A DNA stretch of 64,000 nucleotides, from the NCBI RefSeq assembly GCF_020171315.1, contig NZ_JAIUZP010000007.1:62001-126000 (forward strand), in the 5' to 3' direction. Both the position numbers and the translations under genes were made by a program. The stretch comes from Pseudooceanicola nanhaiensis (lineage in GTDB: Bacteria > Pseudomonadota > Alphaproteobacteria > Rhodobacterales > Rhodobacteraceae). This document shows, piece by piece, positions 1 through 64,000 of this stretch. Every line of letters begins with the position of its first letter. Within the stretch, counting starts at the first letter, position 1. The notes under the pieces were generated by a model. It made no database searches. It was not told the origin of the DNA and worked only from the letters and a program-made list of their open reading frames with translations.

Positions 1-1
1 C

Positions 2-349
2 AATGCGGGCGCGCTGCTGGCGCTCGTGGCGCTGATCCTGCTGCCGCCCATGGGCACATGGAGCACCACGGCGCTCTTTGCCTTGCTGGGCTTCTGCGCC
101 GCCTCCTACCCGCTGGTCATGGCCCATGGCCGCGCCTTCGTACCCGATCACCTGGCCGGGCGCGGCGTGGCGCTGCTGAACCTCCTGGCCATCGGCACCG
201 TGGGGCTCACGCAGGTCGCCAGCGGGCGGCTCTACAGCCCCGGGATGACCCCGCCCGAGGCGGCCTTCCAGCCGGTGTTGCTGCTCTACGCGGGGCTGCT
301 GGCCCTGGCGCTGGCGATCTATCTGCTGGCGCGCGACCGGACCGACTGA
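2..349 (+). CDS. MFS-type transporter, C-terminal fragment
   Basis: This is the 3' part of a gene that begins before the window. The frame is open from base 2 and stops at TGA 347-349. The roughly 115 visible residues form hydrophobic segments separated by a short loop with a small-residue-rich pattern (G-R-G-V-A-L-L-N). They end in a last helix followed by a basic ARDRTD tail, as in the final helices of major facilitator transporters. The substrate cannot be judged from this fragment. Membrane location is inferred from hydrophobicity alone, so the family name is tentative. Confidence 0.6.
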   Translation, partial: NAGALLALVALILLPPMGTWSTTALFALLGFCAASYPLVMAHGRAFVPDHLAGRGVALLNLLAIGTVGLTQVASGRLYSPGMTPPEAAFQPVLLLYAGLLALALAIYLLARDRTD

Positions 350-393
350 GCGGCGGAGCAGGGCCCCCGATTTGACTTCCCGCCCCTCCGGCC

Positions 394-444
394 CATTTTC
401 TTGCCTCAAATATCCCGGGGGGTGCGGGGGGCTGGCCCCCCGCG
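394..444 (-). repeat. GC-rich hairpin plus GGATATTTG intergenic element, copy 1
   Basis: Read on the minus strand, a G6/C6 hairpin is followed by a second C-run and then GGGATATTTGAGGCAAG. The same architecture recurs on the plus strand at 1642-1706 and 33449-33503. It lies between the end of the MFS gene and asd. Confidence 0.6.
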
Positions 445-540
445 CTCTCCTCAACATGCGTGGGTCCTGCGATGCGCCCTTCCTTCACTGGCGCCTTCGC
501 GGTATAGACCCGCGTCCCAATGCGAAAGGAGTCTATCCAG

Positions 541-1563
541 ATGGGCTACAAAGTCGTCGTCGCAGGTGCCACGGGTAACGTGGGCCGCGAAATGCTGAAC
601 ATCCTCGCCGAGCGGGAATTCCCCGTCGACGAAATCGCAGCACTTGCCTCGCGCAGGTCGCTTGGCACCGAAGTCAGCTTTGGCGAGAAGACACTGAAGA
701 CCCAGGATCTGGATACCTTCGACTTCACCGGCTGGGACATCGCGCTCTTCGCCGTGGGCTCGGGCCCGACCAAGGAATACGCGCCGAAGGCCGCCGCCGC
801 GGGCTGCGTGGTGATCGACAACTCGTCGCTCTACCGCTACGACCCCGATGTGCCGCTGGTGGTTCCGGAAGTGAACCCCGAGGCCGTGGACGGCTACGCG
901 AAGAAGAACATCATCGCGAACCCGAACTGCTCGACCGCGCAGATGGTCGTGGCGCTGAAGCCGCTGCATGACCGCGCGAAGATCAAGCGCGTCGTGGTCT
1001 CGACCTACCAGTCGGTGTCCGGCTCGGGCAAGGAAGGCATCGACGAACTCTGGGATCAGACCAAGTCGATCTACAACCCGACCCAGGACTACGAGCCCAA
1101 GAAGTTCACCAAGCAGATCGCCTTCAACGTGATTCCGCACATCGACGTCTTCATGGAAGACGGCTCGACCAAGGAAGAATGGAAGATGGTCGCCGAGACC
1201 AAGAAGATCGTGGACCCGTCCATCAAGGTCACCGCGACCTGCGTGCGCGTGCCGGTCTTCGTCGGTCACTCGGAATCGATCAACATCGAGACCGAGGAGT
1301 TCCTCGACGAGGACGAGGCTCGCGACATCCTGCGCGAGGCCCCCGGCATCATGGTGATCGACAAGCGCGAAGACGGTGGCTACGTCACCCCGATCGAATG
1401 CGTGGGCGATTACGCGACCTTCATCAGCCGCATCCGTCAGGACAGCACCATCGACAATGGTCTGAACTTCTGGTGCGTCTCGGACAACCTGCGCAAGGGC
1501 GCGGCGCTGAACGCGGTTCAGATCGCCGAGACGCTGGGCAAGCGGGTGCTGAAGAAGGGCTGA
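541..1563 (+). CDS. asd: aspartate-semialdehyde dehydrogenase
   Basis: Asd catalyses NADPH-dependent reduction of aspartyl-4-phosphate to aspartate semialdehyde. This is the branch point to lysine/diaminopimelate, threonine and methionine, in the cytoplasm. The 340-aa product starts with a Rossmann motif (VVVAGATGNVGREM, about residues 5-18). It carries the active-site cysteine in the conserved IIANPNCST segment (about residue 130) and a later substrate-binding RVPVFVGHS block. Length is normal for the family. An in-frame ATG 21 bases upstream is rejected because AAGGAG (526-531) lies 9 bases before the ATG at 541. The gene appears monocistronic and ends at a strong terminator. dapF of the same lysine pathway lies at 53.4 kb. 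Confidence 0.96.
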   Translation: MGYKVVVAGATGNVGREMLNILAEREFPVDEIAALASRRSLGTEVSFGEKTLKTQDLDTFDFTGWDIALFAVGSGPTKEYAPKAAAAGCVVIDNSSLYRYDPDVPLVVPEVNPEAVDGYAKKNIIANPNCSTAQMVVALKPLHDRAKIKRVVVSTYQSVSGSGKEGIDELWDQTKSIYNPTQDYEPKKFTKQIAFNVIPHIDVFMEDGSTKEEWKMVAETKKIVDPSIKVTATCVRVPVFVGHSESINIETEEFLDEDEARDILREAPGIMVIDKREDGGYVTPIECVGDYATFISRIRQDSTIDNGLNFWCVSDNLRKGAALNAVQIAETLGKRVLKKG

Positions 1564-1595
1564 TCCGCGGGATCGGTTCTCTGAAAGGTTTCAGG

Positions 1596-1623
1596 AAAGG
1601 GCGGCGCCTTGCGCCGCCCTTTT
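1596..1623 (+). terminator. Rho-independent terminator of asd
   Basis: The inverted repeat AAGGGCGGCGC / GCGCCGCCCTT with a 3-nt loop is followed by TTT, 33 bases after the asd stop. Confidence 0.85.
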
Positions 1624-1641
1624 CGCGTGCCGCGGCGGGCA

Positions 1642-1706
1642 GGGGGGCTGTCTGCCCCCCGTCGCGTGCCGCGACTCCCCCCGAGGATATTTGGGAACAG
1701 TGGATG
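1642..1706 (+). repeat. GC-rich hairpin plus GGATATTTG intergenic element, copy 2
   Basis: A G6-CTGTCTG-C6 hairpin is followed by a second C6 run and GAGGATATTTGGGAACAG. The 3' half nearly matches 33476-33503. It fills most of the gap between the asd terminator and the DUF4139 gene. The remaining bases to 1847 show only the ribosome-binding site GGAGAGG (1837-1843). Confidence 0.6.
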
Positions 1707-1847
1707 GGGTGGGTGGTTTCCTGCCGGATGACGCCGGGGCTGCGGTACCGCTGTTGACCGGGGCGCGGGGGGCTCCCACAAAAAGGTCATTTGATTGTGA
1801 TGCGGTGGCGGCGGAAGGCTGGCCGTTACCCTGATGGAGAGGTCTTC

Positions 1848-3482
1848 ATGCGTTCTTTTCTGATTTTGCCCCTGATTTTACCCCTGCCCCTGCTGTTTCC
1901 CCTCGCCGCGCTGGCAGAGGATTTTTCCGTCTCCGGCACCATCGACGGTGTGACGGTCTATCCGGACGGGGCCAGTATCACCCGCGCCATTCCCTATTCC
2001 GTGCCCGCCGGCAGCCATCGCCTGATCGTGGCCGAGATCCCCGAGATCGCCGCGGGCCTGCAGGCGCGGCTGACCGGCGCGGGGGCGGCGACCCTCGGTG
2101 CGCTCAGCTATCGCAGTGACCTTGTGCCGCCGCGGACCGCGGAGGACAGCGCGGCGCTGGCCGCCGCCAAGGCCGAGGTGGAGCGGCTGGAGGACGTGGT
2201 CCGGGGCCGTGAGGACGCAGTGGAGACGATCCGGCTGGAGGTGCGCGCGGCGCAGGCGCGGATCGCCTTCCTGAGCGGCCTGGGGCAGGCCGATGGTGTC
2301 GGCGCCTCGGGAATCGAGGCGCTGCGGGCGCTGTCGCAGATGGTCGGCGAAGAGGTTCTCAGCGCCGCGCAGACGGCGCTGGCGGCCGAGCAGCGCGCAG
2401 CGGCGGCCGAGCGGGACATGAAGGACGATCGCGAGGCGCTGGAGGATGCCCGGCAGGCACTGGCCGCGCTGGAGACGGAGCGCGAGGACCGGGTCTATCT
2501 GACCGTGGCGCTGGAGGCGGAGGCGCCGTCCGAGGGCGTGCTGGAGCTGACCTACACAACACCGCAGGCGGGTTGGCAGCCGGCCTATGGCTTCCACCTG
2601 ACCACCGGGGACACCCCCGCGCTGGAGGTGGAACGGGCGGCCTACGTGCGGCAGGACACGGGCGAGAACTGGGAGGGGGTGGCGCTGGTCCTCTCGACCA
2701 GCCGGCCCTCCGGCCAGTCGGCACCGGGCTACCTGACGCCGGAACGTCTCTGGGCGCAGGACCCGGATCAGCTGGCGCGGGCTGCCTCGGCGGGCAGCAT
2801 GAAGATGCTGGACGTCGCACCTGCCCCGGTGATCGCCGAGATGACGGCCGCGGGCAGCTATGACGGGCTGACGATGCAATACAGCTATCCCCAGCCGGTG
2901 GATATCGCCAGCGGGGCCGACAACCTGCGGCTGGCGCTGGACCGGCTCTCCATGACGCCGGAGGTCTATGCCGGGGCCGTGCCGCGGCTGGATGAGACGG
3001 CCTACCTGATGGCGCGGATCACCAATACATCGGGCGAGATCCTGGCGCCCACGGATCTTGCGGATTTCTACGTCGACGGGGCCTTCGTCGGGCAGAACTG
3101 GCTCGATCTCGTGGCCGCCGGGGACGAAGTCGAGCTGGGCTTCGGTCCGATCGACGGGTTGCGGCTGGAGCGTGTCATCGACGGGCGCAGCGAGGGCGGG
3201 CGCGGCTTCGTCTCGCGGGCGAACGGCCGGGACGAGCGCGTGACGATCACGCTGCGCAACCTCACCCCGCGCGACTGGACCATCGAGCTGACCGACCGGG
3301 TGCCCTATTCCGAGCAGGACGACGTCAAGGTGACATGGGAGGCGGCGCCTGCCCCCGCGCGGCAGGACATGGACGGGCGGCGCGGCCTGCTGGGCTGGGA
3401 CATCGACCTGCCCGCAGGCGAGAGTGCCGAGGTCACGCTGGACAGCAACGTGAGCTGGCCCAAGGAGAAGGTCCTGCGCTGA
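1848..3482 (+). CDS. MuiA/DUF4139 family secreted protein
   Basis: The 544-aa product begins with a hydrophobic signal peptide (MRSFLILPLILPLPLLFPLA, cleavage near ALA-ED). An N-terminal DUF4140-like beta domain follows (about 28-120, with the VTVYPDGASITR segment). Next is an Ala/Glu/Arg-rich coiled coil (about 100-215) and a C-terminal DUF4139 beta domain (LTYTTPQAGWQPAYGF onward). This is the layout of the MuiA (mucoidy inhibitor) family. The molecular function is unknown; it is probably periplasmic or outer-membrane associated. The start at 1848 is supported by GGAGAGG just upstream, and a longer open frame from 1791 lacks such a site. The gene stands alone. Confidence 0.8.
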   Translation: MRSFLILPLILPLPLLFPLAALAEDFSVSGTIDGVTVYPDGASITRAIPYSVPAGSHRLIVAEIPEIAAGLQARLTGAGAATLGALSYRSDLVPPRTAEDSAALAAAKAEVERLEDVVRGREDAVETIRLEVRAAQARIAFLSGLGQADGVGASGIEALRALSQMVGEEVLSAAQTALAAEQRAAAAERDMKDDREALEDARQALAALETEREDRVYLTVALEAEAPSEGVLELTYTTPQAGWQPAYGFHLTTGDTPALEVERAAYVRQDTGENWEGVALVLSTSRPSGQSAPGYLTPERLWAQDPDQLARAASAGSMKMLDVAPAPVIAEMTAAGSYDGLTMQYSYPQPVDIASGADNLRLALDRLSMTPEVYAGAVPRLDETAYLMARITNTSGEILAPTDLADFYVDGAFVGQNWLDLVAAGDEVELGFGPIDGLRLERVIDGRSEGGRGFVSRANGRDERVTITLRNLTPRDWTIELTDRVPYSEQDDVKVTWEAAPAPARQDMDGRRGLLGWDIDLPAGESAEVTLDSNVSWPKEKVLR

Positions 3483-3649
3483 GGCAGAGAAGGGGCGCCG
3501 CGTAAGACGTGGCGCCGGCCATCTGGATGGCAGGGAAGTGACGAGGAACCCGGGCAGGCCCGCGCAGGCACGGGCGGGCGATCAGGTCTCGCGATCGGGC
3601 GCAGGCGCGCCCGACCGCAACGCGCGGGTCCGGGTCCGGGTCTGTCAGG

Positions 3650-4300
3650 TCAGACGGTCTTGAACGACTTGTCCGCGGGCACGTATTGCTCCACCCCGCC
3701 TTCGCCGATGTCGTTCCACAGGCCGTGGAGCGTCAGGTCGCCGGAGTTCACCGCCGCCTCGACGAAGGGGAAGGTCATCAGGTTCTCGAGGCTGACGAGC
3801 ACCGCTTCCTTCTCCAGCGCGCGGCGCTGCTGGTCGTAGTCGGGCAGGTCCTTGACCCGCTCGTAGCCGGGGCGCAGCAGGTCCATCCAGCGACCGACGA
3901 AACTGGATTTCTCTTCCAGTTCCGGCGCGTGGCCCGAGCACATGTCGAGGCAGCCCTGAACGCCGCCACAGTTCGAATGGCCCATGATGACGATATGCGC
4001 CACCTTCAGCGCGGTCACCGCGTATTCCACCGCGGCCGAGGTGCCGTGCTGGTTGCCATCGGGCTCATAGGGCGGCACGAGGTTGGCGATGTTGCGGTGG
4101 ATGAAGAACTCACCCTGATCGGCGCCGAAGATCGAAGTCACGTGGACCCGGCTGTCGCAACAGGAGATGACCATCGCGCGGGGGCGCTGACCCTCGTCCG
4201 CCAGTCGCTTGTACCAGGACTTGTTCTCGGAGAATGTCGTGGCTTTCCAGCCGTGGATCCGCTGGACGAGATAGGACGGCAGGGGCTTGGCGTGTTGCAT
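3650..4300 (-). CDS. beta-class carbonic anhydrase
   Basis: This enzyme interconverts CO2 and bicarbonate in the cytoplasm. The 216-aa product has the beta-class zinc motifs: CDSR in the segment SCCDSRVHV, and the later H-x2-C in GHSNCGGV. The length is normal for the class. AGGAT lies upstream of the ATG at 4300. It is divergent from the small gene at 4481, with an AT-richer spacer between them. Bicarbonate supply for carboxylases is the usual role. The specific paralogue (cynT or can type) cannot be decided, so no symbol is given. Confidence 0.93.
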   Translation of the reverse strand: MQHAKPLPSYLVQRIHGWKATTFSENKSWYKRLADEGQRPRAMVISCCDSRVHVTSIFGADQGEFFIHRNIANLVPPYEPDGNQHGTSAAVEYAVTALKVAHIVIMGHSNCGGVQGCLDMCSGHAPELEEKSSFVGRWMDLLRPGYERVKDLPDYDQQRRALEKEAVLVSLENLMTFPFVEAAVNSGDLTLHGLWNDIGEGGVEQYVPADKSFKTV

Positions 4301-4344
4301 GGGATATCCTTCTACGGGGGCCTTGGCGAGGCTCTGGCGCAGAG

Positions 4345-4373
4345 CTTATAGGATGCCGCGCGGCGGAGTGAAA
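4345..4373 (-). promoter_or_regulatory. possible sigma70 promoter of the carbonic anhydrase gene
   Basis: On the minus strand TTTCAC is followed after 17 bases by TATAAG, placing a start site about 35-40 bases before the ATG. The -35 match is weak. Confidence 0.3.
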
Positions 4374-4480
4374 ATAATTTGCCGCGAAATAAAGAGAAAG
4401 CCCGGCTTTGCTGCAATGTTTTGGGAAGACCTGACCCGCATTCTGCGCCTGCCGTGGGGGCGATCAGGTGGAAGGCTGCG

Positions 4481-4864
4481 ATGGTGGGAAAGGTTCTGAG
4501 TCTGTCACAGAGGGAGCAGATCGGTGTCGATCCGCTGCGGCTGGACCAGCTCTATGGGCAACTTGGGGAAACCGGCGCGGAAGAGGTGATCTGCCGCGCC
4601 ATGGAGGAACTGGCCCTGCGGCTGACGCGGGCGGAACGGATGTACCGGCAGGGCCATCTGACCGAACTGCGCAAGGGCGCGCGGGCGCTTGCCGCCATCG
4701 CGGACCAGATCGGCATGACGGGCCTCTCCCTCGTGGCGGATGACGTGAAGACCTGCGTCGATACCGGGGATACGGTCGCCCTGGCCGCGGTCATCGCGCG
4801 GCTGATGCGCGTGGGCGAGGGCTCGCTGACCGAGGTCTGGGATATGCAGGACCTGTCACTCTAA
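4481..4864 (+). CDS. small Hpt-like helical protein, uncharacterised
   Basis: The 127-aa mainly helical cytoplasmic protein has no signal peptide or membrane segment. Its centre (TELRKGARALAAIADQIGM, about residues 62-80) resembles the phosphotransfer helix of Hpt domains (H-x-L-K-G). The position of the phosphorylatable histidine appears to be Glu, so it may be a degenerate Hpt fold that binds rather than carries phosphate. The start ATG was chosen because purine-rich AGGTGGAAGG lies just upstream; the frame is open further back to 4379. The C-terminus SLTEVWDMQDLSL is distinctive. No known partner lies beside it. The Hpt resemblance is my reading and is uncertain. Confidence 0.6.
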   Translation: MVGKVLSLSQREQIGVDPLRLDQLYGQLGETGAEEVICRAMEELALRLTRAERMYRQGHLTELRKGARALAAIADQIGMTGLSLVADDVKTCVDTGDTVALAAVIARLMRVGEGSLTEVWDMQDLSL

Positions 4865-4973
4865 AGCGGGTCCGCCAGCACCGCCCGAAGGGGCCGGTTG
4901 CCGGGGCACCGACCGGGGGGCCTGCGACAACGTGACTGGGCCTGTGACGGTGACGGGACAGGAGCCTGCGGGC

Positions 4974-5300
4974 TTACACACCCCGGATCAGGTCATCCTC
5001 GTCCTCGGACGCGTCGAGCCCAAGCTCGGCCAAGCCGTTTTCCAGATGATCGGAGAGGTGCGGCGTGCCCAGCAGGTAATCCACCGTGGGGGTCGTGGCC
5101 TCGTTCTTCGCGGTCTCGATGGCTTCCTCCAGATCGTCGGAGGTGAAGCTGTCGCGGCCGATCCACATGACCGCCACAAGGCTGGCGGCCTCGTCCTCGT
5201 TCAGGTCCTCGAGGAAGCCGCGCAACTCGCTCTCGGCCCGGTCCAGTTCGCGGGCCATGAGGATCACCTGGGCAATCTTTCTGACGGAAATCTCTAGCAT
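4974..5300 (-). CDS. DUF3775 domain protein
   Basis: The 108-aa acidic soluble protein matches the DUF3775 pattern. An N-terminal helix (MLEISVRKIAQVILMARELD) is followed by an FLEDLNEDEAASLVAVMWIGR segment and a DYLLGTPHLSDHLENGLAELG tail ending in an acidic stretch. The family is common in Rhodobacteraceae and has no established function. It stands alone between the plus-strand Hpt-like gene and the minus-strand SDR gene. Its promoter should lie in the 150-base gap to 5451, which has no other feature. Confidence 0.75.
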   Translation of the reverse strand: MLEISVRKIAQVILMARELDRAESELRGFLEDLNEDEAASLVAVMWIGRDSFTSDDLEEAIETAKNEATTPTVDYLLGTPHLSDHLENGLAELGLDASEDEDDLIRGV

Positions 5301-5451
5301 GATACCCTCCTACACCGGGTTCCTCCGGGCGACGCGGCACCGGACGTGGGTATCATGATAGCAGATTGCGGCGCAGACTTTGATATTTCGCAAATCCCAA
5401 TGCGATATGCAGCTTTCCCGCGCCGCATCTGCCCGCGCGGGGCCTGCCCGG

Positions 5452-6195
5452 TCACGGGTTGCGGGCGAAGACCGGGAAGTAGAGCCAGCTTGGCAGGAAA
5501 CGCCCGAAGCGGAACAGCAGCGAGAAGCCGAAGGGGAAGGACCGCGAGAAGGTGTCACCGCACATATGCTCGAACACCTCGTGGGCGGCCTTCTCCGGCT
5601 CCATGATGGCGGGCATGTCGAAATCGTTCTTGGCGGTCAGCCGGGTCTTGATGAAGCCCGGGTTCACCAGCTGCACCTTCACGCCGGAATTGCGCAGATC
5701 CGCATGCAGGCTCTCTGCCAGCCCCATGAGACCGGCCTTGGTGGCCACGTAGGGCGCGGCACCGGGCAGGCCGCCAAAGGCGGTCAGCGAACTGGTGATC
5801 ACGATATGCCCCCGGTCGCGGGCCACGAAGGTCGGCAGCACGGCCCCCACGGCGCGCATGGCGCCGGTGAAGTTCACGTCGGCCATCGCCTCGGCCTGTT
5901 CGGGATTCCAGTCCTTCGCGCCGAAGGGCCAGTAGACCCCGGCAAGGTAGACCATGCCGTCGATCTCGCCGATGTGGTGCGCGGCGGCTTCCAGCGCGGC
6001 GCGGTCGGTCACGTCGACGGGGAAGATCGAGGCGCGCCCGGGCAGGCTGTCGGCCACGGCCTGCAGCGCGGTCTCGTCCCGGGCCGAGAGGATCACTTCC
6101 GCCCCCACGTTGCTCAACTGCCGCGCAAGCGCCGCGCCAAGGCCGTCGCTGGCTCCGATGAGCCAGTAGCGTTTGCCGGTCCAGTTCTCGAACAT
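5452..6195 (-). CDS. short-chain dehydrogenase/reductase, last gene of the RpoE-type operon
   Basis: The 247-aa product is a classical SDR. It has the NAD(P)-binding GASDGLGAALA glycine motif (residues about 14-24), the catalytic Ser in ITSSLTAFG, and the YVATK catalytic Tyr/Lys pair. The C-terminal end is hydrophobic (FGRFLPSWLYFPVF), suggesting membrane association. The substrate is unknown. It follows the DUF1365 gene by 59 bases on the same strand. From memory, the Rhodobacter sphaeroides RpoE-controlled operon likewise groups a flavin oxidoreductase, a DUF1365 protein and an SDR. A role in lipid modification under singlet-oxygen stress is therefore inferred. Confidence 0.9.
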   Translation of the reverse strand: MFENWTGKRYWLIGASDGLGAALARQLSNVGAEVILSARDETALQAVADSLPGRASIFPVDVTDRAALEAAAHHIGEIDGMVYLAGVYWPFGAKDWNPEQAEAMADVNFTGAMRAVGAVLPTFVARDRGHIVITSSLTAFGGLPGAAPYVATKAGLMGLAESLHADLRNSGVKVQLVNPGFIKTRLTAKNDFDMPAIMEPEKAAHEVFEHMCGDTFSRSFPFGFSLLFRFGRFLPSWLYFPVFARNP

Positions 6196-6254
6196 CGGGT
6201 GTCTCCTCAGCTGCTGTATCCCCCCTGAAACGCCGGGGGGCGGGGCCCGGTTCC

Positions 6255-7010
6255 CTAGCGGGAGACCTCCGCGGCGGGCGGTTCGGGGCGCCGGCGGTAA
6301 ATCGCCCCCTTCAGTTTCAGCTTCAGCGCCTGCCAGAAGATCAGCGCCAGTACACGGCGCGAGCCGACGGGGCGGCGCAGGCAGGCGGCGAGGATCCCGC
6401 GGCTGGTGAGCGGCTTGCGCGGCCCGGTCAGCGTGGCAATCAGCCCGCCGTTGCCGGCGGTGAAGTCGATGCGGATGCCGATCCGGTCGGGGCGAATGTC
6501 GAAGCGGAAGTCATAGCCGCCCTCGATCGGCTGGAACGGCGAGACGTGGAAGATCTTGCGCGCCTTCAGGCTGTCGGCGGCGGTGATCGGGCCCAGATCG
6601 TCACGGTGCACGAGGTAGGAATGCCGGTCGCCGAAGGTGTTGGAGACCTCGGCCACCACCACCCGCAGCCGGTCCTGCGCGTCATGGCAGAGCCAGAAGG
6701 ACACCGGGTTGAAAACATGGCCCAGCAGGCGCGGCTGCGCCAGCAGCAACACCTTGTCGCCCCCCGGCAGCCCGTGCGCGCTCAGCACCTCGCGCAGCCA
6801 TGCCACGCCACGCCCCTGTTTCGGCGCGCCGCCATGGTCGCTGTCCCGCAGCCCGGCCAGATTGGCGCGGTTGCGCGAGAAGAGGCGCGGGCGGTCATAG
6901 TCGGCTTCTGGGTCCACCAGGACATAGTCGATGGAATAGCGGAAGGCATTCTCCACCGCGCCCTTGCGGCCGTGCCATGTATGGCCGGGGATATGTTCGG
7001 GCCGGGTCAT
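6255..7010 (-). CDS. DUF1365 family protein
   Basis: The 251-aa protein begins MTRPEHIPGHTWHGRKGAVENAF and carries the DUF1365 hallmarks. These are FRYSIDYVLVD, LFSRNRANLAGLRDSDHG, LGHVFNPVSFWLCHD and VAEVSNTFGDRHSYLV. The family is found beside flavin amine-oxidase-like proteins and cyclopropane-fatty-acid-synthase-like methyltransferases, but its biochemical activity is not established. The ATG at 7010 lies 8 bases after the upstream gene's stop, implying translational coupling; a longer frame to 7136 runs back into that gene and is rejected. It is probably part of a lipid-modification pathway in this operon (inference from neighbours). Confidence 0.88.
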   Translation of the reverse strand: MTRPEHIPGHTWHGRKGAVENAFRYSIDYVLVDPEADYDRPRLFSRNRANLAGLRDSDHGGAPKQGRGVAWLREVLSAHGLPGGDKVLLLAQPRLLGHVFNPVSFWLCHDAQDRLRVVVAEVSNTFGDRHSYLVHRDDLGPITAADSLKARKIFHVSPFQPIEGGYDFRFDIRPDRIGIRIDFTAGNGGLIATLTGPRKPLTSRGILAACLRRPVGSRRVLALIFWQALKLKLKGAIYRRRPEPPAAEVSR

Positions 7011-7018
7011 CGTGGCGC

Positions 7019-8320
7019 TCACTCTGCGGCGACCGCGCTCTGGGCCGCCCGCGCGGCGATCCCATCCGCCACCGCATGGGCAGAGGCAAGGCCGTCCTCG
7101 TGGAAGCCGTTGCGCAGCCAAGCACCGCAGAACCACGTCCGGTTCGCCCCGTTCAGCTGGCGCAGCGCCTCCTGCGCCTGCAGCGCTTCGAGGTCATAGA
7201 CCGGGTGGCGCAGGATGGTCTCGTCATAGATCAACTCCTCCCGGATCGGGCGGGTGGAGTTGAGCGTGACGAAATGCGGATCGTCCATCGGGATCGGCTG
7301 GAGCGAGTTCATCCAGTAGGTCAGGTCGATCTCGTCGCCGGGCTTGCCCGCGACCTCGGTGTAGTTCCACGACGACCACGCCCCACGCCGTTTCGGCATG
7401 ATCGAGGCATCGGCATGCAGGACGACGCGGTTGGGCTGGTAGCGGATCGCCCCCAGCAGGCGGCGTTCCTCGGGCCCGGCGTCGGCCAGCAGGCGCAGCG
7501 TGTCGTCGGAATGGGTCGCCATGACCACCTCGTCGAAGACCTCCCAGGCGCCGTTTTCCTGCCGGATCTCGACGCCCAGAACCGTGCGGCTGACGGCGCG
7601 GACGGGGGCGCCCGTGCGGATCTCCACGCCGCGATGGCGCATCGCCTCTTCCAGCCGTTGGACGTATTCGACCGAGCCACCCTTCACCGTGTACCACTGG
7701 TGCTGGCCGGTGTGATGCAACAGGGCGTGGTTCTCGAAGAACTGGATCATGGCGCGGGCCGGGAAGTCGAGGATCTTCTCCTTGGGCGTGGACCAGATCG
7801 CGCCGGAGAGCGGCAGCAGGTAATAGTCCCGGAACCACGTGCCCATGCGCATCTTGCGCAGGAAGTCGCGGATCGAGAGGTGATCCTCCTGCGCCATCTC
7901 CAGCGCGGTGGCGTTGAACCGCATCACGTCGCGCAGCATGGTCAGGAAGCGCGGATCGAACATGTTCTTCTTCTGGGTGAAAACGGCGGCGAGGTCCTTC
8001 AGCCCGTACTCCAGCCGCCCGCCCTTCAGAGAGGCACCGAAGCTCATGGAGCTTTCGCAGATCGGCACGTCGAGGTCCTCGAAGAGATCGACGAGGTGCG
8101 GGTAGTTCGCCTTGTTGAAGACGATGAAGCCGGTGTCCACCGGCTGATCGCCGCGCTTGCCCGCCATCAGCGTGCGGGCGTGCCCGCCGAGGCGCGGCGC
8201 GGCCTCGATCAGCGTGACATGGTGGTGGCGCGACAGCAGGTAGGCCGCCCCCATTCCGGAGATGCCGGCGCCGATGACGGCAATGCGGCGCGCGGGGCCG
8301 GTCGGGGTCTGGGTGTCCAT
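7019..8320 (-). CDS. FAD-dependent amine-oxidase-like NAD(P)-binding protein
   Basis: The 433-aa protein has an N-terminal dinucleotide-binding motif (IAVIGAGISGMGAAYLLSR, about 13-31) followed by an E/R-rich FAD-binding segment (APRLGGHARTL). This is the layout of flavin-containing amine oxidases and desaturase-like proteins. It opens a three-gene minus-strand operon with DUF1365 and SDR genes. Its homologue in Rhodobacter sphaeroides is, to my recollection, RpoE-ChrR controlled and needed for furan fatty acid formation; that assignment is inference here. The ATG at 8320 follows GAGG at close spacing and fits the family N-terminus. The promoter at 8346-8375 matches the RpoE pattern and is only about 25 bases upstream, implying a very short leader. 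Confidence 0.88.
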   Translation of the reverse strand: MDTQTPTGPARRIAVIGAGISGMGAAYLLSRHHHVTLIEAAPRLGGHARTLMAGKRGDQPVDTGFIVFNKANYPHLVDLFEDLDVPICESSMSFGASLKGGRLEYGLKDLAAVFTQKKNMFDPRFLTMLRDVMRFNATALEMAQEDHLSIRDFLRKMRMGTWFRDYYLLPLSGAIWSTPKEKILDFPARAMIQFFENHALLHHTGQHQWYTVKGGSVEYVQRLEEAMRHRGVEIRTGAPVRAVSRTVLGVEIRQENGAWEVFDEVVMATHSDDTLRLLADAGPEERRLLGAIRYQPNRVVLHADASIMPKRRGAWSSWNYTEVAGKPGDEIDLTYWMNSLQPIPMDDPHFVTLNSTRPIREELIYDETILRHPVYDLEALQAQEALRQLNGANRTWFCGAWLRNGFHEDGLASAHAVADGIAARAAQSAVAAE

Positions 8321-8345
8321 GTCATCCTCACTCAGGTCTTTGATC

Positions 8346-8375
8346 CTGTTACGATGACAGGGGAAAGATGGATCG
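8346..8375 (-). promoter_or_regulatory. RpoE-type promoter of the FAD oxidoreductase operon
   Basis: The minus strand reads CGATCC, 18 bases, then TAACAG. The Rhodobacter RpoE -35 consensus is TGATCC. The spacing is identical to the candidate promoter of rpoE itself at 13166-13195. It lies just before the first gene of the operon. Confidence 0.65.
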
Positions 8376-8442
8376 AAAGTTTCTCTGTCCCGCCCGGCCT
8401 TTCTGCGCGGGGGCGTATGGCGCGGCACCCGCGGCACGCGGG

Positions 8443-8492
8443 CAAGAATTTTAAGCAAAATTCTTGCGAAAATTCTTACTCAAGAATTTTCG
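8443..8492. repeat. AT-rich palindromic repeat, locus 1
   Basis: Two adjacent inverted repeats: CAAGAATTTT/AAAATTCTTG around AAGC (8443-8466) and CGAAAATTCTT/AAGAATTTTCG around ACTC (8467-8492). It sits between the divergent FAD operon and mutL. The same half-sites recur at 16073, 33269 and 42074. Confidence 0.8.
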
Positions 8493-8614
8493 GCGCCCGT
8501 AGCAGGCCGTGGCGCAGGGCCCGCCGCGGTGCGGGGCGCGCGGGGGGGCATTCCGCGCGGTCTCGGGCAAAACCCGCGTGGCAGAATCGAAATCCCCATG
8601 CTAGATTTGGGGTC

Positions 8615-10543
8615 ATGTTGCGACCTGATCCCAAGATAAGCGAAAATCGCCCCGTCATCCGCCAGCTGGATGAGGCGGCGATCAACCGGATTGCCGCCGG
8701 TGAGGTCGTGGAACGGCCTGCCTCCGCCGTGAAGGAACTGGTGGAAAACGCGCTCGACGCGGGCGCGCGGCGGATCCATGTCACCATCGCGGACGGCGGC
8801 AAGACCCTGATCCGGGTCGAGGATGACGGCAGCGGCATTGCCCCCGCCGATCTGCCGCTGGCTCTGGCCCGCCACGCCACCTCGAAGATCGACGGCTCCG
8901 ACCTGCTGGCGATCCATTCCTTCGGCTTCCGGGGCGAGGCACTGCCCTCGCTCGGGGCGGTCGGGCGGCTGCGCATCACCTCCCGCGCCAAGGGCGAGGA
9001 GGCGGCAGAGATCACTGTCACCGGCGGTCGCATGGGTGAGGTCCGTCCTGCCGCGCTGAACGGCGGCACCGTGGTCGAATTGCGCGATCTCTTCTTTGCC
9101 ACGCCCGCCCGGCTGAAGTTCCTGCGCACCGACCGGGCGGAATCCCAGGCCGTGACCGATGTGGTCAAGCGCCTCGCCATGGCCGAGCCCTTCGTGGGCT
9201 TCACCCTGACCGACACCTCGAACGACGCCAGCCGCACCGTCTTTCGCGCGGATGCCGAAAACGGCGATCTCTTCGACGCTTTGCACCAGCGGCTGGCGAA
9301 TATCCTCGGCCGCGAGTTCGCCGAGAATGCGCTGAAGATCGACGCCACCCGCGAGGGGCTGCACATGACCGGCTACGCCGCCCTGCCGACCTATTCGCGC
9401 GGCGCGGCGGTGGCGCAGTATCTCTTCGTCAACGGCCGCCCGGTGCGGGACAAGCTGCTGACCGGCGCCCTGCGCGCCGCCTATTTCGACGTGCTGTCCC
9501 GCGACCGTCACCCGGCGGCGGCGCTCTTCCTCGACTGCGATCCGCAGCTGGTGGACGTGAACGTGCACCCGGCGAAATCCGAGGTGCGGTTCCGCGATCC
9601 GGGGCTGGCGCGCGGCCTCGTCGTCTCGGGCCTGCGCCATGCTCTGGCCGAGGCCGGGCACCGCGCCTCCTCCACCGTGGGCGGGGCGACGCTGGGCGCC
9701 TTCAGGCCCGAGCCTGCGGCCGACCACACGGGCAGCGCGCGGATCTACCAGATGGATCGCCCCTCGCTCGGCGCCCGCGGGGCGAGCTACTCCGGTCAGG
9801 CCCCTGCCGACTGGACGCCCGCGCCCGCCTATCCCGGCCGCGCCCCGGTGGAGATGACGCAGGCCTTCGCCGAGCCCGCCGCGCTTTTCGACGCGGGCAC
9901 CTCGGCCCGGGTGGAGCCCGTCATCGAGGATGTCCCGCAGGCGGATCACCGCCCGCTCACCGCCTATCCCCTTGGCGCGGCGCGGGCGCAGGTGCACGAG
10001 AACTACATCATCGCCCAGACCGAGACCGGCATGGTCATCGTCGACCAGCACGCCGCGCACGAGCGCCTCGTTTACGAGAAGCTGAAGGCCCAGATGGCCG
10101 AGAACGGCGTCGCCGCGCAGGCCCTGCTGATCCCCGAGATCATCGAGCTCTCCTCCGGCGACTGTGCCCGGCTGATGGAAGTGGCCGAGGACCTCGCCCG
10201 CTTCGGCCTGACGGTGGAGCCCTTCGGCGGCGATGCCATCGCCGTGCGCGAAACGCCCGCGATCCTCGGACGGGTCGACTGCAAGGCGATGATCCTCGAC
10301 ATCCTCGACGAACTGGAGGATCAGGGCGACAGCCAGACCCTTCAGGCGCGTATCGAGGCGATCCTCTCGCGGGTGGCCTGCCATGGCTCGATCCGCTCGG
10401 GCCGCCGGATGCAGGCCGAGGAAATGAACGCCCTGCTGCGCGAGATGGAGGCCACGCCCCTCTCGGGACAGTGCAACCACGGGCGCCCCACCTACGTGGA
10501 GCTGAAGCTCTCCGACATCGAACGGCTATTCGGACGGACATGA
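8615..10543 (+). CDS. mutL: DNA mismatch repair protein MutL
   Basis: MutL couples MutS mismatch recognition to strand incision and repair. The 642-aa protein has the GHKL ATPase motifs (NRIAAGEVVERPASAVKEL near residue 22, DDGSGI, GFRGEALPS). A variable linker follows (about 335-440), then a C-terminal dimerisation domain. DQHAAHERLVYE at 477-488 fits the DQHA-x2-E-x4-E metal-binding endonuclease motif, as expected in bacteria without MutH. ACHGSIRSG and CNHGRPTYVEL complete the C-terminal sites. The frame is open far upstream, but the ATG at 8615 begins the conserved N-terminus. rmuC overlaps by 4 bases (ATGA). Confidence 0.96.
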   Translation: MLRPDPKISENRPVIRQLDEAAINRIAAGEVVERPASAVKELVENALDAGARRIHVTIADGGKTLIRVEDDGSGIAPADLPLALARHATSKIDGSDLLAIHSFGFRGEALPSLGAVGRLRITSRAKGEEAAEITVTGGRMGEVRPAALNGGTVVELRDLFFATPARLKFLRTDRAESQAVTDVVKRLAMAEPFVGFTLTDTSNDASRTVFRADAENGDLFDALHQRLANILGREFAENALKIDATREGLHMTGYAALPTYSRGAAVAQYLFVNGRPVRDKLLTGALRAAYFDVLSRDRHPAAALFLDCDPQLVDVNVHPAKSEVRFRDPGLARGLVVSGLRHALAEAGHRASSTVGGATLGAFRPEPAADHTGSARIYQMDRPSLGARGASYSGQAPADWTPAPAYPGRAPVEMTQAFAEPAALFDAGTSARVEPVIEDVPQADHRPLTAYPLGAARAQVHENYIIAQTETGMVIVDQHAAHERLVYEKLKAQMAENGVAAQALLIPEIIELSSGDCARLMEVAEDLARFGLTVEPFGGDAIAVRETPAILGRVDCKAMILDILDELEDQGDSQTLQARIEAILSRVACHGSIRSGRRMQAEEMNALLREMEATPLSGQCNHGRPTYVELKLSDIERLFGRT

Positions 10544-11772
10544 TCGACATCGCAGGCCACACCTATTCCCTCGGCGATCCGCTGGTGATCGCCGCCCTTG
10601 CCGGTGGCGCGCTGCTGCTGCTCATCGTGATCCTGCTGATCGCGGCGCTGAAGGCCGCCGGCCGCTCTGCGCAGGCGGCCGAGCCGCTGATCTGGCAGAT
10701 GGACCAGCTGGGCCGCGCCGTCGAAGGGCTGGGCCGCGGACAGGAGCAGCTGGCGGGCACCGTCTCGGCGGTGTCCAACGCGCAGGCTCACGGGCAGGCA
10801 CAGACCCTGCAGGCGATGGAGCATCGGCTCTCGGCGGTGACGCAGGCGATGAACGACCGGCTGCACCAGAACGCGATGCACAACGCCCGCGCCCTCGCCG
10901 AGATGCAGGAGAAGATGAACGCCCAGCTTCAGGGCGGCTCCGAGAAGACGACGAAGTCGCTGGCCGAGTTGCAGATGCGGCTTCAGGCCATCGACCGCGC
11001 GCAGGAGAACATCACCAAGCTGTCGGGTGACGTGCTCTCGCTGCAGGACATCCTGTCGAACAAGCAGACCCGCGGGGCCTTCGGGGAAATCCAGCTGAAC
11101 GACATCGTCTCCAAGGCGCTGCCCTCGGACAGCTATTCCTTCCAGACGACGCTGTCGAACGGTAAGCGGGCGGACTGCATGATCCACCTGCCCAACCCGC
11201 CGGGCCCGATCGTCATCGACAGCAAGTTCCCGCTGGAGGCCTACGAGGCCCTGCGCCGTGCCGAGACGCCGGAACAGGCCCGTGCCGCGCAGCAGCAGCT
11301 GCGCACCGCCGTGCGCACCCACATCAAGGCGATTTCTGAACGCTACATCCTCGAAGGCGAGACGGCGGATGGCGCGCTGATGTTCCTGCCCTCGGAGGCG
11401 GTCTATGCCGAGCTGCACGCGAACTTCCCCGAGGTGGTGCGCGAGGGCTTCAACGCCCGGGTCTGGATCGTGTCCCCGACCACCTGCATGGCGACGCTGA
11501 ACACCATGCGGGCGATCCTCAAGGACGCGCGGATGCGCGAACAGGCGGGTGCGATCCGCAGCACGCTGAAGCTGCTGCACCGGGACGTGGAGCTGGTGGT
11601 GGAGCGGGTCGGCAAGCTGCACACCCACTTCGGTCAGGCCCGCGCCGACCTCGAGGGGATCGGCACCGCGGCGGAACGCGCCGGCAAGCGCGCCGCCAAG
11701 CTCGACAACTTCGATTTCGAGGAACTGGCCCCCGAAGACAGTCAGGTCGTGCCGCTGAAGCGACCGGAGTGA
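10540..11772 (+). CDS. rmuC: DNA recombination protein RmuC
   Basis: RmuC-family proteins are membrane-anchored, predicted nuclease-fold proteins that limit DNA inversion and rearrangement. The 410-aa product has a single N-terminal membrane helix (LVIAALAGGALLLLIVILLI, residues about 12-31) and a long coiled coil rich in Gln, Ala and Met (about 35-165). The conserved nuclease-like domain follows (KQTRGAFGEIQLNDIV, VIDSKFPLEAYEAL, FLPSEAVYAELH). The ATG overlaps the mutL stop, so the two are translationally coupled. A shared role in genome stability is plausible from context. The pair ends at the hairpin at 11810. Confidence 0.94.
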   Translation: MIDIAGHTYSLGDPLVIAALAGGALLLLIVILLIAALKAAGRSAQAAEPLIWQMDQLGRAVEGLGRGQEQLAGTVSAVSNAQAHGQAQTLQAMEHRLSAVTQAMNDRLHQNAMHNARALAEMQEKMNAQLQGGSEKTTKSLAELQMRLQAIDRAQENITKLSGDVLSLQDILSNKQTRGAFGEIQLNDIVSKALPSDSYSFQTTLSNGKRADCMIHLPNPPGPIVIDSKFPLEAYEALRRAETPEQARAAQQQLRTAVRTHIKAISERYILEGETADGALMFLPSEAVYAELHANFPEVVREGFNARVWIVSPTTCMATLNTMRAILKDARMREQAGAIRSTLKLLHRDVELVVERVGKLHTHFGQARADLEGIGTAAERAGKRAAKLDNFDFEELAPEDSQVVPLKRPE

Positions 11773-11809
11773 CGGTGGCGCGGTCGCGGCCGCAATGAGT
11801 TGGAAACGC

Positions 11810-11840
11810 AAACGCCCGCATCCTCCGATGCGGGCGTTTT
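11810..11840. terminator. bidirectional terminator between rmuC and chrR
   Basis: A 13-bp perfect stem (AAACGCCCGCATC / GATGCGGGCGTTT) with a CTCC loop lies between the convergent stops of rmuC and chrR. It has A- and T-rich flanks on both sides. Confidence 0.85.
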
Positions 11841-11862
11841 CCTGTCCGGCGGTCCGATCCGG

Positions 11863-12516
11863 TTAGATCTTGAAGAACGGCTGCGCCAGTCGCGGCAGCC
11901 ATGCGTTGAACCTCAGGGGCGCATCGGTGGCGGCGAGGCAGATGCAATCCTCGCCGATATCCGCGACCGGCGTGTGGTTCAGCTCCTCGTCGGCGACTTC
12001 CACGTCGCCGGGGCCAAAGCGGTCATCCTCGTCGGTGAAGGCGCCCTGCAGCACCAGCGTCAGCTCCATCCCACGGTGGCCGTGATCGGGCATGGCCGCG
12101 CCGGCAGGGATATAGAGCAGCCGGGCCGAAGCGCTCTTGGAGGTGGGCAGGATCGCCTGTTTCACCCCCATGCCCACGGGGCGCCAGCGGACGGCTTCCA
12201 CGTCGCCGCCGACATAGTCGCGTAGCGGGCCGGGCAGCGTCCCCGATGCGGCGCGCGCCAAGCGCGGCTCCGGTGTTGCATCCAGACGGGCCAGAACCGC
12301 ATCCAGCGCGCCAGCCTCCATGGCCGAGATGCCCGCGGCCTCCATACCCTGTGCTTCCAGCACGGCCCCGCCGAGCGATTCCAGCGCCTCCAGCCGGGCG
12401 CGGCAGTCGTCGCACATCGACACATGCGTCGCGACGACAAGAGAAAACGCCTCGGGCAGGGTGCCCGCGGCATAGCCCATCAGCAGGCTTTCGGTCAGGT
12501 GATGCTTGATCCCCAT
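11863..12516 (-). CDS. chrR: zinc-binding anti-sigma factor ChrR
   Basis: ChrR binds and inhibits RpoE until singlet oxygen or related stress triggers release. The 217-aa protein has an N-terminal zinc anti-sigma domain with His6, His31, Cys35 and Cys38, exactly the ligand positions known for Rhodobacter sphaeroides ChrR. It also has a C-terminal cupin domain with His145, His147, Glu151 and His181, matching the second metal site with a 4-residue offset. It starts 9 bases after the rpoE stop on the same strand, so the pair is coexpressed. Conservation of both zinc sites argues that it senses singlet oxygen or organic hydroperoxide as in Rhodobacter. Confidence 0.95.
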   Translation of the reverse strand: MGIKHHLTESLLMGYAAGTLPEAFSLVVATHVSMCDDCRARLEALESLGGAVLEAQGMEAAGISAMEAGALDAVLARLDATPEPRLARAASGTLPGPLRDYVGGDVEAVRWRPVGMGVKQAILPTSKSASARLLYIPAGAAMPDHGHRGMELTLVLQGAFTDEDDRFGPGDVEVADEELNHTPVADIGEDCICLAATDAPLRFNAWLPRLAQPFFKI

Positions 12517-12525
12517 CTGGCTACC

Positions 12526-13092
12526 TCATGACCCCATGGCGTGGCGCAAGCGGTCCAGCGCCAGCCGGATACGCGACTTTATCGTGCCAAGCGGCAGCCC
12601 CGTTGCATCCGCGATCTCGCGGTGGGACAGGTCGCCGAAATAGGCCTGTTCGATCAGTCGCCTCTGTTTCTCGGGCAGCGCCGCCATGGCCCGGCCCAGC
12701 TTCTCACTCTCCTGTTGCAACTCCAGCACGTCATCGGCCTCCGGCTCTGCCTCCGGACCCCATCCGAGGTCCTCCGGCTCCGGCCGCCGCTCCTTGCGGG
12801 CGATGTCGATGCGGCGATTGCGGGCGATCGTGAAGATCCAGGTGGCGACGGAGGCCCGCGAGGGATCATACATCGCCGCCTTCCGCCAGACCGTGACAAG
12901 CACATCCTGCGCGCAATCCTCGGCCACCGCAGGTTCGGCGCCCCCCTTGATCAGGAAGGCCTTCACCCTCGGGGCGAAATGGGCAAAGAGCGCGGCAAAG
13001 GCTGCCCGGTCCCCATCATCGCGGATTGCCCGCATTTCAGCGACCCAGTCACGCTGGGATCGCGTCGCGCCTGTCTGTGCACCGGTCGTCAT
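12526..13092 (-). CDS. rpoE: ECF sigma factor RpoE of the ChrR group
   Basis: This is an extracytoplasmic-function sigma factor that directs RNA polymerase to TGATCC-type promoters after singlet-oxygen stress. The 188-aa protein shows sigma region 2 (FAHFAPRVKAFLIKGG...AEDCAQDVLVTVWRKA...ATWIFTIARNRRID) and region 4 (LPEKQRRLIEQAYFGDLSHREIADATGLPLGTIKSRIRLALDRLR). An acidic linker joins them. The ATG at 13092 gives the usual family length; the frame extends to 13161 but then overlaps the candidate promoter. chrR follows at once. Autoregulation is inferred from the promoter at 13166-13195. Confidence 0.94.
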   Translation of the reverse strand: MTTGAQTGATRSQRDWVAEMRAIRDDGDRAAFAALFAHFAPRVKAFLIKGGAEPAVAEDCAQDVLVTVWRKAAMYDPSRASVATWIFTIARNRRIDIARKERRPEPEDLGWGPEAEPEADDVLELQQESEKLGRAMAALPEKQRRLIEQAYFGDLSHREIADATGLPLGTIKSRIRLALDRLRHAMGS

Positions 13093-13165
13093 GCGCCCAT
13101 GAAGACCCGCCCGCAGGGCAGGTTGCAAGGGCTCATTCTCTGATCGCGCATCGAGCAACATATCC

Positions 13166-13195
13166 GGTGTACGGGACCGCGCGCAGAGTGGATCA
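13166..13195 (-). promoter_or_regulatory. RpoE autoregulatory promoter
   Basis: The minus strand reads TGATCC, 18 bases, then TACACC, starting about 100 bases upstream of rpoE. The -35 hexamer is identical to the Rhodobacter RpoE consensus. The same spacing occurs at 8346-8375. Confidence 0.75.
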
Positions 13196-13281
13196 CTCCC
13201 GCTTTCATCTTTCCGGAAATACTCACCTGCGCCCCCTCAAAGCCCGCGATCCCGCCCGAGACGGGGTGCCCGCGGCGGGTA

Positions 13282-14502
13282 TCAGTCGTTCGCAGCCTTG
13301 TACCATGCCATGATCAACTGCCGTTCTTCCGGCTCGATGAAGGAGAGGTTGGCGGGCGGCATCGCATGGCCGAGCCCGGCCTGAAGATAGATCGCATGGG
13401 CATTGCGCGCGATCTGGTTCGGGGTCTCCAGCCGCACGCCCTTGGGCGGCCAGAGCAGCCCGTCCCACGCGGGCTCCGCGGCATGGCACATGGAGCAGCG
13501 GCCCATGACGATGTCGGTGACCTCGTCGAAATGATCGGCCTGCGCATAGCGCAGCGCGGCGCCGCTGGCCTCTTCCGGCTCCTCCGCGCGGAACATCGGC
13601 GCGGTGGAGAGCCACATGATGATCACGAAGAGCACCGCCGTCGCCAGCCAGGTCCAGCGCGGATTGCCTTTGCGGGCGTGGATCGTGTTGAAATAATGCC
13701 GGATCGTCACGCCCATGAGGAAGACGAGGCTGGCGATGATCCAGTTGTACTCGCTCGCAAAGGCCAGCGGGTAGTGGTTCGACAGCATCATGAAGAGCAC
13801 GGGCAGCGTCAGGTAGTTGTTGTGGGTCGAGCGCTGCTTGGCGATCTTGCCGTACTTCGGATCGGGCTTGCGGCCCGCCTTCAGGTCCTCGACCACGATC
13901 TTCTGGTTCGGAATGATGATGAAGAAGACGTTGGCCGACATGATCGTCGCGGTGAAGGCGCCCAGGTGGATCAGGGCCGCCCGGCCCGAGAAGACCGAGG
14001 TGTAGAAGTAGCTGAGCGCAACGAGGATCACGTAGAGGAAGATCATCAGCCGGGTGTTGTCGTCGCCGAACTTCGATTTGCAGATCGCGTCATAGGCCAG
14101 CCAGCCCCCGGCCAGCGAGATGAGCGAGATCAGGATCGCCTGCCACGGGGCCAGGTCCGCGACACCCGGGTCGATGAGGTAGAACTCCGCGCCCAGGTAG
14201 TAGACCAGGAACAGCATGGCAAAGCCCGAGAGCCACGTGGCATAGCTTTCCCATTTGAACCAGATCAGGTCGCCGGGCATCTGCGCCGGGGCCACGAGGT
14301 ATTTCTGGATATGGTAGAAGCCGCCGCCGTGGACCTGCCATTCCTCCCCATCCGCGCCGGAGGCGAGGTTGCGGTCCCGGTGCAGCCCGAGGTCGAGCGC
14401 GATGAAGTAGAAGGACGACCCGATCCAGGCGATCGCCGTGATCACATGGACCCAGCGTACCGCGAATTCCAACCAGGCCCCGATGGCCGCCAAATCGTAC
14501 AT
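13282..14502 (-). CDS. puuD: membrane urate hydroxylase PuuD-like cytochrome
   Basis: PuuD oxidises urate to 5-hydroxyisourate and passes electrons to its own C-terminal cytochrome c domain. The 406-aa product has about eight or nine membrane helices (FAVRWVHVITAIAWIGSSFYFIALDLGLH onward). A conserved GEEWQVHGGGFYHIQKY segment follows the first helices, and the C-terminal c-type heme domain has one CSMCH motif (about residue 336) with a later Met-containing AMPPANL axial-ligand region. The length and the fused heme domain match the family. No other urate-degradation gene is in the window. Alone on the minus strand, it is followed by the rpoE promoter region. Confidence 0.9.
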   Translation of the reverse strand: MYDLAAIGAWLEFAVRWVHVITAIAWIGSSFYFIALDLGLHRDRNLASGADGEEWQVHGGGFYHIQKYLVAPAQMPGDLIWFKWESYATWLSGFAMLFLVYYLGAEFYLIDPGVADLAPWQAILISLISLAGGWLAYDAICKSKFGDDNTRLMIFLYVILVALSYFYTSVFSGRAALIHLGAFTATIMSANVFFIIIPNQKIVVEDLKAGRKPDPKYGKIAKQRSTHNNYLTLPVLFMMLSNHYPLAFASEYNWIIASLVFLMGVTIRHYFNTIHARKGNPRWTWLATAVLFVIIMWLSTAPMFRAEEPEEASGAALRYAQADHFDEVTDIVMGRCSMCHAAEPAWDGLLWPPKGVRLETPNQIARNAHAIYLQAGLGHAMPPANLSFIEPEERQLIMAWYKAAND

Positions 14503-14657
14503 GCAACTGTCCCCGCTTGCGGTCTTTTCCTCAGGCTAACCACGGGCGGCGGGTTCCGGCAATCCGCCTGTTATGCGGCTCACGCTGCGGCAGCGTTTCG
14601 TTTCGTGCCCGGACGCGGATTCGGGGCGGATTTGAGCAACCGGGCCTTGGAATGCCG

Positions 14658-14681
14658 TCACATAGGTCTATCTGAATGTGA
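14658..14681. promoter_or_regulatory. inverted repeat upstream of persulfide dioxygenase, possible operator
   Basis: TCACAT and ATGTGA flank a 12-base spacer that contains TATCTG. With TTGGAA 16 bases upstream this gives a plausible promoter, so a bound repressor would cover the -10. Such genes are often controlled by persulfide-sensing ArsR repressors of the BigR/SqrR type; that link is inference. Confidence 0.4.
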
Positions 14682-14701
14682 GCTTCGAAAGGAGGATACG
14701 G

Positions 14702-15595
14702 ATGTTCACGAAGGAAAGCCCTTCCCGCGGGCCGGGATCGCCCCGGGTCGTCGGGTTCTACGACAAGCCGAGCGGTTCGGCCCAGTACGTCGCCATCGAC
14801 GACGCCACGAAGACCTGCGTGCTGATCGACGTGGTGCAGGACTTCGACACGCGGTCTGTCGGCACCGGCTTCACCGCGGCGCAGGAGATCCTCGATTTCG
14901 TCCGCGCAGAGGGGCTGGAGGTCGCCTATGTGATGGACACCCATCCCCATGCCGATCACCTCATGGCCTCGGCCTGGCTGAAAGAGCAGACCGGCGCGCC
15001 CAATGTCATCGGTGCCAAGGCGGCCGAGATCGCAGACCTCTGGCGCGGCATCTACAACCTGCCCGAGGCTTTCGACGTGACGCGCGACTTCGATCACCTG
15101 CTGGAGGACGGCGCGACGCTGACCTTCGGCGGGCTGGAGATCCGGGTGATGCTGTCGCCGGGGCATACGCTGGGCTCGGTCACCTATGTGATCGGGGACG
15201 CGGCCTTCGTGCATGACACGCTGATGCAGGCCGACGTGGGCTCGTCCCGCGCGGATTTCCCCGGTGGGTCTGCCGCGATGCTCTGGGACTCGATCCAGGC
15301 GATCCTCTCCCTGCCGGAGGACACGCGGCTGTTCATTGGCCACGACTATCCCCCCGTGGGCGACCGCAAGGACCCGGCGTGGGAGGCGACGGTGGCCGCG
15401 CACAAGGCCGGCAATCCGCATATCGCCGGCAAGAGCCGTGAGGCGTTCATCGCCCTGCGTGAAGAGCGCGACGCGACGCTGCCGCTGCCCGACCGGATGC
15501 TTTACGCGCTGCAGGTGAACCTGCGCGCCGGGCGCCTGCCGCCGCCGGAAGCAGACGGCCGCAGCTACTTCAAGATACCCGCCAACCGGTTCTGA
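14702..15595 (+). CDS. MBL-fold persulfide dioxygenase (Blh/ETHE1-like)
   Basis: The 297-aa metallo-beta-lactamase-fold protein has the motif THPHADH (about residues 80-86), a later LSPGHTLGSVTY histidine, and a FIGHDYPP block, as in ETHE1/Blh persulfide dioxygenases. These oxidise glutathione persulfide to sulfite in the cytoplasm. The start at 14702 follows a perfect AAAGGAGG; a frame from 14678 would place that site inside the gene. The rhodanese gene 26 bases downstream strongly supports a sulfide/persulfide detoxification pair. The inverted repeat upstream suggests regulation by a sulfide-responsive repressor. A generic MBL hydrolase is the alternative. Confidence 0.88.
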   Translation: MFTKESPSRGPGSPRVVGFYDKPSGSAQYVAIDDATKTCVLIDVVQDFDTRSVGTGFTAAQEILDFVRAEGLEVAYVMDTHPHADHLMASAWLKEQTGAPNVIGAKAAEIADLWRGIYNLPEAFDVTRDFDHLLEDGATLTFGGLEIRVMLSPGHTLGSVTYVIGDAAFVHDTLMQADVGSSRADFPGGSAAMLWDSIQAILSLPEDTRLFIGHDYPPVGDRKDPAWEATVAAHKAGNPHIAGKSREAFIALREERDATLPLPDRMLYALQVNLRAGRLPPPEADGRSYFKIPANRF

Positions 15596-15621
15596 GACCG
15601 ACATTCGAGGACGAAGACGAC

Positions 15622-16002
15622 ATGAAGACGGAAGAGATCAACGGCGCGACGATCGAGACCTGGGATGTGGCCGAGGTGGCCGCAGCCCTGAAGGCCAACG
15701 AGATCGTGCTGATCGACGTGCGCACGCCGCAGGAATACATGTTTGAACATATCGAGGGGGCGCTGCTGATGCCGATGGCCTTCTTCGACGCGTCGAAGCT
15801 GCCCGGGCAAAGCGAGAAGCGCATCGTCCTGCACTGCGGCTCGGGCGTGCGCTCGGGCAAGATGGCGCAGGCGGCGCTTGCGGCGGGCTTCGACCGGATC
15901 GCGCATATGGGCGGCGGTTTCGGCGCCTGGAAAGAGGCCGGACAGCCCTACATGGGCACCGATATGGCGACAGGGGCGCCGAAACGCGTCCCGGCAAGCT
16001 GA
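15622..16002 (+). CDS. single-domain rhodanese
   Basis: The 126-aa protein is a rhodanese-like sulfurtransferase with the loop HCGSGVRSGKMA, whose cysteine (about residue 74) would carry the persulfide. It also has the typical IVLIDVRTPQEYMFEHIEGALLMP N-terminal segment. It has no signal peptide, so it is cytoplasmic. It lies 26 bases after the persulfide dioxygenase gene, with GAGG upstream of the ATG. The probable job is to move persulfide sulfur or combine the sulfite produced by its neighbour into thiosulfate. The operon ends here; beyond it lie only palindromic repeats and the amtB terminator. Confidence 0.9.
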   Translation: MKTEEINGATIETWDVAEVAAALKANEIVLIDVRTPQEYMFEHIEGALLMPMAFFDASKLPGQSEKRIVLHCGSGVRSGKMAQAALAAGFDRIAHMGGGFGAWKEAGQPYMGTDMATGAPKRVPAS

Positions 16003-16072
16003 GGGTCTGACGAACCGGGCAGGGGCGCGGCCGTCGTGCCCTTGCCACCGGCACGACCTCGAGGGCGCGCAC

Positions 16073-16195
16073 CCAAGAATTTTCGAAAATTCTTGGTAAA
16101 ATTCTTCGAAGAATCTTACCCGCCTTCTGGCGGTCGTTCCGCGGGATATCCCGGAAAATTCGAATTTTCCGGACCGGAATTTTTGAAAATTCCGA
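16073..16195. repeat. AT-rich palindromic repeat, locus 2
   Basis: Within the 316-base gap between convergent rhodanese and amtB genes. It holds a perfect 24-bp palindrome centred on TTTTCGAAAA (16073-16096), an AAATTCTTCGAAGAAT palindrome (about 16100-16115), and a perfect 22-bp palindrome made of CCGGAAAATTC and its complement (16151-16172). An imperfect CCGGAATTTT/AAAATTCCG pair (16175-16195) follows. The 22-mer recurs exactly at 42206-42227. Confidence 0.85.
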
Positions 16196-16252
16196 GGAGT
16201 GCCTGACTGTTTGCGCGTGTGCGCGAGGGCGGTGAGCCAGAGGTGGGCAGCG

Positions 16253-16284
16253 GAAACGAAAAGCCCGGGCGCGAACGCCCGGGC
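16253..16284 (-). terminator. terminator of the glnK-amtB operon
   Basis: GCCCGGGCG / CGCCCGGGC stem with a 4-base loop. On the minus strand it is followed by TTTTCGTTTC, about 35 bases after the amtB stop. Confidence 0.85.
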
Positions 16285-16318
16285 AGGTCTTGCTCTAGAC
16301 TGTAGCGGAAGGAGGTGC

Positions 16319-17641
16319 TCAGCCTTTCGAGAACTCGGGGTAGGCTTCCATGCCCAGTTCCGCCATGTCGAGGCCGGTGATCTCGTCTTCTTCCGAGACG
16401 CGCAGGCCCATGATCATGTTCAGGATGAACCAGACCACTGCCGAGGCGACGACGGTGAAGATGCCGACCACGACGATCGAGTACAGCTGGGTGCCGAGCG
16501 ACGCGTCACCGTTGGTGATGACGACGGCGATGGTGCCCCAGATGCCGCAGACGAGGTGAACCGGGATCGCGCCGACGACGTCGTCGATCTTCAGCTTGTC
16601 GAGCAGCGGAACCGTCAGGACGACGAGGATGCCGCCGATGGCGCCGATGATCGTTGCCGCGCCCAGACCGGGGGTCAGGGGCTCTGCGGTGATCGAGACG
16701 AGGCCAGCCAGAGCGCCGTTCAGCACCATGGTCAGGTCGACCTTCTTGTACATCAGCTGGGTCAGGATCAGCGCCGCGATGGCACCACCGGCTGCTGCCG
16801 TGTTGGTGTTGGCGAAGATGCGCGAGATGTCAGCCACGTTGCCGGCGGTGTCCATGTAGAGCTGCGAGCCGCCGTTGAAGCCGAACCAGCCGAGCCACAG
16901 GATGAACGTACCCAGCGTGGCGAGGGTCAGGTTCGAGCCGGGCATCGGAACGGTGCGGCCGTCTTTGAACTTGCCGATACGCGGGCCGAGGATCAGGGCA
17001 CCGGTGAGGGCGCACCAGCCGCCGACCGAGTGCACGACGGTCGAGCCTGCGAAGTCGAGGAAGCCTGCTTCGTTCAGGAAGCCGCCGCCCCATTTCCAGG
17101 ACGCCTGGATCGGGTAGATCAGGGCGGTCAGGATGACGCAGAAGATCAGGAAGGGCCACAGCTTGATGCGCTCGGCCAGGGTGCCGGAAACGATCGAGCA
17201 GGTGGTGGCGCAGAACATCAGCTGGAAGAAGAAGTCCGAGCCGACCGAGGCATAGGTGAGGTCGGTTTCGGTGTCTGCCAGGCCGACGGGCTCAAGCGAG
17301 GTGGCCGAGAAGGCACCCAGAACCATGTCGATGGACCAGCCGTCGCCCGGGTACATCAGGTTGTAACCGATGAGGTAGTACATGATGGCGGCGATGGCGA
17401 AGAGCGCGATGTTCTTCGTCAGCTGCATGGCGACGTTCTTCTGACGCACGAGGCCGGCCTCGAGCATCGCGAAGCCACAGCCCATGAACATCACCAGGAA
17501 CCCCGCGACGAGGAACATGAAGGTGGTGAAGATATAGCCGATTTCTTCCATCGGCGGCGTGGTGTCCGCCTCTTGTGCAAGGCCGAGGCTCGGCGCTGCG
17601 ATCAGCGCGGCCGCCAGGCCAAGTTTGGTCCACGATTTCAT
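16319..17641 (-). CDS. amtB: ammonium transporter AmtB
   Basis: AmtB conducts ammonium/ammonia across the inner membrane. The 440-aa protein has a cleavable signal peptide (KLGLAAALIAAPSLGLAQ) and about eleven membrane helices. It contains the conserved FMGCGFAMLEAGLVR, STVVHSVGGWCALTGA and DDVVGAIPVHLVCGIWGTIAV segments, including the pore histidines. ATG 17641 is preferred over ATG 17647 because AAGGA lies 7 bases before the former and only 1 base before the latter. glnK lies upstream in the same operon; its PII product blocks AmtB when nitrogen is plentiful. Confidence 0.96.
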   Translation of the reverse strand: MKSWTKLGLAAALIAAPSLGLAQEADTTPPMEEIGYIFTTFMFLVAGFLVMFMGCGFAMLEAGLVRQKNVAMQLTKNIALFAIAAIMYYLIGYNLMYPGDGWSIDMVLGAFSATSLEPVGLADTETDLTYASVGSDFFFQLMFCATTCSIVSGTLAERIKLWPFLIFCVILTALIYPIQASWKWGGGFLNEAGFLDFAGSTVVHSVGGWCALTGALILGPRIGKFKDGRTVPMPGSNLTLATLGTFILWLGWFGFNGGSQLYMDTAGNVADISRIFANTNTAAAGGAIAALILTQLMYKKVDLTMVLNGALAGLVSITAEPLTPGLGAATIIGAIGGILVVLTVPLLDKLKIDDVVGAIPVHLVCGIWGTIAVVITNGDASLGTQLYSIVVVGIFTVVASAVVWFILNMIMGLRVSEEDEITGLDMAELGMEAYPEFSKG

Positions 17642-17671
17642 TTGCATTTCCTTATTCCCCTGTCCCGCGGT

Positions 17672-18010
17672 TCAGAGCGCGTCTGCGTTGGTTTCGCCGG
17701 TCCGGACGCGGACCGCCTGTTGGATATCCAGCACGAAGATCTTGCCGTCGCCGATTTTCCCGGTCTTGGCCGTGTTGGTGATGGTCTCGACGACCTGATC
17801 CGCCATTGCCGCGCTGACCGCGATCTCGAGCTTGATCTTGGGAACGAAGTTCACCGCGTATTCCGCACCACGGTAGATTTCCGTGTGGCCGGACTGCGAG
17901 CCGAACCCCTTGATTTCCGTAACCATCATGCCGCGGACGCCGATCTCGGTCAGCGCCTCGCGGACCTCCTCGAGCTTGAACGGCTTGATTGTCGCAATGA
18001 TCAGTTTCAC
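17672..18010 (-). CDS. glnK: nitrogen regulatory protein PII
   Basis: This is a PII signal protein of 112 aa, the usual length. The T-loop tyrosine is at position 51 in GAEYAVNFVPK, the site of uridylylation by GlnD. The start MKLIIATIKPFKLEEVREAL and the end DGKIFVLDIQQAVRVRTGE are the PII signatures, and the ATP/2-oxoglutarate segment TGKIGDGKIF is present. It is the first gene of the operon, 30 bases before amtB, so GlnK rather than GlnB is the likely identity. An NtrC-like site lies 119 bases upstream, fitting induction under nitrogen limitation. Confidence 0.95.
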   Translation of the reverse strand: MKLIIATIKPFKLEEVREALTEIGVRGMMVTEIKGFGSQSGHTEIYRGAEYAVNFVPKIKLEIAVSAAMADQVVETITNTAKTGKIGDGKIFVLDIQQAVRVRTGETNADAL

Positions 18011-18128
18011 TGTGATCCCCTTCCTTGTCGCGGGCGCTCCCCGCGCCTGTTAGCAGGGTCACTAAGCCGGTACGGGGCAGATTCAGGAAGTTTGAGTTGG
18101 GTGTTTGGCAGGCATTTTCGCTGCCCGT

Positions 18129-18145
18129 TGCACGAATACTGTGCA
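18129..18145. promoter_or_regulatory. NtrC-like binding site upstream of glnK
   Basis: TGCAC-N7-GTGCA is a perfect dyad matching the NtrC half-sites. It lies 119 bases upstream of glnK and 127 bases upstream of the divergent PBP gene. No convincing sigma54 -24/-12 element was seen, which fits the sigma70-type NtrC activation known from Rhodobacter capsulatus. Confidence 0.6.
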
Positions 18146-18271
18146 GACTCCGAAATGTGACCAAAAAGTGAGCAGATCAAAAACACTTCATTTTCTGCGG
18201 TGCGGCTCTACATTTCCACGTCGGGCCTGTAGTGTATGGCGCAAACCCCAAAAGAGGTCGGGCAGTCAGGC

Positions 18272-20536
18272 ATGAGTGAATCAGGAAAACGCAAGCCACT
18301 TGTGGCGGATCGGCGCTATGGCGCTTCCGGCGCAGGGCGTGGATCGAAGCCGCCCAAGGGGCCCGCGCCCCGCAAGGGCGGAGGCGGTTCCGGCGGCAAT
18401 TCCGGCGGCTCGGGTGGGGGCAAGAAGCCTGCACCGCGCAAGCCCGCGCCCAAGGGCAAGGCCCCGGCCCGCAAGCGAAATCCCATCGTGGCGGCGGTGA
18501 CCGGCCTGGTCGGCTGGGTGCTGCGCATCATCTGGGCGCTGACCTGGCGGCTGACCGCCGTGGTGGTCCTGATCATCGGTGGTTCCGCACTCTATATCTG
18601 CCTGACGCTCCCGCCTGCGGACGAGATGCTGGACGGGCGGGCGCGCGGTTCCGTCACCATGCTGGACGACGAGGGACAGGTCTTTGCCTGGCGCGGCGAC
18701 CAGTTCGGCGGGGTCGTGACGGCGGAAGAAGTTTCGCCGCACCTGCGAAATGCCATCGTCGCGACCGAGGACAAGCGGTTCTACAAGCACTGGGGTGTCT
18801 CGCCGCGCGGCATCGCCAGCGCGATCAAGATCAACCTCAGCGAAGGTCGCGGCCCTCTGCAGGGGCACGGCGGGTCGACGATCACCCAGCAGACGGCCAA
18901 GCTGCTCTGCCTCGGTCAGCCCTACGATCCGGAGATCTGGGCGAACGAGACGGCCTACGAGGCCGATTGCCGGGAAACCACCCTGTGGCGCAAGGCCAAG
19001 GAGGCGGTCTATGCCCTCGGCATGGAGATGCGCTACTCCAAGGAAGAGATCCTCACGATCTACATGAACCGGGTCTACCTCGGCGAAGGCGCGCAGGGCT
19101 TCGAAGCCGCGAGCCAGCGGTACTTCGGCAAATCCGCCGCCAACGTGACCCCGGCAGAGGCGGCGATGCTGGCCGGCCTGCTGGTGGCGCCGACGCGCTA
19201 TGCGCCGACCAACAACCTCGAACGCTCGCGCAACCGGGCCGCGGTGATCGTGCGCCTGATGGAAGATCAGGGCTATCTCTCGGCCTCTGCCGCGGACAAC
19301 GCCGTGGCCCATCCAGCCGAGCTGAGCCAGGCGGCCGAACGTCAGGCGGGGGGCTACTTCGCCGACTGGGTGATGTCGTCGGGGCCGGAGTTCCTGACCC
19401 GCAAGACCACCGAGGACGTGGTGATCCGCACCACGCTCGACCAGCGGATCCAGAAGGCCGCCGAAGACGCGATGAAGTACATCTTCGAGGAGAAGGTGAA
19501 GGAAGGCTCCAAGGCGCAGGCCGCCATCGTGGTGATGAGCGCCGACGGCGCCGTGCGGGCCATGGTCGGCGGGCGCGATACCAAGGTGAAGGGCGTCTTC
19601 AACCGGGCCACGCAGGCGCTGCGGCAGACCGGCTCGTCGTTCAAGCCCTTCGTCTACGGCACCGCGCTGGAGATGGGCTTCAACTACAACGACACGGTTC
19701 AGGACGATCCGCTGACGATCAACATCCCCGGCTCCGGCCCGTGGAGCCCGGAAAACTACGACCACAAGTACCGGGGCACCGTGACGCTGGAAGAGGCGCT
19801 CAAGAAGTCGCTGAACATCCCGGCAGTGCGGGTGGCGGAGGCCGTGGGCCTCGACAACGTGCGCCGTGTGGCCGCCGATTTCGGGATCCAGAGCGATCTG
19901 GCCGCCGGTCCGGCCCTGGCCCTCGGCGCATCGGAATCGACCCTGATCGAGATGACCGGCGCCTATGCGGGGATCCTGAACGGCGGCTCGGCCGTGACGC
20001 CCTATGGCCTCGTGGAGCTGCGACGCCAGTCCGACGACACGCCCCTGATGGTGACCGAAGGCGGCATCGGCGAGCGGGTGATCCGCGAATCCGCCGCGCG
20101 CGAGCTGATCTACATGATGAACCAGGTGGTGAAGAGCGGCACCGGCGGTCGCGCCGCGCTCGACGACCGCGAAGTGGCGGGCAAGACCGGGACGACCAGT
20201 TCGACCCGCGATGCATGGTTCATCGGCTTCTCGGCTGATTACGTGGCCGGGGTCTGGATGGGCTATGACGACAACACGCCGCTTACGGGCGTGACGGGCT
20301 CGGGCCTGCCCGCGGAAATCTGGCATGAAACCATGGTGCGCGTGCACGAGGGCCTGCCGGTGCACGAACTGCCTATGCTGCGCCCCGAGCCGACCCAGGC
20401 CCGCGATGTCGAGGGCCGTCCGAGCGCCTCGACCGGCGGCGGCAGCTCTGGCGGTGGTGGCGGCGGTGGCAATCCGCTGGGCCAGGTCGAGAACGCGATC
20501 GAGCGGGTGCTCAAGGGGATCCTCGGCCTGCGCTGA
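18272..20536 (+). CDS. class A penicillin-binding protein (PBP1-type)
   Basis: This is a bifunctional peptidoglycan glycosyltransferase/transpeptidase anchored in the inner membrane. The 754-aa product starts with a basic, Gly/Pro/Lys-rich cytoplasmic tail (about 1-80). One membrane helix follows (LTWRLTAVVVLIIGGSALYI), then a GT51 domain with catalytic Glu166 in ATEDKRFY, and a transpeptidase domain with SxxK at Ser455-Lys458 and KTGTT at 638. The C-terminus is a Ser/Gly-rich linker and a short helix. The chosen ATG gives the MSESGKRKPLVADRRYG start; ATG 18236 is possible but lacks a ribosome-binding site. A strong terminator follows. Confidence 0.93.
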   Translation: MSESGKRKPLVADRRYGASGAGRGSKPPKGPAPRKGGGGSGGNSGGSGGGKKPAPRKPAPKGKAPARKRNPIVAAVTGLVGWVLRIIWALTWRLTAVVVLIIGGSALYICLTLPPADEMLDGRARGSVTMLDDEGQVFAWRGDQFGGVVTAEEVSPHLRNAIVATEDKRFYKHWGVSPRGIASAIKINLSEGRGPLQGHGGSTITQQTAKLLCLGQPYDPEIWANETAYEADCRETTLWRKAKEAVYALGMEMRYSKEEILTIYMNRVYLGEGAQGFEAASQRYFGKSAANVTPAEAAMLAGLLVAPTRYAPTNNLERSRNRAAVIVRLMEDQGYLSASAADNAVAHPAELSQAAERQAGGYFADWVMSSGPEFLTRKTTEDVVIRTTLDQRIQKAAEDAMKYIFEEKVKEGSKAQAAIVVMSADGAVRAMVGGRDTKVKGVFNRATQALRQTGSSFKPFVYGTALEMGFNYNDTVQDDPLTINIPGSGPWSPENYDHKYRGTVTLEEALKKSLNIPAVRVAEAVGLDNVRRVAADFGIQSDLAAGPALALGASESTLIEMTGAYAGILNGGSAVTPYGLVELRRQSDDTPLMVTEGGIGERVIRESAARELIYMMNQVVKSGTGGRAALDDREVAGKTGTTSSTRDAWFIGFSADYVAGVWMGYDDNTPLTGVTGSGLPAEIWHETMVRVHEGLPVHELPMLRPEPTQARDVEGRPSASTGGGSSGGGGGGGNPLGQVENAIERVLKGILGLR

Positions 20537-20559
20537 GGCACCGGTAGAGATCATCGGAC

Positions 20560-20586
20560 AGGGGCGCCACTGGCGCCCCTTCGTCT
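20560..20586 (+). terminator. terminator of the class A PBP gene
   Basis: AGGGGCG / CGCCCCT stem, extendable inward, followed by TCGTCTTTC, 24 bases after the stop. Confidence 0.7.
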
Positions 20587-20674
20587 TTCAGGGCAGGCCA
20601 TTCGGTGCGCCCTAAACGCACGTGCCGGGGATCGGGTCAAAGCGTGGCAGGCGGCCCCAAGAGGGACGGGCCAA

Positions 20675-20707
20675 AGAAAAAGGGCCCGCCCCGATGGGCA
20701 GGCCCTC
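20675..20707 (-). terminator. terminator of the mlaA-mlaC operon
   Basis: On the minus strand a GGGCCTGCCC / GGGCGGGCCC stem with loop ATCG is followed by TTTTTCTTTGG, about 25 bases after the mlaC stop. Confidence 0.8.
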
Positions 20708-20731
20708 TTCCGATCTCTGTGGGGCGGTGCC

Positions 20732-21349
20732 TCAGCCCGCGCGCTTGAGCTGCGCAGTCAGCTTGGCGATGTCGCCGCCGTTGGCGTCCAGCATCGCGCC
20801 GATCTCGGTACGCTCCGTCAGGCGCATCGAGACGCCCTCGATCACCATGTCGAAGAACCGGTTGCTGCCGGAACGGTCGGAGACGAAGAACTTCACCTCG
20901 AAAGGGGCCTCGCCGCGCAGGTAGGCGGTGGCGCTGACCTCGGTCCAGGTCTTGACCTGCTTGGCCTCGTTCACCTCGATCCGGCCACCGATGAACTCGC
21001 GGAAGCGCTTGCCGTACTTGCGCGAGATATAGCCGCTGAAGGCATCGGTGAAGGACGCCAGCTGCGCGTTCGAGAAGCTGCGCGCATCGGCCCCGAGCGT
21101 GGAGCGGGCGATGACGTTCACGTCGGCATAGCGTGCGAAGATACGCTCGAACTGGGCGATCATCTGGGCTTCGGACGCGCCGGAGCCGATGACCTTGTTG
21201 ATCTCACCGACGAGGCCGTCGACGAGGGATTTCGCCTGTGCGTCGGTCAGCGCGAAGGCCGGAGCGGCGATGGCGGCAAAGGCCGAGGCCGCGATGCCGG
21301 CCAAAACGGTCCGGCGCGAGGGGCGGGAATTAAAGCGATGGAGCGTCAT
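20732..21349 (-). CDS. mlaC: MlaC-like phospholipid-binding protein
   Basis: MlaC-family proteins shuttle phospholipids between the outer-membrane MlaA complex and the inner-membrane MlaFEDB transporter. The 205-aa product has a twin-arginine-like signal (SRRTVLAGIAASAFAAIAAPAFA). The MlaC domain follows (LVDGLVGEINKVI, FERIFARYADVNVIARSTLG, FSGYISRKYGKRFREF). The ATG at 21349 lies inside the upstream mlaA gene, giving a 20-base overlap and implying coupled translation. A longer frame to 21577 is only the shadow of mlaA. The MlaFEDB genes are not in the window. Confidence 0.9.
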   Translation of the reverse strand: MTLHRFNSRPSRRTVLAGIAASAFAAIAAPAFALTDAQAKSLVDGLVGEINKVIGSGASEAQMIAQFERIFARYADVNVIARSTLGADARSFSNAQLASFTDAFSGYISRKYGKRFREFIGGRIEVNEAKQVKTWTEVSATAYLRGEAPFEVKFFVSDRSGSNRFFDMVIEGVSMRLTERTEIGAMLDANGGDIAKLTAQLKRAG

Positions 21350-22166
21350 AGGGGTCCTCGTAGTAAGGGTCCGCTGTGGCCGCCGGGGCGGGAGCAGCCC
21401 CCGCAGCCGTTTCGGTGTAGGGATCGCCATAGGGGTCATCATAGGGATCCGCTCCGCCTCCTGCGCCGCCGTCGACGGAATATCCGAGTTCGTAGCGGCG
21501 GTTCTGGAGGTAGAGAATGCGCGCCTGCGCGTAGCTGTCGGCGCTGTCATAGAGGAGATCGTCATAGGACGACGCATAGCGCCCGCGGTTGCTGAGCTGG
21601 GTCAGACCCCAGCCAACGGTCGAGACGTAGGACTCGGGCGGGCTGAGCGCGAAGCCGAGCGGATCGGTGAAGAAGTCCACCGCGCGCCCCCAGGCGTCCC
21701 GCGTCGTGGAGGGGCCGAGAAGCGGCAGTTCCACGTAGGCGCCTTCACCGAAGCCCCAGACATGAAGCGTCTCGCCGAAATCGGTCTCCTTCGGGTCGAC
21801 CCCGAAGAGATCCTGCGCGGCATCGCCCACGCCGCCCACGCCGAGGGTGCTGTTCACCACGAAGCGGAAGGTGTTCCGCGCCGCATCCGCGATATGGAAC
21901 TGCAGCAGGCTGTTCACCACGTAGCCCGGCAGCCGGAGGTTCTCGGCGGCGTTGTTGACAGCCAGTTCCAGCCCGTCCGGCATGACCTTGGAATAGGTCG
22001 TGCCGACCGGCCGCAGGAAGATGCGGTCAACGGATTTGTTGAACTCGTGGGTCTGGCGGTTGCCGCTCTCGTAGGGGTCATAGACCCCGCCGCGCGTCAC
22101 CTCGTCTTGAGGGGCGGCACAGGCGGTGAGCAACAGAAGGGCGGGTATGGCAAGAATACGATGCAA
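21330..22166 (-). CDS. mlaA: MlaA (VacJ) outer-membrane lipoprotein
   Basis: MlaA removes phospholipids from the outer leaflet of the outer membrane. The 278-aa product has a lipoprotein signal (MHRILAIPALLLLTAC, lipobox L-T-A-C). It has the VacJ signature blocks: YDPYESGNRQTHEFNKSVDRIFLRPVG, GDAAQDLFGVDPKETDFGETLHVWGFGEGAYVELP and TLLGPSTTRDAWGRAVDFF-like segments. The C-terminal 50 residues are a low-complexity Asp/Pro/Tyr/Ala tail (DPYDDPYGDPY) that extends beyond the usual MlaA core. It shares an operon with mlaC. Confidence 0.94.
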   Translation of the reverse strand: MHRILAIPALLLLTACAAPQDEVTRGGVYDPYESGNRQTHEFNKSVDRIFLRPVGTTYSKVMPDGLELAVNNAAENLRLPGYVVNSLLQFHIADAARNTFRFVVNSTLGVGGVGDAAQDLFGVDPKETDFGETLHVWGFGEGAYVELPLLGPSTTRDAWGRAVDFFTDPLGFALSPPESYVSTVGWGLTQLSNRGRYASSYDDLLYDSADSYAQARILYLQNRRYELGYSVDGGAGGGADPYDDPYGDPYTETAAGAAPAPAATADPYYEDPYDAPSL

Positions 22167-22421
22167 GGCGGACTCTGATCTCGACGCGGACGTCTGTATC
22201 TAAATGGACGCGGAACAGTTATCACAGGGGTACAGCGAAAACCGGCGGGCGTCTCGGGCTTATGCGCGAAATACGGCGATTCCCCGCTTACTCGGTGAGG
22301 GTTTGAGGGCGCCCTGTGACATAGTTGCGACGCGGCTTGAATTGAAGCCCGTTTTCTGGAGATATGTCAGTCACAGTGCTGGTAAAGCGTTTTTTATGCA
22401 TTTGCTGAAAGATCATTTTTT

Positions 22422-24161
22422 ATGACCAAGCCACTTCTCTCCACCGCCCCGGGTCGCGCAGAACTCCGCAAGGCGCGCAGCAGGAGCAGAGGCCTGTTGT
22501 GGAGCGTTGCGCTGTTCTCGACTTTCGTGAACCTCCTGATGCTCACCGGGCCTCTCTACATGCTGCAGGTTTACGACCGGGTTCTGGGGTCGCGATCCGT
22601 CGAGACCCTTGTCGCGCTGACGATCCTCGTCGCCTTTCTTTTCCTGCTCATGGGCTTTCTGGACGCGCTGCGCGGCCAGCTCCTCGCCCGGATTGGCGCA
22701 AGGACCCACCGGGCCCTCGACGAGCGGGTTTTCAAGGCCGTTCTGAAGCGCGGTTCGAGCGACCGCAATGACCCGTCGGCCACTGGCCTGCGGGACCTCG
22801 ATTCCGTTCAGGGCCTGATGGGCTCGCCGGTTGTCGGCGCCATGTTCGACCTGCCCTGGACCCCGCTTTTCCTGTTCGGGATTTCCCTCTTCCACCCCTG
22901 GCTCGGCATCCTCGCCCTGGCGGGCGGTGCTCTCCTCATTGTGATCGCGGGCATCAACCAGGTGGTGACATCTGCATCGCAGCAGCGCGTCATGGCCACC
23001 CAGAGCAGCGCGACGATCCTTGCAGAGCGTCTGCGCACCGATGCGGAAAGCGTTCAGGCCATGGGGCTGGGCGACAACGCCTATCACCGCTGGCACAAGA
23101 TTCGCGGCGAGGCGCTCGAGGCCGAGGTGACCAACGCGGATCTCGGCTCCGGCTTCACCGCGTCGAGCCGGTCTCTGCGCCTCTTCCTGCAATCGGCGAT
23201 GCTGGCGCTCGGGGCCTACCTCGTGCTGCAACAGCAGGTCACCCCCGGTGCGATGATCGCAAGCTCCGTCCTGATGGGGCGTGCCCTGGCGCCGGTCGAG
23301 CTGCTGCTCGGCCAGTGGCGTCTCGTGCAGCGCGGGCGGCGTGGCTGGCAGAACCTTGCCGTGCTGCTGACCGTCGTCCCGCCGGAGCGGCCCCGCACCG
23401 AACTGCCGGTGCCGAAGGCCCATCTCGAAGGGATCCAGGCCACCGTCGCCGCCCCCGGGGAGAAGACGCCCAACCTGCGCCTTGTCTCCTTCGAGGTGCT
23501 GCCGGGCGAGGCCCTTGGCGTCATCGGCCCGTCCGGGGCCGGCAAGTCGACGCTGGCGCGCGCGATCACCGGCACCTGGCCCACCGTAGGCGGCAAGATC
23601 CGCCTCGATGGGGCCGCGCTCGATCAGTACACGCCCGAGGACCTTGGCCGCTACATCGGCTACCTGCCCCAGAAGGTGCAGCTGTTCGACGGCACGATTG
23701 CCGAGAATATCGCCCGTCTGTCGCCCACCCCGGATGCCGAGAAGGTCGTCGCGGCGGCGCGGCTTGCCGGGGCGCATGAGATGATCCTGCAATTCCCCGA
23801 TGGCTATGACACGCCGGTCGCGATGTCCGGCGGACGGCTGTCCGGCGGTCAGATCCAGCGGATCGGGCTGGCGCGGGCGCTCTATGACAGCCCCGTCGTC
23901 CTCGTGCTGGATGAGCCGAACTCCAACCTCGACAACGAGGGGTCGGAGGCGCTGAACGAGGCCATCCGCGCCACCAAGGAAGCCGGCGGCGCGGTGCTGA
24001 TCATGGCGCACCGCCCGGCCGCCATCAAGGAATGCGACAAGCTCCTGATGCTGGTGAACGGGACGCGCGCTGCCTTCGGGCCCAAGGACGAGGTCCTGCG
24101 CCAGATGGTGCAGAACCACGAAGAGATTAGCCGAAACGTCGGCGGGGGAGGCCTGCGATGA
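22422..24161 (+). CDS. type I secretion ABC transporter, PrtD family
   Basis: This is the inner-membrane ATPase/permease of a type I secretion system. The 579-aa protein has a six-helix transmembrane domain (about 25-300) without an N-terminal peptidase C39 domain, then an ATPase domain. Walker A is GPSGAGKST (about 365), the signature is LSGGQIQRIGLARAL, and Walker B is VLVLDEPNSNLD. This is the PrtD/AprD architecture used for RTX-type proteins. The membrane-fusion partner follows with a 4-base ATGA overlap. No outer-membrane factor or RTX substrate is in the window. The start ATG has only a weak purine stretch upstream. Confidence 0.9.
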   Translation: MTKPLLSTAPGRAELRKARSRSRGLLWSVALFSTFVNLLMLTGPLYMLQVYDRVLGSRSVETLVALTILVAFLFLLMGFLDALRGQLLARIGARTHRALDERVFKAVLKRGSSDRNDPSATGLRDLDSVQGLMGSPVVGAMFDLPWTPLFLFGISLFHPWLGILALAGGALLIVIAGINQVVTSASQQRVMATQSSATILAERLRTDAESVQAMGLGDNAYHRWHKIRGEALEAEVTNADLGSGFTASSRSLRLFLQSAMLALGAYLVLQQQVTPGAMIASSVLMGRALAPVELLLGQWRLVQRGRRGWQNLAVLLTVVPPERPRTELPVPKAHLEGIQATVAAPGEKTPNLRLVSFEVLPGEALGVIGPSGAGKSTLARAITGTWPTVGGKIRLDGAALDQYTPEDLGRYIGYLPQKVQLFDGTIAENIARLSPTPDAEKVVAAARLAGAHEMILQFPDGYDTPVAMSGGRLSGGQIQRIGLARALYDSPVVLVLDEPNSNLDNEGSEALNEAIRATKEAGGAVLIMAHRPAAIKECDKLLMLVNGTRAAFGPKDEVLRQMVQNHEEISRNVGGGGLR

Positions 24162-25465
24162 GCAAGGGCAGCAAGACATTCAGTGGCCGGACCCAGATCG
24201 CGCTCGGCGTGATCGCGCTTCTGGTGCTGGTCGGCGGGTTCGGCACCTGGTCGGTCAAGACCCACATCAACGGCGCGATCATTGCCTCCGGCCAGATCGA
24301 GGTGGAACGCAACCGGCAGGCCATCCAGCACCCGGACGGCGGCGTGGTCGAAAGCCTGCTGGTCTACGAGGGGGACGCGGTCGAGGAGGGGCAGGTGCTC
24401 CTGCGCTTCGATGCAAGCGAACTGCGCTCGCAGCTCGCCGTGACGGAGGCCCGGCTGTATGAATACCTCGCCCGTCTGGGGCGCAGCACGGCAGAACGCG
24501 ACGGCGCCGACACGATCGACTTCGCGCCCCTGCTGCTGGAAGCCGCGGCGCGGGATCCGGAAGTGGCCGAGGTGGTCGATGGTCAGCGGCGCCTGCTGGA
24601 GGCGCGCAACGACACGGTGGTCAGCCAGGTCGAACAACTGGAGAAACGCAGCGCGCAGATCTCCAACCAGATCGACGGCGTTCTGGCGCAGCGTACCGCG
24701 CTGAGCCGCCAGCTCGACCTGATCGAGCAGGAACTGGGCAACCAGCGCTCGCTGCTGGATCGGGGCCTCGCAGAGGCGAGCCGGGTGCTCTCGCTCGAAC
24801 GGGAGCAGGCGCGTCTTGAGGGCGAGGTTGGATCGCTGACCGCGCAGAAGGCCCAGTCCGAAGGCCGCATCACCGAGATCGACCTTCAGATCATCTCGCT
24901 CCAGACCGAGCGGCGCGAACAGGCGATCAGCGACATCCGCGACCTCCAGTACAACGTCCTCGAACTGGCGGAGAACCGGCGCAACCTCGTGACGAAGCTG
25001 TCGCGGCTGGAGATCACGGCCCCCGTGGCCGGGGTGATCTATGGCCTTGGCGTGCATGGCGAACGCGCGGTGGTGCGGGCCGCGGACCCGGTGATGTACA
25101 TCGTGCCGCAGGATCGGCCCCTCGTCATTGCCGCCCGGGTGGAGCCCCGCGACATCGACGCGGTGCACCCCGCGCAGGATGTCTACCTGCGGTTCTCGGC
25201 CTTCGATCAGCGCCGCACGCCGCAGCTCGTCGGGCATGTGACGCAAATCTCGGCAGATGCCTTCACCGACGAAGCCTCGCGGACCAGTTTCTACCGCGCG
25301 GAAATCGTGCTGAGCGAAGGGGAGCAGGATCGCCTGCCCGAGGGCACCGTGCTGATCCCCGGGATGCCGGTCGAGGCCTATATCCGCACGGATGAACGCA
25401 CGCCGCTGGCCTATCTGATCAAGCCCTTCTCGGATTACTTCGTGCGGGCCTTCCGCGAAAGCTGA
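24158..25465 (+). CDS. type I secretion membrane fusion protein, HlyD/PrtE family
   Basis: The periplasmic adaptor links the PrtD-like ABC transporter to a TolC-type channel. The 435-aa protein has one N-terminal membrane helix (IALGVIALLVLVGGFGTWSV, about 13-32) and a first lipoyl half (GQIEVERNRQAIQHPDGGVV). A long coiled-coil hairpin spans about 95-275, followed by a second lipoyl half (LEITAPVAGVIYGLGVH) and a beta-barrel (VEPRDIDAVHPAQDVYLRFSAF). Its ATG overlaps the ABC gene stop. The pair is complete for the inner membrane side only. Confidence 0.92.
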   Translation: MSKGSKTFSGRTQIALGVIALLVLVGGFGTWSVKTHINGAIIASGQIEVERNRQAIQHPDGGVVESLLVYEGDAVEEGQVLLRFDASELRSQLAVTEARLYEYLARLGRSTAERDGADTIDFAPLLLEAAARDPEVAEVVDGQRRLLEARNDTVVSQVEQLEKRSAQISNQIDGVLAQRTALSRQLDLIEQELGNQRSLLDRGLAEASRVLSLEREQARLEGEVGSLTAQKAQSEGRITEIDLQIISLQTERREQAISDIRDLQYNVLELAENRRNLVTKLSRLEITAPVAGVIYGLGVHGERAVVRAADPVMYIVPQDRPLVIAARVEPRDIDAVHPAQDVYLRFSAFDQRRTPQLVGHVTQISADAFTDEASRTSFYRAEIVLSEGEQDRLPEGTVLIPGMPVEAYIRTDERTPLAYLIKPFSDYFVRAFRES

Positions 25466-25554
25466 TCCCCGCGGGGCCTTGCGGGGCCCCGCCTTTGCGG
25501 TTGCATTCCCCGTCTCCGGGAGTAGCGTCACGGCAAATTCCCCAGGAGACCCTC

Positions 25555-26016
25555 ATGACCGATATCGAATCCAAACTCGCCGCCATGGGCGAAAGCCTGC
25601 CCGACGCCCCCGCACCGGCGGCGAACTACGTGCCCTTCGTGATCTCGGGCAACATGCTCTTCGTTTCGGGCCAGATCTCGGCCGATGCCGAGGGTCCGAT
25701 CAAGGGCAAGCTGGGCGCGGACATGGACGTGGACGGCGGTGCCAAGGCGGCGCGGCGCTGCGGCCTGTCGCTGCTGGCACAGGTCAAGGCGGCCTGCGGC
25801 GGCGACCTTTCCAAGCTGAAGCGCGTGGTCAAGCTGACCGGCTTCGTGAACTCCACCGCCGATTTCACCGACCAGCCCAAGGTCATCAACGGCTGCTCCG
25901 ACATGATGGTCGAACTGCTGGGCGACGCCGGCCGGCACTCGCGCTCGGCCGTTTCGGCTGCCGCGCTGCCGCTGGGTGTCGCCGTCGAGATCGAAGGCAT
26001 CTTCGAGCTCGCCTGA
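25555..26016 (+). CDS. RidA family protein
   Basis: The 153-aa protein belongs to the YjgF/YER057c/RidA family. It contains the segments FVSGQISADAEGPIKGKLGADM and VVKLTGFVNSTADFTDQPKVINGCSDMM. The conserved deaminase arginine is in the GRHSRSAVSAAALPLGVAVEIEGIFELA C-terminal block. Archetypal RidA hydrolyses reactive enamine/imine intermediates; this longer subgroup (about 150 aa) may have another substrate. The ATG at 25555 follows CAGGAGA. It leads a plus-strand run of five genes, with the GDPD gene only 3 bases after its stop. Confidence 0.9.
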   Translation: MTDIESKLAAMGESLPDAPAPAANYVPFVISGNMLFVSGQISADAEGPIKGKLGADMDVDGGAKAARRCGLSLLAQVKAACGGDLSKLKRVVKLTGFVNSTADFTDQPKVINGCSDMMVELLGDAGRHSRSAVSAAALPLGVAVEIEGIFELA

Positions 26017-26019
26017 CCC

Positions 26020-26787
26020 ATGCCAGCCACCCGCACGGCCCTGCCGGAGGCGTTCCTGACGACGCCGATCGCGCATCGGGCCTATCACGACCGGGCGCAG
26101 GGCCGCCCCGAGAACAGCCGCGCGGCCATCCACGCGGCCATCGCCGCGGGTTACGGGATCGAGATCGACCTCCAGCCCTCTGCCGATGGCAAAGCGATGG
26201 TGTTCCACGACTATGACCTCGCCCGTCTTACCGGGGCCGAGGGCATGATCCGGATGCGCAAGGCCGCCGATCTGGCAGAGCTGCCGCTGATCGGCGGAGA
26301 CGAAGGCATCCCGAGCTTTGCCGAGGTGCTCGAGATCGTCGCGGGGCAGGTCCCGCTGCTGGTCGAGATCAAGGATCAGGACGGGCTGCTGGGCCCGGGT
26401 GTCGGCGCGCTGGAGGCCGCCGCGGTGGACGACCTCAAGGGCTACAAGGGCCCGGTCGCGCTGATGTCCTTCAATCCCAACTCGGTGCGGACCTGCGCCG
26501 GGCTGGCGCCGGAGATCCCGCGCGGGCTGACCACCTGTTCCTTCCGCCCCGCCGACTGGCGCGGTGTGCCGAAACAGCGGCTCGACCGGCTGGCGGGCAT
26601 CCCGGACGCGGACCCTGTGGGCGCGAGCTTCATCAGCCACGAGCACACGGACCTCGACCGGCCCCGCGTGCAGGAGCTGAAGGACCGCGGCCTCGCGATC
26701 CTGTGCTGGACGATCCGCTCGGCCGAGGCCGAGGCGCAGGCGCGGCGGATTGCCCAGAACGTGACCTTCGAAGGCTACGCCGCCTGA
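26020..26787 (+). CDS. glycerophosphodiester phosphodiesterase family protein
   Basis: The 255-aa GDPD-fold protein would hydrolyse glycerophosphodiesters to glycerol-3-phosphate and an alcohol. Visible motifs are the first catalytic His-Arg in IAHRAYHD, the metal ligands E-x-D in GIEIDLQPSADG, and the second histidine in VFHDYDLARLTG. Later it has LLVEIK and a C-terminal ILCWTIRS strand. No signal peptide is present, so it is cytoplasmic. It lies 3 bases after the RidA gene, so they are coupled. A lysophospholipase-D-like activity on lipids is possible. Confidence 0.9.
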   Translation: MPATRTALPEAFLTTPIAHRAYHDRAQGRPENSRAAIHAAIAAGYGIEIDLQPSADGKAMVFHDYDLARLTGAEGMIRMRKAADLAELPLIGGDEGIPSFAEVLEIVAGQVPLLVEIKDQDGLLGPGVGALEAAAVDDLKGYKGPVALMSFNPNSVRTCAGLAPEIPRGLTTCSFRPADWRGVPKQRLDRLAGIPDADPVGASFISHEHTDLDRPRVQELKDRGLAILCWTIRSAEAEAQARRIAQNVTFEGYAA

Positions 26788-26851
26788 CAGATCGCCGGTG
26801 CCCGCCCCCGTGGACTTGATCCGGGGGGCGGGCACCACAGATAGATCGGGG

Positions 26852-28051
26852 ATGCAGCAGGACATGACACAGGCCGAGGTCGAGATTCAGGCGCATGCCT
26901 CGCTGGCGCAGATCGCGCCCGAGGCGTGGGATGCCTGCGCCTGCCCTGAGGTCGCCGATGGCGGGCGGCCCCATGATCCCTTTACCACCTACCGGTTCCT
27001 GAAGGCGCTGGAAGACAGCCGCTCCGTCGGACCCGGCACCGGGTGGGAGCCGCTCTACCTCACCGCCCATATCGGCGCGGAGATGATCGCGGCGGCCCCG
27101 CTGTATGCCAAGAGCCACAGCCAGGGCGAATATGTCTTCGATCACAGCTGGGCCCATGCCTTCGAGAATGCGGGCGGGCGCTACTACCCCAAGCTTCAGA
27201 TGGCCGTGCCCTTCACCCCGGCGACGGGCCGCCGCCTGCTGGTGCGGCCGGGCTTCGAGGCAACGGGGCAGGCCGCGCTGATCCAGGGCGCGGTGCAGCT
27301 GGCTGCGAACAACAACCTCTCGTCGCTCCATGTCACCTTCTGCACCGAAACAGAGGCGGAGGCAGGCCGCGAGATGGGGCTGATGACGCGCATCGGCCAG
27401 CAGTTCCACTGGATCAACGAGGGCTACGGCAGCTTCGACGATTTCCTGGCCTCCCTGTCCTCGCGCAAGCGCAAGACCCTGCGCAAGGAACGCCAGCGGG
27501 CCAATGCCTTTGGCGGCGAGATCCGGATGCTGACCGGGGATCAGATCGAACCGCACCATTGGGATGCCTTCTGGGCCTTCTATCAGGACACCGGCAGCCG
27601 GAAGTGGGGCAGCCCCTACCTGACCCGCGCCTTCTTCGACTGCGCCCACGAGAGCCTGCGCGACGACATGCTGCTGGTGCTGGCCGAGCGTGACGGCCGC
27701 CCGATCGCGGGCGCGCTGAACCTGATCGGCCGCGAGGTGCTCTATGGCCGCTACTGGGGCGCGCTGGAACACCATGAGTTCCTGCACTTCGAAGCGTGCT
27801 ATTATCGCGCCATCGACTACGCCATCGAGGAGGGACTCGCGCGGGTCGAGGCCGGGGCGCAGGGCGAACACAAGCTGGCGCGCGGCTACCTGCCCGCGCC
27901 GACCCATTCCCTGCACTGGGTGGCGGATCAGGGCTTTGCCCGCGCCGTGCAGCAGTTCCTGACCGAGGAACGCCGCGCGGTGGAGGAGGACATCGAGATC
28001 CTGACCGCCTATGGCCCCTTCCGCAGGGAGCAACAGGAGGAACAGGACTGA
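26852..28051 (+). CDS. GNAT family acyltransferase, DUF482 type
   Basis: The roughly 399-aa protein belongs to the COG3146/DUF482 group, a FemAB/GNAT-related family of uncertain substrate. Recognisable segments are [72 protein letters not shown] and [17 protein letters not shown]. It has no signal peptide. ATG 26852 follows GGGG; ATG 26864 (MTQAEVE) is an equally possible start, and the frame is open back to 26798. The stop overlaps the next ATG by one base. Confidence 0.85.
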
Positions 28052-28347
28052 TGACCGAACACCTGAGCGAAACTGCCCGCAAGAGCCTGATCGACCCGCT
28101 GCTGGAAAACGGCTGGACGCTGGAAGAGGGCGCGGAGGTGCTGACCAAGACCTTCACCTTCGAGGATTTCACCGAGGCCTTTGCCTGGATGACGCGCGCC
28201 GCGCTCTGGGCCGAGAAATGGGGCCACCATCCGGACTGGTCGAACAGCTACAAGACCGTCATTGTACGTCTGACGACACATGACGTCGGCGGGCTCAGCG
28301 CGCTCGACGCGAAACTGGCCCGCAAGATGGATCAACTGACCGCATGA
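28051..28347 (+). CDS. 4a-hydroxytetrahydrobiopterin dehydratase (pterin carbinolamine dehydratase)
   Basis: This small enzyme recycles 4a-hydroxytetrahydropterin formed by aromatic amino acid hydroxylases. The 98-aa product has the conserved core [36 protein letters not shown] segment with the catalytic His-His and the later Thr-His pair. Length is typical. It overlaps the preceding gene by one base and the following mechanosensitive channel gene by four (ATGA). No phenylalanine hydroxylase lies nearby. The open frame continues upstream to 27796 but that part is inside the preceding gene. Confidence 0.92.
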
Positions 28348-29213
28348 ACCTTGACCAACTGCTGACGACACCGATCTGGGGCGACCGTTCCCTTGGCGAT
28401 CTTCTGACCCTCGACACCATGGCCTCCCTCGTGGGGTCGCTGGTATCGGCGCTGGTGATCCTCTTCCTGGGGATGCTGCTGGCAGGCTGGGCGAACCGGC
28501 GCATCACCAACCTTGCGCGGCGCTACCAGCGGCTCGATGACACGCTCTTCAACTTCCTCGGCTCGATCACGCGCTACGCGATCCTCGCCTTCGCGGTGAT
28601 CTTCATCCTCAACACCTTCGGCATCCGCACCACCTCGCTGGTCGCGGTCGTCGGTGCTGCCGGCCTCGCGGTCGGCCTGGCATTGCAGGGGACGCTGTCG
28701 AACGTCGCGGCGGGGGTGATGATCATCCTCTTCCGGCCGATCAAGAACGGTGACTTCGTCGAGGTCGGCGGAGAGAGCGGCACGGTCAAGGACATCTCGC
28801 TGAACTTCACCGAACTGGCCAGCCTCGACAACGTGCAGATCATCATTCCGAATTCGCAGGTCTGGGGCAACACGATCACCAATTACTCGGTCTATCCGAC
28901 GCGCCGTGCGCAATGGACCTTCGGGGTGGGCTACGGGGCCAATCTCAAGAAGGCGGAAGAGATCATCCTGGAGACCATCAAGGCCGATCCCCGGTCGCAC
29001 GCAGAGCCCGCGCCCTTCATCCAGGTCACCAACCTTGGCGACTCCTCGGTGGATTTCATGGTGCGCTTCTGGTGCGATGCCTCGGAGTATTTCGGCTACA
29101 AGGCCGACATGACCCGCAAGGTGAAGGAAGCCCTGGACGCCGGCGGAATCGAGATCCCCTTCCCCACGCGCACGGTGCATCACGTCAACGACGCGTCCGC
29201 GCCGCGGGACTGA
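28344..29213 (+). CDS. small-conductance mechanosensitive channel, MscS family
   Basis: MscS-type channels open under membrane tension to release solutes after osmotic downshock. The 289-aa protein has three N-terminal membrane helices (about 28-115). The third, pore-lining helix is Gly/Ala rich ([29 protein letters not shown]). The MscS beta domain ([23 protein letters not shown]) and a cytoplasmic alpha-beta vestibule follow. Length is close to E. coli MscS. It is the last gene of the RidA-to-MscS run and converges on the GntR gene with only four bases between the stops. Confidence 0.95.
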
Positions 29214-29217
29214 ACGG

Positions 29218-29814
29218 TCAGAAGGGCGCGTCGGCGAGGGCGAGCATCAGCTGCCGCCGCGTCGGCTCCGCGGGCACGGCGGCCATGGTGGCGCGCCAGT
29301 CCGCGACGACAGGCTCTGGCGTGTCCGCGAGGTCGCGCATGCGCCAGCGAAGGTGCCGCCAGTGGGCGGCGCGCAGGGCATCGGCGAGGATGCGGTCGCT
29401 GACCAGCTGCGACAGGATTTCCAGCAACTCGCTGCGCTGCGAGAAATAGACCGGCGCGATCCGGTCCTCGGGGGCTGCGGCCTGCCGCTGCACCGTGGCC
29501 AGCCGCGTCGCGTCCAGATCCGGCAGGGGCACGTCGGAGGCACATTCGCCCGCGCCCCGCAGCAACGAGCGGAAGACGGCGAAATCCATCGGGCGCTGTT
29601 CGGGCAGCAAGGGCGAGACGATCGTCCCGATGCCCGATCGCGTCTCGACCAGATGTTCATAGGCCAGTTTCTGCAGCACCTGACGGATCGGCGTGCGCGA
29701 GACTCCGAACTCGGTCGCCAGCATGCCTTCGTGCAGGATCATGTCTTCCTGCTCGGCGCGCTGACAGATCCGTGACCGGACAATATCCGTGATCTCGGAT
29801 GTCTCCTTGCGCAT
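29218..29814 (-). CDS. GntR family transcriptional regulator
   Basis: The 198-aa protein has an N-terminal winged helix of GntR type (IVRSRICQRAEQEDMILHEGMLATEFGVSRTPIRQVLQKLAYEHLVET, about 10-57). A helical effector domain follows, probably of FCD type. The ligand is unknown. No enzyme gene shares its operon, and its targets cannot be read directly. The TGTATACA palindrome at 30579-30592, of the kind many FCD-type GntR proteins bind, lies about 770 bases away and is one candidate site. Confidence 0.88.
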   Translation of the reverse strand: MRKETSEITDIVRSRICQRAEQEDMILHEGMLATEFGVSRTPIRQVLQKLAYEHLVETRSGIGTIVSPLLPEQRPMDFAVFRSLLRGAGECASDVPLPDLDATRLATVQRQAAAPEDRIAPVYFSQRSELLEILSQLVSDRILADALRAAHWRHLRWRMRDLADTPEPVVADWRATMAAVPAEPTRRQLMLALADAPF

Positions 29815-29972
29815 GTCTAGTTCCGTCTTTAGGGCTTTGAGGGCTGGTAAAGGTCCGCTCCGATTGGCCGTGAGGACGGGTGATTGTCAAGAGCCGGAGG
29901 ACCGGAACCCCCCGTCGCAGGGGGAAACTTGCCGAGCCGCGGAATGTTTTCGCTATTCGCTGGAGTTGTGCA

Positions 29973-30545
29973 ATGACCAAATCGACTCATCCTGTGCTTG
30001 AGCCGCCGCTGCGCGCGAAGGTCCCGGTGCCCGGGGGCGGATACTGCCTGATGTCGGGCTATCCCGGTCTGGAAGTCGGGCTGGATGGCGAGGCCTATCT
30101 GGATCCCGACGCGGCCGAAGCGGCGCTGCAGGACATGCTCGCCCATGGGGCGAATACGCTGATCATCCTCGCCGAGGCGCCCGAACTGCCGGAGGGGAAC
30201 CACAACATGCTGCGCGGTCTGGTTCCCGAAGGGCTGGAGCTTCACTTCCTGCCCTGCCGGGATTTCGAAGTGCCCGATGCCAGTTTCAAGGAGCGCTGGA
30301 ACGCCCTGCGCCCGACCCTCGAAAAACGCCTTGCCGCTGGCGGGACCATCGCTATGGCCTGCCAGTACGGCGCCGGACGGAGCGGGCTTCTCACCGCGTT
30401 GGTTCTGATCGAAGAGGGCGCGACGCCCGAGGCGGCCATCGCCACGGTGCGGCGCCACTTCCACGAGGCCGTGGAAAGCGAGATTCAGGAGAACTGGCTG
30501 CTTGCGCAGGTTCCGGGCAAAAAAGGCACAGCAAACTTATCTTAG
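29973..30545 (+). CDS. dual-specificity/tyrosine phosphatase-like protein
   Basis: The 190-aa cytoplasmic protein has the cysteine phosphatase signature C-x5-R in MACQYGAGRSGLL (about residue 129), followed by an A/G-S hydroxyl residue. A general-acid Asp may be the one in CRDFEVPDASF upstream. The substrate is unknown; such small phosphatases may act on protein, lipid or nucleotide phosphates. The start at 29973 follows TGGAG. The upstream gap 29815-29972 contains a C5/G5 hairpin near 29906 and nothing else clear. It is divergent from the GntR gene, which could regulate it. Confidence 0.8.
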   Translation: MTKSTHPVLEPPLRAKVPVPGGGYCLMSGYPGLEVGLDGEAYLDPDAAEAALQDMLAHGANTLIILAEAPELPEGNHNMLRGLVPEGLELHFLPCRDFEVPDASFKERWNALRPTLEKRLAAGGTIAMACQYGAGRSGLLTALVLIEEGATPEAAIATVRRHFHEAVESEIQENWLLAQVPGKKGTANLS

Positions 30546-30568
30546 CGATACGTTTGTGCCGAGAATCG

Positions 30569-30596
30569 TTGACTTAAAGCCTGTATACAGGCATTT
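30569..30596 (+). promoter_or_regulatory. promoter-like element with TGTATACA palindrome
   Basis: TTGACT is followed, 17 bases on, by CATTTA. Between them lies the perfect 14-bp palindrome GCCTGTATACAGGC (30579-30592). A regulator bound there would block the promoter. It is 24 bases after the phosphatase stop and precedes no obvious protein gene. Confidence 0.4.
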
Positions 30597-30602
30597 AGGT
30601 CT

Positions 30603-30706
30603 GGAAGCACCGCATGGCCCAGCATCCAATCGGCCGTGAAGCGGACAACGCATCGGTGCTCCGAAGGAAGGGTAGAAGCAGGCCGGGCGAATACGTCCGG
30701 CCTTCG
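30603..30706 (+). ncRNA. candidate structured small RNA
   Basis: Downstream of the element at 30569, AGCACCG (30605-30611) can pair with CGGTGCT (30654-30660), with three further pairs beyond a bulge. AGGCCGG/CCGGCCT then forms a hairpin at 30680-30704. No known RNA family was recognised and the T-run after the last hairpin is poor. The rest of the gap to 30890 holds only GC-rich hairpins. This is a weak candidate. Confidence 0.25.
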
Positions 30707-30850
30707 CCGTTTCAGGACCTTGTCCCAGTCTCAAATGAGCCTGTACCGGCCCTGTGCCCCATCGCGTGCGCCCGGGTCGTTCTGCCGCCGCAGGACAGCC
30801 TGCGGGGCCCGGTCCGAGGGGTACCCGACGCCCCGTTGGGGCCGGGGATC

Positions 30851-30882
30851 GTGGCGGCCCGGTGCAGGGCACCGGCCGCCAC
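30851..30882 (-). terminator. strong hairpin after the peroxiredoxin gene
   Basis: GTGGCGGCCCGGTGC pairs with GCACCGGCCGCCAC with one bulge. It lies 9 bases after the minus-strand stop. No T-run follows, so termination is uncertain. Confidence 0.45.
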
Positions 30883-30890
30883 GGGAGCGC

Positions 30891-31379
30891 TCAGAGCGCC
30901 GCGACCATCGACTTGCCGCCAGAGATGTCGCAGGTGCCCGGGCTTTCCTCGAGGTGCAGCACGGTGACTTTGCCGTCCTCGACCGCCATCGCATAGCGCT
31001 TGGAGCGGTTGATCAGGCCTGCCGGTGGGGCGCTGAACTCAAGCCCGATCGCGGTGGTGAAGGCGCTTTCGGGATCGCAGAGCATGGTGATGCCTGCCTC
31101 GCCTGCACCGGTGTCCTTGCTCCAGGCGCCCATCACGAAGGGATCGTTGACGCTGACGCAGATGACCTCGTCCACGCCCTTGGCCTTCAGGTCGTCCATG
31201 GCGGCGATGAAGCTGGGCACATGCGCGGTGCTGCAGACGCCGGTATAGGCGCCGGGCAGGCCAAAGATCACGACCTTGCGCCCGGCCAGCTTGTCGGCAA
31301 GGGCCACGGGTGCGGGGCCTTCGGCGGTGGGCGCAATGAGGGTCGCGCCGGGGAGCGTATCGCCTTGGGAAATGGTCAT
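30891..31379 (-). CDS. peroxiredoxin, Prx5/redoxin family
   Basis: This thiol peroxidase reduces hydrogen peroxide and organic peroxides. The 162-aa product carries the peroxidatic cysteine in PGAYTGVCSTAHVPSF (about residue 49; the family pattern is PGAFTxxCSxxHxP). A second cysteine in SPGTCDISGGKSM near the C-terminus could act as resolving Cys. It lacks a signal peptide. The gene is single on the minus strand and divergent from the ferredoxin-reductase-like gene; the 93-base spacer must hold both promoters. Reduction probably uses glutathione/glutaredoxin as in other Prx5 enzymes. Confidence 0.93.
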   Translation of the reverse strand: MTISQGDTLPGATLIAPTAEGPAPVALADKLAGRKVVIFGLPGAYTGVCSTAHVPSFIAAMDDLKAKGVDEVICVSVNDPFVMGAWSKDTGAGEAGITMLCDPESAFTTAIGLEFSAPPAGLINRSKRYAMAVEDGKVTVLHLEESPGTCDISGGKSMVAAL

Positions 31380-31472
31380 CTGTCCTCCATCGGGATGAAT
31401 TGTGTTTTGCCTGACGACGGTTGTAGAGTGCCGGCGCCGTACGACGATGACAGAACAGGAGGTTTAGTCCGG

Positions 31473-32693
31473 ATGGAACAGGAAAATCGCCATATCGTTG
31501 TCGTCGGGGCCGGACAGGCCGGGGCTGCGCTGGTCGCGCGCCTGCGGACACAGGGCTACGGCGGGCCGATCACGCTGATCGGGGCCGAGAGCGTGCCGCC
31601 CTATCAGCGGCCGCCGCTGTCCAAGAAATACCTGCTGGGCGAGTTCGCACTGGAGCGGCTCTTCCTGCGCCCCGAGGCGTTCTACGAAGAGCATGACATC
31701 TCCCTGCGCCTCGGCACCATGGTCGAGGGGGTCGATACCGAGGCCAAGACGCTGCTGCTGGCCGGGGGCGAGGTGCTGGGCTGGGACGAGTTGGTGCTGA
31801 CCACCGGTTCCCACGCGCGGCGGCTGCCCGCGGCCATCGGGGGCGATCTGCCGGGCGTCCACGTGATGCGCGATCTGGCGGATGCCGATGCGCTTGCCCC
31901 GCAGATGCAGCCGGGCCGCCGGATGGTCATCGTGGGTGGGGGCTACATCGGGCTGGAGGCCGCCGCGGTGGCCGCCAAGCTTGGGCTGGAGGTGACGCTG
32001 ATCGAGGCCGCGCCGCGCATCCTGCAGCGGGTCGCCTGTGCCGAAACCTCGGATTACTTCCGCGCCCTGCATACGGGCCACGGGGTCACGATCCTCGAAG
32101 GGGTCGGGCTGGAGCGGCTGACGGGCGACGACCATGTCACCGGCGCGCGGCTTGCCGACGGGCGCGAGATCGCGGCCGATTTCGTGATCACCGGGATCGG
32201 CATCGCGCCGGGCATGTCGCTGGCCGAGGCGGCAGGCGTCACCTGCGAGAACGGGATTGCCGTCGATCTGCGGGGCCGGACCTCGGAGCCCGGGATCTGG
32301 GCGGCGGGCGATTGCGCCTCCTTCCCGTTGCGGGGGCAGCGGCTGAGGCTGGAGAGCGTGCAGAACGCGATCGACCAGTCGGAATGTCTGGCCGACAACC
32401 TGATGGGGGCGGAGGCTGACTATGCGCCCAAGCCATGGTTCTGGTCGGACCAATACGACGTGAAGCTGCAGATCGCCGGTCTGAACCTCGGCTACGACCG
32501 CGTGGTCGTGCGCGCGGGCGAGGGGCTGGTGCGGTCGCATTGGTACTACGCGGGCGAGACCCTGCTGGCGGTGGACGCGATGAACGATCCGCGCGCCTAC
32601 ATGGTGGGCAAGCGCCTGATCGACGCGGGCAAAAGCGCGCCCGCCGAGGCGGTGGCGGACCCTTCCGTCGAGCTCAAGACGCTGCTGCGCTGA
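31473..32693 (+). CDS. FAD-dependent ferredoxin reductase-like oxidoreductase
   Basis: The 406-aa flavoprotein has two dinucleotide-binding motifs: FAD (VVVGAGQAGAALVARLR, about 9-25) and NAD (VIVGGGYIGLEAAAVAA, about 150-166). It also has the GIWAAGDCASFP FAD motif and a C-terminal reductase domain (PWFWSDQYDVKLQIAGLN). It resembles rhodocoxin/putidaredoxin reductases, which feed electrons from NADH to a [2Fe-2S] ferredoxin for a P450 or oxygenase. No ferredoxin or P450 is adjacent. AGGAGG precedes the ATG. Its stop overlaps the rsmD start by one base. Confidence 0.9.
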   Translation: MEQENRHIVVVGAGQAGAALVARLRTQGYGGPITLIGAESVPPYQRPPLSKKYLLGEFALERLFLRPEAFYEEHDISLRLGTMVEGVDTEAKTLLLAGGEVLGWDELVLTTGSHARRLPAAIGGDLPGVHVMRDLADADALAPQMQPGRRMVIVGGGYIGLEAAAVAAKLGLEVTLIEAAPRILQRVACAETSDYFRALHTGHGVTILEGVGLERLTGDDHVTGARLADGREIAADFVITGIGIAPGMSLAEAAGVTCENGIAVDLRGRTSEPGIWAAGDCASFPLRGQRLRLESVQNAIDQSECLADNLMGAEADYAPKPWFWSDQYDVKLQIAGLNLGYDRVVVRAGEGLVRSHWYYAGETLLAVDAMNDPRAYMVGKRLIDAGKSAPAEAVADPSVELKTLLR

Positions 32694-33250
32694 TGCGGAT
32701 CATTGGCGGAGAGCATCGCGGCCGGGCTTTGGCCGCCGTGGGTAAGGGCGATGCGGGGGCGCATCTGCGTCCCACCACCGACCGGGTGCGCGAGAGTCTC
32801 TTCAACCTGATCCTCGGCGGGCGGTTCGGGGATCCGGTGGAGGGTGCTACAGTGCTCGACCTCTTCGCGGGGACCGGGGCGCTGGGGCTGGAGGCGCTGT
32901 CGCGGGGCGCGTCCCATGTGACCTTTGTCGACGACGGGCGCGTGGCGCAGGGGCTGATCCGCAAGAACATCGCCCTGCTGGGCGTCGAGGATACGGCGCG
33001 GCTGATGCGCTGCAACGCGCTGCGCCTGCCGCCCTGCGAGGGTGCGGGTGCGGGGCTGGTCTTCCTCGATCCGCCCTATGGCAAGGACCTTGGCGCCAAG
33101 GCGCTGTCCGCCGCCCTGGCGCAGGGCTGGATCGCCGACGGGGCGCTGGTGGTCTGGGAGGAAAGCGGTGCCGTGACGCCGCCGGAGGGGCTGACCCTGC
33201 TGGAGAGCCGCAAGTACGGCGACACGATGATCACGCTTCTGGAGCGCTGA
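32693..33250 (+). CDS. rsmD: 16S rRNA (guanine966-N2)-methyltransferase RsmD
   Basis: RsmD methylates G966 of 16S rRNA in assembled small subunits. The 185-aa protein has the AdoMet-binding VLDLFAGTGALGLEALSRGA segment (about 52-71) and the catalytic DPPYG motif (about 125). An RPTTDRVRESLFN motif lies near the N-terminus, matching the family, and length is normal. Its ATG overlaps the upstream reductase stop (TGATG). A frame opening at 32435 is inside that gene and rejected. After the stop lies a 364-base repeat-rich gap. Confidence 0.94.
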   Translation: MRIIGGEHRGRALAAVGKGDAGAHLRPTTDRVRESLFNLILGGRFGDPVEGATVLDLFAGTGALGLEALSRGASHVTFVDDGRVAQGLIRKNIALLGVEDTARLMRCNALRLPPCEGAGAGLVFLDPPYGKDLGAKALSAALAQGWIADGALVVWEESGAVTPPEGLTLLESRKYGDTMITLLER

Positions 33251-33268
33251 ACCGCTGCGGCGGGGCGG

Positions 33269-33414
33269 GCAAAATTCTTCGAAGAATTTTGCAAAGAATT
33301 TTCGAAAATTCTTTGGCGCATGGGGCTGGGGATTGCGCCCGGTTGAAGGGGCGTCCGGGCGAGAGCTTGCCGGTTTTCTTCGAAGAAGACGGAGCGGACT
33401 TCTCGAAAAGTCCG
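33269..33414. repeat. AT-rich palindromic repeat, locus 3
   Basis: Perfect 24-bp palindrome (33269-33292, half GCAAAATTCTTC) and perfect 22-bp palindrome (33293-33314, half AAAGAATTTTC). These are followed by TTCTTCGAAGAA (33376-33387) and CGGACTT/AAGTCCG (33395-33414). The block around 33366-33398 is near-identical to 42178-42210. It fills much of the rsmD to I78 gap. Confidence 0.85.
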
Positions 33415-33448
33415 GGGATCACAGGCGGGCGCTATGCGCGGTGGAGAG

Positions 33449-33503
33449 GGGGGGGGGCTGACGGCCCCCCGTACCCCCCGTGGATATTTGAGAACAGTGG
33501 ATG
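33449..33503 (+). repeat. GC-rich hairpin plus GGATATTTG intergenic element, copy 3
   Basis: A G-run/CTGACGG/C6 hairpin, a second C6 run, then GTGGATATTTGAGAACAG. It closely matches copy 2 at 1642-1706. The rest of the gap up to 33600 shows nothing recognised. Confidence 0.65.
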
Positions 33504-33614
33504 AGGGGCATGGCGCGGGCGGGAGATCGCCCGCCCGCGGCCCTGAGGGCGGTGCATCTTGTGCTGTGCAAGGCGCGGCCCGATATAAGGGTCAGACGTG
33601 GAAGGAGCCTCATG

Positions 33615-33920
33615 ATGAAGACGATCGTTGCTGCCGGTCTGGTGTTGGGTGTGACGGCAGGTGCCGCACTTGCCCATGATCGCCATGACAACCGGCCCCT
33701 GAACTGGCCCTCCTCGCCGCAGGCGCAGTCGACCTGTGGGGCGGACCTCTATTCGTCCAAGCTGCAGGGCAAGCCCTATCGCGGTCAGTTCTTCCGTGAA
33801 CATGACGGCCCGATCCGGGTGCTGAAGCCCGGCGACATGATGACCATGGATCACAATCCCCGGCGGCTGAACGTCATCCTCGACCGGCGCGGCAACATGG
33901 TGGGCGTGCGCTGCGGCTGA
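33615..33920 (+). CDS. I78 family peptidase-inhibitor-like secreted protein
   Basis: The 101-aa protein has a signal peptide (KTIVAAGLVLGVTAGAALA, then HD). The mature part resembles I78 inhibitors: CGADLYSSKLQGKPY, a VLKPGDMMTMDHNPRRLNVILDRRGNMVGVRCG C-terminal core with the typical R-x-N-(V/I)-x-L-D and final RCG. Family members such as the Aspergillus elastase inhibitor block serine proteases; here the target is unknown and the protein is periplasmic or secreted. AAGGAG at 33602-33607 favours ATG 33615, with ATG 33612 as alternative. It converges on arfB with three bases between the stops. Confidence 0.78.
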   Translation: MKTIVAAGLVLGVTAGAALAHDRHDNRPLNWPSSPQAQSTCGADLYSSKLQGKPYRGQFFREHDGPIRVLKPGDMMTMDHNPRRLNVILDRRGNMVGVRCG

Positions 33921-33923
33921 GCC

Positions 33924-34337
33924 TCAGCGGTCCCAGCCGCGTTTCTCCTTCACCTCGCCGCGGGCCTTCTTGTCGTCGAGCCGGCGGCGCTTCTGGCTGA
34001 GGGGCACACGGGTGCGGACCCGCTTCTTGGGCACGACGAGGGCCTGACGGATCAACTCCGCCAGCCGGTCGCGGGCGATGTCGCGGTTGCGGGCCTGGCT
34101 GCGCTCCTCCGAGACCTGAAGCACCAGCGCGCCCTCCTTTGTCCAGCGCCGCCCGGCGATGCGGCGCAGGCGGGTCTTCACGGCAGGCGAGAGCGAGGGC
34201 GAGCGTTCGGCCTCGAAGCGCAGTTCCACCGCGGACGAGACCTTGTTCACGTTCTGGCCGCCGGGCCCGCTGGCCCGGACGAAGATCTCGGTGATCTCCC
34301 AGTCCTGAATCGCGATGTCATCGGTGATGCGCAGCAT
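33924..34337 (-). CDS. arfB: alternative ribosome-rescue factor ArfB (ICT1-like)
   Basis: This peptidyl-tRNA hydrolase frees ribosomes stalled on mRNAs lacking a stop codon. The 137-aa protein has the catalytic GGQ in RASGPGGQNVNKVSSAVELRF (Gly26-Gly27-Gln28) and a C-terminal basic tail (KKRVRTRVPLSQKRRRLDDKKARGEVKEKRGW) that would sit in the empty mRNA channel. The length matches ArfB rather than full release factors. The upstream region 34338-34432 has no clear promoter. A terminator-like hairpin at 34433-34464 separates it from the candidate small transcript. Confidence 0.93.
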   Translation of the reverse strand: MLRITDDIAIQDWEITEIFVRASGPGGQNVNKVSSAVELRFEAERSPSLSPAVKTRLRRIAGRRWTKEGALVLQVSEERSQARNRDIARDRLAELIRQALVVPKKRVRTRVPLSQKRRRLDDKKARGEVKEKRGWDR

Positions 34338-34432
34338 GGCCGCCTCCTTTCGCGGCAGATCTAGGGCCGCAGGGGCGGTTGGGCAAAGGGTTTCGGCCAG
34401 ACCACGGGCCGAAAGGCGGGGGGGCGGACATG

Positions 34433-34464
34433 GAAAAGGGCCGCTCCCGGAACGGAGCGACCCT
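34433..34464 (-). terminator. terminator of the candidate small transcript upstream of arfB
   Basis: On the minus strand AGGGTCGCTCC / GGAGCGGCCCT (one G-U pair) is followed by TTTT. It lies about 70 bases after the small open frame at 34535-34591 and 96 bases before arfB. Confidence 0.75.
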
Positions 34465-34534
34465 CTCTCGAGATTAGGAGGCGGGGCTGGTTAGGTATCC
34501 CACCAATCCGGTCGGTCGGCTGCCAAGGGCTGCC

Positions 34535-34591
34535 TCAGCAAACGTCCTTCCGAACTGTTCCAACACCTCTCTCCAATACCTCAATAGACAC
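34535..34591 (-). CDS. candidate 18-residue small open reading frame
   Basis: A GTG start is preceded, seven bases away, by AAAGGAGG (34599-34606), an ideal ribosome-binding site. It encodes MSIEVLERGVGTVRKDVC before TGA. A terminator follows at 34433, so a discrete transcript of about 180 nt is possible. The 325-base gap is clearly less GC-rich than the coding neighbours. It may be a leader peptide, a small protein, or part of a regulatory RNA; the tail contains CCTCCT, complementary to a ribosome-binding site. No homologue is recalled. Confidence 0.4.
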   Translation of the reverse strand: MSIEVLERGVGTVRKDVC

Positions 34592-34662
34592 TAGAGCACC
34601 TCCTTTCTGAATGTTTCCGATACTCGAATCGTCTCACATATTTCGTGTATCGCAAAACGTTT

Positions 34663-35286
34663 TTACGCAGGTCTTGTGGTCAAACCGTTCACAATTGCCT
34701 TGAACGGTGCAAGAGCGATCACGGCGAGCGCGAGCTTGACCATCCAGTCCGCCACGCCGAGCGAGACCCAGAGCGGCACCACCGGACCCACGCCCAGAAG
34801 CGGCAGCGCCTCGTTGGCCCAGCTGACGTCATTGGAGGGATCGAGGAAGATCAGCTGCGTCGAGAAGGCGATCACGGAGAAGAGCGCGGTGTCCAGCGCC
34901 GAGCCCACCAGCGTCGAGGCCAGCGGCGCCTGCCACCATGCGCCGTCGCGCAGGCGGTTGAAGATCGCGATATCGGTCAGCTGTGCCACGAGGAAGGCGG
35001 TGCCAGAGGCAAGCGCCACGCGCAGCGTCACCAGCGGGCCGAAGTCGCCTTGGATCTGGGGGCCGATCAGCGAGCAGACAACGCCCACCACGAAGCCGGC
35101 GACCACCACCTTGCGGGCGGGTTTCACGCCGTAGACGCGGTTCATCACGTCGGTGACGAGGAAGGCGAAGGGATAGGTGAAGGCCCCCCAGGTCAGCCAC
35201 TGACCGAAGAGGAATTGCACCAGGATGTTCGAGGCCACCACGATGGCGGCCATGGCAAGAATGCCAGGCAGGTATTTGCGGTTCAT
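34663..35286 (-). CDS. yhhQ: queuosine precursor transporter (YhhQ/QPTR family)
   Basis: The inner-membrane transporter takes up preQ0/preQ1 for queuosine tRNA modification. The 207-aa protein has about six membrane helices. It carries the family hallmarks TWGAFTYPFAFLVTDVMNRVYG (with its Thr-Asp-Asn/Arg region) and the NRLRDGAWWQAPLASTLVGSALDTALFSVIAF segment with the Ser/Asp pair. A TTG at 35310 could extend the frame, but it falls inside the aptamer-like element, so ATG 35286 is chosen. A preQ1-I riboswitch candidate lies 6-40 bases upstream, which agrees with the substrate. The gene is monocistronic. Confidence 0.92.
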   Translation of the reverse strand: MNRKYLPGILAMAAIVVASNILVQFLFGQWLTWGAFTYPFAFLVTDVMNRVYGVKPARKVVVAGFVVGVVCSLIGPQIQGDFGPLVTLRVALASGTAFLVAQLTDIAIFNRLRDGAWWQAPLASTLVGSALDTALFSVIAFSTQLIFLDPSNDVSWANEALPLLGVGPVVPLWVSLGVADWMVKLALAVIALAPFKAIVNGLTTRPA

Positions 35287-35291
35287 GTTTT

Positions 35292-35326
35292 GAGCCCGTT
35301 TTTTAGACAAGGTAGCGGCGACTTGT
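35292..35326 (-). promoter_or_regulatory. preQ1-I-like riboswitch controlling yhhQ
   Basis: On the minus strand ACAAG, the loop TCGCCGCTAC, and CTTGT form a 5-bp stem. CT-AAAAAAC-GGGCTC follows, and then the ATG. The loop closely resembles the known Thermoanaerobacter preQ1-I aptamer (TCGCAGTAAC), and the A-rich strand plus a G-run that can pair with loop C residues gives the H-type pseudoknot. The GGG lies at the ribosome-binding position, so translational control is likely. Confidence 0.72.
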
Positions 35327-35375
35327 GCCCGGGTGGGGCGCGGTTGCGTGCCCCCGGCGGGGGAACGGGCGGCGT

Positions 35376-36299
35376 CTAAGGGGTTTTTTCCTTGCTGGCA
35401 AGGGGGGCAGGGTCTGGCAGCAGGTATTCCACCACCTCCGAGCGCTGGACCCAGAGGTAATTGTCGTCGGCGACCATGGTCAGCCGGAGCCTGCCTTCGC
35501 CGTCGCGCCAGACAGAGAGGCCTTCGAGGTTGTCGTGGGCCCCGGGCGCGGTTTCGAGCAGGGTTTCGGCCCCGTGATCCCCGGGCAGCGCAAGGTCGAA
35601 GCGCCGCACGCGTGTCCGGAAACTCAGCCGGGAGAAGCCGCGCTCCAGCAGGTAGAACTTGCCGTCGGGGCCGATCGCGGCCTCTGCCGGCAGGAAGCCG
35701 TCGTTCAGGAAGGGGAGCGTGGCAACCTCCTCCCAGCGGCCATTGCGCAGGCTCCAGACCGGGATGCGCCCGGTGTCGGTGAGGTGATCCTCGGGCAACG
35801 TGAAGACACGGCCCTCGGCGTCCACTGCGACGGATTCCAGCGCGCCGTTGTAGGGCAGCGGCGGGAAGTCCCCGCGCTTGGTCAGGGAGATGGGGGTGCT
35901 GCCCGGGGCGTCGTAGATCCAGACCCGGGGCAGCTGTTCGAAGGAGACGGCGATCTTGCCCTCGGGCGTCATTGCCAGCCCCTCGGCGTCGAAGTTCTTG
36001 CGCGTCAGCGGCGCGCCCTCGGGGTCGAGAAGCGGGTCCATGGTCAGGGCGCGGGCGGCCGTGAGGCGCCCGTCGCTGTCCCGGTCCAGCCGGCCGGTGA
36101 ACATGTAGCCCCGGTCCGAGATCGCGACGAAGAGCGTGCCGCCCGCCGTCACCTCAAGGCCCGAGAACCCGCCCAGGTTGGGAACCTTGCCGCGCATGAC
36201 CACCTCCGACGACAACACCGCCGGTCCGTCCGGCGGTGTTGTTGGGGCGCAGGTGGTCAGCAGCAGGAGCGTCAGCGCGACTGCAGGACCGAGACGCAT
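35376..36299 (-). CDS. esterase-like activity of phytase family lipoprotein
   Basis: The 307-aa protein has a lipoprotein signal (RLGPAVALTLLLLTTCAP, cysteine about residue 17). A beta-propeller-like phytase-like domain follows, with repeated GGFSGLEV, DRGYMF, NFDAEGLAM, ALESVAVDAEGRVFTLPED and NLEGLSVWRD blocks. The COG4246 family is called esterase-like activity of phytase; its substrate is not established. The first 28 bases overlap the 3' end of mepA, and mepA overlaps the MFS gene, so this is the last gene of a three-gene translationally coupled chain. It is probably anchored in the periplasm. Confidence 0.82.
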   Translation of the reverse strand: MRLGPAVALTLLLLTTCAPTTPPDGPAVLSSEVVMRGKVPNLGGFSGLEVTAGGTLFVAISDRGYMFTGRLDRDSDGRLTAARALTMDPLLDPEGAPLTRKNFDAEGLAMTPEGKIAVSFEQLPRVWIYDAPGSTPISLTKRGDFPPLPYNGALESVAVDAEGRVFTLPEDHLTDTGRIPVWSLRNGRWEEVATLPFLNDGFLPAEAAIGPDGKFYLLERGFSRLSFRTRVRRFDLALPGDHGAETLLETAPGAHDNLEGLSVWRDGEGRLRLTMVADDNYLWVQRSEVVEYLLPDPAPLASKEKTP

Positions 36300-37225
36300 T
36301 GCTGGGGCAGGTCGGCCAGCGTCAGCTGGCGCTTCGGCTTGGGCTTGGGGGCGTTGGGGTCGGGCGGCGGCGGGTTCAGGATATTGTCCACCCAGGCCTG
36401 CGCATCGGCGCAGCCGTCACCGGGCGGGGGCGCATCCTGTTCGACGCAGCCGCGGGCCCCGGAGGGGCAGTTCAGCCGCACGTGGAAATGATAGTGATGC
36501 CCGTACCAAGGCCGGATCTTGCGCAGCCAGGCGCGGTTGCCGGTCTCGTCCTTGCACATCTGCACCTTGGCGCCGGGGAAGACGAAGATCCGCGCCACGC
36601 GCGGGTCGCTGGCAGCGGCTTTGAGGATCTGGTGGTGCTGGGGCGTCCAGTTTTCGTTCACGAAGGCCCCGGCCGACCGGCGGGTCGAGATCGACGAGAG
36701 GTTCTCGCGCTCGGTCCGGGTCAGGTTCAGGCGCTGGGGCGGGAGCATCCAGATGTCGGCGTCCAGCCCCATCTGGTGCGAGGCATGGCCCGAGGTCATC
36801 GGCCCGCCGCGCGGCTGCGAGATGTCCCCGATGTAGAGCCCGGCCCAGCCCGGCTGCTTCGCGGCGAAGGACGAAAGGTCCTTGAGGAAGTCGATCATCT
36901 GGGGCTGGCCCCAGTTCCGGTTTCGCGACAGGCGCATGGTCTGCCACGTGGGGCCGGTGTCGGGCATCATGTAGGCGCCGGACTGGCAGCCCTTGGCGTA
37001 GGAGCCGAAGGGCGCGCTGTCCTGCCACGAGGGCTCGGCCTTGGCGCCGAACAGCTGGCGCGCCTCGACCCCGCGCCATTCCGCAGGCACGTTCGTCTGC
37101 GCGGCGGCGGGGCCGGAGAGGAGGATCAGCGGGGCAAGGATGAGCGAGGCAAGCCGCACAGCGTGGCGGCGGGTGGGGATCGGGGTTCCCGCGCTGCGGA
37201 TCAGGCGGGCGGTGCGTCGGAACAT
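36272..37225 (-). CDS. mepA: penicillin-insensitive murein endopeptidase MepA
   Basis: MepA is a periplasmic LAS-fold metallopeptidase that cleaves D-alanyl-meso-DAP crosslinks. The 317-aa product has an N-terminal signal peptide after a basic stretch (VRLASLILAPLILLSGPAAA). The zinc motifs are SGHASHQMGLDADIW (H-x6-D) and WYGHHYHFHVRLNCP. The conserved C-terminal segment has paired cysteines and ends in a Pro-rich linker plus a short C-terminal stretch. The ATG at 37225 follows GAGGGAGA. It overlaps the MFS gene end by 25 bases and the phytase-like gene start by 28. Confidence 0.95.
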   Translation of the reverse strand: MFRRTARLIRSAGTPIPTRRHAVRLASLILAPLILLSGPAAAQTNVPAEWRGVEARQLFGAKAEPSWQDSAPFGSYAKGCQSGAYMMPDTGPTWQTMRLSRNRNWGQPQMIDFLKDLSSFAAKQPGWAGLYIGDISQPRGGPMTSGHASHQMGLDADIWMLPPQRLNLTRTERENLSSISTRRSAGAFVNENWTPQHHQILKAAASDPRVARIFVFPGAKVQMCKDETGNRAWLRKIRPWYGHHYHFHVRLNCPSGARGCVEQDAPPPGDGCADAQAWVDNILNPPPPDPNAPKPKPKRQLTLADLPQQCVSVLQSR

Positions 37226-38547
37226 GGGCGGTCTCCCTCCGGGTCAACCCAGCGTAGCAGGGCAAGGCCGATAAGGAAAAGGGCGATCAGCGGGGTCACG
37301 CCGATCGGCTGGCTCTGGCTGATGGCGGTTGTCACACCGATGAGCGTTGGCGCGAGGAAGGAGGTCGCCTTGCCCGAGAGCGCATAGAGACCGAAGGCCT
37401 CGGTCATGCGGTCCGGATCGGCCTGGCGCACCATCATCGTGCGGCTGGCCGACTGGATCACGCCGCCCGCCGCCCCGATCACCGCACCGAGCGCGAAGAA
37501 GAGGATATCCGGCAGGGCCGAGCCTTCGGGCACCGGGATGAAATAGACGCTGGTGGGCGAGATCACCACGATCGACACCGCCACGAAGGTGAGCAGCAGG
37601 ATGCAGGTGCGGATCACCGGCTTGGGGCCGAAGCGTTTGTCTGCCATGCCCCCCAGCCAGGCGAAAAGCGCGCCCGAGATGATCGAGAGGATGCCGAAGA
37701 TGCCGATCTGCATGATCGACCAGCCAAGCACGCCCGAGGCATAGATGCCGCCGAAGACATACATGCCGACAAGCGCGTCGCGGTAGAACATGGAGGAGGC
37801 GAGATAGGCAAAGAGCGAGGGCCGCCGCGGCAGGCTGCGGAGCGTCCCGCCAAGACCCTTCAGCGCGGCCATCACCGCACCGCGCGGGGCTTTCGCCGGT
37901 TTCGGATCGCGCACGTAGAGGAAGAAGGGCACCATGAAGACCGCGTACCAGATCGCGGTCAGCGGCCCCACGGCGCGGGTGCCTTCGCGCATCGCGGGGT
38001 CGAGCCCGAGGATCGGGGAAATGCCGATCATCGTGCGCCCGGTCGCCGGGTTCTCCTGCAGCAGCGCCAGCATCAGCACCAGCGCCAGCAGCCCGCCCAC
38101 ATAGCCGAAGGCCCAGCCATTGCCCGAGATCCGTCCGACCTCCTCGCGCGGGCCGAGGTCGGGCAGCATGGAGTTGGTGAAGATCGTGGCGAATTCCATG
38201 CCGATCATGCCGATGGCAAAGAAGATCAGCGTGGAGACGAGGTTGAAATCGCCCGGCACCGCCCACCAGAGGGCATAGGCCCCGACAAAGTACATGGCGG
38301 AGAAAACCCAGATCCACCGCATCCGGTGCCCCGACACATCCGAGATCGCGCCGAGGATCGGGGCCAGCACCGCGATGCAGAAGCCTGCCGCCCCGATGCC
38401 GAAGCCCCAGACCGACTGTGCCGCGGTCCCGTCGCCCATCAGTTCCTTGACGTAGGGCGCAAAGATGAAGGTGATCAGCAGCGTGTTGTAAGGCTGGCTG
38501 GCCCAGTCGAAGAAGAACCAGCCCCAGATGCGTTTGCGCAGCGACAT
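37201..38547 (-). CDS. MFS transporter, Atg22/UMF1-like
   Basis: The 448-aa protein has about twelve membrane helices and the start MSLRKRIWGWFFFDWASQPYNTLLITFIF. The FDWASQPY motif typifies the Atg22/UMF1 branch of the major facilitator superfamily. In fungi Atg22 exports vacuolar amino acids; the bacterial substrate is unknown. The ATG at 38547 follows GGGGA; the frame extends to 38610 without a better start. It is the first gene of the MFS-mepA-phytase-like chain. Coupling to a murein endopeptidase makes import of a peptidoglycan-derived amino acid or peptide a speculative idea. Confidence 0.88.
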   Translation of the reverse strand: MSLRKRIWGWFFFDWASQPYNTLLITFIFAPYVKELMGDGTAAQSVWGFGIGAAGFCIAVLAPILGAISDVSGHRMRWIWVFSAMYFVGAYALWWAVPGDFNLVSTLIFFAIGMIGMEFATIFTNSMLPDLGPREEVGRISGNGWAFGYVGGLLALVLMLALLQENPATGRTMIGISPILGLDPAMREGTRAVGPLTAIWYAVFMVPFFLYVRDPKPAKAPRGAVMAALKGLGGTLRSLPRRPSLFAYLASSMFYRDALVGMYVFGGIYASGVLGWSIMQIGIFGILSIISGALFAWLGGMADKRFGPKPVIRTCILLLTFVAVSIVVISPTSVYFIPVPEGSALPDILFFALGAVIGAAGGVIQSASRTMMVRQADPDRMTEAFGLYALSGKATSFLAPTLIGVTTAISQSQPIGVTPLIALFLIGLALLRWVDPEGDRPCSDAPPA

Positions 38548-38745
38548 CGTTTTCCCCTGACTGGCCTGCCGTTCACGGGCGATATGACCGGGAAGCGCGC
38601 CGCATGACAAGGCGCTTGGCCTGCTGTCTTCCGCCCGCGCGTGGCCCGTGACCCGCCTGCGTCAACCTAAACCACGCGTCGCACTTGTGCTTTCGACCCG
38701 CTGCCCCTAGGTCTGATCCGAACCCGAGAGAGAGGACCCCGGCCC

Positions 38746-39039
38746 ATGATGACGATCTACAACATCCTGCAATTCCTGCTCAGCGTGTTGTGGTTCTTCG
38801 TGCTGGCGCACGTGATCATGAGCTGGCTGATCGGCTTCGACGTGCTGAACCGCCGGCAGGCCATCGTCTCCCAGATCTGGGACGGCCTGAACCGCATCCT
38901 CGAGCCGATCTACCGCCCGATCCGCAACATCCTGCCCCCGACCGGCGGGCTGGACCTTGCGCCGCTGATGGTCTTCATCGGTATCATGCTGATCCGCATC
39001 GTGCTGGACACGAACCGCGGCTTCTTCATGGGCTACTGA
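38746..39039 (+). CDS. YggT family membrane protein
   Basis: The 97-aa protein has two hydrophobic segments (ILQFLLSVLWFFVLAHVIMSWLIG and LAPLMVFIGIMLIRIVL). They flank the conserved LNRILEPIYRPIRNILPPTGGLDLAP motif that defines YggT (DUF). The family has been linked to osmotic stress and to cell-division/shape gene clusters, without a known mechanism. ATG 38746 and 38749 are both possible. It precedes recQ by 149 bases, which contain no clear element beyond an AT-rich stretch near 39126-39180. Confidence 0.9.
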   Translation: MMTIYNILQFLLSVLWFFVLAHVIMSWLIGFDVLNRRQAIVSQIWDGLNRILEPIYRPIRNILPPTGGLDLAPLMVFIGIMLIRIVLDTNRGFFMGY

Positions 39040-39188
39040 GCGGCCCCGCCCGCCCTGTCCGTTCGCCCCTCGATCGCGACGCGCCAGGCCCATGGCCGCC
39101 GCTTCCCCGGCGGCCCCAGCCTTGTTCACCGATTCTTAATGTGGGACAGTCCCTGCTGAGAGCGGATTAACCACAAAAGACAGGCCCG

Positions 39189-41231
39189 ATGCAGGACGCT
39201 GCCCCCCTTCTGCGCGAGATTTTCGGATTCTCCTCCTTCCGTCCGGGACAGGAAGAGATCGTGCAGGCGGTCGCGGGCGGGGCCGATGTGCTGGCCATCA
39301 TGCCCACCGGCGGCGGCAAGTCGCTCTGCTACCAGCTGCCCGCGCTCATGGGCGAGGGGATCACCGTCGTGATCTCTCCGCTGATCGCGCTGATGCGCGA
39401 TCAGGTGCGCGCCCTGCGCGAGGCGGGGGTCGAGGCGGGGGCGCTCACCTCCGGCAACACGCCGGAAGAGACGGATTACGTTTGGGAGACGATCGAACAG
39501 GGGCGGCTGAAGCTGCTTTACCTCGCCCCCGAACGGCTTGCCTCTGAAGGGGCCATGCGGATGCTGCGCCGGATCGGTGTCACCCGCATCGCCGTGGACG
39601 AGGCCCATTGCGTCAGCCAGTGGGGCCATGACTTCCGCCCCGATTACCTGCGCATCGGCGAGCTGCGCCACGCGCTGGACGTGCCCGTCGCAGCCTTCAC
39701 CGCCACGGCGGATGCCGAAACGCAGGAAGAGATCGTCCGCCGCCTCTTCCCGCAGGCCGCGCCGCAGACCTTCCTGCGCGGCTTCGACCGGCCGAACATC
39801 CACCTCGCCTTCGGGGCCAAGGACAGCCCGCGGCGCCAGATCCTCGACTTCGCCGCCGCCCGGAAGGGGCAGTCCGGCATCGTCTATTGCAGTTCCCGTG
39901 CCAAGACCGAGGGGCTTGCGCAGGCCCTGCGCGAGGCGGGGCACAGTGCGATCCACTATCACGGCGGGATGGAGGCCGAGGATCGGCGCATCGCCGAAAC
40001 CCGGTTTCAGGCCGAGGACGGGCTGATCGTCGCCGCCACGGTGGCCTTCGGCATGGGCGTGGACAAGCCCGACATCCGCTGGGTCGCCCACGCCGACCTG
40101 CCGAAAAGCATCGAGGCCTATTACCAGGAGATCGGCCGCGCGGGCCGCGACGGGGCGCCCGCCGAGACGCTCACGCTCTACGGCCCCGACGACATCCGCC
40201 TGCGCCGCACCCAGATCGATGAGGGGCTGGCCCCGCCCGAACGCCGGGCCGCCGATCATGGGCGCCTCAACGCGCTGCTGGGGCTGGCCGAGAGCCTGTC
40301 GTGCCGCCGCGTGGCCCTGCTGCGCTACTTCGGCGAGGCGGCGGAGCCCTGCGGCAACTGCGATCTCTGCGACCGCCCGCCCGAGGTCTTCGATGGCACC
40401 ACCGCGGTGCGCAAGGCGCTGTCGGCCATCCTGCGGACCGAGGAATGGTTCGGCGCCGGGCATCTGACCGACATCCTCATGGGCACCGACACCGACCGCA
40501 TCCGCCAGAAGCGGCATGATCAGCTGCCCACCTTCGGCGTGGGCAAGGAATACTCCAAGCGCCAGTGGGGCGCGATCTTCCGCCAGATGATGGGCCACGA
40601 CCTGATCCGCCCCGATCCCGAACGCCACGGCGCGCTGCGCATGACCGATACCGCCCTGCCGATCCTGCGCGGGGAGGAGAGCATCGAACTGCGCAAGGAC
40701 GTGATCACCGCCGCCAAGGATCGCCGCCCCGCCGTGCGGACGCTGGTCTCGGAGGAGGACGAGCCGCTGCTCTCTGCCCTCAAGGCCAAGCGGCGCGCGC
40801 TGGCGGAGGCGGCCAAGCTGCCCGCCTACATGATCTTCAACGATCGCACCCTGATCGAGATGGCTGAGAGCCGCCCCGCCACACTGGACGAGATCGCCCG
40901 GGTGAACGGTGTGGGCGGCAAGAAGCTGGAGCGCTACGGGGCCGAGTTCCTCGCCGTGATCGCGGGCGAGGTGGCCGAGATGCACCCCCAGCGGATGAAG
41001 CTGGCGGGCCGGGCCTCGGGCGATCTCTACGACCGGCTGATGCAGGCGCAGGCCGATCTGGCCCGCGGGCCCGACGGTATCGACAAGCCGCTGTCCTGCT
41101 CCGCCTCGCTGCTGGCCAAGGTGGCGGAATCCCGGCCACAGGATGAAGCGGCACTCATCCGCATCCTCGGCGACCGCAGGACGGAACGTTTCGGCGCGGC
41201 CTTTCTGGACCTCCTGCGCGAGGCAAGCTAG
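39189..41231 (+). CDS. recQ: ATP-dependent DNA helicase RecQ
   Basis: RecQ is a 3'-5' DNA helicase acting in recombination and replication-fork repair. The 680-aa protein has Walker A (MPTGGGKSLCYQLPAL, about 38-53), the DEAH box and aromatic-rich loop (DEAHCVSQWGHDFRPDY), and motif VI (EIGRAGRDGAPAETL). A zinc site follows in the RQC domain (CRRVALLRYFGE...CGNCDLC), and a C-terminal HRDC domain (LAEAAKLPAYMIFNDRTLIEMAE). The length is somewhat over E. coli RecQ (about 610). yaaA follows by 31 bases in the same direction. Confidence 0.96.
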   Translation: MQDAAPLLREIFGFSSFRPGQEEIVQAVAGGADVLAIMPTGGGKSLCYQLPALMGEGITVVISPLIALMRDQVRALREAGVEAGALTSGNTPEETDYVWETIEQGRLKLLYLAPERLASEGAMRMLRRIGVTRIAVDEAHCVSQWGHDFRPDYLRIGELRHALDVPVAAFTATADAETQEEIVRRLFPQAAPQTFLRGFDRPNIHLAFGAKDSPRRQILDFAAARKGQSGIVYCSSRAKTEGLAQALREAGHSAIHYHGGMEAEDRRIAETRFQAEDGLIVAATVAFGMGVDKPDIRWVAHADLPKSIEAYYQEIGRAGRDGAPAETLTLYGPDDIRLRRTQIDEGLAPPERRAADHGRLNALLGLAESLSCRRVALLRYFGEAAEPCGNCDLCDRPPEVFDGTTAVRKALSAILRTEEWFGAGHLTDILMGTDTDRIRQKRHDQLPTFGVGKEYSKRQWGAIFRQMMGHDLIRPDPERHGALRMTDTALPILRGEESIELRKDVITAAKDRRPAVRTLVSEEDEPLLSALKAKRRALAEAAKLPAYMIFNDRTLIEMAESRPATLDEIARVNGVGGKKLERYGAEFLAVIAGEVAEMHPQRMKLAGRASGDLYDRLMQAQADLARGPDGIDKPLSCSASLLAKVAESRPQDEAALIRILGDRRTERFGAAFLDLLREAS

Positions 41232-41262
41232 ATATCGCGGCGTTGCTGCAAGAGGTATCTAG

Positions 41263-42030
41263 ATGCTGATCGTCGTTTCCCCCGCGAAGAAGCTGGACTG
41301 GTCCGAGCGTGATGTCGCGCTGACCACGCCCGACATGCTGGACGCCGCCAACGATCTGGCGGGCGTCATGCGGGAGAAATCCGCCGACGACATCGCCAAG
41401 CTGATGAAGCTCTCGGCCGACCTCTCCAAGCTGAACCGCGACCGGTTCCAGAGCTACGAAGAGGCCCCCGGCGCCGAGGCGCTGCGTCCTGCCGCGCTGG
41501 CCTTCGCGGGGGATACCTACCAGGGGCTTGAAGCCGCCTCGCTCGATCCGGAGGAACTGGATTGGGCACAGGATCACCTGCGCATCCTCTCGGGCCTCTA
41601 CGGTGTGCTGCGCCCGCTGGATGGCATCCAGCCCTACCGGCTGGAAATGGGCACGCGGCTGAAGACGGCGCGGGGCAAGTCGCTCTACGACTACTGGGGC
41701 ACGCGCCCGGCAGAGGCGCTGAAGGCGCAGGCGGCGGAGATCGGCACCGGGGTGCTCGTGAACTGTGCCAGCCAGGAATACTTCGGCGCGGTCGACCTAG
41801 ACGCGCTCGGCCTGACCGTGATCACGCCCACCTTCCTCGAACGGAAGGGCGGGCAGGAGAAGGTCATCAGCTTCTACGCCAAGCGCGCGCGCGGCGCGAT
41901 GGCGCGTTATGTCGTCACCCACCGGCTGACCGATCCGGCGGCGCTGAAGGATTTCGACACCGGCGGCTACAGCTTCGATGCGAAGCAGTCGACCGAGACG
42001 AAACCGGTCTTCGTGCGCAACGCCGAGTAA
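41263..42030 (+). CDS. yaaA: peroxide stress protein YaaA
   Basis: YaaA lowers intracellular free iron under hydrogen peroxide stress and binds DNA in vitro. The 255-aa product has the family signature MLIVVSPAKKLDW at the N-terminus. It continues with PAALAFAGDTYQGLEA, RILSGLYGVLRPLDGIQPYRLEMGTRL, VNCASQEYFGAV and FYAKRARGAMARYV. Length matches the family (about 257). AAGAGG precedes the ATG. It may share a transcript with recQ. Palindromic repeats follow the stop. Confidence 0.95.
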   Translation: MLIVVSPAKKLDWSERDVALTTPDMLDAANDLAGVMREKSADDIAKLMKLSADLSKLNRDRFQSYEEAPGAEALRPAALAFAGDTYQGLEAASLDPEELDWAQDHLRILSGLYGVLRPLDGIQPYRLEMGTRLKTARGKSLYDYWGTRPAEALKAQAAEIGTGVLVNCASQEYFGAVDLDALGLTVITPTFLERKGGQEKVISFYAKRARGAMARYVVTHRLTDPAALKDFDTGGYSFDAKQSTETKPVFVRNAE

Positions 42031-42073
42031 CCTGCGCCGCTTGTTGTCTGGTGCCTCCCTCGCAGGCGGCGCC

Positions 42074-42227
42074 CAAAATTCTTGAACCAAGAATTTTGCG
42101 AAGAATTTTCCTTAAAGTTCTTCGGCGTGGGTCTCACCGTCCGTCCGTCGGTTTGACTGGCGCGTCTTCCTCTCTGCCTTGCCCGTTTTCTTCGAAGAAG
42201 ACGGACCGGAAAATTCGAATTTTCCGG
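42074..42227. repeat. AT-rich palindromic repeat, locus 4
   Basis: Between the convergent yaaA and histidine kinase genes. It holds CAAAATTCTTG/CAAGAATTTTG (42074-42098), CGAAGAA/TTCTTCG (42099-42124), TTCTTCGAAGAA (42188-42199), and a 22-bp palindrome (42206-42227). The last is identical to 16151-16172. Confidence 0.85.
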
Positions 42228-42253
42228 GCAGCGCCGGGGAGGTCGCGCAGGTT

Positions 42254-44467
42254 TCAGGCGCTTTCGGCCTGGCTTGGTTCCGTGGCGAAGGGCGGCCGGC
42301 ACTCGGCCGGTTGGTAGCGCCTAATCTGCTCGCAGAGCAGCGCCTTGCGCAGCGGCTTCGTCAGGTAGTGGTCGAGCCCGGCCGCGAGGATCGCCGTCTC
42401 GTCGCCTTCAAGCGCATGGGCGGTCAGCGCGACGATCGGCACATGGTGTCCCTGCTCCCGCGCGCGGATCCGTGCGGTCGCCTCCTTGCCGTCCATCCCG
42501 GGCATCGAGATGTCCATGAAGATCAGGTCCGGCGACAGCTCGGCAGAGCGGGTCACGGCCTCCTGCCCGTTGGCCGCGAAATGCAGCGCGATATCGGCGT
42601 CTTCCAGCATCTTGCGCAGCACGAGCTGGTTGGTGCGGTTGTCCTCGGCCGCCAGCACGACCATGGGGCGGCGGTCGTCCGCGGGCAGGGCCGGGGCCGG
42701 CGCGGGCAGGGGGGCGGTGCGGCGGTGCAGGGGGCGCCCGTGGATCAGGTTGTCGATGGCGCGGTAGAGGTCTCGCCGGGGCATCGGGCGTTGGAAGATC
42801 GCCGCCAGCGTCCGGCTGGCCGGGTCCAGCACCGCGTCGTCGAGCGCGGAGGAGAGCAGGATCACCGGCACCCGGCTGCCGCGGGCGCGCACGGCCTCGG
42901 CCAGTTCCAGCCCGTCCATGGCGGGCATGTTGTGATCGGTCACGATCAGGTCGACACCGTCATCGAGACGCGCCAGTGCCTCGGCTCCGCTGGCGCAGGG
43001 GATCGGCTGGGCGCCCATCGCCTCCAGCTGGCGTTCGAGGATCGTGCGGTTCACCGCCAGATCGTCCACCACCAGCACCCGGCGCAGCCCGTCGGGCAGG
43101 CGGGGCGGGCTGGCGGTCTCCTCCTCGGGTTCGGCCACGGGCAGGGTGATCTGGAACCCGAAGGCCGAGCCCCGCCCGACCTCGCTGTCGACCCAGATCC
43201 GCCCCTTCATCAGCCCGATCAGCCGCTTGCTGATCGCCAGCCCCAGTCCGGTGCCTTCGAACAGGCGGTTGGAGGCATCCTCGACCTGGCTGAACTCGGT
43301 GAAGATGCTGGCGATCTTGTCCTCGGGGATGCCGATGCCGGTGTCCTCCACCGTCAGGTGGATATGCACCTCCTCTTCCGTGCCGGCTGTCAGTCCGACC
43401 ACGCGGATCAGCACGTGGCCCTTGGCCGTGAACTTGATCGCGTTGCCCACCAAGTTGGTGATCACCTGCCGGAGCCGCCCCGGATCCCCGATATAGCGGG
43501 TAGGCAGGAAGAGATCGTAGTCCACCAGCACCTCCAGCCCCTTCTGCCGCGCGCGGGGCTGGAGCAGGGTGACGACCTCGTGGATGCAGCGCTCCAGATC
43601 GAAGGGCTCGGGATGGAGCGCCAGCTTGTCGGCCTCGATCTTGGAGTAGTCGAGCACGTCGTTGATGATCACCAGCAGCGCCTCGCCGGAGGAGCGGATC
43701 GTGTCGACGTAGAGCTGCTGGTCGCGGGTCAGCTCGGTATCGCCCAGCAGTTCGGCCATGCCGACGACCCCGTTCATCGGGGTGCGGATCTCGTGGCTCA
43801 TGTTGGCGAGGAAGGCGCTCTTGGCACGGTTCGCGGCCTCCGCCCGGGTGCGGGCCTCGCGCAGCTGTTCCTCGTAGCGGACCGACTCGGTGATGTTGAG
43901 GGCAAGGCAGACCACGTCGCCCTCGTGGCCGCGCTGGTCGATCATCTTGATGTACTGGCCGTTCCACAGCCGCAAGACGATCTGTTCGGGCACCGGGGAC
44001 TGCCAGCGGGTGATCATCATCCGCCGCCACTCCTTCGGGGTCATCTCCCCGATGTCGACGATGCCTTCCTCGGTGATCAGCTGCAGCAGCCGGATGTAGG
44101 TGACGCCCGGCGCGACCTCCTCCAGCCCGTCGAACACCGAGAGCCAAGCCGCGTTGGCGGCGATCATCCGGCTGTCCCCGTCGAAGAAGGCAAAGCCGCC
44201 CTCGATCGTCTCGATCGACTGCCAGAGCCGCCGCTCTGCGATCTCGACCTTCTGGTGGGCGGCGCTGAGGTCCAGCTTCACGCGCCTGTTCTCGTCCCGG
44301 ACGGTCTGGACGGCGGCGCGGGTCTCGAAAATCTCCTCGCTGAGGGCGCGGGCATGGCGGCCGAGCTTGCGGTTCGCGGCGTGGAGCTCCGCCTGTTTCT
44401 GCTCCAGCAGCCGTTCTGCCGCCAATCGTGCCCGCCGTTCCTCGGACAGCTTGTTTGCCAGACTCAC
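42254..44467 (-). CDS. hybrid sensor histidine kinase with two receiver domains
   Basis: The 737-aa cytoplasmic protein has an N-terminal coiled coil (about 1-70) and a PAS domain (about 75-190, [23 protein letters not shown]). Next come a HisKA domain with phospho-His225 in [12 protein letters not shown] and a HATPase domain ([27 protein letters not shown]). Two receiver domains follow with Asp511 (TDHNMP) and Asp652 ([10 protein letters not shown]). No membrane segment is seen, so the signal is internal, possibly redox or a PAS ligand. GTG 44467 is chosen because GGAGG lies five bases upstream; TTG 44503 is the longer alternative. There is no adjacent response regulator. Confidence 0.93.
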
Positions 44468-44673
44468 GTAAGCCTCCGCTCCCAGAGATCCCCCCTCTGG
44501 CAAGGGTGCGGGGAAGCGGTAAAGAAACTGTTGAGATTGGCGTGACCGGCATGGCGCCGCTTGTCAGGTCGCGCGGGCGCGTGCCACGGTGACGGCGTCA
44601 GTTTGCAGTCAGCCATTCAGTGACCGGGGCGGGGATCATTTCCGATCTGAACCCGCACCGGGAGGAGGTCATC

Positions 44674-47600
44674 ATGGTCCGTCGTTTTCTTGCCGCCCTT
44701 GTTCTTGCGCTCCCTGCCGCCGCGCCGCTCGCCGCGCAGGAGGCCCTGCCCGAGAGCCGGATGCTGCTGACGCGGGACGTGGATTTCCCGGGCAATGACC
44801 TTCAGGCGCTCTTCGACACCACGTTCGAGGCCTGCCGGAATGTCTGCGCGGCAACGACGGGCTGCACGGCCTTCACCTACAACACCCGCTCCAACGCCTG
44901 TTTCCCGAAATCCGCGGCCTCCACGCCGGTGCCCTACGACGGGGCCTATTCCGCCCGTATCCTGCCCGTCAGCGACGCGGCGCGGCAGCGGGCGGCGGCG
45001 CTGCGCGGCGATCTGGCCTTCCTCGAGGAGGCCAGCATCGCGGAGGCTGTCGAGCTGGCAGCAGACATCAGCTGGATCCACCCGGCGGGCCAGTTCACGG
45101 CCGAGGCGCTGCTTCAGGCCGCGCGGGACCGCGAGGCGGCGGGGGATCTGCTGGCGGCGATGCGCTTCATGGGCGGCGCGGTGGCGGCGACGGATGCCTC
45201 GGACCAATGGGCTGACTATGCCCGTCTGGGGTTGAGCGCGCCCGGCGGCAATTACAGCGAGACGCAGAAGCTGCGCCAGCGGGCGCTGGGCGGTGCGATC
45301 AACGCCTATCTCCGCGCGCCGTCCAATCCCGCGCGGGTCACGGCGCTGGTGGTGCTGGCACAGGCGCTGGAGGCGAACGACCGCTCCCGCGACATGATCC
45401 CGGCGCTGCGTCTGGCGGAAGCGATCCAGCCGCGCGATGACGTGATGGCGCTGCTCGATGTTGCCATCGAACGCTATGGCTTCCGGCTCACCGACAACCG
45501 GGTCGAGAACGAACTGGCCGAGCCGCGCATCTGCGCTGACTTCTCCGAACCGCTGGACGAGACGCAGGTGAACTACGCCGATTACCTGCGCCTGCCCGAT
45601 CCGGGCATGGCAGTGGAGGCGAGCGGGTCACAGCTCTGCCTCAGCGGCGTCCAGCATGGCGCGCGTTACACGGTGACCTTCCGTGAGGGCCTGCCCGCTG
45701 CCAGTGGTGAGACGCTGGCCCGCGACGTGGAGCTGCGCGTCTATATCCGCGACCGCGCCCCGCGGGTGACCTTCCCGGGCCGGGCCTACGTGCTGGCCAA
45801 TGCGGGCGATATCGCCCTGCCGGTCGAGACGGTGAACACCGATGCGCTGGAGTTGAAGCTCTACCACGTGACCGACCGCAACCTGCTGCGTCTGGTGCAG
45901 GACAGTTTCTTTGGCCAGCGTCTGTACTTCTATGAAGAGCGGCAGCTGGAAAACGATCTGGCCGAACTGGTCTGGGACGGCACCGGCGAGGTCGCCTCGG
46001 AGCTCAACCGCGACATGACCACCCGCCTGCCCATGGGCGCCGCGCTGGAGGGCCAGCCCGCCGGGGCCTATGCGCTGACTGCCCGGGTGAAGGGGGCCGA
46101 GGAGGACGGCGCCATCGCCACCCAGTGGTTCGTTCTGACCGATCTGGGCCTGACCTCCCTGTCCGGCACCGACGGGCTGCATGTCTTCCTACGCGGTCTC
46201 GGCGATGCGCAGGCCAAGGCGGGGGTCGAGGTTTCGCTGCTCTCGCGCAGCAACCGGGTGCTGGGCACGGCCACGACGGATGAGACCGGCTATGCCCGCT
46301 TTGCCCCCGGCCTGACTCGTGGCAGCGGCGGCGCGGCCCCGGCCATGGTCATGGCGCGGGAGGGCGAGGCCGACCTCGCCTTCCTCTCGCTCACCGATCC
46401 GGCCTTCGACCTCTCCGACCGGGGGGTGGAGGGCCGCCCCGCCGCGCCGCCGATCGACGTCTTCCTTGCGACCGACCGGGGCGCCTATCGCGCGGGCGAG
46501 GTGATCCACGCCACGGCACTGGCGCGGGATGCGTTGGCCGGGGCGATCGAGGGGCTGCCGGTGACGGCGATCCTGTCGCGCCCCGACGGGGTGGAATACG
46601 CGCGCCAGACCTCGACCGCGGGCGTCGCGGGCGGCCATGTCTTCGACTTCCCCGTCGGGCCCGCCGCGCCGCGCGGAACGTGGACGCTGGAGGTGAAGGC
46701 CGACCCCGAGGCCGAGGCACTGGCCAGTGCCAAGCTGCTGGTCGAGGACTTCCTGCCCGAGCGGATCGATTTCACCGCCACCCTGTCGGACAGCCCGCTG
46801 CGCCCCGGGGACCGCGCCCCGCTGGCCGTGTCGGCGCGCTATCTCTTCGGTGCCCCCGCCGCGGCGCTGGAGGTCGAAGGACAGGTCGTCCTGCGCCCGG
46901 TGCGCAGCCTGCCGGACCATCCCGGCTATCTCTTCGGCGCCCATGACCGCGCCACCTACCCCGAGTATCAGAGCTTTGGCGGCACCCGGACCGAGGCCGA
47001 TGGCGCCGCGCTGGTCGAGGTGACCCTGCCCAGCTTCTCCGAGCCCTCCGACCGGCCCGTCATGGCCGAGGTGGTGACCCGCGTGCTGGAAGGCTCCGGC
47101 CGCCCGGTGGAGCGGCGCGCCGACCGGCTGCTGACGCCGGATCACGCGATCATCGGCATCCGCCCTGCCGCCGAGGGTGTGGTGGCCGAGAATTCGCAGG
47201 CCGCCTTTACCCTGATCGCCGTGGGCGATGGCGCGGCCCTGCCGGTGCGCTGGACCGTGAACCGCGTGCGCACTCGCTACCAGTGGTACCAGCAATACGG
47301 CGACTGGAACTGGGAGCCCTACACCACCCGGTCGCAGGTCGCCTCGGGCGAGGCGGTGCTTGGGGCGACGCCGGTGCAGGTCTCGGCCCCCGTGGAATGG
47401 GGGGAATACGAGATCGTGGTGGAGCAGATCGGCGGGGCCACGCCCGCCCGCTCCTCGGTCGATTTCTACGCCGGATGGTATGCGCCCGCCGACAGTTCCA
47501 CCACGCCCGACATGCTGGAGCTGTCCCTCGACGCGGCGGGCTATGCCGTGGGTGACACGGCGCAGCTGCGTATCGTGCCGCGCTCTGCGGGGACGGCGCT

Positions 47601-50112
47601 GGTGACGGTGATCTCCAACCGGCTGATCGAACGCCGCGCCGTGGCGGTGCCCGAGGGCGAGAGCGTGATCCCGCTGGAGGTGACCGAGGACTGGGGCGCC
47701 GGGGCCTATGTCACCGCCGCCCTGCTGCGCCCGATGGACGTGGCCGCCGGACAGACCCCGGCCCGCGCCCTCGGCCTTGCCTATGCCAAGGTTGATCCGG
47801 GCGAGAAGGCCCTCCGCGTCCGCGTCGATGTCCCGGCTCAGGCCGATCCGCGCGGGCCGGTGACGGCGACGGTGGCTGTGGACGGCATCGCGGCGGGCGA
47901 GACCGCCCATGTGACGCTGGCGGCGGTCGACCTCGGCATCCTCAACCTCACCGGTTTCAAGAGCCCCGATCCGCAGGGCCATTACTTCGGCCAGCGGCGT
48001 CTGGGGATGGAGATCCGCGATCTCTATGGCCGCCTCATCGACAGCGTGAACGGCGCGATGGGGCAGGTCCGCTCGGGCGGGGATGCCGGATCGTCCCGGC
48101 TGCAATCGCCGCCGCCGACCGAGGAGCTGGTGGCCTATTTCTCGGGCCCCGTCACCGTGGGGGCCGATGGCACCGCCGAGGTCACCTTTGACCTGCCGGA
48201 GTTCAACGGCACCGTGCGCTTCATGGCGGTGGCCTGGACCGACAGAGGCGTCGGCGCGGCGCAGGCCGATGTGCTGGTGCGCGATCCCGTCGTGGTCAGC
48301 GCCACGCTGCCGCGGCTGCTGGCGCCCGGCGATACCTCGCGCCTGCTGCTGGAGATCACCCATGCTACAGGCCCCATCGGGCGGGCCGCGCTCTCCGTCA
48401 CCGCCGAGGGGCTGACGCTGGACGCGGGCGCGATCCCGGCCTCCGTCAGCCTTGGGGAGAAGGATACCGTCACCCTCTCGATCCCCGTGACCGCCGATGG
48501 CGTGGGGGATCAGACCCTGACCGTCGCGCTCACCACGCCCGGCGGCAAGGTCCTGACCAAGCCGCTGACGCTGGGGGTGCGGCAGAACGATCCGCCCGTC
48601 TCGACGACGCAGCGGTTCGACCTCGCCGAAGGCGGGACCTTCACGCTGGATGCCAATGTCTTTGCCGGGCTGCGCCGCGACACCGGGCAGGCCATCGTCT
48701 CTGCCGGGCCCCTCGCGCGGCTCGACGCGCCCGCGCTGCTGGCCGCGCTGGATCGCTACCCCTACGGCTGCACGGAGCAGGTGACCTCGCAGGCGCTGCC
48801 GCTGCTCTACCTCTCCTCCGTGGCCGAGGCGATGGGACTGGCCTCGCGCGACCGGGTGCAGGAGCGGGTGGATCAGGCCATCGACCGCATCCTTGCGCGG
48901 CAGGCCTCCAACGGGGGCTTCGGGCTCTGGTCCGCTTCCTCGGGGGATGACTGGCTCGACGCCTATGTCACCGATTTCCTCAGCCGCGCGCGGCAGGAGG
49001 GCTACAGCGTGCCCGACACCGCCTTCCGCATGGCGATGGACAACCTGCGCAACCGCGTGAACTACGCCGAGAGCTTCGACGAGGAGCGCAAGGGCGGCGA
49101 GGCGCTGGCCTATGCGCTCCTCGTGCTGGCACGTGAGGGGGCGGCCAACATGGGCGACCTGCGTTACTACGCCGACGTGAAGGCCCCGGCGCTGGCCACG
49201 CCGCTGGCGGCGGCGCAACTTGGCGCGGCGCTGGCGCTCTACGGCGATCAGACGCGGGCCGACCGGATGTTCGGACAGGCGCAGCGGATGCTCGACAGTC
49301 TGCCGGTCAGGGGCGATGCGCGGCTCTACCGCGCCGATTATGGCACCCATCTGCGCGATGCGGCGGGCCTGCTGACACTGGCGGTCGAGGCGGGCTCGCA
49401 GGCCGTCGATACCGCGGCGCTGGCAGGCGTGGTGGGCGATGTCTCGGGCCCGATGTCCACGCAGGAGAGCGTCTGGACCCTGATGGCCGCCAAGGCGATG
49501 ATCGACGATCCCGCGGTCTCGGGGCTGACGCTGAACGGTGCGCCGGTGGAGGGGCCCTTCGTGCGCACCCTCGACGGGGCGGCCATGCTGGCCCCGCTGG
49601 AGATCGCCAATGCCGCGGGGGCGGCGACGCAGCTGACCCTGACCACCGTGGGCGTGCCCGAGGTGGCCCCGGCGGCGGGCGGCTATGGCTATGCCATCGG
49701 ACGCAGCTACTACACGATGGAGGGCGCCCCGGTGGACCCGACGCGGATCGCGCAGGGCGACCGCATGGTCGTGGTCCTCAAGGTCACGCCCTTCGAGAAG
49801 ACCGGCGCCCGGCTGATGGTGGACGATCCACTGCCTGGCGGGTTCGAGATCGACAATCCCTCGCTGCTGCGCTCGGGCGATATCCGGGGGCTGGGATGGC
49901 TCGACCCGGCGGTGGCCGATCACGCGGAATTCCGCGCCGACCGCTTCCTCGCCGCGCTGGACTGGAGTGGGGACGATCCCTTCACGCTGGCCTACGTGGT
50001 CCGCGCGATCTCGCCCGGCCGCTACCACCACCCGGCGGCCTCGGTCGAGGACATGTACCGGCCGCGCTACCGCGCCTGGACCGATACGGGCCGGGTGACC
50101 ATTGCGGAGTAA
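44674..50112 (+). CDS. PAN-domain bacterial alpha-2-macroglobulin
   Basis: The 1812-aa envelope protein traps foreign proteases as a partner of PBP1C. A signal peptide (VRRFLAALVLALPAAAPLAAQ) is followed by a PAN/apple-like domain (about 30-95, cysteines in FEACRNVCAATTGCTAFTY). A series of macroglobulin domains follows, with a large MG/bait region, and then the thioester domain with CTEQ (Cys1366). The thioester implies covalent trapping ability. A conserved alpha-toroid and receptor-like C-terminus complete it. GGAGGAGG precedes ATG 44674. There is no lipobox, so attachment to the membrane must differ from E. coli YfhM. pbpC overlaps by 11 bases. Confidence 0.92.
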   Translation: MVRRFLAALVLALPAAAPLAAQEALPESRMLLTRDVDFPGNDLQALFDTTFEACRNVCAATTGCTAFTYNTRSNACFPKSAASTPVPYDGAYSARILPVSDAARQRAAALRGDLAFLEEASIAEAVELAADISWIHPAGQFTAEALLQAARDREAAGDLLAAMRFMGGAVAATDASDQWADYARLGLSAPGGNYSETQKLRQRALGGAINAYLRAPSNPARVTALVVLAQALEANDRSRDMIPALRLAEAIQPRDDVMALLDVAIERYGFRLTDNRVENELAEPRICADFSEPLDETQVNYADYLRLPDPGMAVEASGSQLCLSGVQHGARYTVTFREGLPAASGETLARDVELRVYIRDRAPRVTFPGRAYVLANAGDIALPVETVNTDALELKLYHVTDRNLLRLVQDSFFGQRLYFYEERQLENDLAELVWDGTGEVASELNRDMTTRLPMGAALEGQPAGAYALTARVKGAEEDGAIATQWFVLTDLGLTSLSGTDGLHVFLRGLGDAQAKAGVEVSLLSRSNRVLGTATTDETGYARFAPGLTRGSGGAAPAMVMAREGEADLAFLSLTDPAFDLSDRGVEGRPAAPPIDVFLATDRGAYRAGEVIHATALARDALAGAIEGLPVTAILSRPDGVEYARQTSTAGVAGGHVFDFPVGPAAPRGTWTLEVKADPEAEALASAKLLVEDFLPERIDFTATLSDSPLRPGDRAPLAVSARYLFGAPAAALEVEGQVVLRPVRSLPDHPGYLFGAHDRATYPEYQSFGGTRTEADGAALVEVTLPSFSEPSDRPVMAEVVTRVLEGSGRPVERRADRLLTPDHAIIGIRPAAEGVVAENSQAAFTLIAVGDGAALPVRWTVNRVRTRYQWYQQYGDWNWEPYTTRSQVASGEAVLGATPVQVSAPVEWGEYEIVVEQIGGATPARSSVDFYAGWYAPADSSTTPDMLELSLDAAGYAVGDTAQLRIVPRSAGTALVTVISNRLIERRAVAVPEGESVIPLEVTEDWGAGAYVTAALLRPMDVAAGQTPARALGLAYAKVDPGEKALRVRVDVPAQADPRGPVTATVAVDGIAAGETAHVTLAAVDLGILNLTGFKSPDPQGHYFGQRRLGMEIRDLYGRLIDSVNGAMGQVRSGGDAGSSRLQSPPPTEELVAYFSGPVTVGADGTAEVTFDLPEFNGTVRFMAVAWTDRGVGAAQADVLVRDPVVVSATLPRLLAPGDTSRLLLEITHATGPIGRAALSVTAEGLTLDAGAIPASVSLGEKDTVTLSIPVTADGVGDQTLTVALTTPGGKVLTKPLTLGVRQNDPPVSTTQRFDLAEGGTFTLDANVFAGLRRDTGQAIVSAGPLARLDAPALLAALDRYPYGCTEQVTSQALPLLYLSSVAEAMGLASRDRVQERVDQAIDRILARQASNGGFGLWSASSGDDWLDAYVTDFLSRARQEGYSVPDTAFRMAMDNLRNRVNYAESFDEERKGGEALAYALLVLAREGAANMGDLRYYADVKAPALATPLAAAQLGAALALYGDQTRADRMFGQAQRMLDSLPVRGDARLYRADYGTHLRDAAGLLTLAVEAGSQAVDTAALAGVVGDVSGPMSTQESVWTLMAAKAMIDDPAVSGLTLNGAPVEGPFVRTLDGAAMLAPLEIANAAGAATQLTLTTVGVPEVAPAAGGYGYAIGRSYYTMEGAPVDPTRIAQGDRMVVVLKVTPFEKTGARLMVDDPLPGGFEIDNPSLLRSGDIRGLGWLDPAVADHAEFRADRFLAALDWSGDDPFTLAYVVRAISPGRYHHPAASVEDMYRPRYRAWTDTGRVTIAE

Positions 50113-52141
50113 CCGCCTCTCCACCGCGCTCGTGGCGCTCGTGCTGGCCCTCGGGGCCGGGGCGGGCGCGCGTGATGGCTGGGAGGCCTGGGTCGCGGCA
50201 ACGGAGCTGCCCCCGCTGGTGAGCGAGACCTCGGTCGAGGTCCGCGACCGGGCGGGGGACCTGCTGCGGGTCTATACGGTTGCGGATGGACGCTGGCGGC
50301 TGGCGCCCGGTGCGGTGGACCCGCGGTTCACCGAGATGCTGCTGGCCTACGAGGACCGGCGCTTCCTGCACCACAGCGGTGTCGACGCCCGCGCCCTGCT
50401 GCGCGCCGTGGCGCAGGCGGCGTGGCACGGGCGCGTGGTTTCGGGCGGGTCGACCCTGACGATGCAGGTGGCGCGCCTGCTGGAGGAGAGCGGCACCGGG
50501 CGCTGGTCCGGCAAGCTGCGCCAGATGCGCGTGGCCTGGGCGCTGGAGCGGCATCTGAGCAAGGCGGAGATCCTGCGCCTCTACCTGCTCCATGCGCCCT
50601 ATGGCGGCAATCTGGAGGGGCTGCGGGCCGCGACGCTGAGCTACTTCGGCAAGGAACCCGCCCGGCTGACGCCTGCGGAGCGCGCCCTGCTGGTGGCCCT
50701 GCCGCAGGCACCCGAAGCCCGCCGCCCCGACCGCCACCCCGAGGCGGCCCGTGCCGCCCGCGACCGGGTGCTGGCGCGGATGGCGCGCGACGGACTGTTG
50801 CCCCCGGACGCGGTGCAGGCCGCCCTGCGCGATCCCGCACCCGCGCGGCGTCGGGTCTTCCCCGCGTTGGCGCCCCATATGGCGGATCGCGCCCGGGCCG
50901 AGGCCCCTCTGGCCCCGGTCCATGACCTGACGCTGGACGGTGCACTTCAGGCCGCGCTGGAGCGGCTCGCGCAGCAGAGCCTGCGGGGCCAGCCGGGCGG
51001 TGTCTCGCTCGCGGTGCTGGTGGCTGATCATCGCAGCGGCGCCGTGCTGGCCTCGGTCGGGGGCTCCTATTCCGAGACCGGGCAGGGTTTCGTCGACATG
51101 ACCCGCGCCCTGCGCTCGCCCGGCTCCACCCTGAAGCCGCTGGTCTACGGCATGGCCTTCGACGAGGGGCTGGCCCATCCCGAGACAATGATCGACGACC
51201 GTCCGGTCAGCTTCGACGGCTATGCGCCGCAGAATTTCGACGGCAGCTTCCGGGGCGAGATCCGGGTGACCGAGGCGTTGCAGCTTTCGCTCAACACGCC
51301 GGTGGTGCAGCTGGCCGATGCGCTCGGCCCCGAGACGATCATGGCGCGGCTGCGCCGGGCGGGCGTGGCGGCCGAAGTGCCCGGCGGGCGGCCGGGGCTG
51401 GCGATCACGCTGGGCGGGCTGGGGATGACGCTGGAGGACCTCACGCGGCTCTATGCGGGGCTGGCCGAGGGCGGCGAGGCCCGTGCCCTTCACTGGCGTA
51501 TGGAGAGCGCTGAGGCGCCGTCGCGCCGGTTCCTGTCGCGGGCAGCGGCCTGGCAGGTGGGCCATATTCTCGCCGGGCTCGCCCCGCCGCCGGGGGCGCC
51601 GCGCAACCGGCTGGCCTACAAGACAGGCACCAGCTACGGCCACCGCGACGCCTGGGCCGTGGGCTTTGACGGGCAGCATGTGGCGGCGGTCTGGATCGGG
51701 CGGCCGGATGGCACCCCGGTGCCCGGTGCCTTCGGGGCCGAGGCCGCGGCGCCGATCCTCTTCGAGGTGTTCCAGCGGCTGAAACCGACGCTGGACCCGC
51801 TGCCGCCGCCCCCGCCCGAGACTCTGATGCTCTCCGCCGCCGCCCTGCCGGCGCCGTTGCAGCGCTTCCGCCCGCGCGGTGCTGTCTTTGCGGCACCCGC
51901 TGATGCGCCTGTCGTGGCCTTTCCGCCGGATGGCGCACGGGTGCCGCTGGGGGCGCAGGGGCTGGTGGCGAAGGTGCGCGAGGGACGTCCGCCCTTCACA
52001 TGGCTTGCGAACGGGCGGCCCCTGCTGACCGGCGCACGGGGACGGGAGGTGATCCTCGACGGGCTGGAGGCGGGATTTGCCGATCTGGCGGTGATCGACG
52101 CGGAGGGCCGCGCGGCGCGGGTGTCGGTGCGGTTGGAGTGA
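50102..52141 (+). CDS. pbpC: penicillin-binding protein 1C
   Basis: PBP1C is a bifunctional class A PBP usually encoded with alpha-2-macroglobulin, thought to repair peptidoglycan breaches. The 679-aa product has an N-terminal membrane anchor (ALVALVLALGAGAGA) and a GT51 domain with Glu84 in AYEDRRF and GGSTLTMQVARLL. Its transpeptidase domain has SxxK at Ser342-Lys345 and KTGTS at 507. A C-terminal BiPBP_C-type beta domain (about 590-679) follows. The start is a TTG inside the upstream gene's last codons; a GTG at 50132 is an alternative. It converges on mtaB. Confidence 0.94.
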   Translation: MRSNRLSTALVALVLALGAGAGARDGWEAWVAATELPPLVSETSVEVRDRAGDLLRVYTVADGRWRLAPGAVDPRFTEMLLAYEDRRFLHHSGVDARALLRAVAQAAWHGRVVSGGSTLTMQVARLLEESGTGRWSGKLRQMRVAWALERHLSKAEILRLYLLHAPYGGNLEGLRAATLSYFGKEPARLTPAERALLVALPQAPEARRPDRHPEAARAARDRVLARMARDGLLPPDAVQAALRDPAPARRRVFPALAPHMADRARAEAPLAPVHDLTLDGALQAALERLAQQSLRGQPGGVSLAVLVADHRSGAVLASVGGSYSETGQGFVDMTRALRSPGSTLKPLVYGMAFDEGLAHPETMIDDRPVSFDGYAPQNFDGSFRGEIRVTEALQLSLNTPVVQLADALGPETIMARLRRAGVAAEVPGGRPGLAITLGGLGMTLEDLTRLYAGLAEGGEARALHWRMESAEAPSRRFLSRAAAWQVGHILAGLAPPPGAPRNRLAYKTGTSYGHRDAWAVGFDGQHVAAVWIGRPDGTPVPGAFGAEAAAPILFEVFQRLKPTLDPLPPPPPETLMLSAAALPAPLQRFRPRGAVFAAPADAPVVAFPPDGARVPLGAQGLVAKVREGRPPFTWLANGRPLLTGARGREVILDGLEAGFADLAVIDAEGRAARVSVRLE

Positions 52142-52163
52142 GCGGTGGCGCGGAGCCTGTGCC

Positions 52164-53423
52164 TCACGCGGTCAGCTGAATCCCCGAAACGCCCGTGATC
52201 ACCGCGGGCACGATTGCGCCTTCGACCTGCGGCGCGGCAAAGCTCACCTCGGTGAACTGCGCCGTGCGGCCCATGTGTGGGCTCTCCATCAGCACCGCGT
52301 GCGAGCGGCCCACCTGCGCGGCGAGGTGGCGCGCCACGGCGGCGTCGCCAGCGGCGCGCAGACGGGCGGCGCGCTCCTTGATCACCTTGCCGTTCACCTG
52401 CCGAGGGATCTTCGCGGCGGGCGTGCCCTCGCGCTTGGAATAGGGGAAGACATGCAGCCAGGTCAGGTCGCAGTCCTCCACCAGCTTCAGCGAGTTGACG
52501 AACATCTCCTCGGTCTCGGTCGGGAAGCCCGCGATGATATCGGCGCCGAAGGTCATGTCCGGGCGCAGCCGCCGAGCCTCCTCGCAGAAGCGGATCGCAT
52601 CGTCGCGCAGGTGGCGGCGCTTCATCCGCTTGAGGATCATGTCGTCACCCGCCTGCAGGCTCAGGTGCAGGTGCGGCATCAGGCGCGGCTCGGTCGCGAT
52701 GGCCTGCATCAGCGCGTCATCGGCCTCGATCGAATCGATCGAGGAGATCCGCAGCCGGGGCACATCGGTCAGCCGCAGGATGCGCATCACCAGATCGCCG
52801 AGACGCGGCGTGGCCGGCAGGTCGGCCCCCCAGGAGGTCAGGTCGACCCCGGTCAGCACGACCTCGTTGTAGCCCGCCTGCACCAGCCGCTTGATCTGGT
52901 CCACCACGACACCCGCCGGGACCGAGCGCGAATTGCCGCGGCCGAAGGGGATGATGCAGAAGGTGCAGCGGTGGTCACAGCCGTTCTGGACCTGCACATA
53001 GGCCCGCGACCGGGTGCCGAAGCCGTCGATCAGGTGGCCCGCGGTCTCGGTCACCGACATAATGTCGTCGACCTGCACCCGCTCGGTCTGGCCGATCAGG
53101 TCGGGGACCATCTGCTTCCAGCTGTCGGGCTGCATCTTCTCGGTGTTGCCCATGACCACGTCGACCTCCTCCATGGAGGCGAAGGTCTCGGGCTCGGTCT
53201 GGGCGGCACAGCCGGTGACGATCAGCTTGGCATCGGGATTCTCGCGGCGCAGCTTGCGGATCTCCTGCCGGGCCTTGCGGACGGCCTCGGCGGTGACGGC
53301 GCAGGTGTTGACGACCACGGCATTGCCCACGCCCGCCTGCGCGGCAAGCTCCTTCATCGCCTCGGTCTCATAGGCGTTGAGGCGACAGCCGAGCGTCGCG
53401 AAGATGGGGGGCTGCGCGGTCAT
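52164..53423 (-). CDS. mtaB: tRNA (N6-threonylcarbamoyladenosine37) methylthiotransferase MtaB
   Basis: MtaB is a radical-SAM enzyme that converts t6A37 to ms2t6A37 in tRNAs reading ANN codons. The 419-aa protein has the N-terminal UPF0004 cysteines (ATLGCRLNAYE, VVNTCAVTAEA, IVTGCAAQ) binding an auxiliary [4Fe-4S] cluster. The radical-SAM motif C-x3-C-x2-C is in NGCDHRCTFCIIPFGRG. A C-terminal TRAM-like region is weak. The ATG overlaps the dapF stop by one base, so the two are cotranslated. Confidence 0.95.
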   Translation of the reverse strand: MTAQPPIFATLGCRLNAYETEAMKELAAQAGVGNAVVVNTCAVTAEAVRKARQEIRKLRRENPDAKLIVTGCAAQTEPETFASMEEVDVVMGNTEKMQPDSWKQMVPDLIGQTERVQVDDIMSVTETAGHLIDGFGTRSRAYVQVQNGCDHRCTFCIIPFGRGNSRSVPAGVVVDQIKRLVQAGYNEVVLTGVDLTSWGADLPATPRLGDLVMRILRLTDVPRLRISSIDSIEADDALMQAIATEPRLMPHLHLSLQAGDDMILKRMKRRHLRDDAIRFCEEARRLRPDMTFGADIIAGFPTETEEMFVNSLKLVEDCDLTWLHVFPYSKREGTPAAKIPRQVNGKVIKERAARLRAAGDAAVARHLAAQVGRSHAVLMESPHMGRTAQFTEVSFAAPQVEGAIVPAVITGVSGIQLTA

Positions 53424-54253
53424 CAGAGGGCGTCCAGGAAGGCGGGCGTCAGGGCGGCGGTGAAGACATGGGCGGTGGGCCCGGTCATCCAGACGCCATC
53501 CTCGCGCCAGTCGAGCACCAGCCAGCCGCCGTCGAGTTCCATCCGCACGCGGCGGTCGGTCAGCCCGCGCAGATGCGCGGCCACGGCGGTGGCACAGGCG
53601 CCCGAGCCGCAGGCCAGCGTCACGCCGGTGCCGCGTTCCCAGACCCGCATGCGGATCTCGTCACGGGCGCGGACCTCGGCGAATTCGACGTTGGTGGCCT
53701 CGGGGAAGAGCGGATCATGTTCCACCTTCGGGCCCCAGTCGGTCAGCGGCACGGCCTCGGCATCGGGGACGAAGAAGACGCAATGCGGGTTGCCCATGCC
53801 GACGGCGACGGGATCGCCCTCCAGCGGCAGGTGGCGGTGGTCCACGTCGCGCGAAAGCGGGATCTCGTCCCATGCGAACTGCGGCTGGCCCATGTTGACC
53901 GAGACCATGCCCTCGTCGATCCGGGCCGAAAGCGCGCCCCGGGCGGTGCGGATGGTCAGCGAGGTGCTGCCGGTCTCGCCCATGACATGGGCGGCGACGC
54001 AGCGGGTGGCATTGCCACAGGCCCCGGCGCGGCTGCCGTCCGAGTTCCAGAAGTCGAGAGAGATGTCCGTGCCCTCGCCATCGCGGATCTCGGCCAGCTG
54101 GTCGAAGCCGACGCCGCGGTGACGATCGCCGAGCGCGCGGGCCAGCCCCGGCGTAGTCACGGCAGACCGCCCCCGTGAGTCGATGATCACGAAGTCATTT
54201 CCGAGACCGTGCATTTTCATGAAGGTCTGGCTGGAGGGGGCGCTGTCTGTCAT
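53423..54253 (-). CDS. dapF: diaminopimelate epimerase
   Basis: DapF converts LL- to meso-diaminopimelate for lysine and peptidoglycan. The 276-aa product has the motif [17 protein letters not shown] near the N-terminus. Two catalytic cysteines appear, the first in [15 protein letters not shown] and the second in [14 protein letters not shown], as the family requires. ATG 54253 fits the family N-terminus with AAGGA 13 bases upstream; ATG 54274 is an in-frame alternative with no ribosome-binding site. mtaB follows in the operon. It is divergent from tRNA-Lys. Confidence 0.95.
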
Positions 54254-54362
54254 GGGCGCGATATAGTCCTTCATCGTGCTGTTGCAAAGCGTCGCTTAGG
54301 ATGGCGGACCGAGGGTTCCGTAGGGTCGCGGAGAAATTCCGAAAGAAAATCTCTGAATCGGG

Positions 54363-54391
54363 TTGACCCCATCCGCTGGTACCCTTAGAGG
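54363..54391 (+). promoter_or_regulatory. sigma70 promoter of tRNA-Lys
   Basis: TTGACC, 17 bases, TAGAGG, ending 11 bases before the mature tRNA 5' end. The position and spacing suit a stable RNA promoter. Confidence 0.6.
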
Positions 54392-54402
54392 ACGCCTCCA
54401 GT

Positions 54403-54478
54403 GGGCCGTTAGCTCAGTTGGTAGAGCAACTGACTTTTAATCAGTGGGTCGCAGGTTCGAATCCTGCACGGCTCACCA
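54403..54478 (+). tRNA. tRNA-Lys (anticodon TTT)
   Basis: A 76-nt tRNA with acceptor stem GGGCCGT/ACGGCTC, D-loop AGCTCAGTTGGTAGAGC, and anticodon stem ACTGA/TCAGT with loop CTTTTAA. It has the T-loop GGTTCGAATCC and an encoded CCA. The anticodon TTT (54436-54438) reads lysine AAA/AAG codons. Confidence 0.97.
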
Positions 54479-54505
54479 CTACCACCCTGACTTAGTTGGG
54501 TAAAA

Positions 54506-54539
54506 AGCACGCCGGAACCTTCGGGTTCCGGCGCTTTTT
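54506..54539. terminator. bidirectional terminator between tRNA-Lys and the nqr/CBS operon
   Basis: CGCCGGAACC / GGTTCCGGCG stem with TTCG loop, flanked by AAAAAGC and GCTTTTTG. It serves tRNA-Lys on the plus strand and the CBS-domain gene, the end of the nqr operon, on the minus strand. Confidence 0.9.
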
Positions 54540-54556
54540 GTTTGTGCGGTCCCGTG

Positions 54557-54949
54557 TCAGCCCTGGGCGAGGAAGGCCGCCAGCAGGTCCGCCCGGCTGA
54601 GCATCCCGACAAGGGCGCCTTCGCTGGTGACGGGATAGCTGCGATAGGGCTCTGCGAGGAATCGTTCCGCCGCGGCGACGATATCCGTGTCCGCGTCCAG
54701 CGATTCGACCGCGCGGGTCATGTGGTCTGCCACGGTGTCGGACCAGCGTTGGTAATAGGCCGCGCTCAGCGCTGCCTTGAAACAGTCCTTCTGCGACAGG
54801 ATCCCGAGGATCGCCCCGTCCCGGTCCAGCACCGGCGCGGCGGAACAGCCGGTCTCGACCAGTTGCACCACGGCCTCCCGCATCGGCAGGTCCGGGGCGA
54901 GGGTCAGGGGCGAGTCGCGCGTGAAGCGGCGGATCGAGATCTCAGCCAT
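54557..54949 (-). CDS. CBS-domain pair protein, last gene of the nqr operon
   Basis: The 130-aa cytoplasmic protein consists of two CBS motifs (APDLPMREAVVQLVETGCSAAPVLDRDGAILGILSQKDC and ADTDIVAAAERFLAEPYRSYPVTSEGALVGMLSRADLL). It has no attached catalytic domain. Such Bateman modules bind adenine nucleotides or NAD and act as energy sensors. ATG 54949 follows GGGAGGGAAA, and nqrM overlaps its start by eight bases, so it belongs to the NQR operon. A regulatory role for the complex, or an independent one, is inferred only from this. Confidence 0.85.
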   Translation of the reverse strand: MAEISIRRFTRDSPLTLAPDLPMREAVVQLVETGCSAAPVLDRDGAILGILSQKDCFKAALSAAYYQRWSDTVADHMTRAVESLDADTDIVAAAERFLAEPYRSYPVTSEGALVGMLSRADLLAAFLAQG

Positions 54950-55118
54950 CGTTTCCCTCCCGGGCAAGGCGGCGCGGACAGGTGGGGCACATCCCCTTGC
55001 CGAGGCAGGCCGTCGCCTCGCAGGAGGTTTGCAGGCCACGCCCCTTCACGAGGTACCCGAGGCCAAGGCCGAGGCAGGCAAGCGCGATGACGGTGAGGGC
55101 GAGCAGGACCTCGATCAT
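54942..55118 (-). CDS. nqrM: NQR maturation protein NqrM-like (DUF539)
   Basis: NqrM is a small membrane protein needed to assemble the Fe centre between NqrD and NqrE. The 58-aa product starts MIEVLLALTVIALACLGLGL, a single membrane helix. It then has a cysteine cluster, LQTSCEATACLGKGMCPTCPRR, with four Cys in the C-terminal part like the C-rich tail of NqrM. The sequence is short and divergent from typical NqrM (C-G-G-L motif absent), so the name rests on size, Cys pattern and position 63 bases after nqrF. It overlaps the CBS gene by eight bases. Nothing else encodes in this gap. Confidence 0.75.
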   Translation of the reverse strand: MIEVLLALTVIALACLGLGLGYLVKGRGLQTSCEATACLGKGMCPTCPRRLAREGNDG

Positions 55119-55181
55119 CGTGTCACCGCGCGGCGGTCGGCCCGTGGCAAGAGGCGGGGGGTGATCCGGTCAGGCATCCTG

Positions 55182-56402
55182 TCAGGCTCCGAAATCATCG
55201 TTGTAGATCCGGTGACGCTCCACCCCGAAGCGGGTCAGCGTCGCGATCACCGCAGAGATCATCATCGGCGGGCCGCAGAGGTAATATTCGCAGGCATTGG
55301 GCGCGGGATGATCGCGCAGCGCATCTGCCACCCGTTCATGGATGAAACCGGTGGCCCCGGTCCAGCGATCGCCGGGGGCGGGGTCGGACAGGGCGGGCGT
55401 CCAGCGGAAATTGGGATGCTCCGCCGCGATGGCATCGAATTCCTCGGTATAGAACAGGTCGATGGCAGAGCGGGCGCCGTAGAAGTAGCGCATCTTGCGC
55501 TGCGTGCCGCGGCCCACCTGTTCGTGGATCATCGCTCGCAGCGGGGCCATGCCGACACCGCCGCCGATCAGGATCATCTCGGCCTCGGTGTCCTGCACCC
55601 GGAACTCGCCGAAGGGGCCGGAGATCGCCAGCGGATCGCCCGGTTTCAGCGAGAAGAGGTGGGAGGAGACGACGCCCGGCGGGATCGTGTCCTCTGCGCC
55701 GGCGGGCGGCACGGCGAGGCGGATGTTGAAGACCGCGCGGCCCACGTCTTCGGGGCGGGAGGCGATGGAATAGGCGCGCGTCACGGGCGCGGCAGAGCGG
55801 GATGACAGCGCACGCCAGCCCGCATCCTCCCATGTCTCGGCAAATCGGTCGGGCACCTCGATGTCCCGGAACGCCAGCCGGTAGGCGGGCGCCGTGAGCT
55901 GCATGAAGTAGCCTGCGTGGAAGTCCATCTGTTGGCCCTCTGGCAGGTCGAGGACCAGTTCGCGGATCAGCGGGGCCAGCATCCGGTTGGAGCGCACCGT
56001 GGCCTGCATCGTCTCGGCCGACAGCAGGTCGGGCGCCACCTCGACCGAGACCGGGCCCTTCACCGTCACCTGACAGGCGAGGCGCATCCCCGCCTTGCGG
56101 TCCTTGGCTGAAAGCAGCCCGCGCTCGGCCGCCAAGGCCTGTCCCGCGCCCGCGCCGGTGGCGGTCACCCGGCAGAGCCCGCAGGTGCCCTTGCCACCGC
56201 AGCCCGCCGGTATGGCGAACCCCGCGCCCTGCAGGCAGGAAAGCAGCGTCTCGCCGGTCTTGGCCTCGATCTCCTGCGTGCCGTTGAGGGTGATCGTGGC
56301 CGCGCTCTGCGGCAGCAGGCGCTCGCGGGCGACAAGCAGCGCCATGGTCAGCGCCAGCAGGAGCCCGAGGATGATCAGCGTGCCGAGGGCGATCTCGATC
56401 AT
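55182..56402 (-). CDS. nqrF: NQR subunit F, NADH-binding flavin/[2Fe-2S] protein
   Basis: NqrF takes electrons from NADH into the complex. The 406-aa protein has an N-terminal membrane helix (IALGTLIILGLLLALTMALLVA). A ferredoxin-like [2Fe-2S] domain has C-x5-C-x2-C in GCGGKGTCGLC and a fourth Cys in RLACQV. The reductase domain has an FAD motif (RAYSIAS), the NADH loop GGGVGMAPLRAMI and CGPPMM. Length matches V. cholerae NqrF (408). The ATG overlaps the nqrE stop by four bases (ATGA). Confidence 0.95.
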   Translation of the reverse strand: MIEIALGTLIILGLLLALTMALLVARERLLPQSAATITLNGTQEIEAKTGETLLSCLQGAGFAIPAGCGGKGTCGLCRVTATGAGAGQALAAERGLLSAKDRKAGMRLACQVTVKGPVSVEVAPDLLSAETMQATVRSNRMLAPLIRELVLDLPEGQQMDFHAGYFMQLTAPAYRLAFRDIEVPDRFAETWEDAGWRALSSRSAAPVTRAYSIASRPEDVGRAVFNIRLAVPPAGAEDTIPPGVVSSHLFSLKPGDPLAISGPFGEFRVQDTEAEMILIGGGVGMAPLRAMIHEQVGRGTQRKMRYFYGARSAIDLFYTEEFDAIAAEHPNFRWTPALSDPAPGDRWTGATGFIHERVADALRDHPAPNACEYYLCGPPMMISAVIATLTRFGVERHRIYNDDFGA

Positions 56403-57010
56403 GGGGCCCCCATCTGCGAGAAGGAGGCAAAGCCCAGCGACATCATCCCGGCCAGCAGGAAGGTGATCCCGAGGCCGCGCAGGCCCGCGGGCAGATCGGC
56501 ATAGGCCAGCCGCGTCCGCACGGCGGCCAGCATGGCGACGGCGATGGCAAAACCCGCCCCGCTGCCAAGGCCGAAGACCAGCGCCTCGACCGTGTCGTAG
56601 CGACGTTCCACCATGAAAAGCGACCCGCCAAGGATCGCGCATTGCACCGTCAGCAGCGGCAGGAAGACCCCGAGGCTGGCGTGCACCGAGGGGGCGAAGC
56701 GTTCCAGCAACATCTCCAGCATCTGAACGGTGCCCGCGATCAGTCCGATGAAGGCGATCAGGTTGAGGTAGGAGAGGTCGATCTCCGGCAGCCCGGCCCA
56801 GCTCCATGCGCCGGGGGCCAGCACGGCGGTATAGATCAGCTGGTTCAGCGGCACCGTGATCCCCATCACGCCGATCATGGCAAGGCCGAGGCCGATGGCG
56901 CTTTCCAGCCGCCGGGAGAGGGCAAGGAAGGTGCAGAGCCCCAGAAAGAAGGTCAGCGGCATGTTCTCGACGAACATGGCCCGGACGAAGAGCGTGGCGA
57001 GGTCCTGCAT
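56399..57010 (-). CDS. nqrE: NQR subunit E
   Basis: This integral membrane subunit with about six helices forms, with NqrD, the intramembrane Fe-S site. The 203-aa product keeps Cys26 (LGLCTFLALS), the same number as in V. cholerae NqrE, and the second cysteine in LTVQCAILGGSLF. The NMPLTFFLGLC and FGLGSGAGFAIAVAMLA segments are conserved. It overlaps nqrD by one base. Retention of both cysteines argues that the complex moves electrons across the membrane. Confidence 0.95.
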   Translation of the reverse strand: MQDLATLFVRAMFVENMPLTFFLGLCTFLALSRRLESAIGLGLAMIGVMGITVPLNQLIYTAVLAPGAWSWAGLPEIDLSYLNLIAFIGLIAGTVQMLEMLLERFAPSVHASLGVFLPLLTVQCAILGGSLFMVERRYDTVEALVFGLGSGAGFAIAVAMLAAVRTRLAYADLPAGLRGLGITFLLAGMMSLGFASFSQMGAP

Positions 57011-57672
57011 CAGCGGCCCTCCGGCACGTCGGGGGGGATCGTCTCGGGCGGTTCGGCCTGATCGGGCAGGACGCTGCGCAGCGCCCAGACGAGGCCTGCC
57101 AGCAGGAAGAAGGCAGAGGGCGCCAGCCGCATCAGGTTGAGCGGCGTGAACCAGCCGCCCTCCTCTGCCAGCGGCAGCACCGTCAGGCCGAAGAGCGTAC
57201 CGGCCCCGAAGAGTTCGCGGATTGCCCCGATGACGATCAGCACGGCGGAATAGCCCAGCCCGTTGCCAAGCGCGTCGATCATCGCGGGCAGGGGCGGGTT
57301 CTGGCGGGCAAAGCTCTCGGTCCGTCCCAGAACGATGCAGTTCGTGGTGATCAGCCCGACGAAGACCGAGAGCCTGAGCGAGATCTCGAAGAACCACGCC
57401 TGCAGGATCTGGTCGATCACGATGACCATGGAGGCCACGATGGCGATCTGCACGATCAGCCGGATCGCGTTGGGGATATGGCGGCGGATCAGGCTGACCA
57501 CCGCGGCAGAGAGCACCAGCACCACCGTCAGCGACACCGCCATGGTTACGGCCGTGTCGAGCGAGGTCGTCACCGCAAGCGCCGAACAGATGCCGAGGAT
57601 CTGCACGGTCACCGGGTTGCCCTCGACCAGCGGGCCCTTGAACGTGCGCAGGAGCGACGGGCGCGGGGGCAT
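57010..57672 (-). CDS. nqrD: NQR subunit D
   Basis: The integral membrane partner of NqrE. The 220-aa product has about six helices and Cys29 (ILGICSALAVTTSLDTA) at the V. cholerae position, plus the second Fe-S cysteine in FVGLITTNCIVLGRTESFA. The C-terminus is somewhat longer than in the family, with an acidic/Pro-rich tail (PPETIPPDVPEGR). It overlaps nqrC by one base. The sequence fits NqrD rather than RnfE because nqrA-C and nqrF accompany it. Confidence 0.95.
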   Translation of the reverse strand: MPPRPSLLRTFKGPLVEGNPVTVQILGICSALAVTTSLDTAVTMAVSLTVVLVLSAAVVSLIRRHIPNAIRLIVQIAIVASMVIVIDQILQAWFFEISLRLSVFVGLITTNCIVLGRTESFARQNPPLPAMIDALGNGLGYSAVLIVIGAIRELFGAGTLFGLTVLPLAEEGGWFTPLNLMRLAPSAFFLLAGLVWALRSVLPDQAEPPETIPPDVPEGR

Positions 57673-58472
57673 CAGAACTCTCCCCGTTTCACGGCGTCGA
57701 TCAGCGGCCCGTACCCCTGCGGCCCCAGCCAGAACCGCACCATGCGGGTCATGGCCGTGCTGGTCCGCGTGGCACCGGTGATGCCGTCGACCTCGTAGTC
57801 GGTCGTGGCCGGGCCACGGGCAACGGCAAAGCGCATCTCGCCCCGCTCGTCACGGAACTTGGTACCGGCAAAGCCCTGCTGCCAGGCGGGTTCCTCGATC
57901 CGGGCGCCAAGGCCTGGGGTCTCGGACTGGCCGGTGACGGTCAGGCCCGCGATGCTCTCCATGTCGCCGTTGATGGCGATCATCGCCTCGATCGGGCCGT
58001 TGTAGCCCGCGCCCGCGATCGGCAGCACCATCAGTTTCACCGCCTCGCCGTCGCGCAGCAGGTAGACCTGCGCGTAGTCGGGCCGCGTGCCGATCCCGGC
58101 AAGGTCCAGTTCCGGGCTGAGCGCGGTCCAGTTCGCCGTGTCGAGCAGCGCCGTCTCCAGCGTCTCGGGCGTGATCTCCTGCGCGGCGCGGCCCTGGGCC
58201 AAGTCGATCACCACGGTGGAGAGCTGCGCGCTGTCGCTGCTGCTCAGCAGGGCGGTCATGCCGGGAATGGCAGAGAGCAGCGCCTCCAGCCGAAGCTGCG
58301 TCTCTGCCGCGCGGTTGGCGGTCTGGATCGGGCGCAGCAGAACGGTGGCCCCGCTCACCAGCAGCGTGCAGACCAGCGCCGTGGCGAAGGCTACGAAGAG
58401 CGTCTTGCCCCGGCTTTCGTTCGGCAGGGCCAGCAGGCGTTTCCACGGGTTTGTCGGGGTCTGGTCAGCCAT
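57672..58472 (-). CDS. nqrC: NQR subunit C, covalent-FMN protein
   Basis: NqrC carries a covalently bound FMN in a periplasmic domain anchored by one N-terminal helix (TLFVAFATALVCTLLVSGATVLL, about 20-42). The 266-aa product has the flavinylation motif TGATRT with Thr235 (V. cholerae T225 equivalent). This requires an ApbE flavin transferase, which is not in the window. The GYNGPIEAMIAINGDMESIAGLTVTGQSETPGLGARI segment is the FMN-binding domain core. It overlaps nqrB by eight bases. Confidence 0.94.
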   Translation of the reverse strand: MADQTPTNPWKRLLALPNESRGKTLFVAFATALVCTLLVSGATVLLRPIQTANRAAETQLRLEALLSAIPGMTALLSSSDSAQLSTVVIDLAQGRAAQEITPETLETALLDTANWTALSPELDLAGIGTRPDYAQVYLLRDGEAVKLMVLPIAGAGYNGPIEAMIAINGDMESIAGLTVTGQSETPGLGARIEEPAWQQGFAGTKFRDERGEMRFAVARGPATTDYEVDGITGATRTSTAMTRMVRFWLGPQGYGPLIDAVKRGEF

Positions 58473-59241
58473 GTCGTCTGTTCCGTCTCCGCAGCCAGAG
58501 GGCGATGGATATCTCGTCGAAAAGCGGCGCCGCGAGGGAGGCGAGCAGCGCGGAAGAGACCGCGATCTGCACCGGCGCTGCATCCTGCCAGAAGGCGAGG
58601 AAGAGCGTGCAGAGCCCGCCGTAGAGCGCCCCGTTCAGCCAGCGGCCTAGCGGCGTGGTCGCGCTGGCCACCGGGTCTGCCACCAGCAGCGCCAGCCCGG
58701 CACAGACGGCGGGCATCGCAGCCCAGACGGGCGCCCCCGTGAGGGCAGCGAGGCCCAGCGTGCCGAGCGCGCCCAGGACCACCGGCCCGGGCAGCACCCC
58801 AAGGGCCAGCCCCATGGCCAGCATCGCCCAGGAGGCCCAGCCCACCTGTATCGCGAGGTCGGGCCAGGGGGCTGCCGGGAAGCCGAAGCCCATGAAGGCC
58901 AGCGTCACCGTGGCGGGGTTCAGCACGTTGCGGCCCCAGCCGCCGAAGGTCAGTTCCGCCGCGACCACGCCGAAGGTTGTCGAGAGCAGCAGCGCCACCG
59001 GCCCGAGGTCCTCGGGGGCCAGCACGGCCAGCGCCAGCGCCGTCAGGGCCCCGGCCAGCGAGGGCGGTTGCGCTCGGGCCAGCATCCAGACGAGGTGCCA
59101 GACACCCGCCACCACGAGGAAGACCGCCAGCCGCAGCAGGCCGAAGGGCCCGTCCAGCGCCAGCCACGTCACGGCCAGCGGCAGGGCCGAGATCAGCAGC
59201 AGTGCGGCCACCGTCTCACGATCCCAGAGGCCGCGGTTCAT
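58465..59241 (-). CDS. nqrB: shortened NqrB-like membrane subunit
   Basis: The 258-aa protein matches NqrB in its blocks GRNVLNPATVTLAFMGFGFP, LVADPVASATTPLGRWLNGALYGGLC and LLASLAAPLFDEISIALWLRRR. It is about 150 residues shorter than V. cholerae NqrB (415). After LNPATVTLAF the segment that should contain the S-G-A-T flavinylation motif is missing, and no other S/T-G-A-T occurs in the protein. It therefore probably lacks covalent FMN. Several helices are also shortened. NqrA/NqrB and NqrB/NqrC overlap (4 and 8 bases), so the frame and gene boundaries are firm. Confidence 0.88.
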   Translation of the reverse strand: MNRGLWDRETVAALLLISALPLAVTWLALDGPFGLLRLAVFLVVAGVWHLVWMLARAQPPSLAGALTALALAVLAPEDLGPVALLLSTTFGVVAAELTFGGWGRNVLNPATVTLAFMGFGFPAAPWPDLAIQVGWASWAMLAMGLALGVLPGPVVLGALGTLGLAALTGAPVWAAMPAVCAGLALLVADPVASATTPLGRWLNGALYGGLCTLFLAFWQDAAPVQIAVSSALLASLAAPLFDEISIALWLRRRNRRHG

Positions 59242-60503
59242 GGGGCGTCCTCCTCGGCGATCCGCTCCAGCAGGGCGGCGAAGAGCGCAGAGAGCCGCGG
59301 CTCGGCCCCGGTGACGTAATCCGCAAGGGCAAGGTCCTCGGGCAGGAGCGAGAGCGCGCCCAGCTTCCGGGCCGTCTCTGCATCGCCCGAGGCGATGGCC
59401 CGCAGCAGGGGAACGGCGGGCAGCGCGCCGCCCATGCTCTGCTCCAGCGCGGCGGTGGGGATCAGGGGCAGGGGCCGGGCCGCGTGGCTCAGCGCCGAGA
59501 GGAACCAGTGCCCGCGCCCGTGGGACGGGTGATGCGCCGTGACGGTCACCTGCCGGTCGGCCCCGAGGAGCCAGCGGGCAGGGCGGCCCTCCAGCAGGGA
59601 GCCGGAGAGGATCGTGTTCTGCCCCGGCCGCACATGCCCCTGACACAGGCCGCGCAGGTCGGCCCAGGGCTGACAGCGCAGCAGGCGTGCGTCCCGCAAC
59701 CCGGTGCCGGTCAGCGAAACGAGCCGCGTCTCGGGCAGCAGGCCGGTGTCGAGCAACGTGCCGATGGCGGCCACGTCCTCGGCGGCGATGTCCCAGACGG
59801 GGGCTTCTGGCGTTGCGGGGCGCTGGGCGTGGATGTGGAACCCGGCCAATCCCCAGGGGTGAACAGGGGCCGCGGGCAGCAGGCGCAGGCGCGGGCCCGC
59901 GTCCTGCACGGGCGCCGTCCCCGCGCGGTGGCAGAGGTAGACCGGCCCCTCTGTAAGCGCCATCAGCGCGGCGAGGCCGGAGGCGAAGGCCGCCTCCTGC
60001 CCCTCGATCGCGCGCAGGGGATCGGGCGCGCCGGGCCGCGTGTCGAGCGCCATGACGAAGATCGCGGCGGGTCGACGGGCCGGATCGGCCAGCCCGCCAA
60101 AGGGCCGCGCCCGCAGCAGGTGCCACAGCCCGGTCGCGCGCAGGTGCTCTGTCAGGCTCTGCGGATCGCGCTGATCGACGGGCACCGGTGGCCATTCGTG
60201 GCGGCCTGCGCCGGGTTCGTGAAACAGCGTCACCTGCCGCAGCCTGCGGGCGCTGTCGATGTCGAGCCGCGCCACCCGCCCGGCCATGGGCGCGCAGGTC
60301 GTCAGCCCGGCATTGTGCAGGTCACGGAACAGCGGTTGCCCCTGCGCGACGGTTTCGCCCTCCAGCGCCAGCGCCTCGACGCGAAGATCGCCGCTTGCGG
60401 GGATGACGAGGCTGGCCTCTGCGGTGATCTGGCGGTCGATGGTTCCGCCGGGCTGCGGCCCGGGGACGGAAATGCTCAATCCTTTTCGCCAGATACGCGA
60501 CAT
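59238..60503 (-). CDS. nqrA: NQR subunit A, divergent
   Basis: First gene of the operon. The 421-aa protein has the NqrA start RIWRKGLSISVPGPQPG and a biotinyl-like ALALEGETVAQGQPLFRD segment followed by APMAGRVARLDI. A C-terminal LLRAIASGDAETARKLGALSLLPEDLALADYV block is the NqrA counterpart. The usual C-T-F-V-C-P segment after it is replaced by ADYVTGAEPR, and the length is about 25 residues under the norm. Two ATGs exist; 60503 is preceded by GGAGG at eight bases. It is divergent from the cytochrome gene. NqrA in the standard complex is part of the quinone-site periphery. Confidence 0.88.
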   Translation of the reverse strand: MSRIWRKGLSISVPGPQPGGTIDRQITAEASLVIPASGDLRVEALALEGETVAQGQPLFRDLHNAGLTTCAPMAGRVARLDIDSARRLRQVTLFHEPGAGRHEWPPVPVDQRDPQSLTEHLRATGLWHLLRARPFGGLADPARRPAAIFVMALDTRPGAPDPLRAIEGQEAAFASGLAALMALTEGPVYLCHRAGTAPVQDAGPRLRLLPAAPVHPWGLAGFHIHAQRPATPEAPVWDIAAEDVAAIGTLLDTGLLPETRLVSLTGTGLRDARLLRCQPWADLRGLCQGHVRPGQNTILSGSLLEGRPARWLLGADRQVTVTAHHPSHGRGHWFLSALSHAARPLPLIPTAALEQSMGGALPAVPLLRAIASGDAETARKLGALSLLPEDLALADYVTGAEPRLSALFAALLERIAEEDAP

Positions 60504-60569
60504 TCCATTCGCCTCCGTGATTGGGGCAACATTGGCGGCGCATTGCCGGAGATAAAAGAGGTATCTGAG

Positions 60570-60635
60570 ATGCAAGTTGAATTGGGCAATTCCGAATGCA
60601 AGCATTGCGGTATTCCGCCGAATTCGCCCCGCTGA
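60570..60635 (+). CDS. candidate 21-residue small open reading frame with C-x2-C
   Basis: ATG 60570 follows AAGAGG (60555-60560) by nine bases. The frame runs 22 codons to TGA 60633-60635, and the peptide centre is ECKHCGIPPNSP. Codons are unusually AT-rich (TTG, AAT, GTT, CAA). It precedes the cytochrome ATG by 21 bases. It could be a leader peptide or a metal/heme-binding peptide, but it also overlaps three inverted repeats (60579-60618) and may be chance. Confidence 0.3.
   Translation: MQVELGNSECKHCGIPPNSPR
60579..60618. promoter_or_regulatory. three tandem inverted repeats between nqrA and the cytochrome gene
   Basis: Back to back: GAATT-gggc-AATTC (60579-60592), AATGC-aa-GCATT (60595-60606) and GCGG-tatt-CCGC (60607-60618). 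They may be regulator sites or small hairpins controlling the divergent promoters. Confidence 0.35.
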
Positions 60636-60656
60636 TTTCAAAGAAAGACAGCTGCC

Positions 60657-61823
60657 ATGTTCCGTCGCCCCCCGGTTTCCAAGTTGCTTGCCCTGTCCCT
60701 TGCCATCGGAGGGATCGCCCTTGCGACGCTCGCCCCGGCGCAGGAAACGGGACCGTCAGAACCGCCTGTCGGCACCTATGTGCTGCCCCCCAGCGGGCCG
60801 TTTTCGCCGGACAAGGTGCAGATCCCGAACATGCGGGCGATTTCCTCGTGGATACGTTCGGGCCATGCCGATGCCTCGGGCGAGGCGTTCAGCCACTGGG
60901 ACGAGGAGGGCAGCATCCCGCCGGTCTGTTCCACCTGCCACTCGGGCACGGGGTTCCGCAGCTTCCACGGCCTCGACGGGTCAGAACCGGGCCTGCCGGC
61001 AGAGCCGGTGCCGACCGGCTCGGTCGTGGATTGCGCCACCTGCCACGATCCGAACATCTCTGACATCACCGAGATCACCCTGCCCTCCGGCGTGGTGCAT
61101 CCGGTGATCGTCTCGGACGCCGCCTGCACGACCTGCCATCAGGGCCGGGCCGCGGGCGCCACCCTCACCAAGGCCCTTGGCGACAAGGCCGAGGACACGC
61201 CCGATCCGGAGCTGGGCTTCGTCAATCCGCACTACGCGCTTGCCGCCGTCACGATGCTGGGGGGCTATGGCGCGGGGGGCTACCACTACCCGGACAAGAC
61301 CTATACCGGGCGGTTCCTGCACGCCAAGCCGGTCGCGACCTGCCTGTCCTGCCACGATCCGCACAGCCTCGAAGTGGCGCAGGACACCTGCCTGACCTGC
61401 CACCAGACCGGAGACCCGCAGGCGATCCGCATCTCGCGGCAGAGCTATGATGGCAGCGGCGACCTGTCGAAGGGCATCCATGCCGATATCCGCAGCCTCT
61501 CGGATCAGCTGATGGCGGAGATCGAGGCCTATGCCAAGGAGGTCGCGGGCGTCGCGATCGTCTATGACGGCGGGCATTACCCCTATTTCTTCGCGGACGC
61601 GAATGGGGATGGCCTTGCGGATACCGCAGATGGCCGCAGCGTCGCCTACAAGAGCTGGTCCCCGCGGCTGCTCAAGGCGGCCTACAATTGGAAATTCGTG
61701 AATGCGGATAAGGGCATCCACGTTCACAATCCGCATTACGCATTGGAATTGCTCTACGATTCCGCGGAATCGCTCGCCGGGCCGACGGGGACGGATTTCG
61801 GCGCGCTGAATTACCTGCGCTGA
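60657..61823 (+). CDS. secreted pentaheme cytochrome c
   Basis: The 388-aa protein has a signal peptide (SKLLALSLAIGGIALATLAPAQ, then ET) and five c-heme motifs CxxCH at Cys91, 126, 157, 229 and 245. These are arranged in two groups: 91/126/157 and 229/245. The C-terminal 120 residues have many histidines (NPHYALELLY, HVHNPHYAL) that could be distal ligands but no further CxxCH. It has no membrane helix beyond the signal, so it is periplasmic or peripherally bound. It is divergent from nqrA. Function is unknown; the multiheme type suggests transfer to or from a dehydrogenase or reductase. Confidence 0.88.
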   Translation: MFRRPPVSKLLALSLAIGGIALATLAPAQETGPSEPPVGTYVLPPSGPFSPDKVQIPNMRAISSWIRSGHADASGEAFSHWDEEGSIPPVCSTCHSGTGFRSFHGLDGSEPGLPAEPVPTGSVVDCATCHDPNISDITEITLPSGVVHPVIVSDAACTTCHQGRAAGATLTKALGDKAEDTPDPELGFVNPHYALAAVTMLGGYGAGGYHYPDKTYTGRFLHAKPVATCLSCHDPHSLEVAQDTCLTCHQTGDPQAIRISRQSYDGSGDLSKGIHADIRSLSDQLMAEIEAYAKEVAGVAIVYDGGHYPYFFADANGDGLADTADGRSVAYKSWSPRLLKAAYNWKFVNADKGIHVHNPHYALELLYDSAESLAGPTGTDFGALNYLR

Positions 61824-61835
61824 GACGGGCCTTCG

Positions 61836-61865
61836 AGGGGGCGGCGGGGCATCCCGCCGCCCCCT
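61836..61865 (+). terminator. hairpin after the pentaheme cytochrome gene
   Basis: AGGGGGCGGCGGG / CCCGCCGCCCCCT stem with a GCAT loop 13 bases after the stop. The T-run is weak. From 61866 to about 62036 nothing else was recognised. Confidence 0.5.
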
Positions 61866-62036
61866 CCCGGTTTCGCCCCATCCCGTCCGTCTTCTTGGCC
61901 GCGCGACCGGCGCACGGCCTGACGGGCAGCGCCCCCTCCACGCTTATCTGACACTCCCCTCCCGGGCCCTCTGAAGCCGCAGGCCGCGCGTCTGCGGCGG
62001 TGGCGCCGGCTGCCGGATCGCGAGGCAGATCGCGCG

Positions 62037-62101
62037 CAACCAAATATCAACCATATTGCCACCTAAAGAATTTGGTTGTGCCCGTGGTTGCAATCTGGTT
62101 G
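62037..62101. promoter_or_regulatory. phased GGTTG/CAACC repeats, probable operator of the amidase genes
   Basis: CAACC at 62037 and 62048, then GGTTG at 62074, 62086 and 62097, with 11-12 base spacing within each set. CAACCAAAT (62037-62045) and ATTTGGTTG (62070-62078) also form an inverted repeat. AAGGAG (62121-62126) follows, before ATG 62133. Confidence 0.5.
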
Positions 62102-62132
62102 CCATGAGGAGGACGCGTGCAAGGAGACGGAC

Positions 62133-63563
62133 ATGGACGGCATCGACTACGACCGGATGGATGGAACCGACATGGCAGAGGCGGTCCGGACGGGCCGGGT
62201 CGCGCCGGATACTTTCGTGGTCGAGGCGATTCGGCGGGCCAAGGCGGTGAACGGCCAGCTCAACGCCATGGTGCATGATATTGCCCCGGTCATGCCCGCC
62301 TCGCTCGACGGTGCCTTTGCCGGTGTGCCGCTGCCGCTCAAGAACATCGGGGTCTCGGTGAAGGACGCGCCGATCAGTTCGGGCGCGGCGATCTTCAAGG
62401 ATGTGGTCAGCCCGGCCGACAACACGATGGCGAAACGCTATCGCGAGGCGGGCCTTGTCTTCATCGGGCGGACCAATACGCCGGAACTGGCGCTCAGTTT
62501 CACCAGCGAACCCGCCCTGCATGGCCCGGCCTGCAACCCGTGGGACCTGACCCGTACGCCCGGCGGGTCGTCGGGCGGATCGGCCGCGCTTGTCGCGGCA
62601 GGGGTCGTGCCGCTGGCGCAAAGCTCGGACGGGGCAGGCTCCACCCGGGTGCCCTCCGCCCATTGCGGGGTCTTCGGCTTCAAGCCCTCGCGCATCCGCA
62701 ACCCTGTCGGCCCGGCCACGGCGGAGGGGATCGCGGGCATGTCCACGCCGCACGCGATCTCGCGCACAGTCCGCGACAACGCCCGGCTGCTCGATGTCTC
62801 CTCCGGCCCGGACGTGGGTGATCCCTATGCCGCGCCCGCACCGCTGCGCCCCTATGCGCAGGAGGTGGGCCGCGATCCCGGAAAACTGCGCATCGGGCTG
62901 GTGACGGAAGGCCCCGCCGGGGCCCCGCTCGATCCCGTTTGCGTGGCCGCGGCGCGGGAGGTGGCGGACCTGTGCCGCGCGCTTGGCCACGAGGTGATCG
63001 AAACCTCCGATCCCTATGACAACGCCGCGCTGAAGCAGGCATGGCGCGTGATCTCGGGCGTCTCCGTGGCGCGGGGCATCGACGGCTATGCCGCCGCCAA
63101 CAGGATCGCCGACCCGGACGCCCTGCTGGAGCCTGTGAACGCGCTTTGGGTGCAGGAAGGCCGCACGATCAGCGGGGGCGACTACCTCGGCGCGGTGCAG
63201 GCGCTGCACACCACCAGCCGCGCCATGGGCGGCTTTTTCGAGGGGTTCGACATCTACATGTCGCCCACCACGGCAGAACTGGCGCCCAAGCTGGGCAAGC
63301 TGGCGGGCGCGGGCAAGGACCTCGATACCTTCTACGATCTCTTCTGGCAGCACGCGCCGCTGACCGCGGTCTTCAACGCCTCCGGTTGCCCGGCGATGAA
63401 CGTGCCGCTGGTCTGGCACGAGGGCCTGCCCGTGGGCGTGCAGTTCGGTGCGGCCTTCGGGGCGGATGGTCTGCTCTTCGCGCTCGCCGCGCAACTGGAG
63501 GCCGCCGCCCCCTGGGCGCAGCGCCGCCCGTCGGTCTGGGCCGGGGCGGAGGCCATGGCATGA
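62133..63563 (+). CDS. amidase signature family hydrolase
   Basis: The 476-aa enzyme carries the amidase signature: Lys70 (PLPLKNIGVS), the GGSSGG loop (Ser146-Ser147), and the nucleophile Ser170 in DGAGSTRVPS. Length is usual for the class. The substrate is unknown; candidates are aryl or acyl amides and heterocycle-derived ureas. ATG 62133 follows AAGGAG. The next amidase gene overlaps by four bases (ATGA), so the two act together. Regulatory repeats lie upstream. Confidence 0.92.
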   Translation: MDGIDYDRMDGTDMAEAVRTGRVAPDTFVVEAIRRAKAVNGQLNAMVHDIAPVMPASLDGAFAGVPLPLKNIGVSVKDAPISSGAAIFKDVVSPADNTMAKRYREAGLVFIGRTNTPELALSFTSEPALHGPACNPWDLTRTPGGSSGGSAALVAAGVVPLAQSSDGAGSTRVPSAHCGVFGFKPSRIRNPVGPATAEGIAGMSTPHAISRTVRDNARLLDVSSGPDVGDPYAAPAPLRPYAQEVGRDPGKLRIGLVTEGPAGAPLDPVCVAAAREVADLCRALGHEVIETSDPYDNAALKQAWRVISGVSVARGIDGYAAANRIADPDALLEPVNALWVQEGRTISGGDYLGAVQALHTTSRAMGGFFEGFDIYMSPTTAELAPKLGKLAGAGKDLDTFYDLFWQHAPLTAVFNASGCPAMNVPLVWHEGLPVGVQFGAAFGADGLLFALAAQLEAAAPWAQRRPSVWAGAEAMA

Positions 63564-64000
63564 CGCTCGACCCAAGGGCCATGACCGCCCGCGGCATCGC
63601 GAAGGCCGTCAATGCGGGTGACGTCACCGCCGTGGCCGTGACCGAGGCCTATCTCGACCGGATCAATGTGCTGGAGGCACAGGTGCAGGCCTTTGCCTAC
63701 CTAGATCCCAAGCGCGCGCTGGACGAAGCCGCCGCCGTCGATGCGGGGGCCAAGGGCGGTTTGCTGTCCGGCGTGCCGCTGGCGGTGAAGGACGTGATCG
63801 ACAGTGCAGACATGCCCACGGCATACGGCTCCGATGCCTATACCGGGTTTCGACCCGGGCGCGACGCCACCTGCATGCACCTCGCCCGGATGGCCGGGGC
63901 CGTGGCGCTTGGCAAGACGGTGACCACGGAATTCGCCACCATGTCGCCCGGTCCCACGCGCAACCCCTTCAACCCCGGGCACACGCCGGGCGGGTCGTCG
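63560..64000 (+). CDS. second amidase signature family hydrolase, N-terminal part
   Basis: Starts at ATG 63560 overlapping the previous stop and runs off the window end after 147 residues. The visible part has the catalytic Lys in GVPLAVKDVIDSADMPTAYG and the pattern TEFATMSPGPTRNPFNP. The last bases encode PGGSS of the amidase signature. It is complete to that point. Similar pairs occur in amide or heterocycle degradation and in transport-linked operons, but the substrate here is unknown. Confidence 0.88.
   Translation, partial: MTLDPRAMTARGIAKAVNAGDVTAVAVTEAYLDRINVLEAQVQAFAYLDPKRALDEAAAVDAGAKGGLLSGVPLAVKDVIDSADMPTAYGSDAYTGFRPGRDATCMHLARMAGAVALGKTVTTEFATMSPGPTRNPFNPGHTPGGSS

Follow-up and report, generated by a model that had tools for sequence, protein, structure and literature searches.

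An NQR operon with a short NqrB, divergent from a gene for a secreted pentaheme c-type cytochrome, was found in the window, the 64,000-nucleotide stretch of Pseudooceanicola nanhaiensis DNA that was analysed. The arrangement is a variant of NQR, a known complex, and its linkage to the cytochrome is far above chance; it is a conserved gene system and not a local oddity. We think it probable that NQR has here become an NADH:cytochrome c oxidoreductase in which electrons exit from NqrC to the pentaheme cytochrome. The sequences themselves show which genes are present, what NqrB has lost, which upstream cofactor residues remain, the conserved divergent pairing and a second NAD(P)H-oxidising partner of the cytochrome; we infer the step from NqrC to the cytochrome, its outward direction and the acceptor.

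Gene content of the locus and the short NqrB

All six subunits, NqrA to NqrF, were assigned in one operon of the window with Pfam and NCBIfam models, and adjacent genes from nqrA to nqrF overlap by 1 to 8 bases (Table 1). The positions that an earlier sequence-only reading had given for nqrA-F, the nqrM-like gene, the CBS gene and the divergent cytochrome were all confirmed. The locus is not of the RNF type, as NqrA and NqrF are encoded there and RnfB and RnfC do not stand in their place; a normal nqr locus and a separate rnf-type locus (contig C4) are also present in the same genome.

Table 1. Features of the short-NqrB locus (positions in the window)
Feature	Position	Strand	Description
two-CBS-domain gene	54557..54949	-	130 aa from ATG, PF00571 81 bits
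nqrM-like gene	54942..55118	-	58 aa, position and cysteine pattern
nqrF	55182..56402	-	406 aa, [2Fe-2S], FAD and NADH domains
nqrE	56399..57010	-	203 aa, Cys26 and Cys124
nqrD	57010..57672	-	220 aa, Cys29 and Cys112
nqrC	57672..58472	-	266 aa, FMN threonine T235 in TGAT motif
nqrB, short form	58465..59241	-	258 aa, membrane core, no quinone-pocket helices or FMN-threonine segment
nqrA	59238..60503	-	421 aa, divergent NqrA
divergent intergenic region, nqrA / cytochrome gene	60504..60656	.	between both genes
secreted pentaheme c-type cytochrome	60657..61823	+	388 aa, five CXXCH

NqrB scored 67.5 bits, far below the NCBIfam cut-off (414 bits); its membrane core is kept, and the N-terminal quinone-pocket helices and the segment with the covalent-FMN threonine are absent. 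The block around the FMN site measures 36 residues versus 80, and the [ST]GA[ST] motif is missing from NqrB in 106 of 107 rows, the single match (L136) sitting near residue 30, away from the FMN site. The predicted NqrB model starts at V. cholerae residue 48, and the N-terminal helices, which form the quinone/inhibitor pocket in NQR as described in PMC12174285, are therefore absent; they are missing in all 25 relatives that were aligned. Sequencing error was ruled out as the origin of the short form, because these 25 relatives share it. At the FMN site, G140 is replaced or falls in a gap in 26/26 rows and is G in 3/107, and G141 persists in the NqrB of the window and in 69/107 rows; both alignments (A1 and A2) leave out L053, where the contig ends inside nqrB, and L058, a copy broken by frameshifts.

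Three conserved acidic residues, D52, E157 and E273, are described along the Na+ path of NqrB (Hau 2023). At the equivalent of D52 the window has D, as do 58 of 107 rows; the equivalent of E157 is never E in 107 rows, and E273 falls within a gap of both alignments; the F338/F342 gate is gone in the window. Because E157, E273 and the gate are gone there, Na+ pumping by the window complex in the manner of V. cholerae appears doubtful.

The other subunits are closer to the known complex. NqrC carries FMN_bind (PF04205) and reaches 137 of 144 bits for TIGR01938, just under the NCBIfam cut-off, with Thr (99/107) or Ser (4/107) at its FMN site. NqrD and NqrE exceed the cut-offs of TIGR01939 and TIGR01940; of 105 rows, 103 have Cys at the equivalent of NqrD Cys29 and all 105 at that of Cys112, and both NqrE cysteines are kept in 103/103. 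NqrF scored 420.7 bits for TIGR01941 (cut-off 295), and each of its four cysteines is kept in 103/104 rows. The cofactor residues of NqrF, NqrD/E and NqrC are thus retained in the aligned rows, which bears out the sequence-only reading on NqrC-F. That reading had also called NqrA and NqrB aberrant, and this held for NqrB with its deletions; the term was, however, too strong for NqrA, which is divergent (221 bits versus a 505-bit NCBIfam cut-off) but has NQRA_N, NQRA_2nd and NQRA_SLBB all over the Pfam cut-off and aligns to V. cholerae NqrA 5-309 and 337-445.

The nqrM-like protein, so named from gene position and cysteine pattern, combines a single hydrophobic stretch with clustered cysteines and gave no match above cut-off in Pfam or NCBIfam; the genome's canonical nqr locus has a corresponding small gene, and this one matches Pfam NqrM. 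Homologues of the nqrM-like gene and of the CBS gene were present in 67 and 75, respectively, of the best 80 loci among 204 relatives.

The pentaheme cytochrome and its linkage to the operon

The cytochrome has five CXXCH motifs and, by inspection, a Sec-type N-terminus, and its C-terminal half matches PF02335, the NrfA family. No CXXCK was found in the window cytochrome nor in 110 rows. NrfA variants with CXXCH at the catalytic heme exist, and for this reason five extra histidines are the stronger argument against NrfA. H70, H192, H222 and H236 are conserved in 99/99 NQR-linked rows and H357 in 98/99, with one gap, and all five are present in 11/11 rows without NQR linkage; all these rows were selected for having five CXXCH. 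Five CXXCH and five extra His together make ten candidate ligands for five hemes. The protein is probably all-bis-His, as assigned from conservation, and this sequence suggests an electron carrier. Its AF2 model is weak (pLDDT 68): Foldseek returned no match at E 0.001, and a second structural look at this model ranked NrfA first. The NCBIfam methano7heme and octaheme models did not match the cytochrome at E 0.1, and a tandem CXXCH DNA pattern, too narrow to be informative, gave no result across its own genome.

The cytochrome gene and nqrA diverge at 77 of the 80 loci, which are the best 80 among the 204 relatives that a pattern built from short NqrBs retrieved; the remaining three comprise two contig ends and one transposase insertion. 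The cytochrome was also present in 22 of 26 relatives' genomes in another set, which overlaps in part with the 80 loci, so that these counts cannot be taken as independent of each other. The sequence-only reading had named absence of the cytochrome from homologous operons as a rule as evidence against itself, and these counts run the other way. The relatives behind the pairing counts are themselves not independent of one another. Of 20 canonical nqr loci, none showed an ORF with as many as two CXXCH in the flanking DNA that was fetched.

Among 198 family genomes, with kinship ignored, the cytochrome occurs in 24/27 with short NqrB versus 9/171 without it; the short-NqrB class is our own classification, which took in 27 of 45 match genomes on the basis of a single uninterrupted match with an E of 1.6e-13 or lower. 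Three of the 27 lack the pentaheme cytochrome. In its place, G012 (locus L056) carries pieces of an FAD-flavoprotein alongside a tetraheme c-type protein, G108 (L063) has an EB_dh protein, and nothing was found there in G036 (L060); a weak cytochrome match in G012, on another contig (E 6e-12), was left out of the count. The carriers of the short-NqrB NQR are many alphaproteobacteria, mostly Rhodobacterales, and the pairing spans several families of Rhodobacterales and Rhizobiales. By the comparison with canonical nqr loci, the pairing with the cytochrome is specific to operons that have the short NqrB.

In a tree of NqrF, the short (104 rows) and canonical (18 rows) types form separate branches with SH-aLRT 100; the tree omits 2 of the 20 canonical loci, which have no complete NqrF, and the placement of L121 is meaningless owing to its extreme branch length. 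The idea that short NqrB serves canonical NQR as an accessory was rejected, as both occur in only 3/198 genomes, with no association; canonical NqrB is absent from 24/27 short-NqrB genomes. No earlier description of the arrangement was found in the main texts of the open-licence PMC literature; the eLife 2021 tables may hold loci that went unremarked.

A second partner of the cytochrome family was seen in the nine genomes that have the cytochrome and not the short-NqrB NQR, six of which place it divergent from an NAD(P)H-oxidising ferric-reductase/NOX-like protein with Ferric_reduct, FAD_binding_8 and NAD_binding_1 domains. One further genome shows the same pairing, which is divergent in all seven; a search of the phylum gave the cytochrome in 7 genomes, with new neighbourhoods fetched for G788 and G881, and G859 and G904 left out. 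Ferric-reductase/NOX-like proteins move electrons outward from NAD(P)H.

Proposed electron path and competing readings

In ordinary NQR, electrons return from NqrC to ubiquinone by way of two NqrB cofactors, FMN and riboflavin. In the system described here, electrons from NADH would pass to the FAD and [2Fe-2S] of NqrF, then to the [2Fe-2S] between NqrD and NqrE, and on to the covalently bound FMN that NqrC carries at the periplasmic face. As the return half in NqrB is dismantled, we propose that the exposed NqrC FMN hands electrons to the co-encoded periplasmic cytochrome, which in turn may pass them to some periplasmic acceptor. The sequence-only reading had suggested the same exit at NqrC, and the analysis supports its interpretation in part. 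NqrA and NqrB are retained, though an NADH:cytochrome oxidoreductase has no obvious need of them. Denitrification as a general electron sink was rejected, as NosZ (7/27 short-NqrB genomes versus 47/171 others) and NapA (5/27 versus 25/171) do not co-occur with short NqrB; both are absent from the window's own genome at thresholds of E 1e-50 and 1e-100. The octaheme tetrathionate reductase (TIGR04315) is found in 12/198 genomes and, by coordinates, lies near the cytochrome only in G007.

Quinone could still be reduced if the NqrC FMN passed electrons directly to the riboflavin of NqrB and on to quinone at a remodelled site; the cytochrome would then act as a side branch, or as a donor or acceptor in its own right. 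All four riboflavin residues (T162, N200, N203 and D346) occur in the NqrB of the window, and most of 107 rows have them too, so that the NqrC FMN could still reduce riboflavin, and direct contact between NqrC-type and NqrB-type flavins has been proposed for two-gene Nqr/Rnf-like complexes that have no NqrB flavinylation site. However, riboflavin binding does not appear constant, with N200 being G or S and N203 being replaced in 10/26 rows each; the loss of the quinone-pocket helices throughout the aligned relatives and the tight linkage of the cytochrome to the best 80 loci also make this reading rather unlikely. Electrons might instead run from a periplasmic donor through the cytochrome, NqrC, NqrD/E and NqrF to NAD+, driven by an ion gradient, since the steps are reversible in principle and Rnf is described as able to operate in reverse (PMC12174285). 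We hold this to be quite improbable: the other partner of the cytochrome family is of the outward type, the known means of paying for uphill transfer is removed with the Na+-path residues of NqrB, and no periplasmic-dehydrogenase-like family lies beside the 80 operons, among the partly identified families found in at least 5 loci within 5 kb on each side.

The pairing may also reflect shared regulation only, for example in a low-oxygen regulon, with the two products exchanging no electrons directly. FNR-type boxes with at most two mismatches occur in 28/77 divergent regions versus 4.7 expected from dinucleotide shuffles, and the reversed pattern in 1/77, which fits such a regulon; in the window's divergent region the best match has 3 mismatches, and no promoter motif is therefore claimed for this genome. 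Against this stand the persistence of the pairing across several families of two orders, its specificity for the short NqrB type and the replacement of the cytochrome by another secreted heme protein in two of the three exceptions, and we regard shared regulation on its own as very unlikely. Returning to the NADH:cytochrome oxidoreductase, we lean slightly towards a wider statement, that it represents a widespread module: an NQR cut midway, its NqrB return half and known Na+ path dismantled, which would work as a quinone-free NADH:cytochrome oxidoreductase and be interchangeable with a NOX/ferric-reductase-type protein around the same cytochrome family.

Relation to known complexes and significance

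The system resembles the V. cholerae-type NQR: the order of its six subunits is unchanged, an NqrM-like gene and, in most relatives, ApbE accompany them, and all NqrF, NqrD/E and NqrC cofactor residues and the NqrB membrane core are kept. It differs in its short NqrB, which has neither the FMN-threonine segment, the quinone-pocket helices, E157, E273, F338 nor F342, in its link to a pentaheme cytochrome and in its separate NqrF branch. Two-gene Nqr/Rnf-like complexes likewise combine an NqrB/RnfD-like protein that has no flavinylation site with an NqrC/RnfG-like flavoprotein, and they have been proposed to carry electrons one way only, out of NAD(P)H and into an extracytosolic acceptor (Meheust 2021, PMC8238504; Huang 2024, PMC11334425). 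In these complexes, reported mainly from Actinobacteria and the candidate phyla radiation, the NqrB-like part is fused to an NAD domain, whereas the present system keeps six subunits, with an outward path that would run through NqrF, NqrD/E and NqrC; the window NqrB has no PF00175, and the fused two-subunit architecture is not found there.

Methanosarcina Rnf with MmcA, which the sequence-only reading had offered as a precedent, also pairs a complex of the NQR/RNF type with a multiheme c-type cytochrome encoded alongside it, which is its electron outlet (Gupta 2024, PMC11024163). The parallel is one of analogy and does not extend to the proteins: MmcA is described as heptaheme and related to octaheme tetrathionate reductases (PMC11024163), whereas the present cytochrome is pentaheme, does not match the NCBIfam model and has a weak model that ranks NrfA first. 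It shares with NrfA the five hemes, the PF02335 match of its C-terminal half and the nearest AF2 likeness, and differs in having five CXXCH, no CXXCK and five invariant candidate distal His. The ferric-reductase/NOX flavocytochromes, which are absent from the window, are found as partners of the same cytochrome family and differ in that one protein, whose membrane domain is of the ferric-reductase kind, takes the place of the NQR subunits.

Automated annotation would label NqrD, NqrE and NqrF of such operons as ordinary NQR, because they exceed the NCBIfam cut-offs, and NADH:quinone metabolism may thus be misassigned in genomes that have the short form only (24/27). How NQR and RNF couple electron transfer to ion transport is not settled; in one current model, Na+ passage lies in NqrB and is triggered by reduction of the NqrB FMN (Hau 2023). 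The present lineage is a natural version that has neither this FMN nor the quinone-pocket helices, with altered path residues and the earlier steps intact, and whether it pumps ions bears directly on that model. If electrons do leave at NqrC, electrons from NADH would reach the periplasm without passing through quinone.

The operon in the window

The sequence-only reading had proposed an nqrA-F operon with nqrM-like and CBS genes and a divergent, secreted five-CXXCH cytochrome, and all of these genes were found in place, nqrA-F and the CBS gene being confirmed by family models; nqrA and the cytochrome gene are separated by 153 bases. NqrD, NqrE and NqrF scored above the curated family cut-offs, NqrC slightly below, and NqrA and NqrB far below. 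The claim that NqrC-F retain their cofactor sites also held, as the flavin Thr/Ser of NqrC, four Cys of NqrD/E and four Cys of NqrF were conserved nearly everywhere among 103 to 107 aligned sequences. Judged from sequence, the electron route between NADH and the periplasmic flavin is intact.

Features of the window operon and its surroundings
Feature	Position	Strand	Basis
nqrA	59238-60503	minus	family model
nqrB	58465-59241	minus	family model
nqrC	57672-58472	minus	family model
nqrD	57010-57672	minus	family model
nqrE	56399-57010	minus	family model
nqrF	55182-56402	minus	family model
nqrF-nqrM junction, apbE absent	55119-55181		
nqrM-like gene	54942-55118	minus	
CBS gene	54557-54949	minus	two CBS domains by family model
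secreted cytochrome, five CXXCH	60657-61823	plus	
EF-hand-like loop of the cytochrome	61580-61625		by eye, alignment
amidase gene	62076-63563		PF01425

The closest relative among the named loci (the best 80 of 204) is that of Maritimibacter alkaliphilus, with 91% NqrB identity. In 70 of these 80 relatives apbE is present, usually between nqrF and nqrM (63 loci); the genome of P. nanhaiensis itself carries two apbE genes, one at its canonical nqr locus and one at its rnf locus. Past the last heme of the cytochrome, at residues about 309-325, lies a DxNGDGxxD loop that is perhaps a calcium site. The amidase gene downstream of the cytochrome gene is followed by a second amidase-like ORF, recognised by eye only.

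Linkage of the short NqrB to the pentaheme cytochrome

Short NqrB, a class of our own definition (one contiguous match, E 1.6e-13 or better), was detected in 27 of the 198 family genomes, and the neighbourhoods of the 26 other than P. nanhaiensis were fetched. The cytochrome gene was divergent from nqrA in 22 of the 26, one of the 22 being a decayed copy, and was found at 77 of the 80 named loci (best 80 of 204); absence of the cytochrome from homologous operons is therefore not the rule. One of the four family loci lacking an adjacent cytochrome ends with its contig, and its cytochrome sits on another. Other secreted heme proteins occupy the cytochrome's place at locus L056 (a tetraheme c-type protein, with FAD-flavoprotein pieces) and at L063 (an EB_dh protein with one CXXCH); nothing was found there at L060. 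At L187 nqrA was not detectable and a secreted tetraheme protein lies at least 1.2 kb from the short-NqrB operon. Among the named loci, the cytochrome is missing at contig ends in L123 and L129, and in L136 both nqrA and the cytochrome are replaced by an ORF that carries an IS240-type transposase domain and lies immediately upstream of nqrB. At L058 (genome G013) operon and cytochrome gene are both broken, which looks like joint decay. Roseivivax sediminis carries two short-NqrB operons on one contig (L119 and L148), each of them divergent from a pentaheme cytochrome of its own.

The proposed co-occurrence was evident across the 198 genomes: the cytochrome was present in 24 of 27 short-NqrB genomes (three with short NqrB alone) versus 9 of 171 others (162 with neither), giving a Fisher p of 2e-20, uncorrected for kinship. 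None of 20 canonical nqr loci (P. nanhaiensis and 19 other genomes, 10.6 to 19.1 kb per locus) held any ORF with even two CXXCH. In an NqrF tree built by a quick method, a single branch (SH-aLRT 100) parts short-type (104 rows) from canonical (18 rows) sequences.

Among 385 genomes spread over the class, one-piece short-type NqrB matches occurred in three: P. nanhaiensis; G448, of the same family, with the cytochrome divergent on the same contig; and G313, of another family, with a divergent short-type form and no detectable NqrA. Of 398 genomes across the phylum, 7 showed the cytochrome, all of the same family. The named loci (best 80 of 204) include Rhodobacterales and, by genus name, Rhizobiales, for example Martelella, Nitratireductor, Shinella, Mesorhizobium, Pelagibacterium, Microvirga and Aquamicrobium.

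A second partner of the cytochrome

Six of the nine family genomes with the cytochrome alone, together with G788 of the phylum-wide set, encode it divergently from a protein that carries Ferric_reduct, FAD_binding_8 and NAD_binding_1 domains (Pfam, run on all seven proteins), the make-up of NOX/ferric-reductase enzymes, in a layout identical to that of nqrA. The cytochromes of G087 and G119 and the second copy in G047 had no evident partner gene. In the tree of cytochromes, the rows linked to ferric reductases make up a single clade (100/99), which contains the second G047 copy and is drawn beside eight NQR-linked rows, at a poorly supported join (81/32). One cytochrome family thus stands beside two distinct kinds of NAD(P)H-oxidising membrane machinery, and this exchange of partners is the strongest support for electrons that would flow outward from NADH. 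Next after the pentaheme cytochrome of G007 (L175, 5466-9185) come a member of the octaheme tetrathionate reductase family and a cytochrome b561, possibly making up a quinol-linked version.

Relation to known systems and proposed electron flow

The window complex resembles NQR in its first half but departs from it in the quinone half; its predicted outlet resembles that of the two-gene Nqr/Rnf-like systems, proposed to be one-way, but it lacks the two-gene architecture as excerpts of their accounts describe it (Meheust 2021, PMC8238504; Huang 2024, PMC11334425). It is therefore neither of these, and is filed as a putative new variant of NQR. Methanosarcina Rnf with MmcA, offered earlier as a precedent, stands as a functional analogy in the excerpted account (Gupta 2024, PMC11024163) and does not extend beyond that. 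No earlier description of the short-NqrB/pentaheme cytochrome arrangement was found in open-licence papers, supplements aside. Since the 4.8 Mb genome also holds a canonical nqr operon on contig C1 and an rnf operon on contig C4 (553000-571000), the window operon is its third NQR/RNF-superfamily complex. About 6 kb from rnf lies a NifH/frxC-family gene, which may represent nifH or else a bacteriochlorophyll gene.

In the proposed mechanism, the FMN of NqrC would reduce the cytochrome and electron flow would run outward, while NqrB would serve chiefly as a structural part or persist as a relic of the ion path. Fifteen of the 80 named loci (best 80 of 204) have a Na+/H+ exchanger homologue no farther than 5 kb away (Pfam was run on three of them). 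In 14 (L099, L119, L125, L135, L137, L142, L148, L149, L154, L155, L156, L159, L165 and L166) it sits at most 170 bases from the cytochrome gene, co-directionally in 11; in this minority of loci the neighbour may hint at ion coupling.

Neither NosZ nor NapA was associated with short NqrB in the 198 family genomes, and no good FNR-type box was found in the window's own divergent region. FNR-type boxes (up to 2 mismatches) were present in 28 of 77 divergent regions, which are related rather than independent, against 4.7 expected from shuffles. This enrichment suggests that low oxygen is a likely condition for part of the group.
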